From Deltaproteobacteria bacterium (lineage in GTDB: Bacteria; Desulfobacterota; Desulfomonilia; Desulfomonilales; Desulfomonilaceae): a stretch of DNA of 59,853 bases. The stretch is taken from positions 1 through 59,853 of the forward strand of contig JAPLJJ010000088.1 of the NCBI GenBank assembly GCA_026388665.1, written 5' to 3'. The notes below the pieces were generated by a model. It was given only the letters and a program-made list of their open reading frames with translations, did no database searches and was not told the origin of the DNA. Position numbers and translations under genes: made by a program. This document shows, in pieces, positions 1 to 59,853 of this stretch (position 1 is its first letter; every line of letters begins with the position of its first letter).

Positions 1-13
1 GGACAACTAGAAC

Positions 14-793
14 GTGGAAGAGGCCGGCATGGCCCAGATGGATGACGACATCGGCGCCCTCCTGAAGCACCTGGTCGATATCGGCGAGGCCGACAACACC
101 ATCGTCGTCTTCACCACCGACAACGGGGCGGATGGCGGCATGACTCCGTTCAAGGCCACCAAAGGCACCGTCTTTGACGGCGGCTTCCGCGTGCCTGCAC
201 TCATCCGCTGGCCGGGAAAGGTAAAACCCGGCACGGTCGAGAACGGCATTTTCTCAGGACTTGACTGGTTCCCCACCTTCGTGGCGGCAGCCGGCAACCC
301 TGATATAAAGGATCAACTCCTGAAGGGAGTGAAGCTCGGCGACCGTACGTACAAGAACCACCTCGACGGTTACAACCAGATGGACCTGATCACTGGAAAG
401 GGGCCTTCCGCTCGTCACGAGATCTTCTACTTCGGCGGTTCCCAACTGGGTGCCCTTCGTGTTGATGATTTAAAGTTCCAGTTCTTCCAACAGCCGCTCG
501 GCTGGCCTGGACCGAAGGTCACGACCGACATGCCCACCATCGTAAACCTCCGACAAGATCCGTTCGAGCGGACGCCATCAACGGGCAGCCAGAGCTTAAA
601 CGACTTAGGCGGTGGTTACATAAATGACTTCTATGCGCGCGAGTTCTGGCGCTTCGTAATGGTGCAGGATTATGTGGGGAGGCTCGCGAAAACGGCCCTC
701 GAGTATCCTCCGATGCAAGCGCCGGCGTCCTTCAACCTTGAGGCAATAAAAAACAAAATAGATGAGGCGCTCAGGAATCACGCAGGGCAATAG
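14..793 (+). CDS. arylsulfatase/sulfatase family protein, C-terminal part (5' truncated at window edge; in-frame TAG at 8-10)
   Basis: ORF with TDNGADGGMTPFKATKGTVFDGGFRVPALIRWPGKV, typical of the sulfatase C-terminal half; no N-terminal CxPxR segment present. Confidence 0.8.
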   Translation: MEEAGMAQMDDDIGALLKHLVDIGEADNTIVVFTTDNGADGGMTPFKATKGTVFDGGFRVPALIRWPGKVKPGTVENGIFSGLDWFPTFVAAAGNPDIKDQLLKGVKLGDRTYKNHLDGYNQMDLITGKGPSARHEIFYFGGSQLGALRVDDLKFQFFQQPLGWPGPKVTTDMPTIVNLRQDPFERTPSTGSQSLNDLGGGYINDFYAREFWRFVMVQDYVGRLAKTALEYPPMQAPASFNLEAIKNKIDEALRNHAGQ

Positions 794-808
794 TTGAATT
801 GTCGACAA

Positions 809-840
809 CGCGGGCGCTCCACCAGGGGCACCCGCTTTAT
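809..840 (+). terminator. putative intrinsic terminator after sulfatase
   Basis: GCGGGCGCTCC-ACCA-GGGGCACCCGC hairpin (one mismatch) followed by TTTAT. Confidence 0.5.
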
Positions 841-910
841 CATTACAGCGAGCCCCTACTGTGAAATGCCGAGCTAGCGCAAAGCAAAGAACAACGGAAA
901 TGAGGACGCT

Positions 911-1948
911 ATGAAATCTTTCGTCATTTCTAGTCGATTGAGTTGTATGATTATTTCGGCGCTTTGCGCCCTGCTGTTCTTTATTTCTCACGCGCACGGC
1001 CAAACCGATCCTCTCCCTTCCTGGAACGACGGACCAGCCAAGCAGGCGATCATCCAGTTCGTCCAGGACACTACCGACCAGGCCAGCCCGAAGTTCGTGC
1101 CGCCCGAGGCGCGCATTGCCACCTTCGATCAGGATGGCACGTTGTGGGTGGAGCATCCTATTTACACGCAGGTGATGTACTGTCTGGAGCGGGTCCCGGC
1201 GGTCGTGAAGGCGAAGCCGGAACTGAAGAACGTCGAGCCTTTCAAGACCGTGCTATCGGGTAATCGCGAGGCGATGGCGAAGCTCTCGATGAAAAACCTT
1301 GAGAAGATCCTCGCCGCCACGCTCACTGGCATGACGGTAGACGAGTTCAACGCCGAAGTGAAGAAGTGGATCGAAACAGCCAGGGATCAGCGATGGAAAC
1401 GGCCTTACACTGCGCTTGTTTACCAGCCGATGCTTGAGGTACTGAGCTATCTGCGCGCCAACGGCTACAAGACCTACATCGTGACTGGCGGTGGCCAGGA
1501 TTTCGTGCGCGTCTACTCAGAGCATGTGTACGGCATTCCGCCCGAGCAGGTGGTGGGCACCGCGGGTGGCACGAAGTATGGCTACGCCAAGGACGGCAAA
1601 CCGTTCCTGACCAAGGAGCCCAAGCTTCTGCTCAACGACGATAACACTGGTAAGCCTGAAGGCATTCACCTGATGATCGGCCGACGGCCTTACGCCGCGT
1701 TTGGCAACTCAACGGGCGACCGGCAGATGCTGGAGTCCACGAAAGCTGGCGACGGGGCGCGACTCTCGATGATCGTGCTGCACGACGATGCGAAGCGCGA
1801 GTATGCGTACGGACCGGCCCAGGGGCTGCCGGCTACCAAGGTCGGAGCCTTCACCCAGGCTCTGTACGACGAGGCGAAGAAGCAGGGCTGGACGGTCATC
1901 AGCATGAAGAACGATTGGAAGGTCATTTTTCCGTTCGAGAACAAATAA
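911..1948 (+). CDS. secreted HAD-family phosphatase
   Basis: Signal peptide; HAD motifs ATFDQDGTLW and YIVTGGG, GNSTGDRQML. Confidence 0.8.
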   Translation: MKSFVISSRLSCMIISALCALLFFISHAHGQTDPLPSWNDGPAKQAIIQFVQDTTDQASPKFVPPEARIATFDQDGTLWVEHPIYTQVMYCLERVPAVVKAKPELKNVEPFKTVLSGNREAMAKLSMKNLEKILAATLTGMTVDEFNAEVKKWIETARDQRWKRPYTALVYQPMLEVLSYLRANGYKTYIVTGGGQDFVRVYSEHVYGIPPEQVVGTAGGTKYGYAKDGKPFLTKEPKLLLNDDNTGKPEGIHLMIGRRPYAAFGNSTGDRQMLESTKAGDGARLSMIVLHDDAKREYAYGPAQGLPATKVGAFTQALYDEAKKQGWTVISMKNDWKVIFPFENK

Positions 1949-2026
1949 GCTGCTGTTGATATCAGTAAGCCCGAGTTCCTCACGCACAGCTAGAACCGTG
2001 TCTATTGACTGGAAAGCGAATCGGTA

Positions 2027-3664
2027 TTACTCGGTACTTGGGTTTAAATAAAAAACCTTCTTTCTTTTCAGATAGTCTTCCAGACCGAATTTTTTGATTC
2101 GATACCCCATTTGCCTTAGCGTGATACCGAGGTCTCGCGCTGCTCGGGACTGAATCCAATTGTTACGTTCCAGCGCAGCCATAACTCCTCTTTTTTCCAT
2201 CTCTGTTAGTGAATCGAGCTTTATTTCTCGCTCAATCGGAGGCTCTCTAACAACATGTGTAATGTAAGGCGTGAGATCATCCACATCTATGAGGCCATTT
2301 TCGGAAATTATCGCGAGCCTTTCCAAAAGGTTTTCCATTTCCCTGACATTACCGGGCCAGGAATATCTTAGTAAAGTCTCGATGGCCTTGGGTGTGAAAT
2401 GGAGTTCTGCTCCGTATTCTCTGACTAATGATCGAGTAAAGAAGCTCAACAGGCCTACGATATCTTCCTGTCTTTCCCTAAGTGGGGGAACCCGGATCGG
2501 GAACACATTAAGCCTGTAATAAAGATCCTGTCTGAACTCTCCCGCTGCGGTCGCCTCAATGAGGTCCCGGTTTGTAGCTGCGACAATTCGAACATCGACC
2601 TTCCTAGTCTTTGAACTCCCAAGGCGTTCAAATTCCTTGTCTTGGAGAAACCTTAAAAGTTTCGCTTGCACCGGTAATGACAATTCACCGATCTCATCCA
2701 AGAACAAAGTGCCGCCATCAGCCTCTTCCACTCGCCCCGTCTTTATCTCCGTCGCGCCTGTAAAAGCTCCCTTTTCGTGCCCAAAAAGTTCAGATTCAAG
2801 AAGGTTTTCAGGAAGAGCTGCGCTGTTGACCTTGACAAAAGGATTCCTGGACCTTGCGCTCAATTCATGGATTATCTGCGCTACGAGGGTCTTGCCGGTC
2901 CCTGATTCGCCAAGGATCAGAACTGTAGCCCTCGTCGGAGCGACCTTCCTGACAAGCTGTTGCGCCTCCAGCATTGAGGAACTTTTTGCCATTGAAAAAA
3001 AGCCGCTTGTTTTCCTTGAGATCTTTTCTTTCAAAAACACGTTGGCGCGGACCAAGTTGTTCTCTCGCTCTCTGACCTGTTCATTCAGGCTTATCAATTG
3101 AGCAATAAAGGCAGCTAGTATTGAAAGGAATCGGAGATCCTCTTCAAACGATACATCTTCGTCAAACAACCTGTCCACGCTTAGAACACCAATTGGGTGG
3201 CCATTCAGGCTAATGGGCACCCCCATAAAAGACACCTTGCCTTTTTGCGGGTTTCTTGAGCCTGTTTTATTGAGGAATAGAGGGTCATTACTAATGTCGG
3301 GAACCACCATCGGCTCATTCGAACAAAAAATGTTTCCGGTGACTCCCTCATCAAACCTGTAAACCCCTCTTTTCCTCTCTTGATGAGTCAAGCCGTGGGA
3401 TGCTCTAATTACCAATTTGCCTGTTTCGGAACTAATTATCGTCACGGCCCCACGTTTCATTGTCAAATCTTCTGACAGTATGGAAAGGACAATTTCAAGT
3501 GTTTGGTCTAAATTCAAGGCTTGACCTATTACCTGACTAATCTTGTGCAACGCCTTGAGTTCCAGTTGGTTGATACGAGCCTTCATATCCTTCTCGCCGT
3601 AGTTTATAAATTCTTGGAGACAGAAATCATGCTGATGTGATGCAATAACTAAGCCAGACATCAT
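2027..3664 (-). CDS. sigma-54-dependent Fis-family activator with N-terminal GAF domain, NifA-like
   Basis: GAF-like N-term, GESGTGKTLVAQIIH Walker A, GAFTGA loop, Fis-type HTH (IQSRAARDLGITLRQMGYRIKKFGL); start may be internal Met near 3586. Confidence 0.88.
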   Translation of the reverse strand: MMSGLVIASHQHDFCLQEFINYGEKDMKARINQLELKALHKISQVIGQALNLDQTLEIVLSILSEDLTMKRGAVTIISSETGKLVIRASHGLTHQERKRGVYRFDEGVTGNIFCSNEPMVVPDISNDPLFLNKTGSRNPQKGKVSFMGVPISLNGHPIGVLSVDRLFDEDVSFEEDLRFLSILAAFIAQLISLNEQVRERENNLVRANVFLKEKISRKTSGFFSMAKSSSMLEAQQLVRKVAPTRATVLILGESGTGKTLVAQIIHELSARSRNPFVKVNSAALPENLLESELFGHEKGAFTGATEIKTGRVEEADGGTLFLDEIGELSLPVQAKLLRFLQDKEFERLGSSKTRKVDVRIVAATNRDLIEATAAGEFRQDLYYRLNVFPIRVPPLRERQEDIVGLLSFFTRSLVREYGAELHFTPKAIETLLRYSWPGNVREMENLLERLAIISENGLIDVDDLTPYITHVVREPPIEREIKLDSLTEMEKRGVMAALERNNWIQSRAARDLGITLRQMGYRIKKFGLEDYLKRKKVFYLNPSTE

Positions 3665-3883
3665 AAATATATAATTAGCTAATTAAACTAGATAATTAAC
3701 TGTGAATATAGCCAAAGTCCATAAATTCTAGCGACACAATGGTATTGACACTGGAAAATAACTACAGAAATGTAGGAAATCTGGAGTCTTCACAAAAAAA
3801 AAGTTCCGAAGCCAAATCAGTTTGTTTTGAACTCGGACAGTGTTTAATGTAGTGAAAATAGTATCAACACGGAGGCGACCATA

Positions 3884-4156
3884 ATGAGGATATTCACAAC
3901 CATATTCGCGTGTATGACGATGTTTGTTTTCTTGCTCGTCTCGGTCCTGGATTCATCCGCTCAGGAAGTAAGGTATCCTGCCGGCAGTGTTCAATCCGGA
4001 CGGGACGGCAGGGGCAACTACCCTGGCGGCTCTGTAAACTGGGGGTCGGGTAACGGTTATGTTAACTTCCCCGGCGGTAGTGTAGGTTGGGACAATCGTG
4101 GACAAGGTGGAGTGCGCATCAATGTTCCGGGGTTCAACGGGCGCATTCGTTGGTAA
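3884..4156 (+). CDS. small secreted glycine-rich protein with repeated (Y/F)P(A/G)GSV motif
   Basis: Signal peptide, three PxGSV repeats, SD-like GGAGGCG upstream. Confidence 0.65.
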   Translation: MRIFTTIFACMTMFVFLLVSVLDSSAQEVRYPAGSVQSGRDGRGNYPGGSVNWGSGNGYVNFPGGSVGWDNRGQGGVRINVPGFNGRIRW

Positions 4157-4231
4157 TCGGTTTACGCTAATTCCGAGGAAAGCAAATCAGTATGATGCCA
4201 TGTATGTTCCCAATATCAGCCTGATCGGTTG

Positions 4232-5299
4232 TTACGCCGACGCAGGTTTCGACCTAAAATAATCGATTACGCTTGCTGAGTCGCAGCGTCTGGAAAGTCT
4301 CAATAGACTTGGGAACAGGGCTTCAGTTGTGGCGATAGAGCGTTTGAACCTTTTCTCCGCGAACGGATCATCCAGCGTCGAGTCAAAGACATTTTTTCGG
4401 GCTGCAAATGTCTTGTCAGGCGAATTGCAAATTAAGAGAATGTCCGCTCCCGCTTGATAAGCAAGAAGTGATGCTTCCTCAGCGCTATAATGTTTTGATA
4501 TAGCCCCCATGTCCAGATCGTCAGTGACTATGGGACCTTGGAATTTCAATTCATTTCTCAGGAGATTCTCGACAAGGGCAGGGGATAGGGACGCAGGCAA
4601 TAGCTTATCAAAAGCAGGGAACAACACATGGGCAGTCATGATCATACTTGTTCCGGCATCTATGGCGTTCACAAACGGGAGGACATCCCGTTCCATAATC
4701 CGCCTAATAGGTCTCCGATCAATCGGTAAATCCAGGTGTGAATCGACAGCTACAGCGCCATGACCAGGGAAATGTTTGCCACAGGTTAACAACCCTTCAG
4801 ATTTCATTGTGCGAATTACAAGAGCCCCAAATTTAGCTACTTGTTTGGGATCGGACCCGAAAGATCGGTCCCCGATGACAGTATTCGCCGGGTCAATCCC
4901 ATCCCCCAATACATCCAGAACAGGCGTGAAATCGAGATTAAAACCGACAAGGATTAACTCTCGGGCTGTTATCTCAGCATATCGCCGGATAGTTTCTTCC
5001 GGGGACTCGCCTCCAGCCATCACCATTACCGGAGGGAATTCCGAAAAAGGCGCTTTGACCCGTTTGACTCTGCCGCCCTCTTGGTCAACGCCAATTAATA
5101 TCGGTCGACCAAGTCTCTCAATTGAAAATTTCTGAATTGCGAAATTGAGTTCCGCTACTTGACCGGGATCTAATATGTTCCTGGCGAACAGGATGACGCC
5201 GCAGGGATTGATGGCATCTATAAAGGCCTGTAATTCCAGGGAGAATTCGGAGCCATAAAATCCAACCATGAAAAGACGTCCAAAATCTCGTTCCAACAT
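4232..5299 (-). CDS. nagZ: beta-N-acetylhexosaminidase, GH3 family (NagZ-like)
   Basis: IGVDQEGGRVKRV, GKHFPGHGAVAVDSH, IVTDDLDMGAI motifs. Confidence 0.9.
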   Translation of the reverse strand: MLERDFGRLFMVGFYGSEFSLELQAFIDAINPCGVILFARNILDPGQVAELNFAIQKFSIERLGRPILIGVDQEGGRVKRVKAPFSEFPPVMVMAGGESPEETIRRYAEITARELILVGFNLDFTPVLDVLGDGIDPANTVIGDRSFGSDPKQVAKFGALVIRTMKSEGLLTCGKHFPGHGAVAVDSHLDLPIDRRPIRRIMERDVLPFVNAIDAGTSMIMTAHVLFPAFDKLLPASLSPALVENLLRNELKFQGPIVTDDLDMGAISKHYSAEEASLLAYQAGADILLICNSPDKTFAARKNVFDSTLDDPFAEKRFKRSIATTEALFPSLLRLSRRCDSASVIDYFRSKPASA

Positions 5300-5331
5300 T
5301 TGAATTCAGGCTCCTGACGTAAATTGAAGCT

Positions 5332-6150
5332 CTAGAAATAGCTGTGAAGTCCCGGCAAGTAATTTACGCCGAAGTATGTGAAAAGAACAGCGCAAAACCC
5401 TATTATTGAAAGAAACGCTGTTCGAGTCCCGGACCAACCTCGTGTAAGTCTCGCGTGCAGAAAACCCGCGTATACCAACCATGTTACAAGCGACCAGGTT
5501 TCTTTGGGGTCCCAGGACCAGTATGTCCCCCATGCGTGTTCAGCCCACGCCGCTCCTGTAATGATTCCCAGCGTTAGCAGTGGAAACCCGATCAGAATCG
5601 AACGGTAAACGATTTCATCAAGAAGTTCTTTTTTGGGAAGCATACTAAATGCTTTCTGTGAACCCTTGGATAACAACATGAGCAAGGCTGCGACAAAAGA
5701 CACTGCGAACCCGGCGTATCCGAGAAAACATGTGAAAACGTGAGCCACGAGCCAATTCGATTGAAGCGCTGGGATTAGGGGCCTGATATTGGGATCGACA
5801 AGAGAAGTGGAGGCCATAATGATAAACACTATGGGCACACCGAGCAGAGCAACCCAATCTGCGCTGAACCTGCGCCACACTATAATTAGAGCGAGTGAAA
5901 CCGACCAGGAGAAAAACACCAGAGACTCATACAAATTAGAAAGGGGAGCGTGCCCGATGCCTTGCCAATATGATTCAGCCCATCTCAGCCCGATTGATCC
6001 CGTATGGACCGACCACAGGATCACCAGAGCAATCCAGAACACTTTGTTTGACTGAGACCGGTCCTTTGCCGCCACAAATGTCACCAGGTAAGCGACAATC
6101 CAGACGAAATATCCAAAAGTTAAATAAGTGTTTATCTCAATACTGGTCAT
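5332..6150 (-). CDS. ccsA: cytochrome c biogenesis protein CcsA/CcsB-type (System II haem channel)
   Basis: WGTYWSWDPKETWSLVTWLVYAGFLHAR WWD-type motif, multiple TM segments. Confidence 0.9.
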   Translation of the reverse strand: MTSIEINTYLTFGYFVWIVAYLVTFVAAKDRSQSNKVFWIALVILWSVHTGSIGLRWAESYWQGIGHAPLSNLYESLVFFSWSVSLALIIVWRRFSADWVALLGVPIVFIIMASTSLVDPNIRPLIPALQSNWLVAHVFTCFLGYAGFAVSFVAALLMLLSKGSQKAFSMLPKKELLDEIVYRSILIGFPLLTLGIITGAAWAEHAWGTYWSWDPKETWSLVTWLVYAGFLHARLTRGWSGTRTAFLSIIGFCAVLFTYFGVNYLPGLHSYF

Positions 6151-6189
6151 GAATTAATCCAATCCGGAAAATCTCGATATGCGTTCTTA

Positions 6190-7548
6190 TCAATTTTGTC
6201 GGGATAAATCGACGTTTTCAGCAAGTTTCAATTTAACCGCCTCTCTAAATTCCCGCCGTAGTTTACGGCTTCGGCCGGAGGCTATAACCTGAGTTCCCTT
6301 TTCGGACGCAGTAAGCTCAATTGAAAGTCTCCGCAGATTCGTAAACAATGTTAGAGTGAATCCGAGCACAAGCATGGAACATCCAAGCCACACAATATAC
6401 ACGCCAGGATCATAACCGATTTGAAGACCCGTAGCGTACAAAGGAGTAAACCCCAGAAAACGAATTTCAACCCCGTCAACATTTAACGGTTGAGCGTCCT
6501 TCTGGTAAATACTAAACAATGACGGCTGATCGGTTGTGCCGGGAACACTAATTTGAATCCCCGATCCTTTAGCCATTGATCCGGGATCCAGGCTACGTGT
6601 TTTTATTTTTGAATTACTAGCCGGAATATCGATTTCGAGATTTGGATCAAAAGAATTTTCGGAATTTCCACCGTCCTTTGTTTTGAACGATAACCTGATG
6701 TTCTTAACCCCCAAAACCCGGTAGTCGGATTGAAACAGGGAAATTCCTTCAAAGGTCAGCGGGTGATTCACGAGTATTGATCCCGCCGCAACTTCTTTAC
6801 CATCCCTAAGCAATCGAACATTGCTACGGAATTCTTTTGGTTCACCGGTTGGGTAATTGGTGAGGGTAAAATCATCAACCATGATCTTGAAGGGCAAGGT
6901 TCTGGTTGCTCCGGTGGAGATAAGAGAGAATTTATCAGTCCCATCGCCTTCCTTAATCAGAGCATGTCCTTTGTGCCCCCAGAAGGCCCCAACAAGACTA
7001 CCTAACAGTATGACAATGATTCCAATATGAATTAAGGGGAACCCGAGGAGGTAAATTTTGTGCTTGTCCCATGAAAAATTTGTCCTGTCCGAGGTTTCCG
7101 TCACTCTTGGAACTACACGCATAACGGACTTGCCGATAAATGCAAGACTATCTTTTAATTCACTAATCCCACGAGAGGAAATATAACGCAGCTTGAACGA
7201 CGACTTCTGATTCTTGCCGTTCCATTCCTCCAGTATCATAGGAATTCTCCGGAACAGACAGCCTAGTAAGTTCAGAGTAAGCACCGCCAGCAGGGTCGTG
7301 AACCACCAACTCCGGAAGATATTGTTTAGGTCCAGGATTAAAGCGAGACGGTATAAGAATGGATTGCCCGAAATGGCTATTCTATCAAGCGCTTCACCTT
7401 GAGGAATTATCGTCCCAAGAATTGAACCGACAGCAATCGCGAACAAGAGAAAGATGGTGGTTTTTACTGAAGTGAAAAAAGTTTTTATCTCAGACAAAAT
7501 GGAGACTGATTCGGAAGAATCAGTCTGCGGTGACGTTGGTTTCTTCAT
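6190..7548 (-). CDS. resB: ResB/Ccs1-like cytochrome c biogenesis protein
   Basis: N-terminal TM pair, GHALIKEGD, C-terminal TM; adjacent to ccsA. Confidence 0.85.
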   Translation of the reverse strand: MKKPTSPQTDSSESVSILSEIKTFFTSVKTTIFLLFAIAVGSILGTIIPQGEALDRIAISGNPFLYRLALILDLNNIFRSWWFTTLLAVLTLNLLGCLFRRIPMILEEWNGKNQKSSFKLRYISSRGISELKDSLAFIGKSVMRVVPRVTETSDRTNFSWDKHKIYLLGFPLIHIGIIVILLGSLVGAFWGHKGHALIKEGDGTDKFSLISTGATRTLPFKIMVDDFTLTNYPTGEPKEFRSNVRLLRDGKEVAAGSILVNHPLTFEGISLFQSDYRVLGVKNIRLSFKTKDGGNSENSFDPNLEIDIPASNSKIKTRSLDPGSMAKGSGIQISVPGTTDQPSLFSIYQKDAQPLNVDGVEIRFLGFTPLYATGLQIGYDPGVYIVWLGCSMLVLGFTLTLFTNLRRLSIELTASEKGTQVIASGRSRKLRREFREAVKLKLAENVDLSRQN

Positions 7549-7595
7549 TAAGTGTGTACTCCGAGCTGACTAATCACTAATCTTATTCAGTAAAA

Positions 7596-9269
7596 TCAGC
7601 AATGGGACGCATGTAAATACTCTCCGAACACACTGCGAAGCACATCACATATTTCTCCCAGAGAAACACGTTTACGTACCGCGTCCAAAATGGGCGGCAT
7701 CAGATTGTCTGTTCCAAGGGCCGCCTTTCGAAGTTCTTCGAGGGCCTTTTTCACCGTGTCGGAGTCACGCTCCGCGTAAATCCTGTCAAGTTTTTGAATT
7801 TGATTTTGACGCACTTTAGGATCAACTTTCAGCAAGTCTTTTGGGGACGCTCCTACTGTTTGGAAGCGATTTACGCCGACAATGACCTGGTCTCCAGACT
7901 CAACCGCCTTTTGGAATTTATAAGCGGAGTCCTGAATCTCCTGTTCTATAAAACCACACTCCACCGCCTTAACTGCGCCGCCCATTTCGTCTATTTTCTT
8001 GATGTACTCAAGTGCAAGTTTTTCAATTTCATTTGTGAGCCCCTCGACAAAATAGGACCCGGCCATAGGATCAACAGTATCAGCCACACCAGTTTCGTAT
8101 GCCACTATCTGTTGGGTCCTAAGGGCTATTTGGACGGATTCCTGAGAGGGAAGGGCGTATGCTTCATCCCGGGAGTTGGTATGCAAAGACTGAGTTCCGC
8201 CAAGCGCGGCAGAAAGCGCCTGATAGGCCACTCTGACAACATTATTATCGGGCTGTGGCGCTGTAAGCGTACATCCTGCCGTCTGTGTATGGAAACGTAA
8301 CATCATGGCTCTGGGGTTTGTAGCCCCGAAACGCTCTTTCATGATGCGAGCCCACATACGTCTGGCGGCCCTGAATTTTGCGATTTCTTCAAAGAAATCC
8401 TGATGCGCATTGAAGAAGAAACTCAATCTTTCGCCGAAAGCGTCCACATTGAGACCTGCCTTGATTGCCGCTTCAACATAGGCGATCCCGTTGGCCAATG
8501 TGAAGGCCACTTCCTGAACCGCTGTAGATCCTGCTTCTCTGATGTGGTAACCACTAATGCTTATTGTGTTCCATTGCGGCACGTGTTGGTTACAAAATGC
8601 GAAGATGTCAGTAATTATTCGCATAGAGGGCCGCGGAGGGAAAATGTAGGTCCCGCGCGCCGGGTATTCTTTGAGGATATCATTCTGAATAGTGCCTCGA
8701 AGTTTCCCCAAGTCAGCGCCCTCTTCTTCAGCCGCAACTATATACATTGCCAGTAAAATTGCAGCCGGGGAATTTATCGTCATGGAGGTGCTCACCACTC
8801 CAAGATCTATCCCATTAAACAGCAGCTTCAAGTCTTCGACAGTGTCGATAGCGACGCCTACTTTTCCAACTTCTCCTGCCGCAAGTTCATGATCCGAGTT
8901 GTACCCGATCTGGGTAGGCAGATCAAAAGCTACGGACAACCCCGTCTGTCCCTGTTCAATGAGATATTTGAACCGTGTGTTTGTCGCCTCAGCGCTCCCA
9001 AAACCGGCGTATTGCCTCATTGTCCAGAACCTGCCGCGATACACGTTGGGCTGGACACCCCGGGTGAACGGATACGACCCAGGAATACCGAGGTCCTTCT
9101 CAAGATCGAAATTCGGTGTGTCCCACGGCCAGTACACCCTTTTTACGGGCAAACCCGAAACCGTGGTAAACTCAACCTTACGTTCCGGACGCTTGGCCAA
9201 ACTGTCTTTGAATTTTTGATCCGACTTGAGACACTTGTCTTGAAATTCTTCAGTCACGGCGCACCTCAT
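7596..9269 (-). CDS. methylmalonyl-CoA mutase large (alpha) subunit, lacking B12 domain
   Basis: [75 protein letters not shown]; ends at about 557 aa without DxHxxG domain. Confidence 0.93.
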
Positions 9270-9285
9270 TTCGTGGAATTATCGT

Positions 9286-10440
9286 CTAGTTAGAGCCATT
9301 GTCTCCCTTTTCCTCTCGGTCCATCTTACAAGAGATCCCCAGACCCTTCAAACCGGTTTCAAAGCATCCATTGCACGAAATGCACGTTGCTTTTGAAAGG
9401 TCTTCGTCAAGCCACCTCTTTATTAGGCTTGGCTCTCTAATGAACGGTCGAGACATGGCAATGTAATCAGCCTTATTACCATCCAGGACCTCATCTATCT
9501 TCTTGAGCGATCTGAAGCCGCCAACGGCTATTATGGGTACTTTTACCTTTTCTTTGAATTGGGCGGCCATGTCGGAAAAGTACGCTTCGTCCTGCTCTTC
9601 GAGTATTTTGGTGCGAACCGGCCCTTTATTCTTACCTGACGATGCGCTACCTCCACTTATCTCAATAGCGTCAATCCCATCATCAGCCAATCGGGTCGCT
9701 ATTTGTAAAGTTTCATCCAAATCCAGTCCATTCTCGACAAAATCGCACGAATTAAGTTTGATCATCACGGCCATATCCGTCCCGGTCGCCTCACGAACAG
9801 CCTCCAGGGTTTCTGCTAGGAATCGGTAACGATTCGCAAGACTTCCGCCGTAATTATCACCACGTTTGTTCCAGTAAGGAGACAGGAACTGATTGATTCC
9901 ATAACCATGAGCGCCGTGAAGTTGAACACCGTCAAACCCGGCTTCCTTCAGACGTCTTGCGGCATTTGCGTAAGCCTGGACCAGGTCGAGAATTTCGCTT
10001 TTGGCGACCACTTTGACTTGATGCTTCACAGTAGGATCGGAAACTTCGGACGGAGCCCATATAGCCCCTTCCTGTGTGAAGAGCTTTGGATTAGCTCGAA
10101 GTCCGGTATGAACGATCTGGCCCACGATTTTGGTTCCGGCTGTATGAACAATATCGGCGAGTTTCTTAAGTCCCTGAATCTGAGAGTCGTCATAGTTTCC
10201 AAGCATGTACGGCAACTGGATACTATTGGGCAATATATATTGGTAGCCGGTGATAATCAGTCCCATGCCTCCTTGAGCCAGGCGATTGTAGAAATCAATG
10301 GTCACATCGGTCACGAACCCCTGAGCGTCACAGGACCCGGTCCATGTGGCGGACCTGATTGCCCGGTTTCCCAGTTCGATTGAATTTATCCAAGTTTTGT
10401 CGAATAGTTGAGTCATAGAAGCGACCCCCAAAGACCCCAA
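9286..10440 (-). CDS. NADH:flavin oxidoreductase / Old Yellow Enzyme family
   Basis: OYE TIM barrel motifs: GFDGVQLHGAHGYGINQFLSPYWNKRGDNYGGSLANRYRF. Confidence 0.9.
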   Translation of the reverse strand: MGSLGVASMTQLFDKTWINSIELGNRAIRSATWTGSCDAQGFVTDVTIDFYNRLAQGGMGLIITGYQYILPNSIQLPYMLGNYDDSQIQGLKKLADIVHTAGTKIVGQIVHTGLRANPKLFTQEGAIWAPSEVSDPTVKHQVKVVAKSEILDLVQAYANAARRLKEAGFDGVQLHGAHGYGINQFLSPYWNKRGDNYGGSLANRYRFLAETLEAVREATGTDMAVMIKLNSCDFVENGLDLDETLQIATRLADDGIDAIEISGGSASSGKNKGPVRTKILEEQDEAYFSDMAAQFKEKVKVPIIAVGGFRSLKKIDEVLDGNKADYIAMSRPFIREPSLIKRWLDEDLSKATCISCNGCFETGLKGLGISCKMDREEKGDNGSN

Positions 10441-10699
10441 GTAGATAAGGTTATGTGTAGAATTTAAGTAGTTTAGTCAAGGTATTGCGAATGCTCTTTG
10501 ACAGTCGACACCCGGCGCTCAGTTTCTGTATTAAGATATCGCCCCAAGTTTTGATGTTCTTGTTTTCACGTAATTGTTGTCTGATGATGGTAGAGGGCTC
10601 AATATGGCCCCCTCCATCAATTAGCGGCCATGATCAGACGAAAACCACTTATGTTTATAATTCTATGTTAAAACAAAAACATGTCGCCCAATGGCCGAG

Positions 10700-10918
10700 T
10701 TATTCGATGACTACGAGAACATCGCCAACTTGGTAGGATTCTCCAACCTTTGCCTTTATTTCCTTTACTGCCCCACTCGCGACGGCAACGATGGGAAGTT
10801 CCATCTTCATGGCTTCTATGACAACCAGGTCCGCGTCCTCCTGAACCTTGTCGCCCACGTTAACCAAAATGTTGATGACCTTTCCATTCATAGGCATAGT
10901 AACTTCTGCCATATCCAT
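10700..10918 (-). CDS. biotinyl/lipoyl attachment domain protein (biotin carrier)
   Basis: 72-aa standalone domain with EAMKME biotinylation motif. Confidence 0.88.
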   Translation of the reverse strand: MDMAEVTMPMNGKVINILVNVGDKVQEDADLVVIEAMKMELPIVAVASGAVKEIKAKVGESYQVGDVLVVIE

Positions 10919-11070
10919 AACCTCCAGAACGATCTTTTGTTTCGAGACTCATAGGGGGCGTTTTCACAAGAAAATGCCCTGAAGAAGCATCTATCGATTA
11001 GCCCAAGCAGTATACGATTATAGGACAGGAAAATGCAAAGGCAAACATCTAACAATTAAGGAAAACGGTA

Positions 11071-11481
11071 TTAGTGGCCTTCGGCTAAGGGCTGGCAAAG
11101 TTCCATTAGAATTCCGTGCGTAGCTTTTGGATGCATAAACGCGACGGACATTCCATGCGCGCCCTGCCTGGGTGTTTCGTCGATAAGTTTTATTCCCTTT
11201 GCCTTAAGCTCCGCGACCGCCTCGTTGATATCATCCACTTCGTAAGCTATGTGATGAATTCCTTCACCATTTTTGTCGAGGAACTTTCTTATGGCCGACG
11301 CGCCGGATACATCCTGCAGGAGTTCTACGGAACTATCACCGATAGGGATAAAGGCGATTTTCATCCCCTGATAATCTTCTGTGTGTGTAACTTCTAGGGG
11401 TAAACTATCAGTGAAAAACTTCATGGCCGCGTCCAGATCGTGGACAGCAACTCCAAGATGGGCGATCCTCTTTATTTTCAT
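11071..11481 (-). CDS. mce: methylmalonyl-CoA epimerase
   Basis: VOC fold: IAHLGVAVHDLDAAMKFF, GEGIHHIAYEVDDI, HPKATHGILMELCQ. Confidence 0.92.
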   Translation of the reverse strand: MKIKRIAHLGVAVHDLDAAMKFFTDSLPLEVTHTEDYQGMKIAFIPIGDSSVELLQDVSGASAIRKFLDKNGEGIHHIAYEVDDINEAVAELKAKGIKLIDETPRQGAHGMSVAFMHPKATHGILMELCQPLAEGH

Positions 11482-11527
11482 GGCAACCTCGAGTTATCGG
11501 GCTTAATGTACGCTGCTGCGCCTTGAA

Positions 11528-11881
11528 TCAAGACTCCGAAGTCGAAGTTGAAGTTGGAGCTGTAGTCGAAGTCGCTGACGACGGGGAACTTGTCGTTGAA
11601 TCACTGGTCGACGACGACTTGGAAGAGTCAGATGCTCTTCCAGCAGAAGACGCGGTGCTGCGAGTCCCGTAATCGGTCACGTACCACCCCGAGCCCTTGA
11701 GTACAAACGTAGATTGCGATATCAATTTTCGAGCTTGCCCGCCACATTCAGAACATTTCTCAATTGGGTCATCAGAAATTCTTTGCCAAGCTTCAAATTC
11801 TTTCCCGCATTTTTCACAATGGTATTCATAAATCGGCATTATCAAAAAACCTCCTCGGAGATAGTTGGCAATAATCCTCAC
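11528..11881 (-). CDS. FmdB-family zinc ribbon protein with Ser/Thr-rich tail
   Basis: MPIYEYHCEKCGKEFEAWQ...CSECGG; true start probably MPIYEY. Confidence 0.85.
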   Translation of the reverse strand: MRIIANYLRGGFLIMPIYEYHCEKCGKEFEAWQRISDDPIEKCSECGGQARKLISQSTFVLKGSGWYVTDYGTRSTASSAGRASDSSKSSSTSDSTTSSPSSATSTTAPTSTSTSES

Positions 11882-11894
11882 TAAGTACTAGATG

Positions 11895-12407
11895 CTAAAT
11901 TTGCAATCCGGATTCATAGAGATTGAGTAAATCGTCCATGTTTTCGACACCGGACAGTATTTCCTTGGTGATTCCGTGAACCACTTTTTCTTCCTTTTCC
12001 AGCTCGTTCACCGATCCAAAAAAATCTACCTGAAATTTCCGAAACCTTACAATATGGACCAGTTCATGGGTAAGAACAAATAGCCCCAGTGTCCAAAGGT
12101 CATGTTGCTGGGGTCTGAGCAAAGCCCTAAGAATTGCAGGATCCTGTAACAAAACCCCGTATAACGTGGCATCAATATCTGTTTGCGGCGATTTTTTCTT
12201 TTGTGATCCGAAACGAACTGTTTGTGCAAAGACATTGGCGTCGCGCAGCCAAGGGGCGACCTGTTTCCAGGTCAGCAGAGAATAAGGATTTTTCATCCAG
12301 TCGTCAGAGGCTAAGTTGAAATAACGCAAAATAAGACCTTCTGCCAAGCGAGCCGCCTTATCCACAATAGTGCGATCATACTCGGTGAAGAAGCCTTCTA
12401 TGGTCAT
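11895..12407 (-). CDS. uncharacterized protein with HExxH (THELVH) metalloprotease-like motif
   Basis: ORF with THELVHIVRF; closely spaced with neighbours on the same strand. Confidence 0.65.
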   Translation of the reverse strand: MTIEGFFTEYDRTIVDKAARLAEGLILRYFNLASDDWMKNPYSLLTWKQVAPWLRDANVFAQTVRFGSQKKKSPQTDIDATLYGVLLQDPAILRALLRPQQHDLWTLGLFVLTHELVHIVRFRKFQVDFFGSVNELEKEEKVVHGITKEILSGVENMDDLLNLYESGLQI

Positions 12408-12418
12408 TTCAACTCAAC

Positions 12419-12508
12419 CTACTTGTTCTTGTGCCGTTGTTTTGCGCGAAGCTTTTTGTGCTTGTGCTTGCGCATCTTCTTTCTTCTTTTCTTGATTATG
12501 CTACCCAT
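12419..12508 (-). CDS. bS22-like / AURKAIP1-COX24 domain small basic protein
   Basis: MGSIIKKRRKKMRKHKHKKLRAKQRHKNK* (29 aa) with GGTGAGG Shine-Dalgarno upstream; below the 60-aa cutoff of the ORF track. Confidence 0.85.
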   Translation of the reverse strand: MGSIIKKRRKKMRKHKHKKLRAKQRHKNK

Positions 12509-12812
12509 TTTGACCTCACCGAATTTCAAATAAAAATATCTATCACTTCGGAAGATCGCTGTCAACAAACCTGGGTGGAATTTACATTTTAAATTATCAA
12601 ATGCTTCTAAAAAAAAGATAATCTTTTCAGAACGAGTGTCAAGTCGAGGGAGAATCGTGTTGTTAAAATATTATGAAGTAGGGAATGTTTTTGGAAACCT
12701 CGGAAGTTTACTCTGTTTAATCCGGACTAAGTCTTATCACAAGAGGGGAATTGGGACATAATAGTAGAGCTAATACTTAATAAAAATACTGCGATATACC
12801 TTTCACGAATTA

Positions 12813-12841
12813 TCTTGACATCAATAGTAAAGTTACTTATC
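12813..12841 (+). promoter_or_regulatory. putative sigma-70 promoter upstream of Rrf2 gene
   Basis: TTGACA, 17 nt, TATCAA. Confidence 0.4.
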
Positions 12842-12892
12842 AATTGATGTGATGATTGTTCTTAGTCCAATCGTTTTATGTGGGGAACAAAG

Positions 12893-13360
12893 ATGCGCAT
12901 TACTACAACAAGTCGATATGGTGTCCGGGCCCTATTCGACGTGTCTTACCATGGTGGAGGGGAGCCCACACAAATTAAAGACATATCAAGGCGTCAAAAA
13001 ATCTCCCAACGATATCTCGAACAAATCTTCAATAAATTACTGAAAGCAGGTCTCCTGAAAAGTAGGAGAGGGCCCCGTGGCGGATACATGCTTGCAAAAG
13101 ATCCCTCTGAAATAACTGTCGGTGATATTGTTAAGGCAGCGCAAGGGCCGATAGTTCCTGTCAGGTGTTTGGACGAAGACGAATGCAAACGCGGCAATTG
13201 CGATGTTTGTCAGCGTTGCGTAACACGTCACGTTTGGAAACAGACCCAAAAAATCCTTATAGATTACTACGATTCTGTTAGTATAGCGGATCTTTGTGCG
13301 ATGGCGCGTAAAGAAGGAATTTCACGGGAATTGGATCACAAATATATGTACTTTATTTAG
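12893..13360 (+). CDS. Rrf2-family transcriptional regulator with Cys cluster
   Basis: RITTTSRYGVRALFDVSYHG...RYLEQIFNKLLKAGLLKSRRGPRGGYML; CLDEDECKRGNCDVCQRC. Confidence 0.92.
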   Translation: MRITTTSRYGVRALFDVSYHGGGEPTQIKDISRRQKISQRYLEQIFNKLLKAGLLKSRRGPRGGYMLAKDPSEITVGDIVKAAQGPIVPVRCLDEDECKRGNCDVCQRCVTRHVWKQTQKILIDYYDSVSIADLCAMARKEGISRELDHKYMYFI

Positions 13361-13400
13361 CCTTTTGATTAAGACTTCTTTCGATTGTTTGAGCGATTAT

Positions 13401-14309
13401 ATGCGAAATGACTCGACCATAATTGACTGCGTAGGCAAGACCCCGATAGTTCGACTCAGAGAGCCTGAATTTGAGAAAAAAGCCCAGATTTGGGCTAAAC
13501 TGGAACTCTTAAATCCTGGTGGTTCTCTGAAGGACCGAATGTGTTTGAATATTATTCGTTCAATGGAGAGCGACGGTCTGTTAAAGGAAGGGGGGCGACT
13601 TGTTGAGGCGTCATGCGGAAACACTGCCATCAGCCTTGCCGTTATAGCTGCGGCTAGAGGCTATTCGTTGACGCTCGTTATGCCGGAAACGGTGCATCAC
13701 ACAAGAGTACAACTACTCGTGGCCTACGGCGCGGACATAGTTTTTACTCCGGCTTCTGCGGGAATGAAAGGCGCTATCGATCAAGCCCATGAGATAGCTG
13801 ATTCCTCTGATCAATGCACGATGCTAAACCAATTTGAGAACCCGGCCAACCCCGAAGCTCACAGGTTGACCACCGCGGTAGAAATACTGAAAGACTTGAA
13901 AAGACCTCCTGATGCGTTTGTGATGGGAGTCGGAACCGGTGGCACGATTACCGGGGTAGGAGAGGTCCTCAAGAAACGGAACAAGGATATCAGGATAGTT
14001 GCTGTTGAACCTGCTGAATCCGCTGTTTTATGTGGAGGCAACCCAGGGCCGCACAACTTCGCCGGAATCGGAGCGGGTTTTATTCCAAAGAATCTAAATG
14101 TAGGTCTGATTGATGAAATTGCCACGGTCAGCCATGATCAGGCTGAAGAAGCAGTAAGAACGCTCGCTATCCGGTACGGCATTTACGCTGGATTATCGTC
14201 CGGGGCTTCTTTCAGCGCCGCGCTCGATCAGGCCTCCAAGATGGGCCCGGAAAAAATTGTTCTAACGATTATTTGTGACGCTGGAGAAAGATACGTATCT
14301 TTCTTCTGA
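13401..14309 (+). CDS. cysK: cysteine synthase (O-acetylserine sulfhydrylase)
   Basis: VGKTPIVRL, ELLNPGGSLKDR, GTGGTITGVGEVLK, PLP fold type II. Confidence 0.9.
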   Translation: MRNDSTIIDCVGKTPIVRLREPEFEKKAQIWAKLELLNPGGSLKDRMCLNIIRSMESDGLLKEGGRLVEASCGNTAISLAVIAAARGYSLTLVMPETVHHTRVQLLVAYGADIVFTPASAGMKGAIDQAHEIADSSDQCTMLNQFENPANPEAHRLTTAVEILKDLKRPPDAFVMGVGTGGTITGVGEVLKKRNKDIRIVAVEPAESAVLCGGNPGPHNFAGIGAGFIPKNLNVGLIDEIATVSHDQAEEAVRTLAIRYGIYAGLSSGASFSAALDQASKMGPEKIVLTIICDAGERYVSFF

Positions 14310-14523
14310 CCGCCGAGCGCAATTCATATTGCTATGAGATAGCCGACACTTATTGACAAATTCAATTGTCTCCGTACCCCCTTCTTTTCTAAGTCTCTTT
14401 CCATTACAATCTAGGTTAACCACTCAAACGAGACATGACACTGGATATCTCTAATTTCGACCATAATCAGTTCTTGCTGGACACGGCGGCCAGGTTGGAA
14501 TATTTTTCTTCCGCCCTTTTTAC

Positions 14524-15792
14524 TTGGAGGTCCCTATGGCTTCTCTTACAAGACTAGTTCCGGCTATTACATTAATGATCCTCATCCACGGGGGATTCCT
14601 GTGGGATTCAGTGGACGTCCGGGCCGAGGTGTCTAAGTACTCGAACCTCGGAACAACTTCCGTGAAACTCAACGAAAATTTGGTTCTTGCCAAATCGGAA
14701 TCAGAATCGGATTCAAAAAAGAGCGTTACGGACAAAATCTGGAGGAGCCAGGAACTGAGCCTCCTTGCTATTGGCCTAGGGGTTGGCGATGTTGATGGTG
14801 ATGGGAAGAACGAAATTATTGTAGCCGGGCCGTCTACCATCTATCTTTACCGTTTCTCCGATAACAATATGAACCTATTAACGGAGTATTCCTCAGGTAA
14901 CCTTGAGATAAAGGCTATAGATGTGGCCAAGCTATCTAAAAATGGACCCGCCCGAATTTATGTGACAGCGCAAAATAGAGGTTCAGTCGCTTCTTTTGTT
15001 TTGGAATACAAAAAAGGGAACCTAATACCGGTAATTGAAGGGGTTGATTATTTTTTAAGGGTCATAAATTACCCGACCCACGGTCCGATCTTGTTAGGTC
15101 AACGAAAAGGGCTCTCCAAAATGTATGATGGCCCGATTTATCGAATGGAAGATCGCGGCACAAGCCTCGAAGCAACAGATCGGTTTGGCGTACCGCTAAA
15201 AATACCAATCTTTGGCTTTACCATCGGAGACTTTGAAGGAAAGCGAAACCCATTGATTGCCGTTTACGACAAAGAAGACCATTTAAGAATTTATGATCCT
15301 ACTGGTAAACGCTTGTATGTCTCTAAGAATTATTACGGAGGATCCGACATAATCCTACGTTGGTTTGGTCCAGAGGAACAGAGAGACAAAAACAAGGATT
15401 TTGCGATGGATCCGATCTACGTTAGACCGAGACTTCTCTGGTGGAGTTCAACGCCCGGCGGCGCAGCCCAAATTCTGTCAATTGCACACAGCTCGACAAC
15501 CATGAGGATGCTGTCTCGAACCAAAATGTTGGACGAAGGCCGCATCAAAGGGCTGGTGTGGAACGGCGATTCTTTGGAAGAGCGATGGTCCACACCCAAG
15601 GCGCAGGGAATGGCAGTTGATTTTGCTATAGATTATTTATCAGGAATGTCCGGCGAGAGGCTGATCGTTCTTGAACGCAAGAAAACCGACTGGTTGGCAT
15701 TTTTGTTATCGCGAAGCCAGATAAAGATTTACGACCTGCAACAACTTGTTACCGAGGGAGGCAAAGGTGGCGGCAAGGAATCCGACGACTGA
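14524..15792 (+). CDS. secreted FG-GAP/VCBS-repeat-like protein
   Basis: Signal peptide, GVGDVDGDGKNEIIVAGPS. Confidence 0.65.
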   Translation: MEVPMASLTRLVPAITLMILIHGGFLWDSVDVRAEVSKYSNLGTTSVKLNENLVLAKSESESDSKKSVTDKIWRSQELSLLAIGLGVGDVDGDGKNEIIVAGPSTIYLYRFSDNNMNLLTEYSSGNLEIKAIDVAKLSKNGPARIYVTAQNRGSVASFVLEYKKGNLIPVIEGVDYFLRVINYPTHGPILLGQRKGLSKMYDGPIYRMEDRGTSLEATDRFGVPLKIPIFGFTIGDFEGKRNPLIAVYDKEDHLRIYDPTGKRLYVSKNYYGGSDIILRWFGPEEQRDKNKDFAMDPIYVRPRLLWWSSTPGGAAQILSIAHSSTTMRMLSRTKMLDEGRIKGLVWNGDSLEERWSTPKAQGMAVDFAIDYLSGMSGERLIVLERKKTDWLAFLLSRSQIKIYDLQQLVTEGGKGGGKESDD

Positions 15793-15809
15793 TGTATTAG
15801 ATGTAAAAA

Positions 15810-17432
15810 CTAAACCGCATGAACCTCGCACTGATTTATTGATTCTCCAACCGGCTCGCAGCCGCATTCCATGACGGGCTTTGTATAGCAAATGTTTTTT
15901 AATTCAGGGGTAAGCTCTTTCAGTTGCAATTGAATACTTGAGTGAATCTCATTCTTGAACTCGTAATAATGCTCCGCAACAATAAGGGAAGAAATAAACC
16001 GGTCAAGCCGGGTTGGAAATTTCCAAAGCGCCTTCAATAAATATCTCCAGAACTTGAACCTTGTGGGGTACAGCACTCCATTTCTATATATCATGATACC
16101 GACAGCCCTCAATTCCCAAGGATACGGCATCTTGAACGGCATAGTTATTGGAGGATCCATCTCGGCGTAGTGATGGTAAGCTCTTTCAAGATAGGCTTCC
16201 GGCTCATACAGAGTATCATAGAGACTTACAAATTCGTTTGCAATTTCTTCCAGGGGCCTTGTGGGCACGAAGTTTATCAGGCCCGTCTGATTGCTGATAT
16301 TTTCTTCATCCATACTTAGCAAACGATCTTCGGATTTAAGCCTCGTGCAAAGGTCAGTGCCAGGTCCAGCCTGGAGAAGGGTAGTGAAAAGCTCCGGAAT
16401 GTGGTTTTTCTGGGCAAAATCGATCAATCGCTGTCCAGCCCCGCTTTTTTCACCATCGAAACCGAGGATTGTCCCTGCTATTACTTGGAAACCCGCCTTT
16501 GATATTTTCTGAGCCACCTGATCCAGGTCAATGTTGACATTTTGTAGTTTACCAGCGTCTTTGAGACATTCCTCGTCCGAGGTTTCCACGCCAATAAAAA
16601 CCCTTATGAAGCCGGCCCTAAACATATCTTCCATCAGCTTTTCGTCCGCAGCCATATTTACCGAGGCCTGGGTTGAAAAATTAAATGGCCGTCTCCTTGT
16701 TTCCATCCACGGAATCAGCTCTTTTAACAATTCCTTGGTTCTGTGAATGCTACCGATAAAATTGTCGTCAACAAAAAATACGAGGCGTCGCCATCCAAGG
16801 TTGTATAATATTTCCAATTCTTGAAGGACTTGATCCGGTGTCTTGGTACGCATTTTACGGCCTAACATCAAAGTCACATCGCAGAATTCACATTTGAATG
16901 GACAACCTCTTGTGAACTGGATTCCCATGTCCACGTAACTTTTCAGGTCCAGTAAATCAAATCGAGGAGGAGGGCTCTTGGTCATGTCTGCCCGTTCATC
17001 AGATTGTATGATGCGTCCGAAATCCTTTTTCTTGATGCTGGCGAGGAGTTCACCTATATGGACTTCAGCTTCCCCCCTGACAACAATATCCGCCCCTGCC
17101 TGAAGAATCTTTTCTGGAACATGAAAAGACCACGGACCACCTACAACTACCGTTTTCCCTCGTTTCTTGGCTTCTTTGATAACCTCGATGATACCTTTGT
17201 GTTGAACGGCCATTCCTGATATCATTATCAAGTCAGATCGGTCCCACTGGGATTCCGATATTTCTTGAAACACCATATCAACTAATTCTGATTCCCAATC
17301 ACCTGGCAGGAGAGAAGCCAGGGTTAGGAGCCCAAGAGGCGGGACCAATGCCTTTTTTCCGGTCATCTTCATTACTTTATCAAAAGACCAAAAAGTCTGG
17401 GGATGAGCCGGATTCACCAAAAGAGTGCGCAT
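15810..17432 (-). CDS. B12-binding-domain radical SAM protein (DUF4070-type C-terminus)
   Basis: TRGCPFKCEFCDVT radical SAM motif; N-terminal B12-binding-like domain (VVGGPWSFHVPEKILQAGADIVVRGEAE). Confidence 0.88.
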   Translation of the reverse strand: MRTLLVNPAHPQTFWSFDKVMKMTGKKALVPPLGLLTLASLLPGDWESELVDMVFQEISESQWDRSDLIMISGMAVQHKGIIEVIKEAKKRGKTVVVGGPWSFHVPEKILQAGADIVVRGEAEVHIGELLASIKKKDFGRIIQSDERADMTKSPPPRFDLLDLKSYVDMGIQFTRGCPFKCEFCDVTLMLGRKMRTKTPDQVLQELEILYNLGWRRLVFFVDDNFIGSIHRTKELLKELIPWMETRRRPFNFSTQASVNMAADEKLMEDMFRAGFIRVFIGVETSDEECLKDAGKLQNVNIDLDQVAQKISKAGFQVIAGTILGFDGEKSGAGQRLIDFAQKNHIPELFTTLLQAGPGTDLCTRLKSEDRLLSMDEENISNQTGLINFVPTRPLEEIANEFVSLYDTLYEPEAYLERAYHHYAEMDPPITMPFKMPYPWELRAVGIMIYRNGVLYPTRFKFWRYLLKALWKFPTRLDRFISSLIVAEHYYEFKNEIHSSIQLQLKELTPELKNICYTKPVMECGCEPVGESINQCEVHAV

Positions 17433-17712
17433 GAAACTATCCTGGGAATTAAGTTTACTAAATATAACAAAAATTTACATAATCTGCAACTTCTAACACG
17501 CTTTTCGACTTGGCCCCGATTCCCCCGGATGCACTGACAGGGGGCTGGATGATTCCGTTGTCCGGGCAAGGAAATTATCCTTGACACCGACGCGAGCCTC
17601 AATAATAATCCGTGACGAATCAGATTCGGTTCGAATCCCGATGAGACGTCTCCTGAGAGTTGATTGGATGCAAACTTAGTATTACAGCACTGTTCAGTCG
17701 ATCTGCCCGGTT

Positions 17713-18513
17713 TTGTCCGAAACGTATCGAAACCGGTCAAGAAATCGCTATTATCTGGAAATCCGAATGCCTGCCGTTCAAAACATTTATGAAATAAAAG
17801 ATTATAAAAATCGGATTCCTCTCGCGAACTCCGTAAATTTTAATGTAGATGTTCGTGAGACCAGCATCCATATTCAAGCCAGAGTCGACCTTTCCGCGAA
17901 AGCGAAAGAATCGGTCTTTCGATATCGTTATCAGATAGAAGAATATTTGAGACAGCATCCGGCGTTGAGGGAAACAGAGAGCCCTATCCAAACATACTCA
18001 TCCGCCCCTGAGATTGTACGATATTGTGATCTTTCATCCCGCAATACCGGGGTTGCTCCAATGAGTTGTATGAGTGGCGCAATGGCCGATTTTGTGGGTC
18101 GTGACCTGACCCCTGCGTCTGACACTGTGATCGTTTCAAGTGGAGCGGATTCGTTTATTCATTCCAGTAATCCTCTCGAAGTCTTTCTTTATTGTAAAGG
18201 TTCTCCGTTTCACGATCAGTTGGTTTTGAAGCTGGAAAACCTCAAAAATGTTTTTGGCTTATCGACATATTCGCCTGGTCGTGGGATTCACGCTGTGACT
18301 GTATTGTCTCGGTCCGCCTGCTGGGCTGCCTCTTTTGCCAAGGACCTTGGAATGAGACTGGTGTCGGGTGAATCACTGAAATCGACTCTAAACAGAGCGG
18401 AAGCCTACTCTGATGTTGGTGGTTTAATAATCATAGCCGGTCCGAAAATTGTGGTAGGCGGCGTCTTTTCTCTTATGTCGGTATCCAAAGACCGTTCGGT
18501 TGAGGCCTCTTGA
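17713..18513 (+). CDS. UPF0280 family (ApbE-superfamily-like) protein
   Basis: NTGVAPMSCMSGAMADFVGRDL, VSSGADSFIHSS typical of UPF0280; start may be internal. Confidence 0.75.
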   Translation: MSETYRNRSRNRYYLEIRMPAVQNIYEIKDYKNRIPLANSVNFNVDVRETSIHIQARVDLSAKAKESVFRYRYQIEEYLRQHPALRETESPIQTYSSAPEIVRYCDLSSRNTGVAPMSCMSGAMADFVGRDLTPASDTVIVSSGADSFIHSSNPLEVFLYCKGSPFHDQLVLKLENLKNVFGLSTYSPGRGIHAVTVLSRSACWAASFAKDLGMRLVSGESLKSTLNRAEAYSDVGGLIIIAGPKIVVGGVFSLMSVSKDRSVEAS

Positions 18514-18524
18514 GGTCAACCTGC

Positions 18525-19022
18525 ATGAAGATCGGGGTTTTGTCAGACACTCACATGAAGGCCCCTGATCGGGTTCTCAACTGTATACTGGATGACACAT
18601 TTAAAGACGTAAGTATCATTTTACATGCCGGCGATATAGTTACAGCCAGCGTTTTAGAAACCTTGGAAGAGTGGGATGCGTTGGCAGTCTGTGGAAACAT
18701 GGATGATTTCGAAATAGTCGATGTTATTCCGCAAATAAGAATAATTACAGCCGAAACCAAACGGATTGGTCTTATACATGGCTGGGGTTCCAAACAAGGT
18801 TTACAGGAACGAATCCTATCCAAATTTGAAGATGATACACCTGATTTAATTATTTACGGTCATTCTCACGTCCCTTTTTTTGGTGAGGTCAATGGAATAT
18901 TGATGTTTAACCCTGGTTCAGCGTCCCACGGTATACATTTAGATGACTGTACAGTGGGTATTTTGGAAATTCACGAATCTGAAATCAATGCAAAAATTAT
19001 AAAAATACCACAACAGCATTGA
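18525..19022 (+). CDS. YfcE/MJ0936-type metallophosphoesterase
   Basis: MKIGVLSDTHMK, HAGDIV, CGNMDD, IHGWG, GHSHVP. Confidence 0.92.
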   Translation: MKIGVLSDTHMKAPDRVLNCILDDTFKDVSIILHAGDIVTASVLETLEEWDALAVCGNMDDFEIVDVIPQIRIITAETKRIGLIHGWGSKQGLQERILSKFEDDTPDLIIYGHSHVPFFGEVNGILMFNPGSASHGIHLDDCTVGILEIHESEINAKIIKIPQQH

Positions 19023-19120
19023 AAAAGACTTTTCAACGCTATGATATTCGTTGTATTCTGAAAAGTTAGGGAGCATACGCTAACGTTTTCTGAAAGTCCG
19101 ACGAGGCCGTAATAGGCCTG

Positions 19121-19633
19121 ATGTTTTTGAGCAAAGAGAAGATGGAACGAATTTGGGCCCCGTGGCGAATTGATTACATACTGGGATCAGAAAAAGAAGC
19201 TGGATGCATTTTCTGTACTAAACCCGAGTCGCGGGAGGACGAAGAAAACCTTATCGTTCATCGGGGTTTGGGCGCGTATACCATAATGAACAAGTATCCA
19301 TACAATAACGGTCATGTTCTGGTGGTACCATACAAACATGTTTCGGAGATATGCGATCTGAGTGTTGAGGAAAATAGCCTGCTGCTTCAGGAGGTATGTA
19401 AAGCTATCAAGGCTTTACGGCACGTGATGAAGCCGGACGGCTTCAATATAGGAATAAATGTTGGATTGATAGCCGGCGCAGGAATTGCCGAACATGTTCA
19501 TTATCATATTGTTCCCCGATGGGCGGGCGACACGAATATGATGCCGGTATTGGCCGATGTCAGGGTAATTCCGGAGCATTTGAGGCAGACACGCGACAAA
19601 ATCGCTCAAGCGTTTGACAAACTTTTTCAGTGA
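19121..19633 (+). CDS. HIT-family hydrolase
   Basis: GCIFCTK, GHVLVVPYKHV, GAGIAEHVHYHIVPRW. Confidence 0.93.
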   Translation: MFLSKEKMERIWAPWRIDYILGSEKEAGCIFCTKPESREDEENLIVHRGLGAYTIMNKYPYNNGHVLVVPYKHVSEICDLSVEENSLLLQEVCKAIKALRHVMKPDGFNIGINVGLIAGAGIAEHVHYHIVPRWAGDTNMMPVLADVRVIPEHLRQTRDKIAQAFDKLFQ

Positions 19634-19652
19634 TTCGAGAATAGGAGCTGTC

Positions 19653-20066
19653 ATGAGACTCATCAAGAGGCTAATTGAGCTAGCCTTCGTCATACTTATC
19701 ATTTCGCTGTTTATGAAGAACAAGGACATTGAACTTAGTATAAATTATTTTGGTCTGAAGGAACCTATCAGACTCGCCTTTTGGGAACTCGTCACTGTGT
19801 GCGTTTCTCTGGGGATCATAATAGCCGCTCTTGGAGATTTCATTACCCAATTGAAATGGGTGCGGGAACGCCGACGCATGATAAAGACTGATCGGGAACA
19901 CCAGGGCGAGGTGAATCGTCTAAACACCAAAATTAGTGATCTGGAATCCGAAAATCAGCGATTGCAGAAGGATTTGGAGCAGAAGAATTCAAGAATAGCG
20001 GAGTTAGAGCATTCTACAACTGAGATTGCGTCCGGCGCCACTGCCAGTTCTTCGTCTGAAGCCTAA
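19653..20066 (+). CDS. LapA-family membrane protein with coiled-coil tail
   Basis: Two TM segments then coiled coil NRLNTKISDLESENQRLQKDLEQKNSRIAELE. Confidence 0.7.
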   Translation: MRLIKRLIELAFVILIISLFMKNKDIELSINYFGLKEPIRLAFWELVTVCVSLGIIIAALGDFITQLKWVRERRRMIKTDREHQGEVNRLNTKISDLESENQRLQKDLEQKNSRIAELEHSTTEIASGATASSSSEA

Positions 20067-20203
20067 ACTAATTTAGTCCCCTTTTCTCCGGACGTGAATT
20101 GACGGGTTCGGTCGGCTATTGGTTGGCCAGGCTCAAGTGAGGCGTTTCCCTCAAACATCAATTTCGTGTCGGTTTTCAGGAGGGTGGCGTTTTACGCTGG
20201 ACA

Positions 20204-21169
20204 TTGAGTATGGAAATTATTCGCGTCCGCGAAAAAATATTTCAAACTTTTTCGAAGCCTTCAGTAGCCCTGGGCAACTTTGACGGAGTTCACCTGGGAC
20301 ATCAGGAAATTCTTAGGAGAACGGTTGAAACTGCTCACGGCAAAGGAAGAGAAGCCGTAGTTTACACATTTGATCCGCATCCGCGTCTGGTCTTGAATCA
20401 GGCCCCTGAGATCCCTCAGATCACAACTTCCGAAGAAAAAGCGGCCATATTACAATCTCTCGGTATTGATGTGCTGGTCCTTGCTGAATTCACAAAAGAG
20501 TTTGCGCGGCAGTCCCCTGAAAGTTTTGTTGAAAATACTCTGGTTGAAGAACTGGCTATAAAGAATCTGTTCGTAGGTGAGAATTATAGGTTCGGTAGCG
20601 GTCGATCAGGGACCCCCCTGCAATTGAAACGAATGGGGCAGGAGATGGGGTTTTCAGTACACATCGTGCCTTCAGTCAAAGTACAAGGAGAGGTTGTGTC
20701 GTCCACACTAATTCGTAAACTTCTCCTCGCTGGAAAAATTGTAGAAGCGAACGAAATGTTGGGTCGGCCTTTTTCGATTCAGGGGAATGTCATTCATGGA
20801 CACAGTAGGGGTAAGGGATTAGGGTACCCGACCGCAAACATAAAGCCGGATAGAAAGTTGAGACCTCCTGATGGGGTTTACGCTGTATTCTGTAAATTCC
20901 AAGGGCAAATCTATCCGTCAGTAATGAACATTGGTCGCAATCCGACTTTTCATGACCGCAAGACTTCTTTTGAGGCTCATCTTCTTGATTTTTCAGAAGA
21001 ACTGTATGGATCAACAATCAAGCTTTTCTTTATCCAAAGGCTCCGAGCTGAACGCACTTTTGCTTCAGTTGATGAACTGAAATTACAAATTGCGAGGGAT
21101 GTGGAAAAGGCTCGAAATATCTTGACAGAATATTCTGAAAATTCAAACCCCGGCGACCTTATGATTTAG
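20204..21169 (+). CDS. ribF: bifunctional riboflavin kinase/FAD synthetase
   Basis: GNFDGVHLGHQEILRR, TFDPHP, GKGLGYPTANI, GVYAVF. Confidence 0.95.
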   Translation: MSMEIIRVREKIFQTFSKPSVALGNFDGVHLGHQEILRRTVETAHGKGREAVVYTFDPHPRLVLNQAPEIPQITTSEEKAAILQSLGIDVLVLAEFTKEFARQSPESFVENTLVEELAIKNLFVGENYRFGSGRSGTPLQLKRMGQEMGFSVHIVPSVKVQGEVVSSTLIRKLLLAGKIVEANEMLGRPFSIQGNVIHGHSRGKGLGYPTANIKPDRKLRPPDGVYAVFCKFQGQIYPSVMNIGRNPTFHDRKTSFEAHLLDFSEELYGSTIKLFFIQRLRAERTFASVDELKLQIARDVEKARNILTEYSENSNPGDLMI

Positions 21170-21254
21170 AAATAATTGTGAATGAAAATGGTTGGGGGCT
21201 AGCGAGAAGAGCTTGTCAAGTTCTGCAAGCAGGTTGCGCGTATTATGCTTTTTA

Positions 21255-21390
21255 GCGCAATGTTATCGTGTGGCACCGGGACGGGGAACTCCTGAACGAA
21301 GATTCGACGGCTCTGCGTCGCTCGTAGTGAAGGTGACCACCGTCCTGGTGCTCCAGGAAAGTTACTCGTTGAAATGCGAATTAGTGTTAC
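21255..21390 (+). repeat. dispersed intergenic element, copy 1
   Basis: Contains CCTGAACGAAGATTCGACGGCTCTGCGTCGCTCGTAGTGAAGG and, 73 nt later, CGTTGAAATGCGAATTA. Confidence 0.8.
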
Positions 21391-21457
21391 TGATCTATCT
21401 GTAAGAACTTCTCACCCTTAACTCTAAGATCATTTTCCCAAAGGTTATTCCTCAAGG

Positions 21458-22339
21458 TTATTTCTTGAAGAAAGCCTCCTTAGCAGCTGTCAGGGTATTT
21501 TTCATCAACATTGCGATGGTCATGGGGCCAACACCACCAGGAACCGGTGTTATAGCCGCCGCCTTTTCCTTTACCTCATTAAACGCTACGTCTCCCACCA
21601 GTTTGAAGCCCTTTTCCGTTCCTGGGGCGTCCACTCTGTTAATACCTACATCAATCACGACAGCGCCTTCCTTGACCATGTCCGCTGTTACGTATTCCGG
21701 GCGGCCAATAGCTCCAATGACTATATCGGCTTCCGCACAACGAGCTTTTAGATTCTTGGTTTTTGTATGGCACATCGTGACTGTCGCGTTCATATCTCGT
21801 TGGTCGAGCATATTCGAAAGGGGCCGACCCACTATGTTGCTTCGCCCTAGGATGACGACGTCCTTACCAGCGGTTTCGAATCCCCCTCTTTTGATAAGCT
21901 CTATGACGCCTGCCGGTGTGCATGGGAGGAATCTTACTTCACCAATGCTGATCAACCCAACGTTAAAGGGGTGGAAACAGTCCACATCCTTTTCGGGAAG
22001 AATCGAACGCAAAATCTTTGTTTCCGGTATATGTTTGGGCAACGGCAACTGACAGAGAATACCGTGAACGGTCTTGTCCTTGTTGTATCCCTCTATGACC
22101 CTAATTAGTTCTTCTGTCGTGGTAGTCGCCGGCAGTCTGGTTTCCAGAGACTTGATCCCGATATACTCGCACGCCTTTTTCTTGTTCAATACATAGACTT
22201 TTGACGCGGGGTCTTCACCGACCAGGATAACCGCAAGGCAGGGTTCCAAACCCTGAGCTTTGAGCTTGACGACTTCCTCTTTCATTTCGTCTTTGAGTTG
22301 TTGAGAAACTTCATTTCCACTAATGATCTTGGCTGACAT
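21458..22339 (-). CDS. folD: methylenetetrahydrofolate dehydrogenase/cyclohydrolase
   Basis: VGEDPASKVYVLNKKKACEYIGI, GRSNIVGRPLSNML, PVPGGVGPMTIAML. Confidence 0.96.
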   Translation of the reverse strand: MSAKIISGNEVSQQLKDEMKEEVVKLKAQGLEPCLAVILVGEDPASKVYVLNKKKACEYIGIKSLETRLPATTTTEELIRVIEGYNKDKTVHGILCQLPLPKHIPETKILRSILPEKDVDCFHPFNVGLISIGEVRFLPCTPAGVIELIKRGGFETAGKDVVILGRSNIVGRPLSNMLDQRDMNATVTMCHTKTKNLKARCAEADIVIGAIGRPEYVTADMVKEGAVVIDVGINRVDAPGTEKGFKLVGDVAFNEVKEKAAAITPVPGGVGPMTIAMLMKNTLTAAKEAFFKK

Positions 22340-22470
22340 GCGGTCCTCCTAAAAGTTTTTTAGCTGATATCTGCGTGACGGTCGTGTTAGCTACTTCACG
22401 GCCTATAATGAGCAATCCAAATCCTAGCGCTATATTTCCTCAATATTTTCGATCTATCATTTAATATTGA

Positions 22471-23253
22471 TTAGTTTTCGATGGCTGAAGCTATTTTCTC
22501 GATTGCCCCGAATATCTCAGGGTCATCGAGAGACGGTGGACGATTTTCAAGATCCGCCCTGGCGATCTCCTCGGAGAAAGGTATAATACCAATCAGAGGA
22601 ATCTCACCTAAATTTTCCTTCAGGAACTTTTCCTGGTCCGGATTGCGAACTTTACTCCCCACCGCAGCGATGTTCTTGAGTCCTATATCTTGAGTAAGCT
22701 GTCGAACCTTGTTTGCGGTTTCTATACTCCTTTGACCGGGCTCCACAACTATTAGCAGGCGATCCACTCCCTGGGCCGTGCCGCGGCCCAAATGCTCAAT
22801 ACCTGCTTCCATGTCCATTATAACGAGGTCTTTTTCATAAAGAACCAGATGATTTATTAGGGCCTTAAGTAAGACACTTTCAGGACATATACATCCCCCT
22901 CCGCCTTTCTTGACTGTCCCCATTATAAGAAGCCTAACACCATCCTTTTCACGTCCGAGAGCCTCCGGCAGGTCATCCACCTTCGGATTCATTTTGAAGA
23001 ATCCGCCAACGGTCCCCTTTTTACTCTCCGTCCGTTCATAAATTAGGTCTTCCATTTTGGCGATCGGCGTTATACCGGAAGTGTCAATACCCAGAGCGGA
23101 CCCAAGGTTGGCGTCAGGATCAGCGTCAACAGCCAAAACCCTGTAGCCCTTTCTGGCCCAATAGCGAGCTAATAAGCTGCTTAGCGTAGTCTTGCCTACT
23201 CCCCCTTTACCCGAGACAGCGATCTTCATAGTGACCTCAGTAAGGTAATTCAA
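22471..23253 (-). CDS. cooC: CooC-type MinD/ParA ATPase (CO dehydrogenase nickel insertion)
   Basis: SGKGGVGKTTLSSLLARYWA, GGGCICPESVLLKAL, DMEAGIEHLGRGTA. Confidence 0.9.
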   Translation of the reverse strand: MNYLTEVTMKIAVSGKGGVGKTTLSSLLARYWARKGYRVLAVDADPDANLGSALGIDTSGITPIAKMEDLIYERTESKKGTVGGFFKMNPKVDDLPEALGREKDGVRLLIMGTVKKGGGGCICPESVLLKALINHLVLYEKDLVIMDMEAGIEHLGRGTAQGVDRLLIVVEPGQRSIETANKVRQLTQDIGLKNIAAVGSKVRNPDQEKFLKENLGEIPLIGIIPFSEEIARADLENRPPSLDDPEIFGAIEKIASAIEN

Positions 23254-23293
23254 AAATTCGGATAAGTCCTGAAGAATTATGTTCTAGATATTA

Positions 23294-23941
23294 TTATCGT
23301 TTGGATCGTCTCATCAATTCCAGGACGGCCATCTGGGCTGCCACAGCCATGTCTTCGGCGCTAAAATAGAGTTCCGCAGTTTCATCAAACAGCACAGTTG
23401 CCTCTGGTGGAAATTCCTCATCCCCTTTCCATACTACGCACGTAATTGGCATGAATGGAAAGTAGGAAAGCTCAATCGCCGCGTCACCGCTGTCAAGGAC
23501 CTTTCCGTTCAGTTCTTTTCCAACTTCAACCATAAGGGAAGGATTCTTACCGAATACGGCGATCAAAATCTCTTTTGTTCTTCTGTTAAAGGCCGGTTCA
23601 TAAAATGCGCCTTCTTTGAATTCTCTGAAATGTTTGAGCTTTCCCGTAGGTTTGCGGCCTTCGCTTGAATTCAGGTAGTGCACACAAAGTATGGACAGCC
23701 AGATAGGGGCTTCTTCCCCAGTCTCCTGAATAGTGAACTTCTTAGTTTCGAGATCCAGCAGGACATGCATGTTCAGGTGAGGCACTACGATCGCCCCCCC
23801 CCTTGAAATTAAAGACCCCGACTTTTTCGCTATCCATTTCGGATCTTTTCTGCTGAAGATGTCGAGCCCAATGGCCAGAGCCCTCTCATAGTTGTCCTGT
23901 TTCGGAAGATCCAATTTATTATTGTCTTTAACGGTTAACAT
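23294..23941 (-). CDS. DUF3786 domain protein
   Basis: Sequence resemblance (NYERALAIGLDIFSRKDP..., LNSSEGRKPTGKLKHFREFKEGAFYEPAF); next to cooC. Confidence 0.75.
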   Translation of the reverse strand: MLTVKDNNKLDLPKQDNYERALAIGLDIFSRKDPKWIAKKSGSLISRGGAIVVPHLNMHVLLDLETKKFTIQETGEEAPIWLSILCVHYLNSSEGRKPTGKLKHFREFKEGAFYEPAFNRRTKEILIAVFGKNPSLMVEVGKELNGKVLDSGDAAIELSYFPFMPITCVVWKGDEEFPPEATVLFDETAELYFSAEDMAVAAQMAVLELMRRSKR

Positions 23942-24051
23942 ATTTGAGACCTGTTACGAACGAACGATATCCGTCCCAAGAGTCTAAAACGATGTAGCGC
24001 CCCTGTTCACAAAATTACCACAGAGAGACACCAGCAGAGGGCGCCTGCATT

Positions 24052-25632
24052 CTATATAGTAATACGGCGAACTGAAACTACGTGGCTGACCGCTCCCAGG
24101 TCATTCAGGACTTCGTCACCCGCCTTCGTGTCGGTTGTCAGAAAAAGTAGCGCCTCGCCTCCAGGCTGATAACGGGCAAACTGAAAATGCGAAATATTGA
24201 TCCCACGGTTGCCTAACGTGAGTCCTACCTGACCGATTATGCCCGGCATGTCCCAACCGTGGATGAGAAGCAGTTCCCCGGATAAATCAAATTCACCTCG
24301 GAAATGCCCGTATCTCACCATGCGGGGTTCGGACTTACCGAACAATGTGCCTTCCACAACGTGTTCTCTGTTTTGGGTAATTACTTTGAAACGCAAAAGA
24401 GAGATAAAGTTCTCAGCGCGACTTACTTTGGTTTCAGAGACTACTATGCCTCTCTCTTCAGCAACCATCGGCGCATTTACCAGATTGACGTCGTCAACCA
24501 TTATCGGTGTCAACAATCCTTTCAAAAAGGACGTTGTGATCGGCTTGAGTTCCATTTCCAGGACATCGCCAGAGTATTGCGCCTCGACGGTTTTAATGCC
24601 GGTCTGAATCATAGCGCCCAAGAAGAGACCCAGTCGCTGGGCCAAGTCCAGGTACGGCTTGAGATTTTCAAGGGCCTCACCGGAAACAGCCGGCGCATTA
24701 ACCGCATTCTGAATTGTCCCATCCAGAAGGTAATCCCTGATCTGGTTCGCAACCGCGATTGCGACATTATCCTGAGCTTCTGCGGTAGAAGCCCCTAAGT
24801 GCGGTGTGCATATTACTCGATCCAGTTGAATCAGGCGGGTCAAACCGGGAGGTTCCTGCAAATACACGTCAAGAGCCGCGCCCCCAACTTTACCGGACTC
24901 GATCGCGTCCGCCAGATCATCTTCATTCACGACCGGGCCTCTTGAGCAGTTTATGATCCTGACCCCCGACTTCATTTTGGCTATGTTTTTCGAGCTTATC
25001 AGGTTTCTTGTTTCATCCGTCAAAGGCACGTGCAGTGTAATTATGTCGGATTCGTTAAAAACGTCTTCTATTGTTCCGAGTCTTACGCCCATCTGTTTAG
25101 CTTGATCAACTGAAAGGAACGGGTCATAAGCGATAACCTTCATACCCAGTCCCATCGCCCTGTCTGCCACGATAGCCCCGATCTTACCCAATCCCACAAC
25201 ACCAAGGATCTTGTTGAAGACCTCGGATCCGGAGAATTTTTTCTTCTCCCATTTTCCCTGCTTCATTGACGCGTTTGCCTGAGGAATATTTCTTGCCAGG
25301 GACATCATCATGGAAATGGCGTGTTCGGCTGTAGTTACTGAATTTCCGCCAGGGGTGTTCATCACCACAATGCCTCTTTTGGAAGCCGCTCTGATATCTA
25401 CGTTATCAAGCCCAGTCCCCGCGCGACCTACGACTTTCAGGTTATCGGCCGCGGCAATCACTTCCGCGGTTACTTTGGTGGCTCCTCGAACTACCAGGCC
25501 GTGATACTGCGGGATCGTTGCGATGAGTTCTTCCGGGCTCAAGCCGACTCTAACGTCAACTTCGACGCCGGGTGCGTCCCTAAAAATTTGAACACCCAAA
25601 TCAGATAGATTGTCCGATACAAGGACTTTCAC
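24052..25632 (-). CDS. serA: D-3-phosphoglycerate dehydrogenase
   Basis: GRAGTGLDNVDI, GVVGLGKIGAIVADRA, NCSRGPVVNEDDL, C-terminal ACT domain. Confidence 0.95.
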   Translation of the reverse strand: MKVLVSDNLSDLGVQIFRDAPGVEVDVRVGLSPEELIATIPQYHGLVVRGATKVTAEVIAAADNLKVVGRAGTGLDNVDIRAASKRGIVVMNTPGGNSVTTAEHAISMMMSLARNIPQANASMKQGKWEKKKFSGSEVFNKILGVVGLGKIGAIVADRAMGLGMKVIAYDPFLSVDQAKQMGVRLGTIEDVFNESDIITLHVPLTDETRNLISSKNIAKMKSGVRIINCSRGPVVNEDDLADAIESGKVGGAALDVYLQEPPGLTRLIQLDRVICTPHLGASTAEAQDNVAIAVANQIRDYLLDGTIQNAVNAPAVSGEALENLKPYLDLAQRLGLFLGAMIQTGIKTVEAQYSGDVLEMELKPITTSFLKGLLTPIMVDDVNLVNAPMVAEERGIVVSETKVSRAENFISLLRFKVITQNREHVVEGTLFGKSEPRMVRYGHFRGEFDLSGELLLIHGWDMPGIIGQVGLTLGNRGINISHFQFARYQPGGEALLFLTTDTKAGDEVLNDLGAVSHVVSVRRITI

Positions 25633-25904
25633 GAGGATATTCCTCCCTTGATGTAAAATGTATTACAACGGTCAGTGGTTACAGGCGAACATTAGGGTTC
25701 GTTACCCATCTCCAAAAAATACTAATCATCCATGAAAGAGGATGCTTATATTCCTGGCCTCAACCGATTCCTGGTCACGAATCTCGTTTTAATTAAAGGA
25801 TCTATGAGCCGGCCATAACGCTCCGCTTTTTTTTATCAATAACATGGGGATCTGTCAAGAATCGGCTCGTGAACAAAACGAACGAAAATTTTCTCAACAG
25901 CGGG

Positions 25905-26309
25905 TCAAGTGTTTAAGAAGATAGTCACTAGGAATAGAGCGATTATCGCGAGACTCATAGGAAGTAGAGGAGCAGGCAAAATACGATCCATTTGAGTTGT
26001 TTTTTCAAGGTTAGCCCAGTAGGAAATGAGATCCGGATCTGAAACAGCGCCTTCTATCTCTTGAGTCTTCAAAACCGAACCCTGTGGATCGGAGGCGCCA
26101 GAACTACCCTGATCAATTGGGGCATTGGAGCCGACTAACGAATCTTCCAGAATTATCGCTTCATCCAACAGTTCAAGCTTTGAAGAATCTTCAAATTCAA
26201 CCTGCTGAAACACCTGTAATGTTTTGGAACCTTCCGGCGCCTTTACCTTATGATCAAGAACCATCTTGCTTGCAACCACCTTTTTTCGGGAATGATTCCA
26301 TAATGTCAA
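25905..26309 (-). CDS. hypothetical protein with C-terminal TM segment
   Basis: ORF with single C-terminal hydrophobic helix (LPMSLAIIALFLVTIFL). Confidence 0.5.
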   Translation of the reverse strand: MTLWNHSRKKVVASKMVLDHKVKAPEGSKTLQVFQQVEFEDSSKLELLDEAIILEDSLVGSNAPIDQGSSGASDPQGSVLKTQEIEGAVSDPDLISYWANLEKTTQMDRILPAPLLPMSLAIIALFLVTIFLNT

Positions 26310-26576
26310 AAAAAATTAGGACCACGCCATTAGCTTAATAAATTATAATAAATTATTCAGAAAAGTCACGGTTTATATTTATGTTTTATCTCTTATGTCT
26401 CACATAACCATGTTGGTCAAATGACGGATCAATTTTGTTGCGCCGACGCGTCTACCGTAGTACTTGTAAAGGCCAAGAGAGAAACCGCTCAAAATTGAAT
26501 GAATCAAAATAGCACTGTGCAATGTCTATCCTGTTAACTATCTTCTTTTTATTAAGGAATAATAAGAGAGGCATTC

Positions 26577-27131
26577 ATGGAAAAGAAACCAGCGGACGTA
26601 AGGGATTCAATAGCCGAAATGATGGAGAATATCGGGACAATCGGTGTTTTCATGTTAGGAGAGATCAGGGTTTTTCTTAAGAAGAGTTGGGGCGCTTCAA
26701 AGGAAGATTTCTTTTCCGCGGTTGATCAGACCGCAAAGACGCTCAAACGCTCCGGAAAAATGGCTGTTGGTGACATAGAAACAGCCTCGGCTAAGATAAA
26801 AGATGCTTGGGAACTGCTTGATCGCGAAAGGAATCTTGATTGGGATAATTTCATCACTGATCTTAAGCAACGCCTGAAAACTATAGGGGCCTTGAGCAAA
26901 GACACCTTTGGTTTATGCGTCAATCAGGCAAGGGAAGTCCTGGACAAACAATGGACGGTCCTTGGGAGGATTGGTGAGGATAGGGTTAAACAGGTCCAGG
27001 AACACTCGGGACAAATGACCGAAGTAATAAAAACACATTTCGGTGGGTTGATGGAGACTGTGCAAAAGACCGGGAAAAAGCTTGACCGAGCCTTAGACGC
27101 AGCCTGGAATGAAATAAAGAGGAAAGATTGA
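26577..27131 (+). CDS. hypothetical helical protein
   Basis: 184-aa ORF with helix-rich, partly repetitive sequence; upstream purine-rich RBS. Confidence 0.6.
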   Translation: MEKKPADVRDSIAEMMENIGTIGVFMLGEIRVFLKKSWGASKEDFFSAVDQTAKTLKRSGKMAVGDIETASAKIKDAWELLDRERNLDWDNFITDLKQRLKTIGALSKDTFGLCVNQAREVLDKQWTVLGRIGEDRVKQVQEHSGQMTEVIKTHFGGLMETVQKTGKKLDRALDAAWNEIKRKD

Positions 27132-27156
27132 ACGCCCCAAAATTTTTCCACGGGGT

Positions 27157-27867
27157 TTGGTTTGTATTCAAATGGTTAGAGATCATAAGAAGACCAGTGC
27201 GAAATATGGCAAACGCTCTTTAACAGTCGGGCTTACCGGGGGAATAGCCAGCGGCAAGAGTTATGTGAGCAACATTTTCCGTCAGAACGGCATTCCTGTA
27301 ATATGCGCGGATGAACTCGCTCGTGAGGTTGTAAAACCAGGTTCTAACGGCCTAAGAGACATAAAGGCAGTTTTCGGAGATTCCGTTGTAGATACCGACG
27401 GGACTTTGAATCGGCCTGAATTAGCTAGAGTAGTTTTCTCCGATCCTTCAAAACGAAAAATCCTGGAAGCGATAATACATCCGAGAGTGTCCAGTGAAAA
27501 AGAGCGTCTCGTAAAAGAATATTGGAAACAAGGGAATTCCATAGTTGTTGTTGATGTGCCCCTGTTATTTGAGGCTGGCTGGGAAAATGCCTTTGATCTG
27601 GTGATACTGGTCTACTCTCCCCGAAAACTCCAAAAGAAGCGCTTATTGCACAGGGACAAGATATCGCCTGATCAAGCCTTGTCCAGACTGAACGCCCAGA
27701 TGGACATAGAATCCAAGAAAACGATGGCTGACATAATAATTGACAATAGTGGAGAACTTGAGGAGACAGAAAGACAAGTAACCAGCATAATAGATAAACT
27801 CAGATCCATATTACGTGAAAATTTTACTCGTGAGGAAAGTTCATGGAAAAACGGTCATGGGACCTGA
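27157..27867 (+). CDS. coaE: dephospho-CoA kinase
   Basis: VGLTGGIASGKSYVSNIF, ICADELAREVV, IIHPRV. Confidence 0.95.
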   Translation: MVCIQMVRDHKKTSAKYGKRSLTVGLTGGIASGKSYVSNIFRQNGIPVICADELAREVVKPGSNGLRDIKAVFGDSVVDTDGTLNRPELARVVFSDPSKRKILEAIIHPRVSSEKERLVKEYWKQGNSIVVVDVPLLFEAGWENAFDLVILVYSPRKLQKKRLLHRDKISPDQALSRLNAQMDIESKKTMADIIIDNSGELEETERQVTSIIDKLRSILRENFTREESSWKNGHGT

Positions 27868-28595
27868 TCAGCAAAGAGAAATTATCTGAGGCAATAAGCC
27901 GTCAGATGATCTGGGGCAAGAATCTGATGGCTGTTCGTATCGAACTTGCCCCGAATTCCGGGGTCCCGATTCATGAACATGAGTCTGAACAACTTACCAT
28001 GGTGCAGACCGGACAGGTGACGCTCCATTTTCCGGAACACGGAGATTTTATATTGGGGCCTAACGAGATGTTAGTGATCCCGTCAATGGTTCCTCACAGC
28101 GCTTTAGCAGGACCGGAAGGCTGTCAGGTCATCGATCTGTTTTCCCCGATACGGCAGGATTTCATTGATGGTTCAACCAGTTACTTCAAGAAGCCGGAGT
28201 CCGGCACCGAGCAGGTTGAACTGGACAACGCAGCGAAGACGTCACGGAAAGATCCCTACACTGAACTCCACGGTTTTCTGGCGGGTGTAGGTATAAGAGT
28301 TCCTATCGAGAAGCTCAGGGAGTATCCTTTAGATACAATTGCCCGATACACATACGAAAAAGAATGTATCACCATGGGGCAGCTCCGGCAAATTCTGGGT
28401 ATTGACAAGAAGCAGGCCAAAGACATGCTGAGGATCTGGAAGCATGGGGACGATCATAGTGAGTCGAGTTACAAGAGAAACCTCGAACGCGTCGTTATCG
28501 TGCCCAATGTCTATCAGCCTGCGCGTCCAGTCCCAGATCCAGAGTCCGAAACTGCAAAGGAAAAAGATGGACGAAAAGAAGATTCTGAAGATTAA
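27843..28595 (+). CDS. cupin-domain protein with additional C-terminal region
   Basis: PIHEHESEQLTMVQTGQVTLHFPEHGDFILGPNEMLVIPSMVPHSA; overlaps coaE end. Confidence 0.85.
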   Translation: MEKRSWDLISKEKLSEAISRQMIWGKNLMAVRIELAPNSGVPIHEHESEQLTMVQTGQVTLHFPEHGDFILGPNEMLVIPSMVPHSALAGPEGCQVIDLFSPIRQDFIDGSTSYFKKPESGTEQVELDNAAKTSRKDPYTELHGFLAGVGIRVPIEKLREYPLDTIARYTYEKECITMGQLRQILGIDKKQAKDMLRIWKHGDDHSESSYKRNLERVVIVPNVYQPARPVPDPESETAKEKDGRKEDSED

Positions 28596-29355
28596 ATACG
28601 CAGTAAAGAGAAATTTCGAACAGAGTCCGGATAAGTATTCGGAATTTGAGACTAAATACGGTTTTTTTTACTCTCTGAACGCTGTTCTGCTTGATAGGCT
28701 CAAAATCCAGTCCAATGCCAGGGTCCTTGATATCGGGTGTGGCACAGGTGCCAGTTCTAGACAGATCTTAGAGACTATCCCTGGAGCTATGGTGTGGGGG
28801 CTCGACAATTCGCCTTCCATGTTGGATGTGGCGAGAAGTAACAATCAGGATCCATCAAGGCTCAAGTTCATCGAAGGAGACGCCGGCGACCTCCTGAGTT
28901 GTTTGCACGAGTCAGTAGATGTTGTTATTTACAGCGCGTCCATATTTCTAGTTCCGGACTACCAGGCAAGTTTGTCCCAGGCTTGGAAACTCTTGGAACC
29001 TGGCGGCGAACTGGGTTTGACTTATATGGTGGGGGTTTATGACAATAGCGCTGAGAACGCATTTATTTGTGCGGACCGGGATGCTCAAACCAATGTCAGT
29101 ATGAAGAAACCGGTTGAATTTGATGGCCTGGCTAATTTCGTGCAGAATCTCTTTGGTTCGATTGATGTTGAAACTATCAACTTCTTATATGATCTTGATC
29201 TGCTCAAGCAGTTCTATTCTATCCCAGCCATGTCTGCGGGGCTATATCCGTCTTTCGGGTATGAAGATCGACTGAAAATGCTGGACAAACTATTTTCTCA
29301 CTTGTCCTGCGACACGTTGTCATTTCGGTGGAACCTCATTACTGCCAAGAAATAA
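28567..29355 (+). CDS. SAM-dependent methyltransferase (class I)
   Basis: VLDIGCGTGASSRQILETIPGAMVWGLDNSPSMLDVAR. Confidence 0.9.
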   Translation: MDEKKILKIKYAVKRNFEQSPDKYSEFETKYGFFYSLNAVLLDRLKIQSNARVLDIGCGTGASSRQILETIPGAMVWGLDNSPSMLDVARSNNQDPSRLKFIEGDAGDLLSCLHESVDVVIYSASIFLVPDYQASLSQAWKLLEPGGELGLTYMVGVYDNSAENAFICADRDAQTNVSMKKPVEFDGLANFVQNLFGSIDVETINFLYDLDLLKQFYSIPAMSAGLYPSFGYEDRLKMLDKLFSHLSCDTLSFRWNLITAKK

Positions 29356-29458
29356 AGTCCCGCGTAGTGGGACCGGCCTCTGTGCCTGTCATTAGTCTTG
29401 GTGGCGACAACTATTTGAAAAAGCGAATCGGTATGGTCGGGTCGAGGTTTTACTCCGA

Positions 29459-29728
29459 TTATGGCTCTCGCTGGTGAGTCTTGGACTGATTCCTGGCTTG
29501 AATTTCTTTTTCAGCCTCCAAGTAAAGTCGCCTAATTTCTTCAATCGTATTCTCTGAAATTTTCGATCTCTCAGAATCACGAGGCGGGGGCTGGAACATT
29601 TGATGGGAGACCCACCGTTGGGGGGCGTCCTTTTCCATATTAGACGCGGATTGGGCCATTGCTTGTGGAATAGTCAAAGCCGAGAAAATAGGTATTATCA
29701 ATAAAATGGGCAATGCCGCTAATCTCAT
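29459..29728 (-). CDS. small secreted/membrane hypothetical protein
   Basis: MRLAALPILLIIPIFSALTIPQAMAQS signal peptide; start refined from 29863 because a terminator lies inside the longer ORF. Confidence 0.55.
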   Translation of the reverse strand: MRLAALPILLIIPIFSALTIPQAMAQSASNMEKDAPQRWVSHQMFQPPPRDSERSKISENTIEEIRRLYLEAEKEIQARNQSKTHQREP

Positions 29729-29820
29729 TCCCTCTCCAATAATTATTGAATGACTGCGACGGCAACGAAGCATGGGAAGCAATACCACACAAATATCCGA
29801 GCCGCAACAGCGTAGTCCTG

Positions 29821-29851
29821 AAAAAAAAAGAAGTGACCAGAGGCCACTTCT
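29821..29851 (-). terminator. strong intrinsic terminator (minus strand)
   Basis: Minus-strand AGAAGTGGCC-TCT-GGTCACTTCT followed by T9. Confidence 0.8.
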
Positions 29852-29879
29852 CTGTCGATTCAACCAGTGTTCGGTATCT

Positions 29880-30020
29880 TATACCGATTCGCTTTTCAAC
29901 GATTAAATGGCCGGCAGGCATGGACCAGGGTTTTCCTTCACTACAAGCGACGCAAAGCCGTCGAATCTTCGTTCAGGAAACCCATGTCCCATGTTACTTT
30001 CATGTGAGCAAAATCGTATT
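29880..30020 (-). repeat. dispersed intergenic element, copy 2
   Basis: Reverse complement contains CCTGAACGAAGATTCGACGGCTTTGCGTCGCTTGTAGTGAAGG and, 74 nt later, CGTTGAAAAGCGAATCGGTAT. Confidence 0.8.
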
Positions 30021-30093
30021 AATGCGAATTGAAGGTCTTGCTCCGAATGCTGACTACTGTCCCTCGACAATTAAAATTTACGGCCGGGAAAAG

Positions 30094-31701
30094 TTACCTT
30101 GCATCACTCCAGGAACCGTATTGTTCTCGCAAAACCCTATGCAAGATCTTGCCGGTTCCGGTGCGTGGCATGTCATCGTCCGAAATAAATTCGATCGATT
30201 TTGGGACCTTATATCCCGCAATCTTGGTCTTGGTAAGTCGCTTGATCTCATCCTTCAAGCTGTCGGACGGCTCCACTCCTGACTTTAGAATGACAAATGC
30301 GTGAACTGACTCACCCCACTTTTCATGAGGCACCCCGATCACAGCCACGTCTTTGACCGCGGAATGTGACGCAAGGGCGTTCTCAACTTCAGAGGGAAAC
30401 ACGTTTTCTCCTCCGGTTATGATCATGTTAGCCTTGCGATCCACGAGCACATAAAAACCCTCAGGATCTCTAAAACACATATCACCCGCGGTGAACCATT
30501 CTCCGTTGAAAACCTCTTTGGTCTTTTCGGGAAGATTCCAGTATTCTTTGAACAGCATCGGTGTTCGAGCGTAGAGTTCACCGACCTGTCCATCCGGAAC
30601 TTCGTTTCCTTCTTCATCAAGGACTTTTATTCGATCAATACCAAAAATCTCTCGTCCGATTGTCCCCAATTTTCTAAGTTGGTCTTCGGGGCGGCACAAG
30701 GTTACAAGCCCTGCTTCTGTTGATCCATAGGCCTCCCATAACTCCGCATTTTTGAAGAAATCGAGAATTGCTACCTTGGTTTCCTTCCTTGCGGGTGCAG
30801 ACGAAATAAGAAGCTGTCTCATACTCGAGACATCGAATTTATTCTTAATCTCGTCCGGTAATGAGAGGACCATTATGTAATGAGTCGGAACCAGAGAAGT
30901 GAATGTGACCTGATATTCCTGAACCGTTGTCAGGAAATCCTGGGCGTTAAAACTGGACTCATTGTAGATGCAAACGGGCGCTGAAACTAAAGTGTACGGG
31001 AAAGAATAGTAAATCGAATTTACATGGCACATAGGCATAACCATGAGAGCTTTATCCGTCGCTCTTAGTCCCATGTTGGCAATGTCCAGGTAGTACATTC
31101 CGAGATAGCTTTCATGAGTTCGCACGACGCCTTTGGGTTTCCCGGTAGTGCCCGAAGTGTACATGAAGGTCCACGGATCGGCAGAGTCCACAAGCAGATC
31201 AGGTTCGGTAGCAGGGCTAGCCGTCAGCCATTCTTCATATCCGACATATCCATCCGGAATAGTATCTCCTGGTTCTCCCAGATAGATGAAATTCGCTTTA
31301 GAGACCGTCAATTTTTCCCTTATGGAATTAATTGTCTCAACGAATGGTTTTTCGACTATGAACGCTTTACATCCAGCATCATTAGTTATGTATTCAATTT
31401 CAGGGCCGGCAAGTCGGAACATGATCGGTACGCATATTTGCCCGCCTTTGGCGCATCCGGCGTAAATTTCCATCCATTCGACACGGTTGTATGCGATAAC
31501 AGCGAATCTATCGCCGTGTCCGCAACCCATAGCGGTCAGGGCGTTCGCTAACCGGCAACTTCTTTCATTCCATTGCTTAAATGTGAGATCTTTGTTCTTG
31601 TCCTGGCAACCCAGTTTGTCAGGATACTGCTCTGCTTGCCGGCTCAGGACAGTTCCCATGTGAATCCACTTGCTAACGGTCATCAAATCCTCCTGAATCA
31701 C
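30094..31701 (-). CDS. AMP-forming acyl/aryl-CoA ligase
   Basis: YTSGTTGKPKGVVRTH, EAYGSTEAG, GEWFTAGDM, PRTGTGKILHRVLR; overlaps the hcrA-like gene by 4 nt. Confidence 0.92.
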   Translation of the reverse strand: MIQEDLMTVSKWIHMGTVLSRQAEQYPDKLGCQDKNKDLTFKQWNERSCRLANALTAMGCGHGDRFAVIAYNRVEWMEIYAGCAKGGQICVPIMFRLAGPEIEYITNDAGCKAFIVEKPFVETINSIREKLTVSKANFIYLGEPGDTIPDGYVGYEEWLTASPATEPDLLVDSADPWTFMYTSGTTGKPKGVVRTHESYLGMYYLDIANMGLRATDKALMVMPMCHVNSIYYSFPYTLVSAPVCIYNESSFNAQDFLTTVQEYQVTFTSLVPTHYIMVLSLPDEIKNKFDVSSMRQLLISSAPARKETKVAILDFFKNAELWEAYGSTEAGLVTLCRPEDQLRKLGTIGREIFGIDRIKVLDEEGNEVPDGQVGELYARTPMLFKEYWNLPEKTKEVFNGEWFTAGDMCFRDPEGFYVLVDRKANMIITGGENVFPSEVENALASHSAVKDVAVIGVPHEKWGESVHAFVILKSGVEPSDSLKDEIKRLTKTKIAGYKVPKSIEFISDDDMPRTGTGKILHRVLREQYGSWSDAR

Positions 31702-34031
31702 TTATCGAATTCAATCACTCGCGCGGGTTCAAGGTCCCACGCTGTTTCAATACCTGATTTACGGTTTTCTATGGCGTCGAATATGCGCTCCGGAGTTAAC
31801 GGAAAACGGTTGAAATAAATCCCCAGAGCATTACCAATAGCGTTCGCGTAAGCTTGAGCCGCTGACATGGCGATGGACATACCCGCCTCTTTCGCTCCAT
31901 ACGGACCAACCGGATCAATTGACTCAACTATTATTGTTTCTATATTCGGCATGTCCTTGATAATGGGGATCTTATATTCGAGCATTGTCGGGTTCAACAC
32001 GTGCCCCTGGCTCCAGTGGTGCGCCTCAGTCAGCATACCGCCCTGGCCTCCCATGGCGACGCCGCCCTGGAACTGTCCCTCCACCACCATTGGGTTCAAT
32101 GCAAATCCACAATCCTGAGCACAGGTGACATTATGGGCTTTAACGGTCCCTGTTTCAGGATCAACCTCAACCTCTGCCACAGTCGCGCCGAATGAAAAGG
32201 CTTGAGAAAGTTGGCCACGGGGATTGGAAACCCATTCACGGCGTTGATCGACTTCAGGCGAGAACGACCCTGTCCCCATGATCGGACGTCCTATCAACAG
32301 CGACTTTCGAATGATTTTTTCCATGGGGATGCCTGCATGGGGCGCTCCCCGGACAAAGATCTTCTTGTCCTTTGCGACGAGGTCTTCCGGATCGGCTTCC
32401 AATAACTCGGACGCAATTTCAAAAATTTGCCTGCGAGCGTCCGCTGCGGCTCGTTTTACCGCGTTACCGCCGCCAAAAGTGGAGATCATTGAATAAGATC
32501 CCGCGTCAGTAGGGGTAATCTCCGTGTCCGCAGAAATAAGTCGAATTTCTTCTACGGGAATGCCCAGTTCTTCGGCGGCTATCTGAACCAGCATGTTGTC
32601 ATTTCCCTGACCGTTATCAACAACGCCGGAAATGACAGTTGCTCCACCATCTTCGTGAAATTTAATAAGTGCTTGGGAGCCGCCTCGAATTCCCAGAGGA
32701 AATCCTGTTTGGACCGAATTTATCCCGATACCGATACCATGGAATGGCTTCTTGTTATTGAACTTGTTGATAAAGTCACTTTTTGCGGCAGTCTTTTCGA
32801 TGCATTCCACGAGTCCGCAGCTCGAAACGTACGAACCGGTGGCGGTTGTCTCGCCAGGTCTCCTGGCGTTTTTGAGCCTTATCGTTATCGGATCAATTCC
32901 TAATTCTTGAGCGATCATGTCCAACTGAGTATCAATCCCGCAGGCGAAGGATCGGCCGTGAATCCTGATCATTCCTCTCACAGGCTTATTTGTGTAAATC
33001 CGGTATCCGTGGAATCGCACATTCTCGAGGCGATATGTCTGCTCATGGCATAAGAAAGGGACGGAAGTGGCTATTGGTCCTGTGCTTGAGTAGGCCCCAC
33101 CGTCCAGATAAGAGACAATGTCTCTGGCTAGTACTCGCCCCTCTTTGTCGACCCCTGTCTTTATTGTAGTGGTCATCGCATGTCCCATACGGGTAGCGAT
33201 GGAGTTTTCTTCCCGGGTGTATACGACCTTAACCGGCCGTTTGCTCTTGATACTCAGCAGGCACGTGATGAACTCTGCCGGAAAAACGTCCGAACGCCCG
33301 CCGAATGCCCCTCCGATCGTTATCTTTCTGGCTATGACCTTTGTAAGCGGAATCCTCAGAGCGTTTGACAGGGCTTTGGCTTTTGTGTGTGGAGACGCGT
33401 TGGGCATCCATATTTCAATGGAACCATCTGATCGGTAGTTGGCTACGACAGCGTACGGCTCCATCATGAAATAAGAATCTTCGTCAGCGGCAAATGTGTC
33501 CTCTCGGATGATAGAACACTTCTTGAACGCCTCTTCTACGTCGCCTACTTCGATCTTGACCGCCACATTTATGTTTCGTGGATGGCTGTCGTGTATTACA
33601 GGCGCGCCAGGAGCTATTGCGGAAAAACAATCGAAAACTCCCGGAAGTTCTTCATATTCGACGCTGATAAGATCCAGAGCTTCATCTGCGGTTTCTTCGT
33701 CTACCGCCGCGACTGCAGCGACTTCGTCTCCGACATAACGTACCTTATCGACGCAAAGGAGTTGCTGGTCTCTCGTATATTTGAACACCCCCCATTTTTC
33801 ACCAGCGGTGTCTTGACCTGTAATGACCGCGTGAACGCCCTTCAGGGCTTTGGCCTTGGATATGTCAATAGTCTTGATCAGAGCGTGAGTGTAGGGACTC
33901 CGTAGTATCTTTCCCACAAGCATACGAGGAAGATTCAGGTCGCCGGTGAACAATGCTTCACCTGATACTTTAGGCGCCGAATCTATTCTTGGTAGGCTTT
34001 TCCCGATAAGATGATAGTCAGGGTTCGCCAA
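31698..34031 (-). CDS. hcrA: molybdenum-containing hydroxybenzoyl-CoA reductase-like alpha subunit
   Basis: Xanthine oxidase family: LPRMLVGKILRSPYTHALIKTID, GGAFGGRSD, GPYGAKEAGMS. Confidence 0.85.
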   Translation of the reverse strand: MANPDYHLIGKSLPRIDSAPKVSGEALFTGDLNLPRMLVGKILRSPYTHALIKTIDISKAKALKGVHAVITGQDTAGEKWGVFKYTRDQQLLCVDKVRYVGDEVAAVAAVDEETADEALDLISVEYEELPGVFDCFSAIAPGAPVIHDSHPRNINVAVKIEVGDVEEAFKKCSIIREDTFAADEDSYFMMEPYAVVANYRSDGSIEIWMPNASPHTKAKALSNALRIPLTKVIARKITIGGAFGGRSDVFPAEFITCLLSIKSKRPVKVVYTREENSIATRMGHAMTTTIKTGVDKEGRVLARDIVSYLDGGAYSSTGPIATSVPFLCHEQTYRLENVRFHGYRIYTNKPVRGMIRIHGRSFACGIDTQLDMIAQELGIDPITIRLKNARRPGETTATGSYVSSCGLVECIEKTAAKSDFINKFNNKKPFHGIGIGINSVQTGFPLGIRGGSQALIKFHEDGGATVISGVVDNGQGNDNMLVQIAAEELGIPVEEIRLISADTEITPTDAGSYSMISTFGGGNAVKRAAADARRQIFEIASELLEADPEDLVAKDKKIFVRGAPHAGIPMEKIIRKSLLIGRPIMGTGSFSPEVDQRREWVSNPRGQLSQAFSFGATVAEVEVDPETGTVKAHNVTCAQDCGFALNPMVVEGQFQGGVAMGGQGGMLTEAHHWSQGHVLNPTMLEYKIPIIKDMPNIETIIVESIDPVGPYGAKEAGMSIAMSAAQAYANAIGNALGIYFNRFPLTPERIFDAIENRKSGIETAWDLEPARVIEFDK

Positions 34032-34093
34032 TTTCGCCCTCCAATTTCTTCACACCCAAAACTGAGGAAAGTAGCGTAATAACGCGACTCAGT

Positions 34094-34576
34094 TCATGCA
34101 CCTTTTTTTGGATCAATTTGGGTAGTGCTACGAACAGCTTCCAGAATCTTTTTGTATCCAGTGCAGCGGCACAGATTGCCCGACAAAGCCTCTTTGATTT
34201 CGTCATCCGTAGGTGAGGGCTTTTCGTCCAGCAAAGCTTTGGATACCATTATCATTCCTGGAGTGCAGAATCCGCATTGCACAGCTCCGTGATTTATGAA
34301 CGATTCCTGCAAATGATGCAATTTTCCGTCGGAGGCAAGGCCCTCTATCGTCGTTATAGATGTTCCATCGGCTTCCATTGACAGAGTGAGACACGCTCTC
34401 ACAGGATGTTGATCCATAAGGACCGCGCAGGCGCCACAGACCCCTTCGGCACAGCCTTCTTTAACGCCGGTCAATCCTAGTCGCTCACGTAATGTTTCCG
34501 TCAAGGTTTCGTTAGGTCTGACCATCAGGTCAAATTGTTCGTCATTGACCGTCATTGTGATTAAGAGTTTTTTCAT
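34094..34576 (-). CDS. hcrC: [2Fe-2S] subunit of XO-family hydroxylase/hydroxybenzoyl-CoA reductase
   Basis: GCAEGVCGACAVLMD, CGFCTPGMIM, LCRCTGYKKI. Confidence 0.92.
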   Translation of the reverse strand: MKKLLITMTVNDEQFDLMVRPNETLTETLRERLGLTGVKEGCAEGVCGACAVLMDQHPVRACLTLSMEADGTSITTIEGLASDGKLHHLQESFINHGAVQCGFCTPGMIMVSKALLDEKPSPTDDEIKEALSGNLCRCTGYKKILEAVRSTTQIDPKKGA

Positions 34577-34718
34577 GTCCGATCCAAGTAACCTGGGAAA
34601 TTTGTCACATCTGAAATATTTAAAAAGAAACTGATATTTATCGTATTAGATCCGGATAAAATTATAGAATGTTCACCGCGTCTTAAGATTACACACGGCA
34701 GCGGACTGATCACTTCAT

Positions 34719-35717
34719 TCACCGACGCGAAGCCGTCAACGCTGATTGTGTAACCCGACGAGCCATAACTCCCGCCATTTTCACTCTATATTGTTTTGAC
34801 GCTATGGAATTATCCACCACGATCCCTTCAACCGCTCTAACTGCTGCTTGCTCCGCTTCCGAAAAGAGTTCTTGAGATGGTTCCCGTCCTATGAACGTGG
34901 ATTCAAGATCTTTCAAAGTGATTGGAGCCGGGCCTGCCGCTGAGACCACTAAACGGAACCTGAATATCTTTTCCTGTTCAAATGTTGCGACACAGGCAGC
35001 GTTTATTACGGGAAAATCAATCGCAGACCGGTAACTCAGACGCTTGTAGGACGATGAAATAGGCGCCCACGGGATGGGGATACGAATTTCAGTCAAAATT
35101 TCATCCGGCCCCAAATTGAAGGGTGTTTCGCCTTTGCCGGTAAAAAACTCTTGAGCTGAACAGCTTCTTGATCCAGCCCTGCCTACAATCGTAAGTTGAC
35201 CCGAAAGAGCCACTATGACAGGCGCCGTGTCTGCGGAACAGATGGCCTGGCATGATTCCGCCTTTTCCAGAGCAAGGCAAGTCTTGCCCCCAGTTCGCAA
35301 GCAGGAGCCTTTCCCTTTTCTCCAGAAAAAAGACTGGTTGTAGAAAAGGCACCTTGGATTAAGGCACAGGTTTCCTCCGATTGAACCTCTGTGTCGTTGA
35401 ATCGAAGGGGCGCCAATGTGTTTTATCGCATCTACTAGAATAGGGAAGTGTCTTTGAACATTCTCGTTGCACGCCACTTGACTCAGTGATGCGCCTGCGC
35501 CAATCACCAGGGAATCTCCCGCTAAGTCAATTTTTCTTAATTCTCTCAGATTCTTGAGGCTGATTACAACGGAGGGGGCAATTACTCGATTCTTGAGATT
35601 CACAATGAGGTCTGTCCCGCCAGCGAGGATCACAGCGGAACCGCCGAATTCGTTCTTTATTTGAATAGCATTTTCAATTGATGTGGGCGAATAGTAATCG
35701 AAGGCAGGTAGACGCAT
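34719..35717 (-). CDS. hcrB: FAD-binding subunit with extra four-Cys insertion, HcrB-like
   Basis: VILAGGTDLIVNLKN, GSIGGNLCLNPRC then C-x15-C-x7-C-x8-C insertion. Confidence 0.88.
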   Translation of the reverse strand: MRLPAFDYYSPTSIENAIQIKNEFGGSAVILAGGTDLIVNLKNRVIAPSVVISLKNLRELRKIDLAGDSLVIGAGASLSQVACNENVQRHFPILVDAIKHIGAPSIQRHRGSIGGNLCLNPRCLFYNQSFFWRKGKGSCLRTGGKTCLALEKAESCQAICSADTAPVIVALSGQLTIVGRAGSRSCSAQEFFTGKGETPFNLGPDEILTEIRIPIPWAPISSSYKRLSYRSAIDFPVINAACVATFEQEKIFRFRLVVSAAGPAPITLKDLESTFIGREPSQELFSEAEQAAVRAVEGIVVDNSIASKQYRVKMAGVMARRVTQSALTASRR

Positions 35718-35936
35718 ACGCTCTCCTCAGTGAAACGATTTTGCCCAAACAGAAATAAGGTTTGGGGGCCAAAGCGCCGGAGAGAAGTCAGGAAGAACAA
35801 TCCATTGAACTTGACACAACTGATTTCTTCAGATTAACTGTGATTAGTTCATTAATACAATATGCCGTCATCATAGGCGGTCCAAAAATCCGTGTCAACA
35901 CCAATGTCCCCTTCCAACAAAAAGGAGACCACCCAA

Positions 35937-37130
35937 ATGGAAATCTTTCAACGGATCACTGTGTTATCTTTGGAACAAGCCACTGTCTTGCCATATCTGA
36001 CCTACCGGCTGGCCATGGATGGTTGCCGGGTTATCCGACTGGAACACCCGGTCTTCGGTGATCCTAATCGCCTGGTGGGTGAGCCTTTTCTGCCGGGTGA
36101 GGATCGCATGAACAGTTATTTCATGGCGATAAACTCAGGCAAGCAGGCGCTCACGCTCAATCTGGCCGACCCTCAGGGCCAGGGAATACTTCGTAAGCTA
36201 ATACAGGAATTGGACGTGGACATCTTTGCAACTAATCAGCTTCCGAAAAATTACACAAAACTTGGAATAGATTACGAATCTCTTAAAAAGATCAAGCCGG
36301 ATATTATCTGGCTTGGGGTGACTGGCTTTGGGCCTCAAAGCAATGATGCCGCTTACGATCCAATACTTCAGGCGCGAGGGGGCCTGATGGATCTGACGGG
36401 TGAACCATCCGGGAGTCCTCAGGTAACCGGTGTGCCTCTGCCTGATATGGGGACCAGCGAACACGCTTATGGCCAACTAATGAAGGCCCTATATTCCAGA
36501 TCCGTTACGGGTGAGGGTTCCAGAATTGATGTGTCAATGCTCGAGAGCACTACATCTTGGCTCACTGTGCCGATTACAATGACCTGTTGCTTCGAAAAAA
36601 AGATTACTCGACGCGGCAATACTCACGAATTTTTCGCGCCTGTGTCGGTTTACCCGACGCGTGACGGATACGTTTATATCGCGGTCGGAAATGACAAACA
36701 GTTCCAGGCGCTTTCCAACCTGAGCAAGTTTTCTTCTCTCCGGAAGGACGAGTATAAGAAGAATTCCGGGCGTATTAAGGATGTAAGTAATTTGAACCGC
36801 TTGATCTCGGAAGTCACCAGCGCACTGTCTTCGGATGAACTTGTTGAAGATATGAGAAGCGTCGGGATTGCTGCTTCAAAGATAAGCTCTATTCCCGAAG
36901 TAGTAACAGATCCCTTAATTAAAGATAAGCTCCTGAAAGCTAAGGACCCCAGGACCGGCTTTGAACTCACTCTTGCGCCTGCGCCGGTTACGACTGCTTT
37001 TCTTGAAAAATCAGGAGGGAGATTGAAATTCCCGCCCAGGTTCGGGGAGCATAACGCGGAAATTTATCAAGGGGAACTGGGAATGACCGACGAACATATG
37101 AGCAGGATAAAAGCAGATGGAATCATTTGA
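35937..37130 (+). CDS. CaiB/BaiF family CoA-transferase
   Basis: GLMDLTGEPSGSPQVTGVPLPDMGTSEHAYGQLMKALYSRSVTGEGSRIDVSMLES; AAGGAG RBS. Confidence 0.92.
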   Translation: MEIFQRITVLSLEQATVLPYLTYRLAMDGCRVIRLEHPVFGDPNRLVGEPFLPGEDRMNSYFMAINSGKQALTLNLADPQGQGILRKLIQELDVDIFATNQLPKNYTKLGIDYESLKKIKPDIIWLGVTGFGPQSNDAAYDPILQARGGLMDLTGEPSGSPQVTGVPLPDMGTSEHAYGQLMKALYSRSVTGEGSRIDVSMLESTTSWLTVPITMTCCFEKKITRRGNTHEFFAPVSVYPTRDGYVYIAVGNDKQFQALSNLSKFSSLRKDEYKKNSGRIKDVSNLNRLISEVTSALSSDELVEDMRSVGIAASKISSIPEVVTDPLIKDKLLKAKDPRTGFELTLAPAPVTTAFLEKSGGRLKFPPRFGEHNAEIYQGELGMTDEHMSRIKADGII

Positions 37131-37220
37131 GGACTTAAGGAGTAGAAGGCGATCCACGGATACAGAGGGAAGGAATGCCCGGCTTCAGGATCGGGCTCTT
37201 CTCATGGTAGGTAAAATCAT

Positions 37221-38849
37221 ATGGGTGTAGCCAAATATATCAAAAACAAGAAGGATGCGATCCAAGAGGTTATCCTTCAGTCCGGAATCAAGGTTAAGAA
37301 ACAATATGGACCGGAGGATCTGACGGAAATCGGATATGATTATGAGAAAGATCTTGGGGATGCAGGCGACTATCCTTTCACGCGGGGGATTCATCCGGAG
37401 GGTTATCGATCAAGGGCCTGGACGACTCGGCAGTATTCAGGTTTTGGCACGCCCGCCGAGACCAATGAACGTTTCAAGCTCTTAATATCTCACGGCCAGA
37501 CAGGTCTTAATGTGGCCTTCGATTTGCCGACGCAGATGGGGTACGATTCGGACAATCCGTTGGTAGCGGGGGAGGTCGGTCGAGTTGGTATGGCTGTTGA
37601 TACCCTTCGAGACTTTGAAGTCGCGTTTGAAGGTATTGACCTGGAAAATATCGGAACAGGGTTAACGATTAACGCGGTCGCGTCAGTGATGTTGGCGATG
37701 TATCAGGCCATGTCCGAGAAAAGGGGTTTCAGTCCTAAGAGGATAAGCGCCACGCCACAAAACGATATCCTTAAGGAGATGATAGGCAGAGGCGCATGGA
37801 TATACCCGGTAGAAGACGCTGTAAGGCTCATCGGCGACACTATAGAATATTCAATATCAAATCTGCCGAGATGCAGTCCTGTCTCTGTCTGCGGATATCA
37901 CATAAGGGAATCCGGCGCAAATCCTGCTCAGGAGATAGCATTTGCGCTGGAGATAGCTGTCACCTACATAAATGAGGCTGTTTCCAGGGGTTTAGATGTA
38001 GACGATGTTGCTGGTCGTATCACTTTTAACCTTAATATTTTTGGTAACTTGTGGGAACAGGTAGCGAAATTTCGAGCTGCACGAAAATTATGGGCCCTGA
38101 TTCTGAAAGGAGAATTGGGCGCCAAAGACCCGAAATCCATGCGCCTGAGAGGCTTATTTGGGGGCGGCGGATTCGGGCTCACTAAGACTCAACCTGAAAA
38201 CAACATCATTAGAAGCGCCTATTATGCACTTGCAGCAGCGCTCGCCGGCGCTCAAACCACGGCCCTCTGTTCCTTTGACGAGGCTTTTACAATTCCCACA
38301 CCGAGAGCCGCCCTTTTGTCTCTTAGGACATGTGAACTCCTGATGGATGAAATCGGGCTTAGAGACACCGTGGATCCTTTAGCCGGCTCGTACTTCATCG
38401 AAACTCTCACCAAGCAAATGGAAGATAAAATTCAAGAGGAGCGGACTACCATAAAAAGAATTGGTGGAATGATTGAGGCTGTCTCAACCGGGTACGTTCA
38501 GAGACTTGTCTCCAGACAGGCTTACGAATGGGAGAGGGGACTAAAGAACGGTGAATATGTCAAAATTGGCGTTAATAAATTTGTTGATGGCATTGAACCT
38601 GATGTAGAGTTGCATGAATATGATGGTCTCACGCAGGAACGCCAAGAACAGGGTCTTAAACAAATCAAGGCTGAGAGAAGCTCCTCCGAAGTGAAACGGA
38701 CTCTGAACAAACTGGAGAATGCAGCCAGATCAAAAGGAAACGTGATGCCCGCGCTCGTCGAATGTTGCAAAGCCTACGCGACTGTAGGAGAAATGGCGGA
38801 TGTCTTTAGAGATGTGTTTGGCGAGTTCCGGGAACCGGGTATATTTTAA
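37221..38849 (+). CDS. acyl-CoA mutase large subunit, methylmalonyl-CoA mutase family (divergent active site)
   Basis: YPFTRGIHPEGYRSRAWTTRQYSGFG, CGYHIRESGANPAQE, but RLRGLFGGGGFGLTKTQPENN in place of [12 protein letters not shown]. Confidence 0.9.
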   Translation: MGVAKYIKNKKDAIQEVILQSGIKVKKQYGPEDLTEIGYDYEKDLGDAGDYPFTRGIHPEGYRSRAWTTRQYSGFGTPAETNERFKLLISHGQTGLNVAFDLPTQMGYDSDNPLVAGEVGRVGMAVDTLRDFEVAFEGIDLENIGTGLTINAVASVMLAMYQAMSEKRGFSPKRISATPQNDILKEMIGRGAWIYPVEDAVRLIGDTIEYSISNLPRCSPVSVCGYHIRESGANPAQEIAFALEIAVTYINEAVSRGLDVDDVAGRITFNLNIFGNLWEQVAKFRAARKLWALILKGELGAKDPKSMRLRGLFGGGGFGLTKTQPENNIIRSAYYALAAALAGAQTTALCSFDEAFTIPTPRAALLSLRTCELLMDEIGLRDTVDPLAGSYFIETLTKQMEDKIQEERTTIKRIGGMIEAVSTGYVQRLVSRQAYEWERGLKNGEYVKIGVNKFVDGIEPDVELHEYDGLTQERQEQGLKQIKAERSSSEVKRTLNKLENAARSKGNVMPALVECCKAYATVGEMADVFRDVFGEFREPGIF

Positions 38850-38916
38850 GGTTTGGAAATCCTAACGTAAATTACCAAACGTCTAGTTGCAAAAAATTTT
38901 AGGGTTGGAGGCATGT

Positions 38917-40191
38917 ATGGTGTTTGAAGACAGAAACAAAGGTATTTTAAGCAACCAGGAACTTATGTCCGCTGAAGATCGAAAGAAATATCAAGAAGAT
39001 TTCCTGAAAGAAATCATCAAACATGCGTACGTAGCGGGAACACCGTTGAAGAAGACCATAGATAGTTTGGGGCTCAGTCCTGCTGATATTGGTTCGATAG
39101 AGGATCTTCAGAAACTTCCCATAACCAAAAAAAAGGACCTGTCAGAGGCCCAAAAATCGAGACCTCCATTTGGAGGATTTCTAACGGTTCCTACAAGAGA
39201 TTTGGCCAGAATTCATCAATCACCGGGGCCCATATATGATCCGGTAGGCAACGTGCCTGACTATTGGCGATGGAAAACGGCTCTCTATTCGGTAGGGTTT
39301 CGCGCAGGAGATATAGTGGTAAATACGTTTGCGTATCATCTTACTCCCGCGGGACACATGTTCGAGGAGGGTATCGTAGAGTTAGGCGGCGTGATTGTGC
39401 CAACTGGTGTAGGAAATACCGAAACCCAGGTTGACATTATAAAGGTCCTCGAAGTGACAGGCTTTATTGGCACCCCGAGCTTTCTTATGGCTATCCTGAA
39501 AAAGGCCGAAGATGTGGATTTGAAACCCCGAAAGGACCTCAAGCTGGAGGTCGCCTTCCTGGCAGCCGAGATGCTTCCCGAATCGATGCGAAGGCGTTTT
39601 CTAGAAGAGTATGGGATTATAGGACGTCAGGCTTACGGAACAGCGGATGTTGGTTGCGTTTCTTACGAGTGTCCGGAAATGAACGGCATGCATATTCATC
39701 ATGATGTGATAGTGGAAATTGTCGACCCTGATACAGGCCTCGCGTTACCCGAAGGAGAACCAGGAGAGGTAGTCGTGACCTGCAACAACAAAATCTATCC
39801 GCTAGTTAGATTTGGAACCGGTGACCTCTCCAGTATTACCACGGCAACATGCTCATGTGGCCGCAAGTCACCTCGACTAACTCGAATCATGGGCAGAGTC
39901 GACCAGGTGACTAAAGTCAAGGGGATGTTTGTCCACCCATCTCAGGTTCAGAAAGTCGTTGAAGCCCATCCTGAGATAGCCAAAGCGCGTTTAGTGGTCG
40001 AAAGGCCTGGTGATCAAGACCTTATGAAGCTGGAAATAGAACTCAAAGGCGCAGTGGCCGAAGGCTTTGTATCCAAAGTAGAAGCGACAATTAGAGACTC
40101 AATAAAACTCAAAGGTTCAGTCTCCATTCTTGAGCCTGGAGCATTAGGAGGAGAACACAAAATTATTGATGATCGGCGTAAGTGGGACTGA
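38917..40191 (+). CDS. phenylacetate-CoA ligase-like AMP-dependent ligase
   Basis: PaaK-type core: AYGTADVGCVSYECPEMNGMHIHHDVIVEIVDPDTG, RFGTGDLS, GRVDQVTKVKGMFVHPSQV. Confidence 0.88.
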   Translation: MVFEDRNKGILSNQELMSAEDRKKYQEDFLKEIIKHAYVAGTPLKKTIDSLGLSPADIGSIEDLQKLPITKKKDLSEAQKSRPPFGGFLTVPTRDLARIHQSPGPIYDPVGNVPDYWRWKTALYSVGFRAGDIVVNTFAYHLTPAGHMFEEGIVELGGVIVPTGVGNTETQVDIIKVLEVTGFIGTPSFLMAILKKAEDVDLKPRKDLKLEVAFLAAEMLPESMRRRFLEEYGIIGRQAYGTADVGCVSYECPEMNGMHIHHDVIVEIVDPDTGLALPEGEPGEVVVTCNNKIYPLVRFGTGDLSSITTATCSCGRKSPRLTRIMGRVDQVTKVKGMFVHPSQVQKVVEAHPEIAKARLVVERPGDQDLMKLEIELKGAVAEGFVSKVEATIRDSIKLKGSVSILEPGALGGEHKIIDDRRKWD

Positions 40192-40210
40192 GAAATCGTA
40201 TACCTGGAAC

Positions 40211-40246
40211 AAGAAGAGGGATCGTTTCCGATCCCTCTTTGTTTAT
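40211..40246 (+). terminator. intrinsic terminator after ligase
   Basis: AGAGGGATCG-TTTC-CGATCCCTCT then TTGTTT. Confidence 0.8.
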
Positions 40247-40277
40247 TGAAAAACGCTCACGGCGTTAATTCCTAACC

Positions 40278-40481
40278 TCAGGAATGTCCCTTGGATCCAG
40301 AGGATCCGCACGACGAACTCAATCTTTTTTCAATCCCCGTATGAGCAAATACTGAAAAACTTTTCTTCGTTCGTTCACTTTCGCATGAAGGACATTTCAC
40401 TGGATCATCGCATTCAGATATAAAGAATATACGTTCGAACTGCCGCCCACAATCCTCGCATTCGAATTCGAATATAGGCAT
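40278..40481 (-). CDS. FmdB-family zinc ribbon protein
   Basis: MPIFEFECEDCGRQFE...CPSCES. Confidence 0.85.
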   Translation of the reverse strand: MPIFEFECEDCGRQFERIFFISECDDPVKCPSCESERTKKSFSVFAHTGIEKRLSSSCGSSGSKGHS

Positions 40482-40493
40482 TTCAAATCCCCA

Positions 40494-40790
40494 TTAACTG
40501 CAACTGCAACCTTCACCGCAAGCAGCCCCTGCTAATTCAGCCGTCGGTCCGAAGATACTCGATTTGATTTTTAAACCGCCGGATTCTTTTATCATTTTCA
40601 TCGCGAAAGGATCAACGATGATCGGCAATTCGTTAACAGTGTAATGTTCGTCACCTTCTTTAGGCTCATCCAGAGCCAACCCCATGCTGGGGCCGCCTCA
40701 ACCATAGCCGCCGAAAAACACTCTCAGAGACTGACTAGCCTCAAGTTTTTCTTGTAGAAATTTTTTTGATTCGTCATCTATCGAAAACAT
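40494..40790 (-). CDS. HesB/IscA-like selenoprotein (UGA at 40700..40698 read as Sec)
   Basis: MFSIDDESKKFLQEKLEASQSLRVFFGGYGUGGPSMGLALDEPKEGDEHYTVNELPIIVDPFAMKMIKESGGLKIKSSIFGPTAELAGAACGEGCSCS; continuous frame except one TGA at the conserved metal-ligand Cys position. Confidence 0.88.
40663..40677 (-). promoter_or_regulatory. putative bacterial SECIS apical hairpin
   Basis: GGCTC-TGGAT-GAGCC perfect 5-bp stem starting 20 nt downstream of the UGA, GG in loop. Confidence 0.6.
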
Positions 40791-40874
40791 GTTGCACCCC
40801 TTCACGATTGATCTGTCAAAAATATATTCATATAATCCTATATAGTCAAGTCTTCTTGTTTTCCGGGGAGGAAT

Positions 40875-41468
40875 TTATTTTTTAGGGCCGGGGTCTGAAC
40901 TCTGGTCGTCGTTCACGATCTTGATTTTATGTGAGTTCTGTTCCTGTTGGGCTGATGGAGGAACAGGATATTCCAGTTTGGGATCCCCAGTAATTCTATG
41001 AGATTTTTTCTTGTTGGTCACCTTGGAATTTTCTGGATGTTCCGACCGAAGATCACGCGAATTTGATGAGTTCGAAACCTGAAGTCGTTTGATCGTGTCC
41101 TCCAACTTGGAGAATATCTCAGATTGTCCCATTAACACGATGTCGCCAACTATCACGAGTGGTACCGCAAACTTCATAGGGCTATGAGTCGCCTCAATTT
41201 TGCAGAAAAGATCGTAGTCGTCAGGCCGATTGATATCAAAGATCTTTGTCTTGATTGGAAGTTGAGTTTTCAGATCGTCAACCAGTTCCTTAACGTTTTC
41301 ACAGAAAGGACATTCAGACGATTCAAAAAAAGTCACCACAATTGTTTTGTCTAAATCTGAATTGCTTTCGGACGAGGCTTGAGCTAACCCAACGCTGAAT
41401 AACAAACAACTCAGGATGATGAAATTTGTTAAAACGAAACTGTATCTAAAGCATTTTTTTTGATTCAT
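40875..41468 (-). CDS. exported glutaredoxin/thioredoxin-fold protein
   Basis: Signal peptide; SSECPFCENVKELVDDLKTQ; cis-Pro FAVPLVIVGD. Confidence 0.8.
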   Translation of the reverse strand: MNQKKCFRYSFVLTNFIILSCLLFSVGLAQASSESNSDLDKTIVVTFFESSECPFCENVKELVDDLKTQLPIKTKIFDINRPDDYDLFCKIEATHSPMKFAVPLVIVGDIVLMGQSEIFSKLEDTIKRLQVSNSSNSRDLRSEHPENSKVTNKKKSHRITGDPKLEYPVPPSAQQEQNSHKIKIVNDDQSSDPGPKK

Positions 41469-41812
41469 TTCTTTACTGGGGTGAGTTTCGATGGAATTGG
41501 GTAATGTAGGTTGACATTCTTATGGGTCCTAAAGCCACAAGCTTCTCTCTGTATCAGTAACCAGCGTAAAGCATCTTCAGCTTTATCTACTAAAGCGTTA
41601 TACTCCCTAATATGCTTGTTAAGGTTTACAAGCTTGGTAGACGCGTTTCCAGGGTCGATCTGGTACGTGTGCATCAATTCCATAGCCATTGATCTTGCGT
41701 CATGGGCTTTTGTCAGCAGGTTATCCAGGATGACGCCGGTATTGCCGAGACCTTCTGCCATCTCTTTGACAAATTCGATTTCGCATTCGGAGATGTCGCG
41801 GCTGATACCCAT
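41465..41812 (-). CDS. hypothetical helical protein, coupled (ATGA overlap) to 40875..41468
   Basis: 115-aa ORF overlapping the next start by 4 nt. Confidence 0.6.
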   Translation of the reverse strand: MGISRDISECEIEFVKEMAEGLGNTGVILDNLLTKAHDARSMAMELMHTYQIDPGNASTKLVNLNKHIREYNALVDKAEDALRWLLIQREACGFRTHKNVNLHYPIPSKLTPVKK

Positions 41813-42060
41813 TTATAGAGCCTCCAGTGTGAATTCGCGGTATATAGCATAAGAGTATTACAAAGACAACGATCGGACCATTGAAAACAACAATACATAT
41901 TACATACTATATTTCAGATAGATAACTAATTATACTTCAAATGACTTGACATTTTGTTAATAACCTACTATTAGTTGGGCTACTTTCAGCCAATGGATGC
42001 TGGTAACGGTTCTCGAACCGCTATCCAGAAAATCTAGCGCGAAAATCCTTACGCCCCCGA

Positions 42061-42969
42061 GTGAGGAGGTTCCCAATGTTCGGGAAGAACTCTGTTATTA
42101 GTTGTACGGCCATCATTGCGTTAAGTATGGCCATCCTTGTTATGGGCGCGGTTTCGGCCGATGCCTACCGCGTTTGCACATTTAAAGGCACTGTTGTGGA
42201 CAATGGATGGAGAACCATGACAGTAAAATCCAATGGCCAATGCGCAGAGGTTAATATTGGGTGGCGCACAAAGTATGTGCCCAACCGACGCCCGTGTATC
42301 GGCGAACTGGTTGCTGTAGATTTTATGCTAGAAGATGGGTATATGAAGGCAACCAAGGTTGTGAGTTTAACCCCGACACCGGTATCGGCCCAATGTTATC
42401 CACCGGCTCCTCCAAGCGGTTCCGTCTGCAGGACGGTTGGAGAAGATACGAGTTCCGTTCAGGATTCATGCGCAACGCCGAAACCTGTCTGGTCAACTAA
42501 ACCCCCGGCCCATGTTTCTGATCCATCATGGTCCCCGGAAAAGAAGGAGGCACTCCCAAGACCTTCTTCTGCCGAGCAGCCGCCCAAGACTTCCAAAGCA
42601 GAGCCTTCAGTTGTTACTCCACCCAAGAAACCCGTGGTGAAACAACCGCCCGCCGAGAAAAAGGCTATCACGAAGACCACTCCTCCTGAGAAGGTTAAAC
42701 CCGAAGTCAAGGAAGAAGTGAAAGAAGAATCTGTCAGAGAAGAAAAGTCGGCGAAGACTCTAGTAGGAGAGGTTGTGGCTTCTTCGCCGAAAAGCCTCTC
42801 GGTTCGAAGCGCTGACGAGGCTGAAGGTGCAGAGGTTATCAACATAAGGGTCGGTTTGAAAACAAAGTTTATACCCTTCAGGCGCCCGGCTGTTGGTGAA
42901 AAGGTCAAGGTCGACTATCGAGTAGAGAACGGCGACAAATTCGGCTACACCGTCCAAGTAGTTCAATAA
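42061..42969 (+). CDS. secreted protein with duplicated small domain and Pro/Lys-rich linker
   Basis: Signal peptide; IGWRTKYVPNRRPCIGELVAVDF versus VGLKTKFIPFRRPAVGEKVKVDY. Confidence 0.75.
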   Translation: MRRFPMFGKNSVISCTAIIALSMAILVMGAVSADAYRVCTFKGTVVDNGWRTMTVKSNGQCAEVNIGWRTKYVPNRRPCIGELVAVDFMLEDGYMKATKVVSLTPTPVSAQCYPPAPPSGSVCRTVGEDTSSVQDSCATPKPVWSTKPPAHVSDPSWSPEKKEALPRPSSAEQPPKTSKAEPSVVTPPKKPVVKQPPAEKKAITKTTPPEKVKPEVKEEVKEESVREEKSAKTLVGEVVASSPKSLSVRSADEAEGAEVINIRVGLKTKFIPFRRPAVGEKVKVDYRVENGDKFGYTVQVVQ

Positions 42970-43019
42970 AAGGTCCTGACTCTTCCCCTGGGATCCATCC
43001 TCTGTGATCAGAATAAATC

Positions 43020-43049
43020 AAAAGGGCAGCGATAAAGCTGCCCTTTTTT
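43020..43049. terminator. bidirectional intrinsic terminator
   Basis: AAAAGGGCAGC-GATAAA-GCTGCCCTTTTTT between convergent genes. Confidence 0.9.
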
Positions 43050-43090
43050 GTCTATAAACACGCCCTTCGGTGTTAACCAGGGTCATATGA

Positions 43091-43642
43091 TTATGAGTCG
43101 GATCTGAGGCGAACTCGTATGTCGTGATAAATCCTGTCCACGAAAGTGTTGTACATATCATTGAGTTCTGTCTTGATTTCAGATTGTATTTGTTCGAATC
43201 CAACCAGGAAAGAATAAATTGCCCGGTCAAAAAACAGTGTGGTTCGATTATTTAGGGCGACAATGGATCGAACGTCAAATGGCTGTCCTGCGAAGTTACT
43301 ATCCTGAAAAAAAAGCCAGATATGGCGTCTGAGCAAGGTGAAAACTCTAATCATCTCGGAGTAACTCAGGCCATCTTCGCAACACCGAATGCCAAGCTGC
43401 ACGTATTTGTCCGCAATACTTTCTACAGTAGTCCTTTTATCAATGTTTATTGTGAATTCCGAAAGCACCGCGTCCGCCAACTCTTCGAGCATTTCACGAC
43501 CAAGCCGGTAATTAGCTAGTAATTGCCTCTTAGCAAAGGTGTCTTCAATAAAAGCGTCTCTGATTTCCTGGTGAAACCTTTCTATAAATTTGGCAAATTC
43601 CATTTCAAAAGTTCTAGCTTCCATGGATCCCTCCTTAGCCAA
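43091..43642 (-). CDS. hypothetical protein, possible RsbR/RsbRD N-terminal-like helical domain
   Basis: 183-aa helical ORF; family call by resemblance only. Confidence 0.5.
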   Translation of the reverse strand: MAKEGSMEARTFEMEFAKFIERFHQEIRDAFIEDTFAKRQLLANYRLGREMLEELADAVLSEFTINIDKRTTVESIADKYVQLGIRCCEDGLSYSEMIRVFTLLRRHIWLFFQDSNFAGQPFDVRSIVALNNRTTLFFDRAIYSFLVGFEQIQSEIKTELNDMYNTFVDRIYHDIRVRLRSDS

Positions 43643-43726
43643 CTCAGCCTATAACATATAATTAAATTAGGATCTTTCAATCAATAAAACTCGGACCAAA
43701 GAAACACCGTTAAGATCGTCAATTGT

Positions 43727-44044
43727 TCAAGAATGTTTATGATGAGCCATATCCTGATCGTCATGGGTATGCGTATGCGGTCCATGCGCCGAAGAATGAC
43801 CGGTTTCGCGACGTTCAGAACATTCTGATAATTTTCCTGCCTTGGATTCAATCAGGCTGAGGGCTGCTTCGAACTTTTGGTTGGTTTTTGAGCCGAATTC
43901 CACAGCCTTGTGAATGTTATTCGACGCGTCATTCAATCCTAGATCGAGCAATTTTTCAGCTACTTCCTCGTAAGACTTGACGTGTTCCAAATTGTGGCCA
44001 ATCCAATGTCTGAGTCTGATAGCAATTTTTTCCAAGTCGTCCAT
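43727..44044 (-). CDS. hypothetical protein with His-rich C-terminal tail
   Basis: C-term HSSAHGPHTHTHDDQDMAHHKHS. Confidence 0.6.
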   Translation of the reverse strand: MDDLEKIAIRLRHWIGHNLEHVKSYEEVAEKLLDLGLNDASNNIHKAVEFGSKTNQKFEAALSLIESKAGKLSECSERRETGHSSAHGPHTHTHDDQDMAHHKHS

Positions 44045-44108
44045 CTTGATAACCTTTCATTATTTAATGACGCCGAAAATGTTGTTAATGAGAACAGAAT
44101 AAAAGTTT

Positions 44109-44864
44109 TCAAACAAAAGAAACGCGATATTTTACAGCGTATGCCATCTTTAGAAAGTTTGCCAGTATCCTTTTACCATGTGGCGCCAATGATGCTTCGT
44201 TGGTTTCTCTATGACTCCAGCCTCTTTCAGGATGAAAAGCGACCCCATAAACAATTCTATCAGGTAGTCTCATCAGTTGTATTCTTGACAAGTCGCTGGA
44301 AGCGAGATTCATAAATCCTGGAGGCGCTGTCTTGACCTCCTCGACATGATTTTCAATTACAGAGAAATGACCGGGATGGTCAGTTATTCCATCGAAGATT
44401 GGGTCGTCTCTTAGCGTCCTTATAATTGTAGGACCGCGTTCCGCTAGGCAGTTTGGCGGATAGCAATCCCCGTCAAAATTTGCGAGACTATTATCGATAA
44501 ATCCTATTTCTCCCCCAAACGCCATCGCCAAGAATTGGTGGCCCCCGCAAATTCCAAGGGTAGGGGATCGTTTCTCAAGAATTTGTCCACAAACAGTCTG
44601 AGCAAGAAAATTCAAACTGTCCATGTCCTTGCCTCGATAAGAACCCCAAGGAGACCCCTGCGGACTAAGAATCAAGAAATCATATTTGTGTAAGATGTTA
44701 AGGTAATTATATATGTCGGTAAAATGGATATGATCTAGAACTACCGATATTGATTTGCCCCAATTTTTATTTAAAGAAGCTGCGTGAACGATCCCGTTTC
44801 TCAATTCATCGTAACGGGAAACGTCAGGATGTTTGCGTTCGATGTCAATGAGCAATCCTCGCAA
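44109..44864 (-). CDS. class I glutamine amidotransferase-like protein
   Basis: LGICGGHQFLA nucleophile motif, YGVAFHPE. Confidence 0.85.
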   Translation of the reverse strand: MRGLLIDIERKHPDVSRYDELRNGIVHAASLNKNWGKSISVVLDHIHFTDIYNYLNILHKYDFLILSPQGSPWGSYRGKDMDSLNFLAQTVCGQILEKRSPTLGICGGHQFLAMAFGGEIGFIDNSLANFDGDCYPPNCLAERGPTIIRTLRDDPIFDGITDHPGHFSVIENHVEEVKTAPPGFMNLASSDLSRIQLMRLPDRIVYGVAFHPERGWSHRETNEASLAPHGKRILANFLKMAYAVKYRVSFV

Positions 44865-44913
44865 AATGTCTACTCTAATTTGGGAACCAGATGTTAGACG
44901 CGCTCATAACGGT

Positions 44914-45333
44914 TCAATTATAAGGCCAACCCTCCTGGGGGAGACCCCAGTAATTGTAAGGTCTCCTGAGATGAACCTTATATGTGTCACCGTCTATTCC
45001 CTTAAAAACACCCTGGATGGTCCAATCAGGATAAAGATAGCCCTGAAATGTATTGCCATCCCGAGTTCCGGAAATGTAGTTGTCCTGAATCTTGCCGCGA
45101 ATTTCGAATTTAGCTCGACCGAAGATGTTGCCGCCTTCGATAATTCCGGAGATGTCCTCACCCTGCTGGGATATGATAGTGACCGAACCTTCGGCCCCGA
45201 AGATTGAACCCTTGGCATTACCTGTCCAGAGACCCCTGATATCATAGGCCATGCTATTTACGGCCAAAATTAGGACCAGGCAGGTCGTAGCCAAACAATA
45301 CGACAATATTTTTGTTAATGATGCTGACCTCAT
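44914..45333 (-). CDS. small secreted hypothetical protein
   Basis: Signal peptide; beta-rich GLWTGNAKGSIFGAEGSVTIISQQGEDISGII. Confidence 0.6.
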   Translation of the reverse strand: MRSASLTKILSYCLATTCLVLILAVNSMAYDIRGLWTGNAKGSIFGAEGSVTIISQQGEDISGIIEGGNIFGRAKFEIRGKIQDNYISGTRDGNTFQGYLYPDWTIQGVFKGIDGDTYKVHLRRPYNYWGLPQEGWPYN

Positions 45334-45345
45334 GTAATTATTATA

Positions 45346-46398
45346 TCACAATTCCCATGAAGTTGATAAGCCGGATTTTTTCTCAAGGGTTTCCAGGCTT
45401 TTCTTTTCTCCCATGGCTATCAAAGTGTCATTCTCTTCGATAACAGTCTGTGGCCCAGGGTTGAAAACCATTTTACCATTCGGTTTTTTTACCGCAATCA
45501 CTATTAGATTAAGATCTTTCCGTATGTCTGTGTCGATTAAACTTTTTCCGGCATAGGCTGACCCATCCGCAACTTTTATTCCTTCTATTTCTATGTTCAA
45601 GTCTCGGTAATCCATTGCAACTTCTAGAAAATTCATCACTTCGGGTTTCAAAATGGCCATTACCATCCGCATACCGCCAACCTGATATGGGCTGATCACT
45701 CGATTGGCCCCAGCGCGCAAGAGCTTCTTCTGCGCGCCTTCTTCTCCAGCTCGAGCGAATATCTCAAGACTTGAATGCAGTTCCCTGGCGGTGAGCACAA
45801 CGTACACATTGGCTGCGTCTGAGTTCAACACTGACACAAGGCCTCTAGCGGACTTGATGTTGGCCCCTAGTAGCACGCTCTCTTGAGTGGCGTCGCCGGG
45901 AGAAAGGAAATAACCGGTCTCCATGATTCTGAGTTGTGTTTCCGGATCGTTTTCCACAACCACAAATGGAATTCCTCGCGCATGAAATTGCTGGCACACG
46001 AACGCGCCCATACGGCCGAATCCGCAAACTACGAAGTGGTCTTTTATTTTCTCGATTGCTTTCATGGAACGTCGCCTAGTTAAGATCTTTTGGACTTCAC
46101 CTTCAATTAGCAATTTGCTGGCTGTCACCAACACATAACCCACAACGCCGAAGCCGATCAAAATCAGTACAAGCGTGAAAACTCGACCTGTGTCGCTGAG
46201 CCTGTGAACCTCTCCGTAACCGATAGATGATATTGTGATAACGGTCATGTAGAGACCGTCGAGGAAAGACCATTGCTCAATGAACATATAGCCGAGCGTT
46301 CCGAAGACAATGACCGTCACAAGCCCTATAACTGAACGCAAAAGTACATTTGGATTCACGGTCGGTTTCTCCAGAAACGCCCTAATATAACATTCCAA
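45346..46398 (-). CDS. potassium channel with TrkA-N (RCK) and TrkA-C domains
   Basis: ITISSIGYGEVH selectivity filter; HFVVCGFGRMGAFVCQQF Rossmann; C-terminal TrkA-C. Confidence 0.92.
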   Translation of the reverse strand: MECYIRAFLEKPTVNPNVLLRSVIGLVTVIVFGTLGYMFIEQWSFLDGLYMTVITISSIGYGEVHRLSDTGRVFTLVLILIGFGVVGYVLVTASKLLIEGEVQKILTRRRSMKAIEKIKDHFVVCGFGRMGAFVCQQFHARGIPFVVVENDPETQLRIMETGYFLSPGDATQESVLLGANIKSARGLVSVLNSDAANVYVVLTARELHSSLEIFARAGEEGAQKKLLRAGANRVISPYQVGGMRMVMAILKPEVMNFLEVAMDYRDLNIEIEGIKVADGSAYAGKSLIDTDIRKDLNLIVIAVKKPNGKMVFNPGPQTVIEENDTLIAMGEKKSLETLEKKSGLSTSWEL

Positions 46399-46510
46399 CC
46401 TTGTTAATCCGTGATTCGGAACAGATTATTTAGTATAAGGCTTTTGGGATTAATGCAACAAACGAAATGAATCCAAATATGGGGATCTGTTTGGGTACGG
46501 GGTCGAATAG

Positions 46511-47083
46511 ATGAGAATAGCTTTTGACGTTGATGGTGTAGTGCTAAGGTCCATAGACATTATACTGGATCATGTGAGTAACGTTACTGGTCGAAAAATA
46601 TCTCCGGCCGATCTCCTAAAATGGGATCTGGAACCCCTCGGTCTCAATCCAATACTATTGAAAGAAGCCGTAGATTACATGTACTCAATGAAATCCATTG
46701 ATCCTTACGATGGGGCTGTAGACGCTCTGGAAAAGATATACGAGATAACCGGGATGCCATTGTTATTCATCACGGGTAGATCGGATCCGATGAGCGCAAA
46801 GCGACAACTCGAATCTCTATCCTGGAAAAGAAGTGCCCCTGAAATGATTGTGACGGGAGGTTCTCGGGACAAGCGCGTATACTTGAGGGAGACAAGCGCA
46901 GAGTTTATTATCGAAGACGATGAACTTCACCTGAAAGATTATCTGTCCGAGGGCGTGGGGGTCGGTTTGATGCTTCAGCCTTGGAATAGATTTTGTAAGG
47001 CCCCGGTGACAGCTCGATTCAACGGGTGGTTCGAAATAGAAGAATGGTTGATCAGAAATAACAGCCTCAAGAATAACGGCTGA
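46511..47083 (+). CDS. HAD-like hydrolase / 5'-nucleotidase-like
   Basis: MRIAFDVDGVVLRS, PLLFITGRSDP. Confidence 0.75.
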   Translation: MRIAFDVDGVVLRSIDIILDHVSNVTGRKISPADLLKWDLEPLGLNPILLKEAVDYMYSMKSIDPYDGAVDALEKIYEITGMPLLFITGRSDPMSAKRQLESLSWKRSAPEMIVTGGSRDKRVYLRETSAEFIIEDDELHLKDYLSEGVGVGLMLQPWNRFCKAPVTARFNGWFEIEEWLIRNNSLKNNG

Positions 47084-47100
47084 AATCGAGAAACTTTTCC

Positions 47101-48156
47101 ATGATTGTTCTTGGTATAGAAACATCGTGTGACGAAACTGCGGCTGCAGTAGTAGTCGACGGAACAGAAGCGCTTTCAAATGTAGTGGTCTCACAGATCG
47201 AAGTTCATCGGGAATTTGGAGGAGTTGTTCCTGAATTGGCTTCGAGAAAACATGTTGAAGCAATCTCCATGGTGATTTCAAAGTCACTTAAAGACGCGGG
47301 TGTCGATTTTGGCGATATCGACGCAATAGCGGTCACAAGAGGACCGGGATTAATTGGGGCGCTCCTCGTAGGAATCGGAGTGGCGAAAGGTCTCTCTCTG
47401 GCCTTAAACAAACCAATTTGTGGAGTTAACCACCTTCATGGTCATCTTTTTGCCGTTTGGCTGGATAACGATCAGATGGAATTTCCATTTGTAGGCATGG
47501 TTGTTTCAGGTGGCCATACTACGTTATTTGAGGTTCGGTCACCTTTAGATATTGACGTAATAGGCAAAACCAGGGATGACGCTGCCGGGGAGGCCTATGA
47601 TAAGGTCGCAAAGTTGTTGGGGTTAGGATATCCTGGAGGCGCGATCATAGAAAAGCTCTCCGAGGGGGTCTCTCCTGATGGGCTTCGGTTTCCTCGCGCC
47701 CTGATCGAGCAGGGAAATCTCGATTTCTCCTTTTCAGGTTTGAAGACAGCAGTTCTAAGGCAGGCAGAGAAGGTTTTTGGAATTCATTACGATCGGAGTC
47801 GTCCCGGAAGCTTTCATCAGATTACCCCGGAGGATCCATCAGCAGAGGATCAACGTACGATCCGCAAGATAGCGGCAGCTTTTCAAGACGCGGTTATCGA
47901 TACACTAGTCAGCAAACTCTTCATGGCGGTGGAAATTCGAAAAGTTTCCAGACTAGTTGTTTGTGGGGGTGTAGCGGCTAATCAGGCTTTAAGAAACAGG
48001 ATAATATCAGAAGGGCATAAGCGGGAAATTAAGGTAATTTTACCATCAATGTCGCTATGTGCGGACAATGCGGCCATGATAGGAGCAAGAGGGAATTTCC
48101 TACTCCAGGAAGGAATCGTTGATTCCCTCGGATTTGGGGCAAAGAGTCGTTGGTGA
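47101..48156 (+). CDS. tsaD: tRNA N6-adenosine threonylcarbamoyltransferase
   Basis: LGIETSCDETAAAVV, GVNHLHGHL, VSGGHTTLFEV, VCGGVAANQALR. Confidence 0.96.
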   Translation: MIVLGIETSCDETAAAVVVDGTEALSNVVVSQIEVHREFGGVVPELASRKHVEAISMVISKSLKDAGVDFGDIDAIAVTRGPGLIGALLVGIGVAKGLSLALNKPICGVNHLHGHLFAVWLDNDQMEFPFVGMVVSGGHTTLFEVRSPLDIDVIGKTRDDAAGEAYDKVAKLLGLGYPGGAIIEKLSEGVSPDGLRFPRALIEQGNLDFSFSGLKTAVLRQAEKVFGIHYDRSRPGSFHQITPEDPSAEDQRTIRKIAAAFQDAVIDTLVSKLFMAVEIRKVSRLVVCGGVAANQALRNRIISEGHKREIKVILPSMSLCADNAAMIGARGNFLLQEGIVDSLGFGAKSRW

Positions 48157-48189
48157 AATCCACCAGCCATTCCCATTTACCGTTTTGCT

Positions 48190-48322
48190 TAATGATCAGT
48201 AACGTAGCGTCAGGATGGGCGCGCCTGAACGAAGACCCGATGGCCCTGCGACGCTCATAGCGACGAGGATCTCGGTCCTGAAGCTCACGGCAAGTTGCTC
48301 CTTGAAACGCGAATTAACTATC
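48190..48322 (+). repeat. dispersed intergenic element, copy 3 (divergent)
   Basis: CCTGAACGAAGACCCGATGGCCCTGCGACGCTCATAGCGACGAGG and, 73 nt after GAACGAAG, CCTTGAAACGCGAATTA. Confidence 0.75.
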
Positions 48323-48359
48323 TACGGTGTTCATGTATAGAGTCCAGGAGTCGATACTC

Positions 48360-48884
48360 ATGAAGACAATGACAAAAAAAGAGTTGTTCAGTCAGCAGGA
48401 AATAGCTGCTCGCGTGAGAGAACTAGGTTATCAGATATCTAAAGACTACAACGACAGGCGTATCGTTCTAGTTGGAATACTCAAGGGCGCGTTTGTTTTC
48501 ATGGCCGATCTGGCTAGAAACATCGCTTGCCCGTGTCTCGTGGATTTTGTCAGAATATCGTCATACGGGAATCAAACGGTGAGTAGCGGTAACCTTGACA
48601 TAATAATGGATGTAAGTCTACCGATAGAGGGTAAGGATGTGATCCTTGTAGACGATATAGTTGACACTGGCTTAACTCTTCATCAATTCAGAGAATATTT
48701 GAAGGATCGCAACCCGAATTCACTCAAGACTGCCGCGCTGATAGATAAAACAGCGAGAAGAGAAAAGTTCGTTGAAGTCGATTACTGCGGATTCAAGGTG
48801 GAGGATGGTTTCATCGTGGGCTATGGCCTGGACTGTGCCGAAGAATTTAGAAACCTGGATGGCCTTTACTTGTTAGAGGAGTGA
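48360..48884 (+). CDS. hpt: hypoxanthine phosphoribosyltransferase
   Basis: DVILVDDIVDTGLTLHQ PRPP motif; GYGLDCAEEFRNLDGLYLL. Confidence 0.95.
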   Translation: MKTMTKKELFSQQEIAARVRELGYQISKDYNDRRIVLVGILKGAFVFMADLARNIACPCLVDFVRISSYGNQTVSSGNLDIIMDVSLPIEGKDVILVDDIVDTGLTLHQFREYLKDRNPNSLKTAALIDKTARREKFVEVDYCGFKVEDGFIVGYGLDCAEEFRNLDGLYLLEE

Positions 48885-48957
48885 GAATCTCATACGTGAA
48901 GAAAATCAGCCTGAAGTATCTTGTTCAGCGATAAATCAACTGTTTTGACATGAGGCA

Positions 48958-49275
48958 TTAGACTTGCGGGCCTCTCAGAAAATTCCTGAGAATGTTTTTG
49001 AACTGCGTGATTCCAAAGAGAACACTGGACAGCCATCCTCCTATAACTCCAACTAAAAAGATTTCAGGTGAGTCAATCCCCGATGATCTTATTTTCAGAT
49101 GTAGCAACAGATATGTTGTTCCAAATGATACGACGCAGGCCAACATATAGATTCTATTAAATTTTAGCTTATCAATTTTGAAAAGAAACCCCATCAACCA
49201 GAAGATGACGCTAATTGCCCCGATTGAGGCGGCAAATCCCATAAAACCAGCTTTGATTAAGAGATTGTAGTCCAT
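48958..49275 (-). CDS. small multi-TM hypothetical protein
   Basis: ORF with several TM segments. Confidence 0.55.
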   Translation of the reverse strand: MDYNLLIKAGFMGFAASIGAISVIFWLMGFLFKIDKLKFNRIYMLACVVSFGTTYLLLHLKIRSSGIDSPEIFLVGVIGGWLSSVLFGITQFKNILRNFLRGPQV

Positions 49276-49377
49276 GATAGTTCTAAGGCGGATGAGATCT
49301 CTGGAGCGGCAGTTCTAATAACAAATCTTAAGAAACCGCTCCAGGATTCAATCCAATTTATCAGTTAGGACCTGATC

Positions 49378-50835
49378 TTAACCGATACCGAAAGTGTCAA
49401 GCATCGAGAGGGCTGCTTTTCTACCCGCGCCCATCGCCAAAATAACAGTCGCTGCGCCTGTTACAATATCTCCACCAGCCCATATCCGATCACGGGAAGT
49501 CTTTCCGGTTTCAAGATCAGCGACAATGTTGCCCCACTTGTTGGTTTCTAACTTCTTTGTGCTTGTGGGGACCAAGGGATTAGCCGCGTTACCTATTGCG
49601 ACAATCACAGTGTCGCATTCTATATGCGCTGTTTCCCCGGGAATCGCCACTGGACGTCGTCGACCGGAAGCGTCTGGTTCACCGAGCTGCATTTTTTGAA
49701 CATTCACACCAACCGCCCAACCGGCGTCATTTCCAACGATTTCAGTGGGAGAGTTCAGGAGCTGAAATTTCACACCTTCCTCAACAGCGTGATGTACCTC
49801 TTCAGTTCGAGCTGGCAACTCATCCATGGTTCGTCTGTATACGATTGTTACTTCTTCGGCCCCTAGGCGCAAGGCAGTTCTCGCCGAATCCATAGCCACG
49901 TTACCTCCTCCAAACACTACGACCCTACGACCTTTTGCGATCGGCGTATCCGCCTGAGGGAACAAATAGGCTTTCATCAAATTGGCTCGAGTCAAGAATT
50001 CGTTTGCCGAGTAGACCCCGTTTAGATTTTCGCCAGGAATTTTCAAAAACAGAGGCGCTCCAGCGCCGGAGCCAATAAACACTCCGTCATATTTACGTTT
50101 CTCGAGCATATCATCTACTGTTTCTATTCTTCCAACAACCCAGTTGGTTTTGAACTCGACGCCCATTTTTTGGAGTTCATCAACTTCTGCTCTGACGATT
50201 GCTTTGGGGAGCCTAAACTCAGGGATGCCGTAGACAAGCACTCCGCCAAGTTCGTGCAAGGCTTCGAAAACCGTTACAGCAACACCTTTTTTGATAAGAG
50301 CGCCAGACAGGGTTAGCCCTGCGGGTCCGGACCCGACAACCCCAACTCTTAATCCGGTAGATTTCGGAAGCTCCGGCCTCTTGCCATCATCGTGAAGGGC
50401 TGCGTAATCAGCCACGTATCTTTCGAGCCTTCCAATTGCGCACGGCTCATTTTTCCCTTTTGCCCCAACAACGCACTTAGCCTCGCACTGGCTTTCCTGT
50501 GGACACACTCTTCCGGCTATCCTCGGTAAGCTGTTTTTTTCCTTGATTTTCCAAGCGGCCCCCATGAGGTCTCCGCTCTTCACCAGTTGAACAAAATCAG
50601 GAATGTCGACTTCAACAGGGCAACCCTTTATACAGGAAGGTTTCTTGCACTGAAGACACCGACTGGCTTCCAGCAGCGCCAGATCGTTATCATATCCCAG
50701 GGCCACTTCATAAAAGTTGTGAGCCCTCTCTATCGGATTCTGTTCAGGCATTTTCTGCCTGGGAATCTTGGGTTTTTTAGTTGGTTTAGACACTTGGTCG
50801 CTCATTATGCGCCTCCGGGGAACGTGCATTGACAC
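49378..50835 (-). CDS. nfnB: NADPH-dependent glutamate synthase-like / NfnB subunit
   Basis: CLQCKKPSCIKGCPV, GSGPAGLTLSGAL, VVFGGGNVAMDSARTALRLG; paired with the NfnA-like gene. Confidence 0.85.
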   Translation of the reverse strand: MSMHVPRRRIMSDQVSKPTKKPKIPRQKMPEQNPIERAHNFYEVALGYDNDLALLEASRCLQCKKPSCIKGCPVEVDIPDFVQLVKSGDLMGAAWKIKEKNSLPRIAGRVCPQESQCEAKCVVGAKGKNEPCAIGRLERYVADYAALHDDGKRPELPKSTGLRVGVVGSGPAGLTLSGALIKKGVAVTVFEALHELGGVLVYGIPEFRLPKAIVRAEVDELQKMGVEFKTNWVVGRIETVDDMLEKRKYDGVFIGSGAGAPLFLKIPGENLNGVYSANEFLTRANLMKAYLFPQADTPIAKGRRVVVFGGGNVAMDSARTALRLGAEEVTIVYRRTMDELPARTEEVHHAVEEGVKFQLLNSPTEIVGNDAGWAVGVNVQKMQLGEPDASGRRRPVAIPGETAHIECDTVIVAIGNAANPLVPTSTKKLETNKWGNIVADLETGKTSRDRIWAGGDIVTGAATVILAMGAGRKAALSMLDTFGIG

Positions 50836-51665
50836 CCACGGGGTGTCTCACGGAAGTTGTTGAGAGCAATCAGTTCCGGGCCTTTGTACATTGCCAGTCG
50901 CTTCATCAATAGATCGAAATCTACCTGAAGGCCATCGAATTCCGGTCCATCAACGCATCCAAACATGGTTTTTCCTGCAACTTCGACTCTGCAAGCCCCA
51001 CACATTCCAGTGCCGTCAACCATGATAGGATTCAAACTCACCACTGTAGGAAGATTGACCTTTCTGGTTACGTTACACACGGCTTTCATCATAGGGACAG
51101 GACCAATGGCCACTACGAGATCTATCTTTGTTCCTTTATCGATCAGACCTTGAAGCACTTGCGTCACAAAGCCGTGAACGCCGAAGGACCCGTCGTCAGT
51201 AGAAATAATAAGCTCGTCGCTTACCTTCTTGATCTCCTCGGTCATGATTAGCAGACCTTCGGTGCGTGCGCCGATGATGCTGATAACATGGTTCCCGGCA
51301 TCATGCATTCCCTTTGTAATAGGATAAAGCGGCGCTACACCTATGCCGCCACCTACTCCAACAACAGTACCGAACTTTTCAAGATGAGTCGGTTTTCCGA
51401 GAGGTCCGCACATATCCTCAAACTTCTCGCCCACACACATGGTTCCCATGAAGTAGGTCGTCGTTCCAACTTCTTGCCAGACAAGGGTAATAGTTCCTTT
51501 TTCAGCATCCTTGTCCGCAACGGTAAGTGGAATTCTTTCTCCGTCTTTGTGGGTACGCAAGATTATGAACTGACCCGGCAGATGGGCCCTGGCGATATCT
51601 GGAGCTGAAATTACGGCGCGATTCACCCCCGGGCCTATACGTTCTTTTTCAAGAATTTCAAACAT
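50805..51665 (-). CDS. nfnA: sulfide/dihydroorotate dehydrogenase-like FAD/NAD-binding protein, NfnA-like
   Basis: VGVGGGIGVAPLYPITKGM, GTGMCGACRVEVAGKTMFGCVDGPEFDG [2Fe-2S]. Confidence 0.87.
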   Translation of the reverse strand: MFEILEKERIGPGVNRAVISAPDIARAHLPGQFIILRTHKDGERIPLTVADKDAEKGTITLVWQEVGTTTYFMGTMCVGEKFEDMCGPLGKPTHLEKFGTVVGVGGGIGVAPLYPITKGMHDAGNHVISIIGARTEGLLIMTEEIKKVSDELIISTDDGSFGVHGFVTQVLQGLIDKGTKIDLVVAIGPVPMMKAVCNVTRKVNLPTVVSLNPIMVDGTGMCGACRVEVAGKTMFGCVDGPEFDGLQVDFDLLMKRLAMYKGPELIALNNFRETPRGCQCTFPGGA

Positions 51666-51939
51666 GAAATAAACCTCCTCAGGCTTCTATACGGAAAAAT
51701 TTTCTCAGGAAAACTCGCTCGGCTGGTATGATGTGTCGAAAGCAGAGTTACAATTAAAATAAGTATCATAACAAAACTATGACGAGCAACAAGTTTATGG
51801 ACCTGAAATCAGACCAATTGTTGGAGGAAACAATCCGGCGCTTAACCGGCATATGAAGAGAGTTAAAATTAAAGAGATTTAGATCCTGGAGTTCGCTATT
51901 GTGAAATCGTGAATAAACAATCGCTCCTATTTAGAAGCA

Positions 51940-54168
51940 TCACTCAAGCCGGGCTCTGATATTCTTGAATTCATTTTGCTGACGCAATTCTTGAAAAACC
52001 GGGTCCTGAGAAATCTTGTCCGAGTTACGGTAGCCTCTGTCTATGGCCTTGTTCAAGGCTTGGAAAGCGAGAGAGTTCTGGTGGTTCAAAGCATACATAC
52101 CCGCTAGGTTGTAATAATGAGTCGGGTCTCCAGGTTCGGCCTCAACTGCTTTCTGCATCCACTTTATAGCCTCTGTTGTTTTGCCTGAAATCGCTAAAGT
52201 AAGGGCGTAAGGGGAAAAAAGCTGAATAGAATCCGGATATTTTGCAATCCCTTTTGTAATGAGGTTTGTCGCATCAGCCACACGCGCTGATTCCAACAAC
52301 AACATTGCCAGGTTGGCGTAAACTTCCGGCATGTCATGACCGGAATGAAGGATATCCTCATAAGTTCGTTGCGCTTCGTTTTTAATTCCTGCTTTATACA
52401 GTGCTATGGCAAGGGAAAGCCTTAACTCTGGGTCGCCACCGGAAAGTCGGACAGCTTCTCTATATCGATCAATGGCATCTCGAAATTGATGATCCTCAAG
52501 AGCAAAAGCGCCGAGCATTTTGTGAACCTCAGGATTATCAGTTTCACGGGCGGCAATTCGTAACAGCGCCTGCCTGGCTTCATCCTTTTTACCCGCCCAT
52601 CTAAGCGTTTTTGCGAGGTTTAAGTCTCGAAGCTCGAAAATAGAAGGATCTAGAGATTTCAAGCCTTGATCCATCACCGACAAGATTTCATTCTCATTCA
52701 ATGCCCTGCATGATTTCACCAACCCCATTTTTTCTATTCTCTGAAACAAGAGCGCAGCCAAAGCCTGGTGCAGTTCGATAGTCGGATGAACATGATCCAG
52801 AAAGCTTTCGTCCCCAGGTATGCCGGATGTGCTCCCATGTTTCTTCGCATAGGAATCAACAAAGTCGGAAAAACCAATAAGGTTGATTCTATTCTCATCC
52901 GCAATGCGTCGAATTGACTCAATTATCGGTGATGTAGCCCTTAACGGACAGACATCAAGATCTCTAGCTTTCACAAAATTTAGCCGAGCTTCTTCATCGA
53001 GCCCTTCTCCTTCGAGGGCCTTTCCCTTCAAGAAATAGGTGAGCGCGTATAACGGATCTTTAGACTCAATCTCATTTAGTTCAGCAATTGCTTTTTGGTA
53101 TTGTCTTTGCGAAACTAGATATTTGATCTCATTCAGTTTACGCTCGATCCGGGCTCGCTCGGATTGGCTAGAGTTCTTTTCATGTTCTGATTTGAAGGGC
53201 GAGAAATCTTTCAGGTTGGAAGGAGTTTCTACCAAAATAACCGGGACTTCGGCCGCGTCGCACAGCGAAATCATTTGCTTGAGATTATAAGCAAAATGCT
53301 GCACAACTCCGTTCGAGAATTCTTCATCTCGATAGTACAGATCCAGACCTGCGCTTTTATCCAAAATGGTGGTCGCCTCGTCATTCAAAAGAGTTCTGCC
53401 GGGCAGCCTTGAATTGGAAGTAGTCGGTTTTTGATTGGATCCTATGCTTGTGGGTCTTACCTTGTTGATTATCGGAGACAGGAGAGTTTCCAAACCCTTA
53501 TAGATCCTAAGATATTCCAGATGAGACCGTAGAGAAATGACAAGAGAACCCTGCTGAAACAGACTCGAATAACTGCGGCGCTCAAGGAATTCGTTGTGGC
53601 CGACATAGATTATTACTAGGTCAGGATTGTAACTTAACCCCTCTTTGACCAAGTGAACGATCCGGTATGAGGCATAAGATATTCCTCCAACGTTGATAAC
53701 CTCAATGTTCTTTTCCGGACACGACGTTTTTAAGAGATCTTCTAACCATCTGGAATAAGAAGTTTGACCATCAAACGGATGACCGTACGTCGTCGATTCA
53801 CCGAATGAAAAGACCCGAAACGTATTTTTTCGCTTTTCAACGGGGAAGGATATTTTGTTAAAATATTTTAATCGATTGGGAGAAATTGACGCGACACCGT
53901 TATTGACGGAAAACAGAGGACGGACAGCAGAAAACCCTACGAAAGGGTCCTCAATGTTCACAGTTGGGGTCCACACAAGGCGAAGACCGATCTCTATTAG
54001 GGCAAGCAACAACAAACAAATGACTATGCCAATGGAAACATTCTTGATCCAGCCCCTAAGAGAATTTTCGTTTATTGGACTATTATCGAGTAAGATTGTT
54101 GAATCAGGGGCAGCCGATTCCTTCTTGGTTTTTACTAAAGCTCGCCGATTCTTGGATTTCGAACGCAT
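51940..54168 (-). CDS. membrane-anchored SGNH/GDSL hydrolase-TPR fusion
   Basis: FSFGESTTYGHPF, YVGHNEFLERR, DHVHPT; C-terminal TPR repeats. Confidence 0.8.
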   Translation of the reverse strand: MRSKSKNRRALVKTKKESAAPDSTILLDNSPINENSLRGWIKNVSIGIVICLLLLALIEIGLRLVWTPTVNIEDPFVGFSAVRPLFSVNNGVASISPNRLKYFNKISFPVEKRKNTFRVFSFGESTTYGHPFDGQTSYSRWLEDLLKTSCPEKNIEVINVGGISYASYRIVHLVKEGLSYNPDLVIIYVGHNEFLERRSYSSLFQQGSLVISLRSHLEYLRIYKGLETLLSPIINKVRPTSIGSNQKPTTSNSRLPGRTLLNDEATTILDKSAGLDLYYRDEEFSNGVVQHFAYNLKQMISLCDAAEVPVILVETPSNLKDFSPFKSEHEKNSSQSERARIERKLNEIKYLVSQRQYQKAIAELNEIESKDPLYALTYFLKGKALEGEGLDEEARLNFVKARDLDVCPLRATSPIIESIRRIADENRINLIGFSDFVDSYAKKHGSTSGIPGDESFLDHVHPTIELHQALAALLFQRIEKMGLVKSCRALNENEILSVMDQGLKSLDPSIFELRDLNLAKTLRWAGKKDEARQALLRIAARETDNPEVHKMLGAFALEDHQFRDAIDRYREAVRLSGGDPELRLSLAIALYKAGIKNEAQRTYEDILHSGHDMPEVYANLAMLLLESARVADATNLITKGIAKYPDSIQLFSPYALTLAISGKTTEAIKWMQKAVEAEPGDPTHYYNLAGMYALNHQNSLAFQALNKAIDRGYRNSDKISQDPVFQELRQQNEFKNIRARLE

Positions 54169-54351
54169 GACAAACTCTCACAAACGCTATCTATAAGTTG
54201 TGCTTCCCAGCAAAGCGATTTTCATGATTTCTGCCGATATTTGACCTTCAGGCTAATTCCAATTAAAATTATAACAGGTCTGAAGATCCAATATTGAGAG
54301 TAAGGCTAAAGCCATTGAGAAATTTTGGCAACCTGACAGAGAGGGCATAAA

Positions 54352-54648
54352 ATGGGTAAGAGTTTTTTGTTAACGTGCGGGGCGTTTTTTCTACTAATTT
54401 TGTTCTGCAACACGGTTATAGCACAGGATCCGATCAAATGGTCGGCCCCGATGAATCATTACCCGGAGCAATGGTCACCTACACCCGCTCCACCGCAATA
54501 CAATCCGTACGGCTATTCATACCCGTACGGGGCTTATGGTTACGGCGGATATGGGCAAAACCAAGCCTATTCTTATGGTTATGGCGCGCCGGTTCAGCAG
54601 TATGGTGGTCAGTATTCCGGTAACCCATATTACTACTACGGCAGGTAA
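54352..54648 (+). CDS. small secreted Tyr/Gly-rich low-complexity protein
   Basis: Signal peptide then YNPYGYSYPYGAYGYGGYGQNQAYSYGYGAPVQQYGGQYSGNPYYYYGR. Confidence 0.7.
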   Translation: MGKSFLLTCGAFFLLILFCNTVIAQDPIKWSAPMNHYPEQWSPTPAPPQYNPYGYSYPYGAYGYGGYGQNQAYSYGYGAPVQQYGGQYSGNPYYYYGR

Positions 54649-54665
54649 CCGGCGGCGTTTTGCAT

Positions 54666-56384
54666 CTAGAATTCAGCTAACCAGGAGTCGATCTGTGTCT
54701 TGACCACAGAGACCAGCTCGTCTGGTGAAACCAGGTTGGTCTCCTTAGTTTTTCGGTTTCTCAGTTCGACCTTTCCCTGAGCCAGGGCCTTTTGGCCAAC
54801 CGTTATTCTGAACGGTATGCCGAACAGATCAGCGTCCTTGAATTTCACTCCCGGACGTTCGTCTCTGTCATCCCAGAGCGCGTCTATCCCACTACTCCAC
54901 AGGTTCTCGTAAACTTTCTGCGCTGCCTCATTAATCGTATCGGATTTGGCTCCCACAGGTGTAACAATGGCAGTGAATGGCGCCAACGGGGGTGGGAAGA
55001 TAATGCCGTCGTCATCATGATTTTGTTCGATAGCTGCGGCCAACACGCGACTGACACCAATTCCATAACATCCCATTATCATCAAAGTTTCTTTCCCCTC
55101 CGGGTCAAGAAATGACGCGTTCATGGCTTTTGAATATTTGTCTCCAAGTTTGAAAATATGTCCAACTTCAATACCTCTGCTCAAGCGCAAGGTCCCTGAA
55201 CAATGCGGGCACATATCACCTTCAGTCGCTGCTCTGAAATCTCCAAAGTTGTTCACTTGAAAATGATTCCGCGGATCAACGTTTACGAGGTGCGTGTCAG
55301 CCTCATTCGCTCCAATTACAGCCGATTCTATTTCGACGATAGCGTTGTCGGCAAGGACCACCACGTTTCTCAATCCAATAGGGCCTGAAAATCCCAATGG
55401 ACCACCGGTAACCTCTTGGATAAGGTTGGCGTTGGCCATTTCAAGTTCAGAAACGTTCAGAAAATTTTTTATCTTCACTTCATTGAGTTCGTGATCGCCT
55501 CTCAACAGGACAGCGATCGGTCCGTTTTCCGTCCTGAGTATAAGTGTCTTGATGATAGCTCTAGGATTTACGCCTAAAAATTTGGCCACATCATCTACAG
55601 TTGTGACACCTGGGGTCTTGACCTTTTCCGGGGTACCGGACAGAGCTGGAAGCGAAGCTGGAAGACACCGAATCTCGGCCTTTTCTAAATTCGCTGCGTA
55701 ATCACATGAATCACAGGATACTATGGTGTCTTCGCCTGTAGCGGCCAACACCATGAATTCATGTGAAAAACTACCGCCAATAGGACCTGAATCGGCCTCC
55801 ACAGCCCTGAATTTTAGACCACAACGCCGGAAAGTTTTTTCGTAAGCGTCTCGCATTTGACGGTATGATTCTTCGGCCCCTTCCTCTGTCGCGTCAAAAG
55901 AATAGCCGTCCTTCATCATGAACTCACGTCCCCGCATCAATCCAAAACGAGGTCTGATTTCGTCACGAAACTTAGTCTGAATCTGGTACAAATTTAGAGG
56001 AAGGTCCCGATAAGAACGGACCTCACGTCGGACGAGGTCGGTGATAACTTCCTCATGAGTAGGGCCGAGGCAACATTCCCTGTCGTGCCTGTCCTTGAAT
56101 CTCAGAAGCTCTTTTCCATAGATCTCCCAACGGCCTGATTCTTTCCAGAGTTCGGATGGTTGCACCACGGGCATGAAAACTTCCTGCGCGCCTGCGGCGT
56201 TCATTTCTTCTCGAACGATCTGTTCCACTTTGCGCAATGAACGATAACCTAGAGGCAAATATGAATATATTCCCGCAGTCAACTTACGGATCATGCCGGC
56301 TCGTACCATGAGCTTATGGCTTATTACTTCCGCGTCCGCAGGATCTTCTTTAAGGGTAGGGGCCAGGAGCTTGGACAATTTCAT
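54666..56384 (-). CDS. proS: prolyl-tRNA synthetase (bacterial type with INS domain)
   Basis: Class II motifs [65 protein letters not shown]. Confidence 0.96.
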
Positions 56385-56592
56385 AAAAATTCCTCTGAAG
56401 GAGAATTCTAAATGGTGAGTGAGGCATGTTTAACTTCACATGCCGGAGCCATTAACCTCACAAGTTTTAGCAGAATGGCCTGAAATAGGCAACGCCGGCC
56501 GATTGAGCAAGTCTCCTTTTGGTCATAATGACAAGGGAAGGGTGACAGCTCCCCCAATGTCATTTGTAGGAACCAAGCGATGAGAAATCCAA

Positions 56593-57612
56593 ATGAGTCA
56601 GTTAGAGCTTAATCAGATAGTTCTTTTTTGTTATGATATTTTTCAGAGGGTTCATTGGCTCATGCATCGTTCGCCGGATGAGATTTTACAGGTTGCTGGA
56701 GAACTCAAGCAGATTCTGGTTTCGTGCCGACTTTGTCCACGAGAATGTGGAGTAGACCGCACAAAAGGTGAATTGGGATTTTGTGGAGCGAGTTTACTAC
56801 CTTCAGTCAGCAGCATTGTTATGCATTTCGGTGAAGAGCCGCCTCTAGTTGGGGACCGTGGAGCAGGGACCATTTTTTTCGCTTATTGCAATCTTCGGTG
56901 TGTATTCTGTCAGAATCACCAGATTAGCCGGGGTCTTGTCGGTAAAGAGATTTTAGTCTCCGATTTAGCTTCTGAGATGATCCGTCTCCAGAACGAAGGA
57001 GCGTTAAACATTGAACCGGTTTCTCCAACTCATCAAGTTCATGCTTTCATAGAGGCCCTGGGGTTGGCTATCGGCAATGGGTTGAATTTACCGGTTGTCT
57101 ACAATTGTGGTGGATACGAATCTCTGGAAGTCATTAAATTAATTAACGGTATTGTTGATATTTACTTGCCTGATCTCAAGTATGCTGAAAATGACGCTGC
57201 ATCGGAATATTCAAGTTGTCCGGATTATGTGGAACATGCCAGGGCTGCTATATTGGAGATGTATTCGCAAGTAGGCGATTTAGAACTCGATCCGGATGGT
57301 AGCGCCGTCCGAGGCTTGATAATCAGGCATCTTGTTTTGCCGAACGACGCATCAGGCACAATTGACACATTACAGTGGATAAAGGCCAATCTATCCACCG
57401 ATGTTACAGTATCGTTGATGTCGCAATATTCGCCGATGTACGAAGCTCATAAATTCGATCAACTCAATACACGCATCAGTCAGGATGAGTATGAAAGGGT
57501 GGTTGATAAATGCTGGGAGCTTGGGTTCGAAAATGTTTTTATCCAGAACTTCGAATCTCAGGATCTGGGAATCCCCGATTTTACCGATGATGAGCCTTTT
57601 GAGTGGAGGTAG
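56593..57612 (+). CDS. PflA-like radical SAM protein
   Basis: CRLCPRECGVDRTKGELGFCGA, GTIFFAYCNLRCVFCQNHQIS. Confidence 0.9.
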   Translation: MSQLELNQIVLFCYDIFQRVHWLMHRSPDEILQVAGELKQILVSCRLCPRECGVDRTKGELGFCGASLLPSVSSIVMHFGEEPPLVGDRGAGTIFFAYCNLRCVFCQNHQISRGLVGKEILVSDLASEMIRLQNEGALNIEPVSPTHQVHAFIEALGLAIGNGLNLPVVYNCGGYESLEVIKLINGIVDIYLPDLKYAENDAASEYSSCPDYVEHARAAILEMYSQVGDLELDPDGSAVRGLIIRHLVLPNDASGTIDTLQWIKANLSTDVTVSLMSQYSPMYEAHKFDQLNTRISQDEYERVVDKCWELGFENVFIQNFESQDLGIPDFTDDEPFEWR

Positions 57613-57842
57613 GGAAGGGCTGGTTACTTACTAAGGCAACTCATGGCTGGGATTCAAATTAAGAGTTTACCTGAAGATGTTGTATATTGACATGAGCCAG
57701 GCTACTCGGATTCCGTCCTTCCAGTAAATTTTCTTGCCTTCCAAGTAACTATAGTTTTGCAATTTATAAATCAATAGGCTGGAATTGCAGATTAATTTCT
57801 TGAAAATTATCCACATTCCTGCCGTAGGCGGCTTGGGAAAAA

Positions 57843-57994
57843 CTGGTGGTGCAACACCAGAGGGTCAAGCTAGGCATAATAGAGCGTTAACGCTCGTTGG
57901 TGGTATTTTGGTGTGCATTATCGCCCACCACTAAAACGCCATAATATAAGCTTGTTATTAGTATTATCGATTTCTGACGAGCGACATCGCTCGT
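57843..57994. other. cluster of palindromes/hairpins in intergenic DNA (possible MITE-like remnant)
   Basis: CTGGTGgtgcaaCACCAG, GAGCGTTAACGCTC, GGTGGT...ACCACC, ACGAGCGAcaTCGCTCGT in about 150 bp. Confidence 0.5.
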
Positions 57995-58347
57995 AATCTC
58001 GGGTGCGCCCCATTCTATCATGTATAATGCCTGACTTTAATTACAACCTATATTTATTTGACATTATAAGACATGTTTTGTTGCACTATATTTGGAGCCA
58101 AATGTGGCGTCGTTCTTGCTTTTGAACGATTCGGCGAAGGATGGATAGGTTTGTCCAGCAGCCTAGAGATGGAGAGCCGGGAGGTCACCCGGAAGCCTCG
58201 TGGTGTCAATGATATTATTGCTTCGAAGAATGGAAACCTACCATCCGTGAGAATTTTAGCTACCAGATAGGAGGAGCCGTCTATGACTCTTGAAATTACC
58301 TCATTCGTATGGGTGAATTTTTACGCTAATCATAGTCGGAGGGGAAA

Positions 58348-58683
58348 ATGAGGGTGGCGCTTGTTCTCGCCATGTGTTGTGTTTCCTTTGCTGGGTTGGT
58401 TTATGGCTTAGTGAGTTCAGAAGGCCCCAAATACTGGGTAGTCGAGATGGATATGTTTGCTGGAGAATGTCACAATACCCAGCAGGCACTTTTTAAGCAG
58501 CTTCGTGATAAGGATTTCGAGGGAATTCAGGAATTAATTAAGCAGGGCAAAGTCACTTTTTTCGGTAGGGGTGACAAAATTTGTCTCATCAAACGTTCTT
58601 TGACCTTTGATAAGGTGAAGCGCGACGGAGACGAGAAGACGTGGATAGTTGCTCATACGACCATTCGACCTTTTAGCAAATGA
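58348..58683 (+). CDS. small secreted hypothetical protein
   Basis: MRVALVLAMCCVSFAGLVYG signal peptide, GGAGG RBS. Confidence 0.65.
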   Translation: MRVALVLAMCCVSFAGLVYGLVSSEGPKYWVVEMDMFAGECHNTQQALFKQLRDKDFEGIQELIKQGKVTFFGRGDKICLIKRSLTFDKVKRDGDEKTWIVAHTTIRPFSK

Positions 58684-58689
58684 TTATGC

Positions 58690-59175
58690 CATGACCGGAT
58701 CACCGATCTTCTAAGAACGAATAAGTGAGTATAGTCGCCCTTGAAAGGCACATTTGTCTTCTGCTCTACCGGCAACAACTTGCCCATGCGGGCCTCCCAC
58801 ACAGGGTCCAACACTCTCCCAACGGTATCATCGTTGAGTTTCGAGGGAGGTACCTCCACCCCCAGAAGCAACCCCATGTCCATTGCCTTGAACGAACACC
58901 CTAGACGATACAAAGGACTACATCCCGAAAGTGTATCAATTATCAATGCGTTGACCACGTGACCCCGCACTCACGTCCGTTTCGCCGGGACACAAACGGT
59001 TGATTTCCTCCACCACACCCATTTTCTTGACAAACGATGAAACGATCGGTAAAAAGCCAACATCAGATGCTTGAATATTCAGGGATTGCAGTTCCATGGA
59101 GTCCTTCCTCAGAGCACTCCACCTCTCTAACAAATTCCTGACTCCATGTCGCGCTAATTTGCTAATCAACCCCAA
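58690..59175 (-). pseudogene. truncated, frameshifted DUF4277 (IS1634-like) transposase
   Basis: MELQSLNIQASDVGFLPIVSSFVKKMGVVEEINRLCPGETDVSAG, then +1 shift near 58972, then HVVNALIIDTLSGCSPLYRLGCSFKAMDMGLLLGVEVPPSKLNDDTVGRVLD. Confidence 0.75.
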
Positions 59176-59242
59176 AAAAATCCTGTAAGGCTCCCTTTTT
59201 CAGGTGCGGAATGTGAGACTGAGTTTAATTCTGAGGGATTTC

Positions 59243-59785
59243 ATGAATTTTTCAACAGCGGAAGTTAGAAACTTCCTGGACCGGAAAAGGCAATGGTTTC
59301 TGATAATTGCTTATGGACTATTTCTGATAGTCGGGATAGCAATTTGCTCAGATTACGGGGTTTCCTGGGATGAGCTTTCCCAGGATGCCTATGGCCGTAG
59401 AAATATAGAATTTATTCTTGAAGGCAGGCCCTTTCCTGAAGGCTGGGACGCTGTCTATTATGGTCCAGTTTTTTCCTCGACCGCTTATGCACTCGCAAGC
59501 CTCATATCGCCACACGAGGATCGGACTCATTTCCTGGTTGTTCACTTTATTACTTTCTTATATTTTTACACTAGCGTAGTTTTTTTCTTTCGTCTGGCAA
59601 AATCTTATCTTGGGTCTGACTATTGGGCGTTGTTGGCAGCAGCTCTGCTCGTTACGAGTCCACGGATTTTTGCAGACTCATTTTACAACCCTAAAGATAT
59701 CCCTTTTCTTTCCGCAATGATTATTGGGTTTTTCACCATGCAGCGGTTCCTTGAGAGCAATGGTCTAATGGATTGGGACAGTTGA
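59243..59785 (+). CDS. N-terminal part of a multi-TM glycosyltransferase (GT39/ArnT-like), apparently truncated
   Basis: DYGVSWDELSQDAYGRRNIEF, SPRIFADSFYNPKDIPFLSAM; ends after 180 aa. Confidence 0.6.
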   Translation: MNFSTAEVRNFLDRKRQWFLIIAYGLFLIVGIAICSDYGVSWDELSQDAYGRRNIEFILEGRPFPEGWDAVYYGPVFSSTAYALASLISPHEDRTHFLVVHFITFLYFYTSVVFFFRLAKSYLGSDYWALLAAALLVTSPRIFADSFYNPKDIPFLSAMIIGFFTMQRFLESNGLMDWDS

Positions 59786-59853
59786 GCGTGACTTTTTAGT
59801 GCAAGCTGCTTGTTCATGCTGCTGCCCTCTGTTTGGGTAGGGTGCCCCAGTAA

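Follow-up and report, generated by a model that had tools for sequence, protein, structure and literature searches.

Does the in-frame TGA in a short minus-strand gene of a Desulfomonile-like deltaproteobacterium end the protein, or is it read as selenocysteine (Sec), and what would such a protein do? The gene lies in a 59,853-nucleotide stretch of DNA that was analyzed as a whole (contig JAPLJJ010000088.1; hereafter the window). A preliminary description, made from the sequence alone, took it for a HesB/IscA-like selenoprotein gene of a family that was probably not new. HesB-like selenoproteins have indeed been published: 11 members were counted in 2006, with Deltaproteobacteria and Clostridia among their hosts (PMC1794560), and they are listed as TIGR01911 with the motif UxGP (PMC13188914). 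In Methanococcus, a HesB-like selenoprotein was identified by mutagenesis and 75Se labeling; its disruption caused no nitrogen-fixation defect, and the role of the protein was called unclear (PMC11097638). A literature search for Desulfomonile selenoproteins returned no paper.

Results

A HesB/IscA-like reading frame contains one conserved TGA

The gene, referred to here as HesB-U, occupies positions 40494..40790 of the minus strand, where 98 codons and a stop run in one frame from the ATG at 40790 to the TAA at 40496..40494. The TGA at 40700..40698 is the sole interruption. Re-reading the sequence returned the start, TGA, and joined frame exactly as first noted, and the mechanical ORF list does hold just a 63-aa piece (40494..40685) for this gene. 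Read through, the product is MFSIDDESKKFLQEKLEASQSLRVFFGGYG-U-GGPSMGLALDEP...GEGCSCS, or in full, Sec included, MFSIDDESKKFLQEKLEASQSLRVFFGGYG-U-GGPSMGLALDEPKEGDEHYTVNELPIIVDPFAMKMIKESGGLKIKSSIFGPTAELAGAACGEGCSCS. It has 98 residues with the predicted Sec at residue 31, and the TGA (40698..40700, minus strand) falls in a GUGGP motif that fits the published UxGP (PMC13188914). The gene assignment is based on this frame, the family match, the presence of the TGA in 17 family genomes, and dN/dS.

Of the 18 genomes from the window's family (Desulfomonile-like), 17 contain HesB-U, each with the TGA; the single genome that gave no match is 82% complete. The codon was invariant in the 30 HesB-U sequences examined (30/30), and relatives from genomes of the same class and phylum mostly contain it too. 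Compared with same-genus relatives, dN/dS was 0.04-0.11 upstream and downstream of the TGA alike, and synonymous changes were close to saturation; the downstream part is therefore likely to be translated in the same frame. A split-gene reading of the locus was rejected, given that the TGA is kept across the family and dN/dS is low on both sides of it.

If the TGA were a true stop, the locus would be a pseudogene undergoing decay or would contain a sequencing error, and one relative does look like this: the copy in genome G012 (L007, about 1591-1625) has a TAG 11 codons past the TGA and a broken hairpin, and is probably a dead gene or an assembly error. For HesB-U itself, however, 17 separate assemblies, as well as distant homologs, retain the TGA, and dN/dS is still about 0.1 downstream of it; this full conservation makes a pseudogene or an error implausible and very unlikely.

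A hairpin downstream of the TGA is frozen at synonymous sites

Downstream of the UGA lies a candidate bacterial SECIS element (bSECIS), the hairpin UGGCUC-UGGAU-GAGCCU (40662..40678, minus strand). Published rules for bacterial SECIS elements give a loop of 3-9 nt with a G in loop positions 1-2, located 16-37 nt from the UGA, and a stem of 4-16 bp with a minimum free energy of at most -7.5 (PMC13188914). The HesB-U hairpin falls within all of these ranges, with a 5-nt loop (UGGAU) carrying G at position 2, a loop start 25 nt past the UGA, a 5-bp stem, and a folding energy of -8.8 kcal/mol when folded alone. In 30 homologs, the element (UGGCUC-UGGAY-GAGCCN) spans nt 20-36 past the UGA, again with 25 nt separating UGA and loop.

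Codons inside the hairpin are frozen (Ala GCT, 29/29; Leu CTG, 29/29; Glu GAG, 28/29). Gly, Leu, and Arg codons near it vary freely, and synonymous sites elsewhere are near saturation. Standard pairs made up 94% of the hairpin pairs, compared with 16-52% when the pairing was slid; RNAalifold found the same helix unprompted, and one homolog has a compensated change from a C-G to a U-A pair. In the Bacillaceae HesB homologs the hairpin is identical despite about 38-44% protein identity over the matched stretch. Covariation of the pairs is weak by itself (25 of 500 shuffles were as good) because the columns barely vary. The single-sequence folding z-score of the region was -1.1, not significantly better than shuffles, and an Rfam scan of the hairpin region matched no SECIS family; the SECIS assignment therefore rests on the frozen synonymous sites and the homologs. 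A SECIS search downstream of the UGA, as first proposed, thus returned a conserved hairpin, though one without an Rfam match. A second hairpin just 5' of this element (GGCCCC-AGC-AUGGGG side) was considered as the core and rejected: RNAalifold retained only two of its pairs across homologs.

The genome encodes the selenocysteine machinery

A search for the Sec genes, also proposed in the preliminary description, found the complete set in the genome: selA (584 bits), selB (400 bits), selD (360 bits), and selC, a tRNA-Sec with a UCA anticodon (68 bits), each over its cut-off. The selD gene has one in-frame TGA of its own (L047, 1501-2424), so SelD is probably a selenoprotein itself.

At the site aligned with the HesB-U Sec, Cys (GCSG, SCCG) is found in paralogs that adjoin Sec copies elsewhere in the phylum, and also in an archaeal homolog. 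Trp occupies the site in a second HesB paralog of Desulfomonile relatives (L051, L052, L053, L054, and L059), where the codon is TGG within GGWRGP. In these Trp paralogs the loop and 5' arm of the SECIS element remain (GGCTCTGGAT), and the 3' arm is gone; they branch in a region of the tree rich in Sec proteins. The half-kept SECIS and the tree position together suggest that they arose by a Sec-to-Trp change.

The Trp paralogs raise the question of whether reassignment or suppression could make the UGA of HesB-U itself a tryptophan codon. Of 36 long ORFs examined in the window, 17 end in UGA. The codon is an ordinary stop there, and the code is therefore not reassigned. The genome also has full Sec machinery with a UCA-anticodon tRNA-Sec, the bSECIS hairpin is conserved, and the other non-Sec homologs seen have Cys at the site, which leaves decoding as Trp scarcely credible. 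Close relatives lacking both Sec and Cys at this position had been named at the outset as counter-evidence to a selenoprotein; some distant paralogs do carry Trp there, but these fall outside the HesB-U clade. With the sel genes and tRNA-Sec, the conserved hairpin, and Cys at the site in homologs all supporting the initial selenoprotein reading, we consider it very probable that translation of this HesB-like selenoprotein gene inserts Sec at the UGA at 40700.

HesB-U is a divergent branch of the HesB-like selenoproteins

The best family matches of HesB-U were to two selenoprotein models, NCBIfam NF038090 IscA_HesB_Se (46.4 bits, E=3.8e-12; curated cut-off 85) and TIGR01911 HesB_rel_seleno (42.5 bits, E=7.3e-11; cut-off 66.35), and neither cut-off was reached. 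Scores against the general carrier models were lower and also below cut-off: 25.8 bits for TIGR00049 (58.8 required), 19 bits for PF01521 (Fe-S_biosyn; 26.3 required), and a weaker match to ErpA. All 16 clade members matched the HesB family, and the UxGP motif was present in 30 of 30 aligned homologs with U. Two other HesB selenoproteins that were scored both exceeded the NCBI cut-off.

A profile of 16 family members matched the solved A-type carriers HI1723 and AQ_1857, and the alignment puts Sec opposite the Cys in GCSG. The AF2 model of HesB-U (pLDDT 86) had IscA, AQ_1857, HI1723, and SufA as its best PDB folds, at moderate Foldseek TM-scores of 0.5-0.6. The UGA had been placed at the Cys-ligand position of IscA/HesB/ErpA proteins, and Cys does stand there in the HesB paralogs and the solved IscA/ErpA relatives. 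The accompanying claim, that the C-terminal GEGCSCS keeps the other Cys residues, holds for the window gene but not uniformly for the clade, in which the C-terminal Cys pattern is irregular; this weakens a strict three-ligand model.

In the tree, all 16 Desulfomonile-family proteins form one clade (support 100/99), loosely near the Bacillaceae selenoproteins and apart from most other HesB selenoproteins. Named records of clade proteins come from Desulfomonile, other Desulfomonilaceae, or deltaproteobacterial MAGs. The clade shares with the HesB-like selenoproteins of TIGR01911 and NF038090 the IscA/HesB fold, Sec at the first Cys ligand, UxGP, a hairpin directly past the UGA, and anaerobe hosts. 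Although related, it scores below both curated cut-offs and so lies outside the models as drawn, and it differs in conserved stretches of its own (VFFGGYGU, VDPFA, and FGPxAEL) and in its gene neighborhood. On these sequence comparisons, HesB-U is a divergent branch of the HesB-like selenoproteins. With the A-type carriers IscA, SufA, and ErpA (PF01521, TIGR00049) it shares the fold and the position of the Cys in GCSG, but it has Sec for Cys, UGGP for CSGx, an irregular C-terminal Cys motif, and scores below the curated cut-offs, and thus departs from the carrier pattern of three Cys ligands (GCSG ... CGC). By description, Methanococcus maripaludis MMJJ_08070, the 75Se-identified protein, is likewise a Sec-containing HesB homolog (PMC11097638), set apart from bacterial HesB-U by its archaeal SECIS and Sec pathway.

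Relatives of HesB-U in a plasmid collection were found only in Bacillaceae. HesB-like selenoprotein genes lie inside arsenic resistance operons in Neobacillus cucumis (L095, around 3001) and on Cytobacillus plasmids (L105, L110, L111); they directly follow a dual-specificity-phosphatase-like gene and precede arsR (in most, arsI as well). The TGA and an identical SECIS hairpin were checked and are present in L095 and L105, and selB occurs in both Neobacillus genomes. These genes are unlisted in the annotation, and we found no paper on HesB selenoproteins in arsenic operons.

Gene order around HesB-U is conserved

An FmdB-family zinc ribbon gene (40278..40481, minus strand; TIGR02605, 56.9 bits against a cut-off of 31.3) lies 12 nt downstream of HesB-U and is adjacent in all 16 relatives examined; it is probably in the same operon. 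Upstream, at 40875..41468 (minus strand), is a gene for a glutaredoxin (Grx)/thioredoxin-fold protein with a CPFC motif, assigned from weak Glrx-like/Glutaredoxin matches below cut-off. The protein has an N-terminal hydrophobic, signal-like stretch (read by eye), and its CxxC is retained in 15 of the 15 relatives that have the gene. The gene for a conserved protein, p115 (41465..41812, minus strand), overlaps the start of the Grx-fold gene; no NCBIfam or Pfam profile matched p115 above cut-off, and synteny holds for it in 15 of 16 relatives. Beside a divergent p302 gene, the arrangement p115, CxxC Grx-fold protein, HesB-U, FmdB recurs in 15 of 16 relatives, and the sixteenth retains HesB-U and FmdB. 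The conserved order favors the functional link first proposed between HesB-U and its zinc ribbon and exported Grx-fold neighbors, but direct contact is doubtful: a partnership between the Grx-fold protein and HesB-U is uncertain because the former appears exported and the latter has no visible signal peptide.

Among the 18 family genomes (8 are at least 90% complete), none gave a PF01521 (IscA/SufA/ErpA) protein above the Pfam cut-off, whereas such a protein was found in 9 of 14 control genomes. Because the first step of the search is loose, the absence of an A-type carrier is suggestive only.

Discussion

By our reading, SelB with tRNA-Sec would decode the UGA at 40700, guided by the bSECIS hairpin directly downstream, to give a small, apparently cytosolic protein of the IscA/HesB fold. 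Its Sec would substitute for the first of the three Cys ligands of A-type carriers, and the C-terminal CSC could supply the others. In a lineage whose genomes gave no canonical A-type carrier above the Pfam cut-off, Sec31 and the C-terminal cysteines may then bind either an Fe-S cluster or a soft metal(loid) and hand it on under anaerobic conditions. We put forward this carrier function tentatively, at slightly under even confidence.

HesB-U could instead be Sec-decoded and yet serve no Fe-S carrier role, acting in thiol/selenol redox chemistry or in the handling of metalloids such as arsenite or selenide, perhaps partnered by the neighboring CxxC protein and zinc ribbon. The irregular C-terminal Cys pattern and the arsenic-operon setting in Bacillaceae keep this alternative alive; conservation of the Grx-fold CxxC neighbor in 15 of 16 relatives and the Methanococcus disruption mutant, which lost no nitrogen fixation (PMC11097638), are also consistent with it. 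The IscA fold, in which the first ligand lines up with the one in IscA relatives, and the apparent separation of an exported Grx-fold protein from a HesB-U lacking a signal peptide speak against it, and we regard it as possible without favoring it.

Systematic mis-calling of the gene, as first suspected, is plausible given that the clade scores under the curated cut-offs; no gene is listed for the copies on Cytobacillus plasmids either, but that gene table is incomplete. Current curated models miss the clade, and genomes can be expected to carry a truncated ORF or nothing in its place.

As judged from sequence, the HesB-U clade is a new divergent member of the already published HesB-like selenoproteins, and it adds a conserved branch to this selenoprotein family. 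A broader proposal, which we consider speculative and rather unlikely, is that in the Desulfomonile family a selenoprotein took over the role of the A-type carrier, which would make iron-sulfur or metalloid trafficking selenium dependent, and that the arsenic-operon copies of Bacillaceae would suggest a clade-wide role linked to metalloids. The conserved neighborhood and the Bacillaceae arsenic operons provide testable leads on the function of the family.
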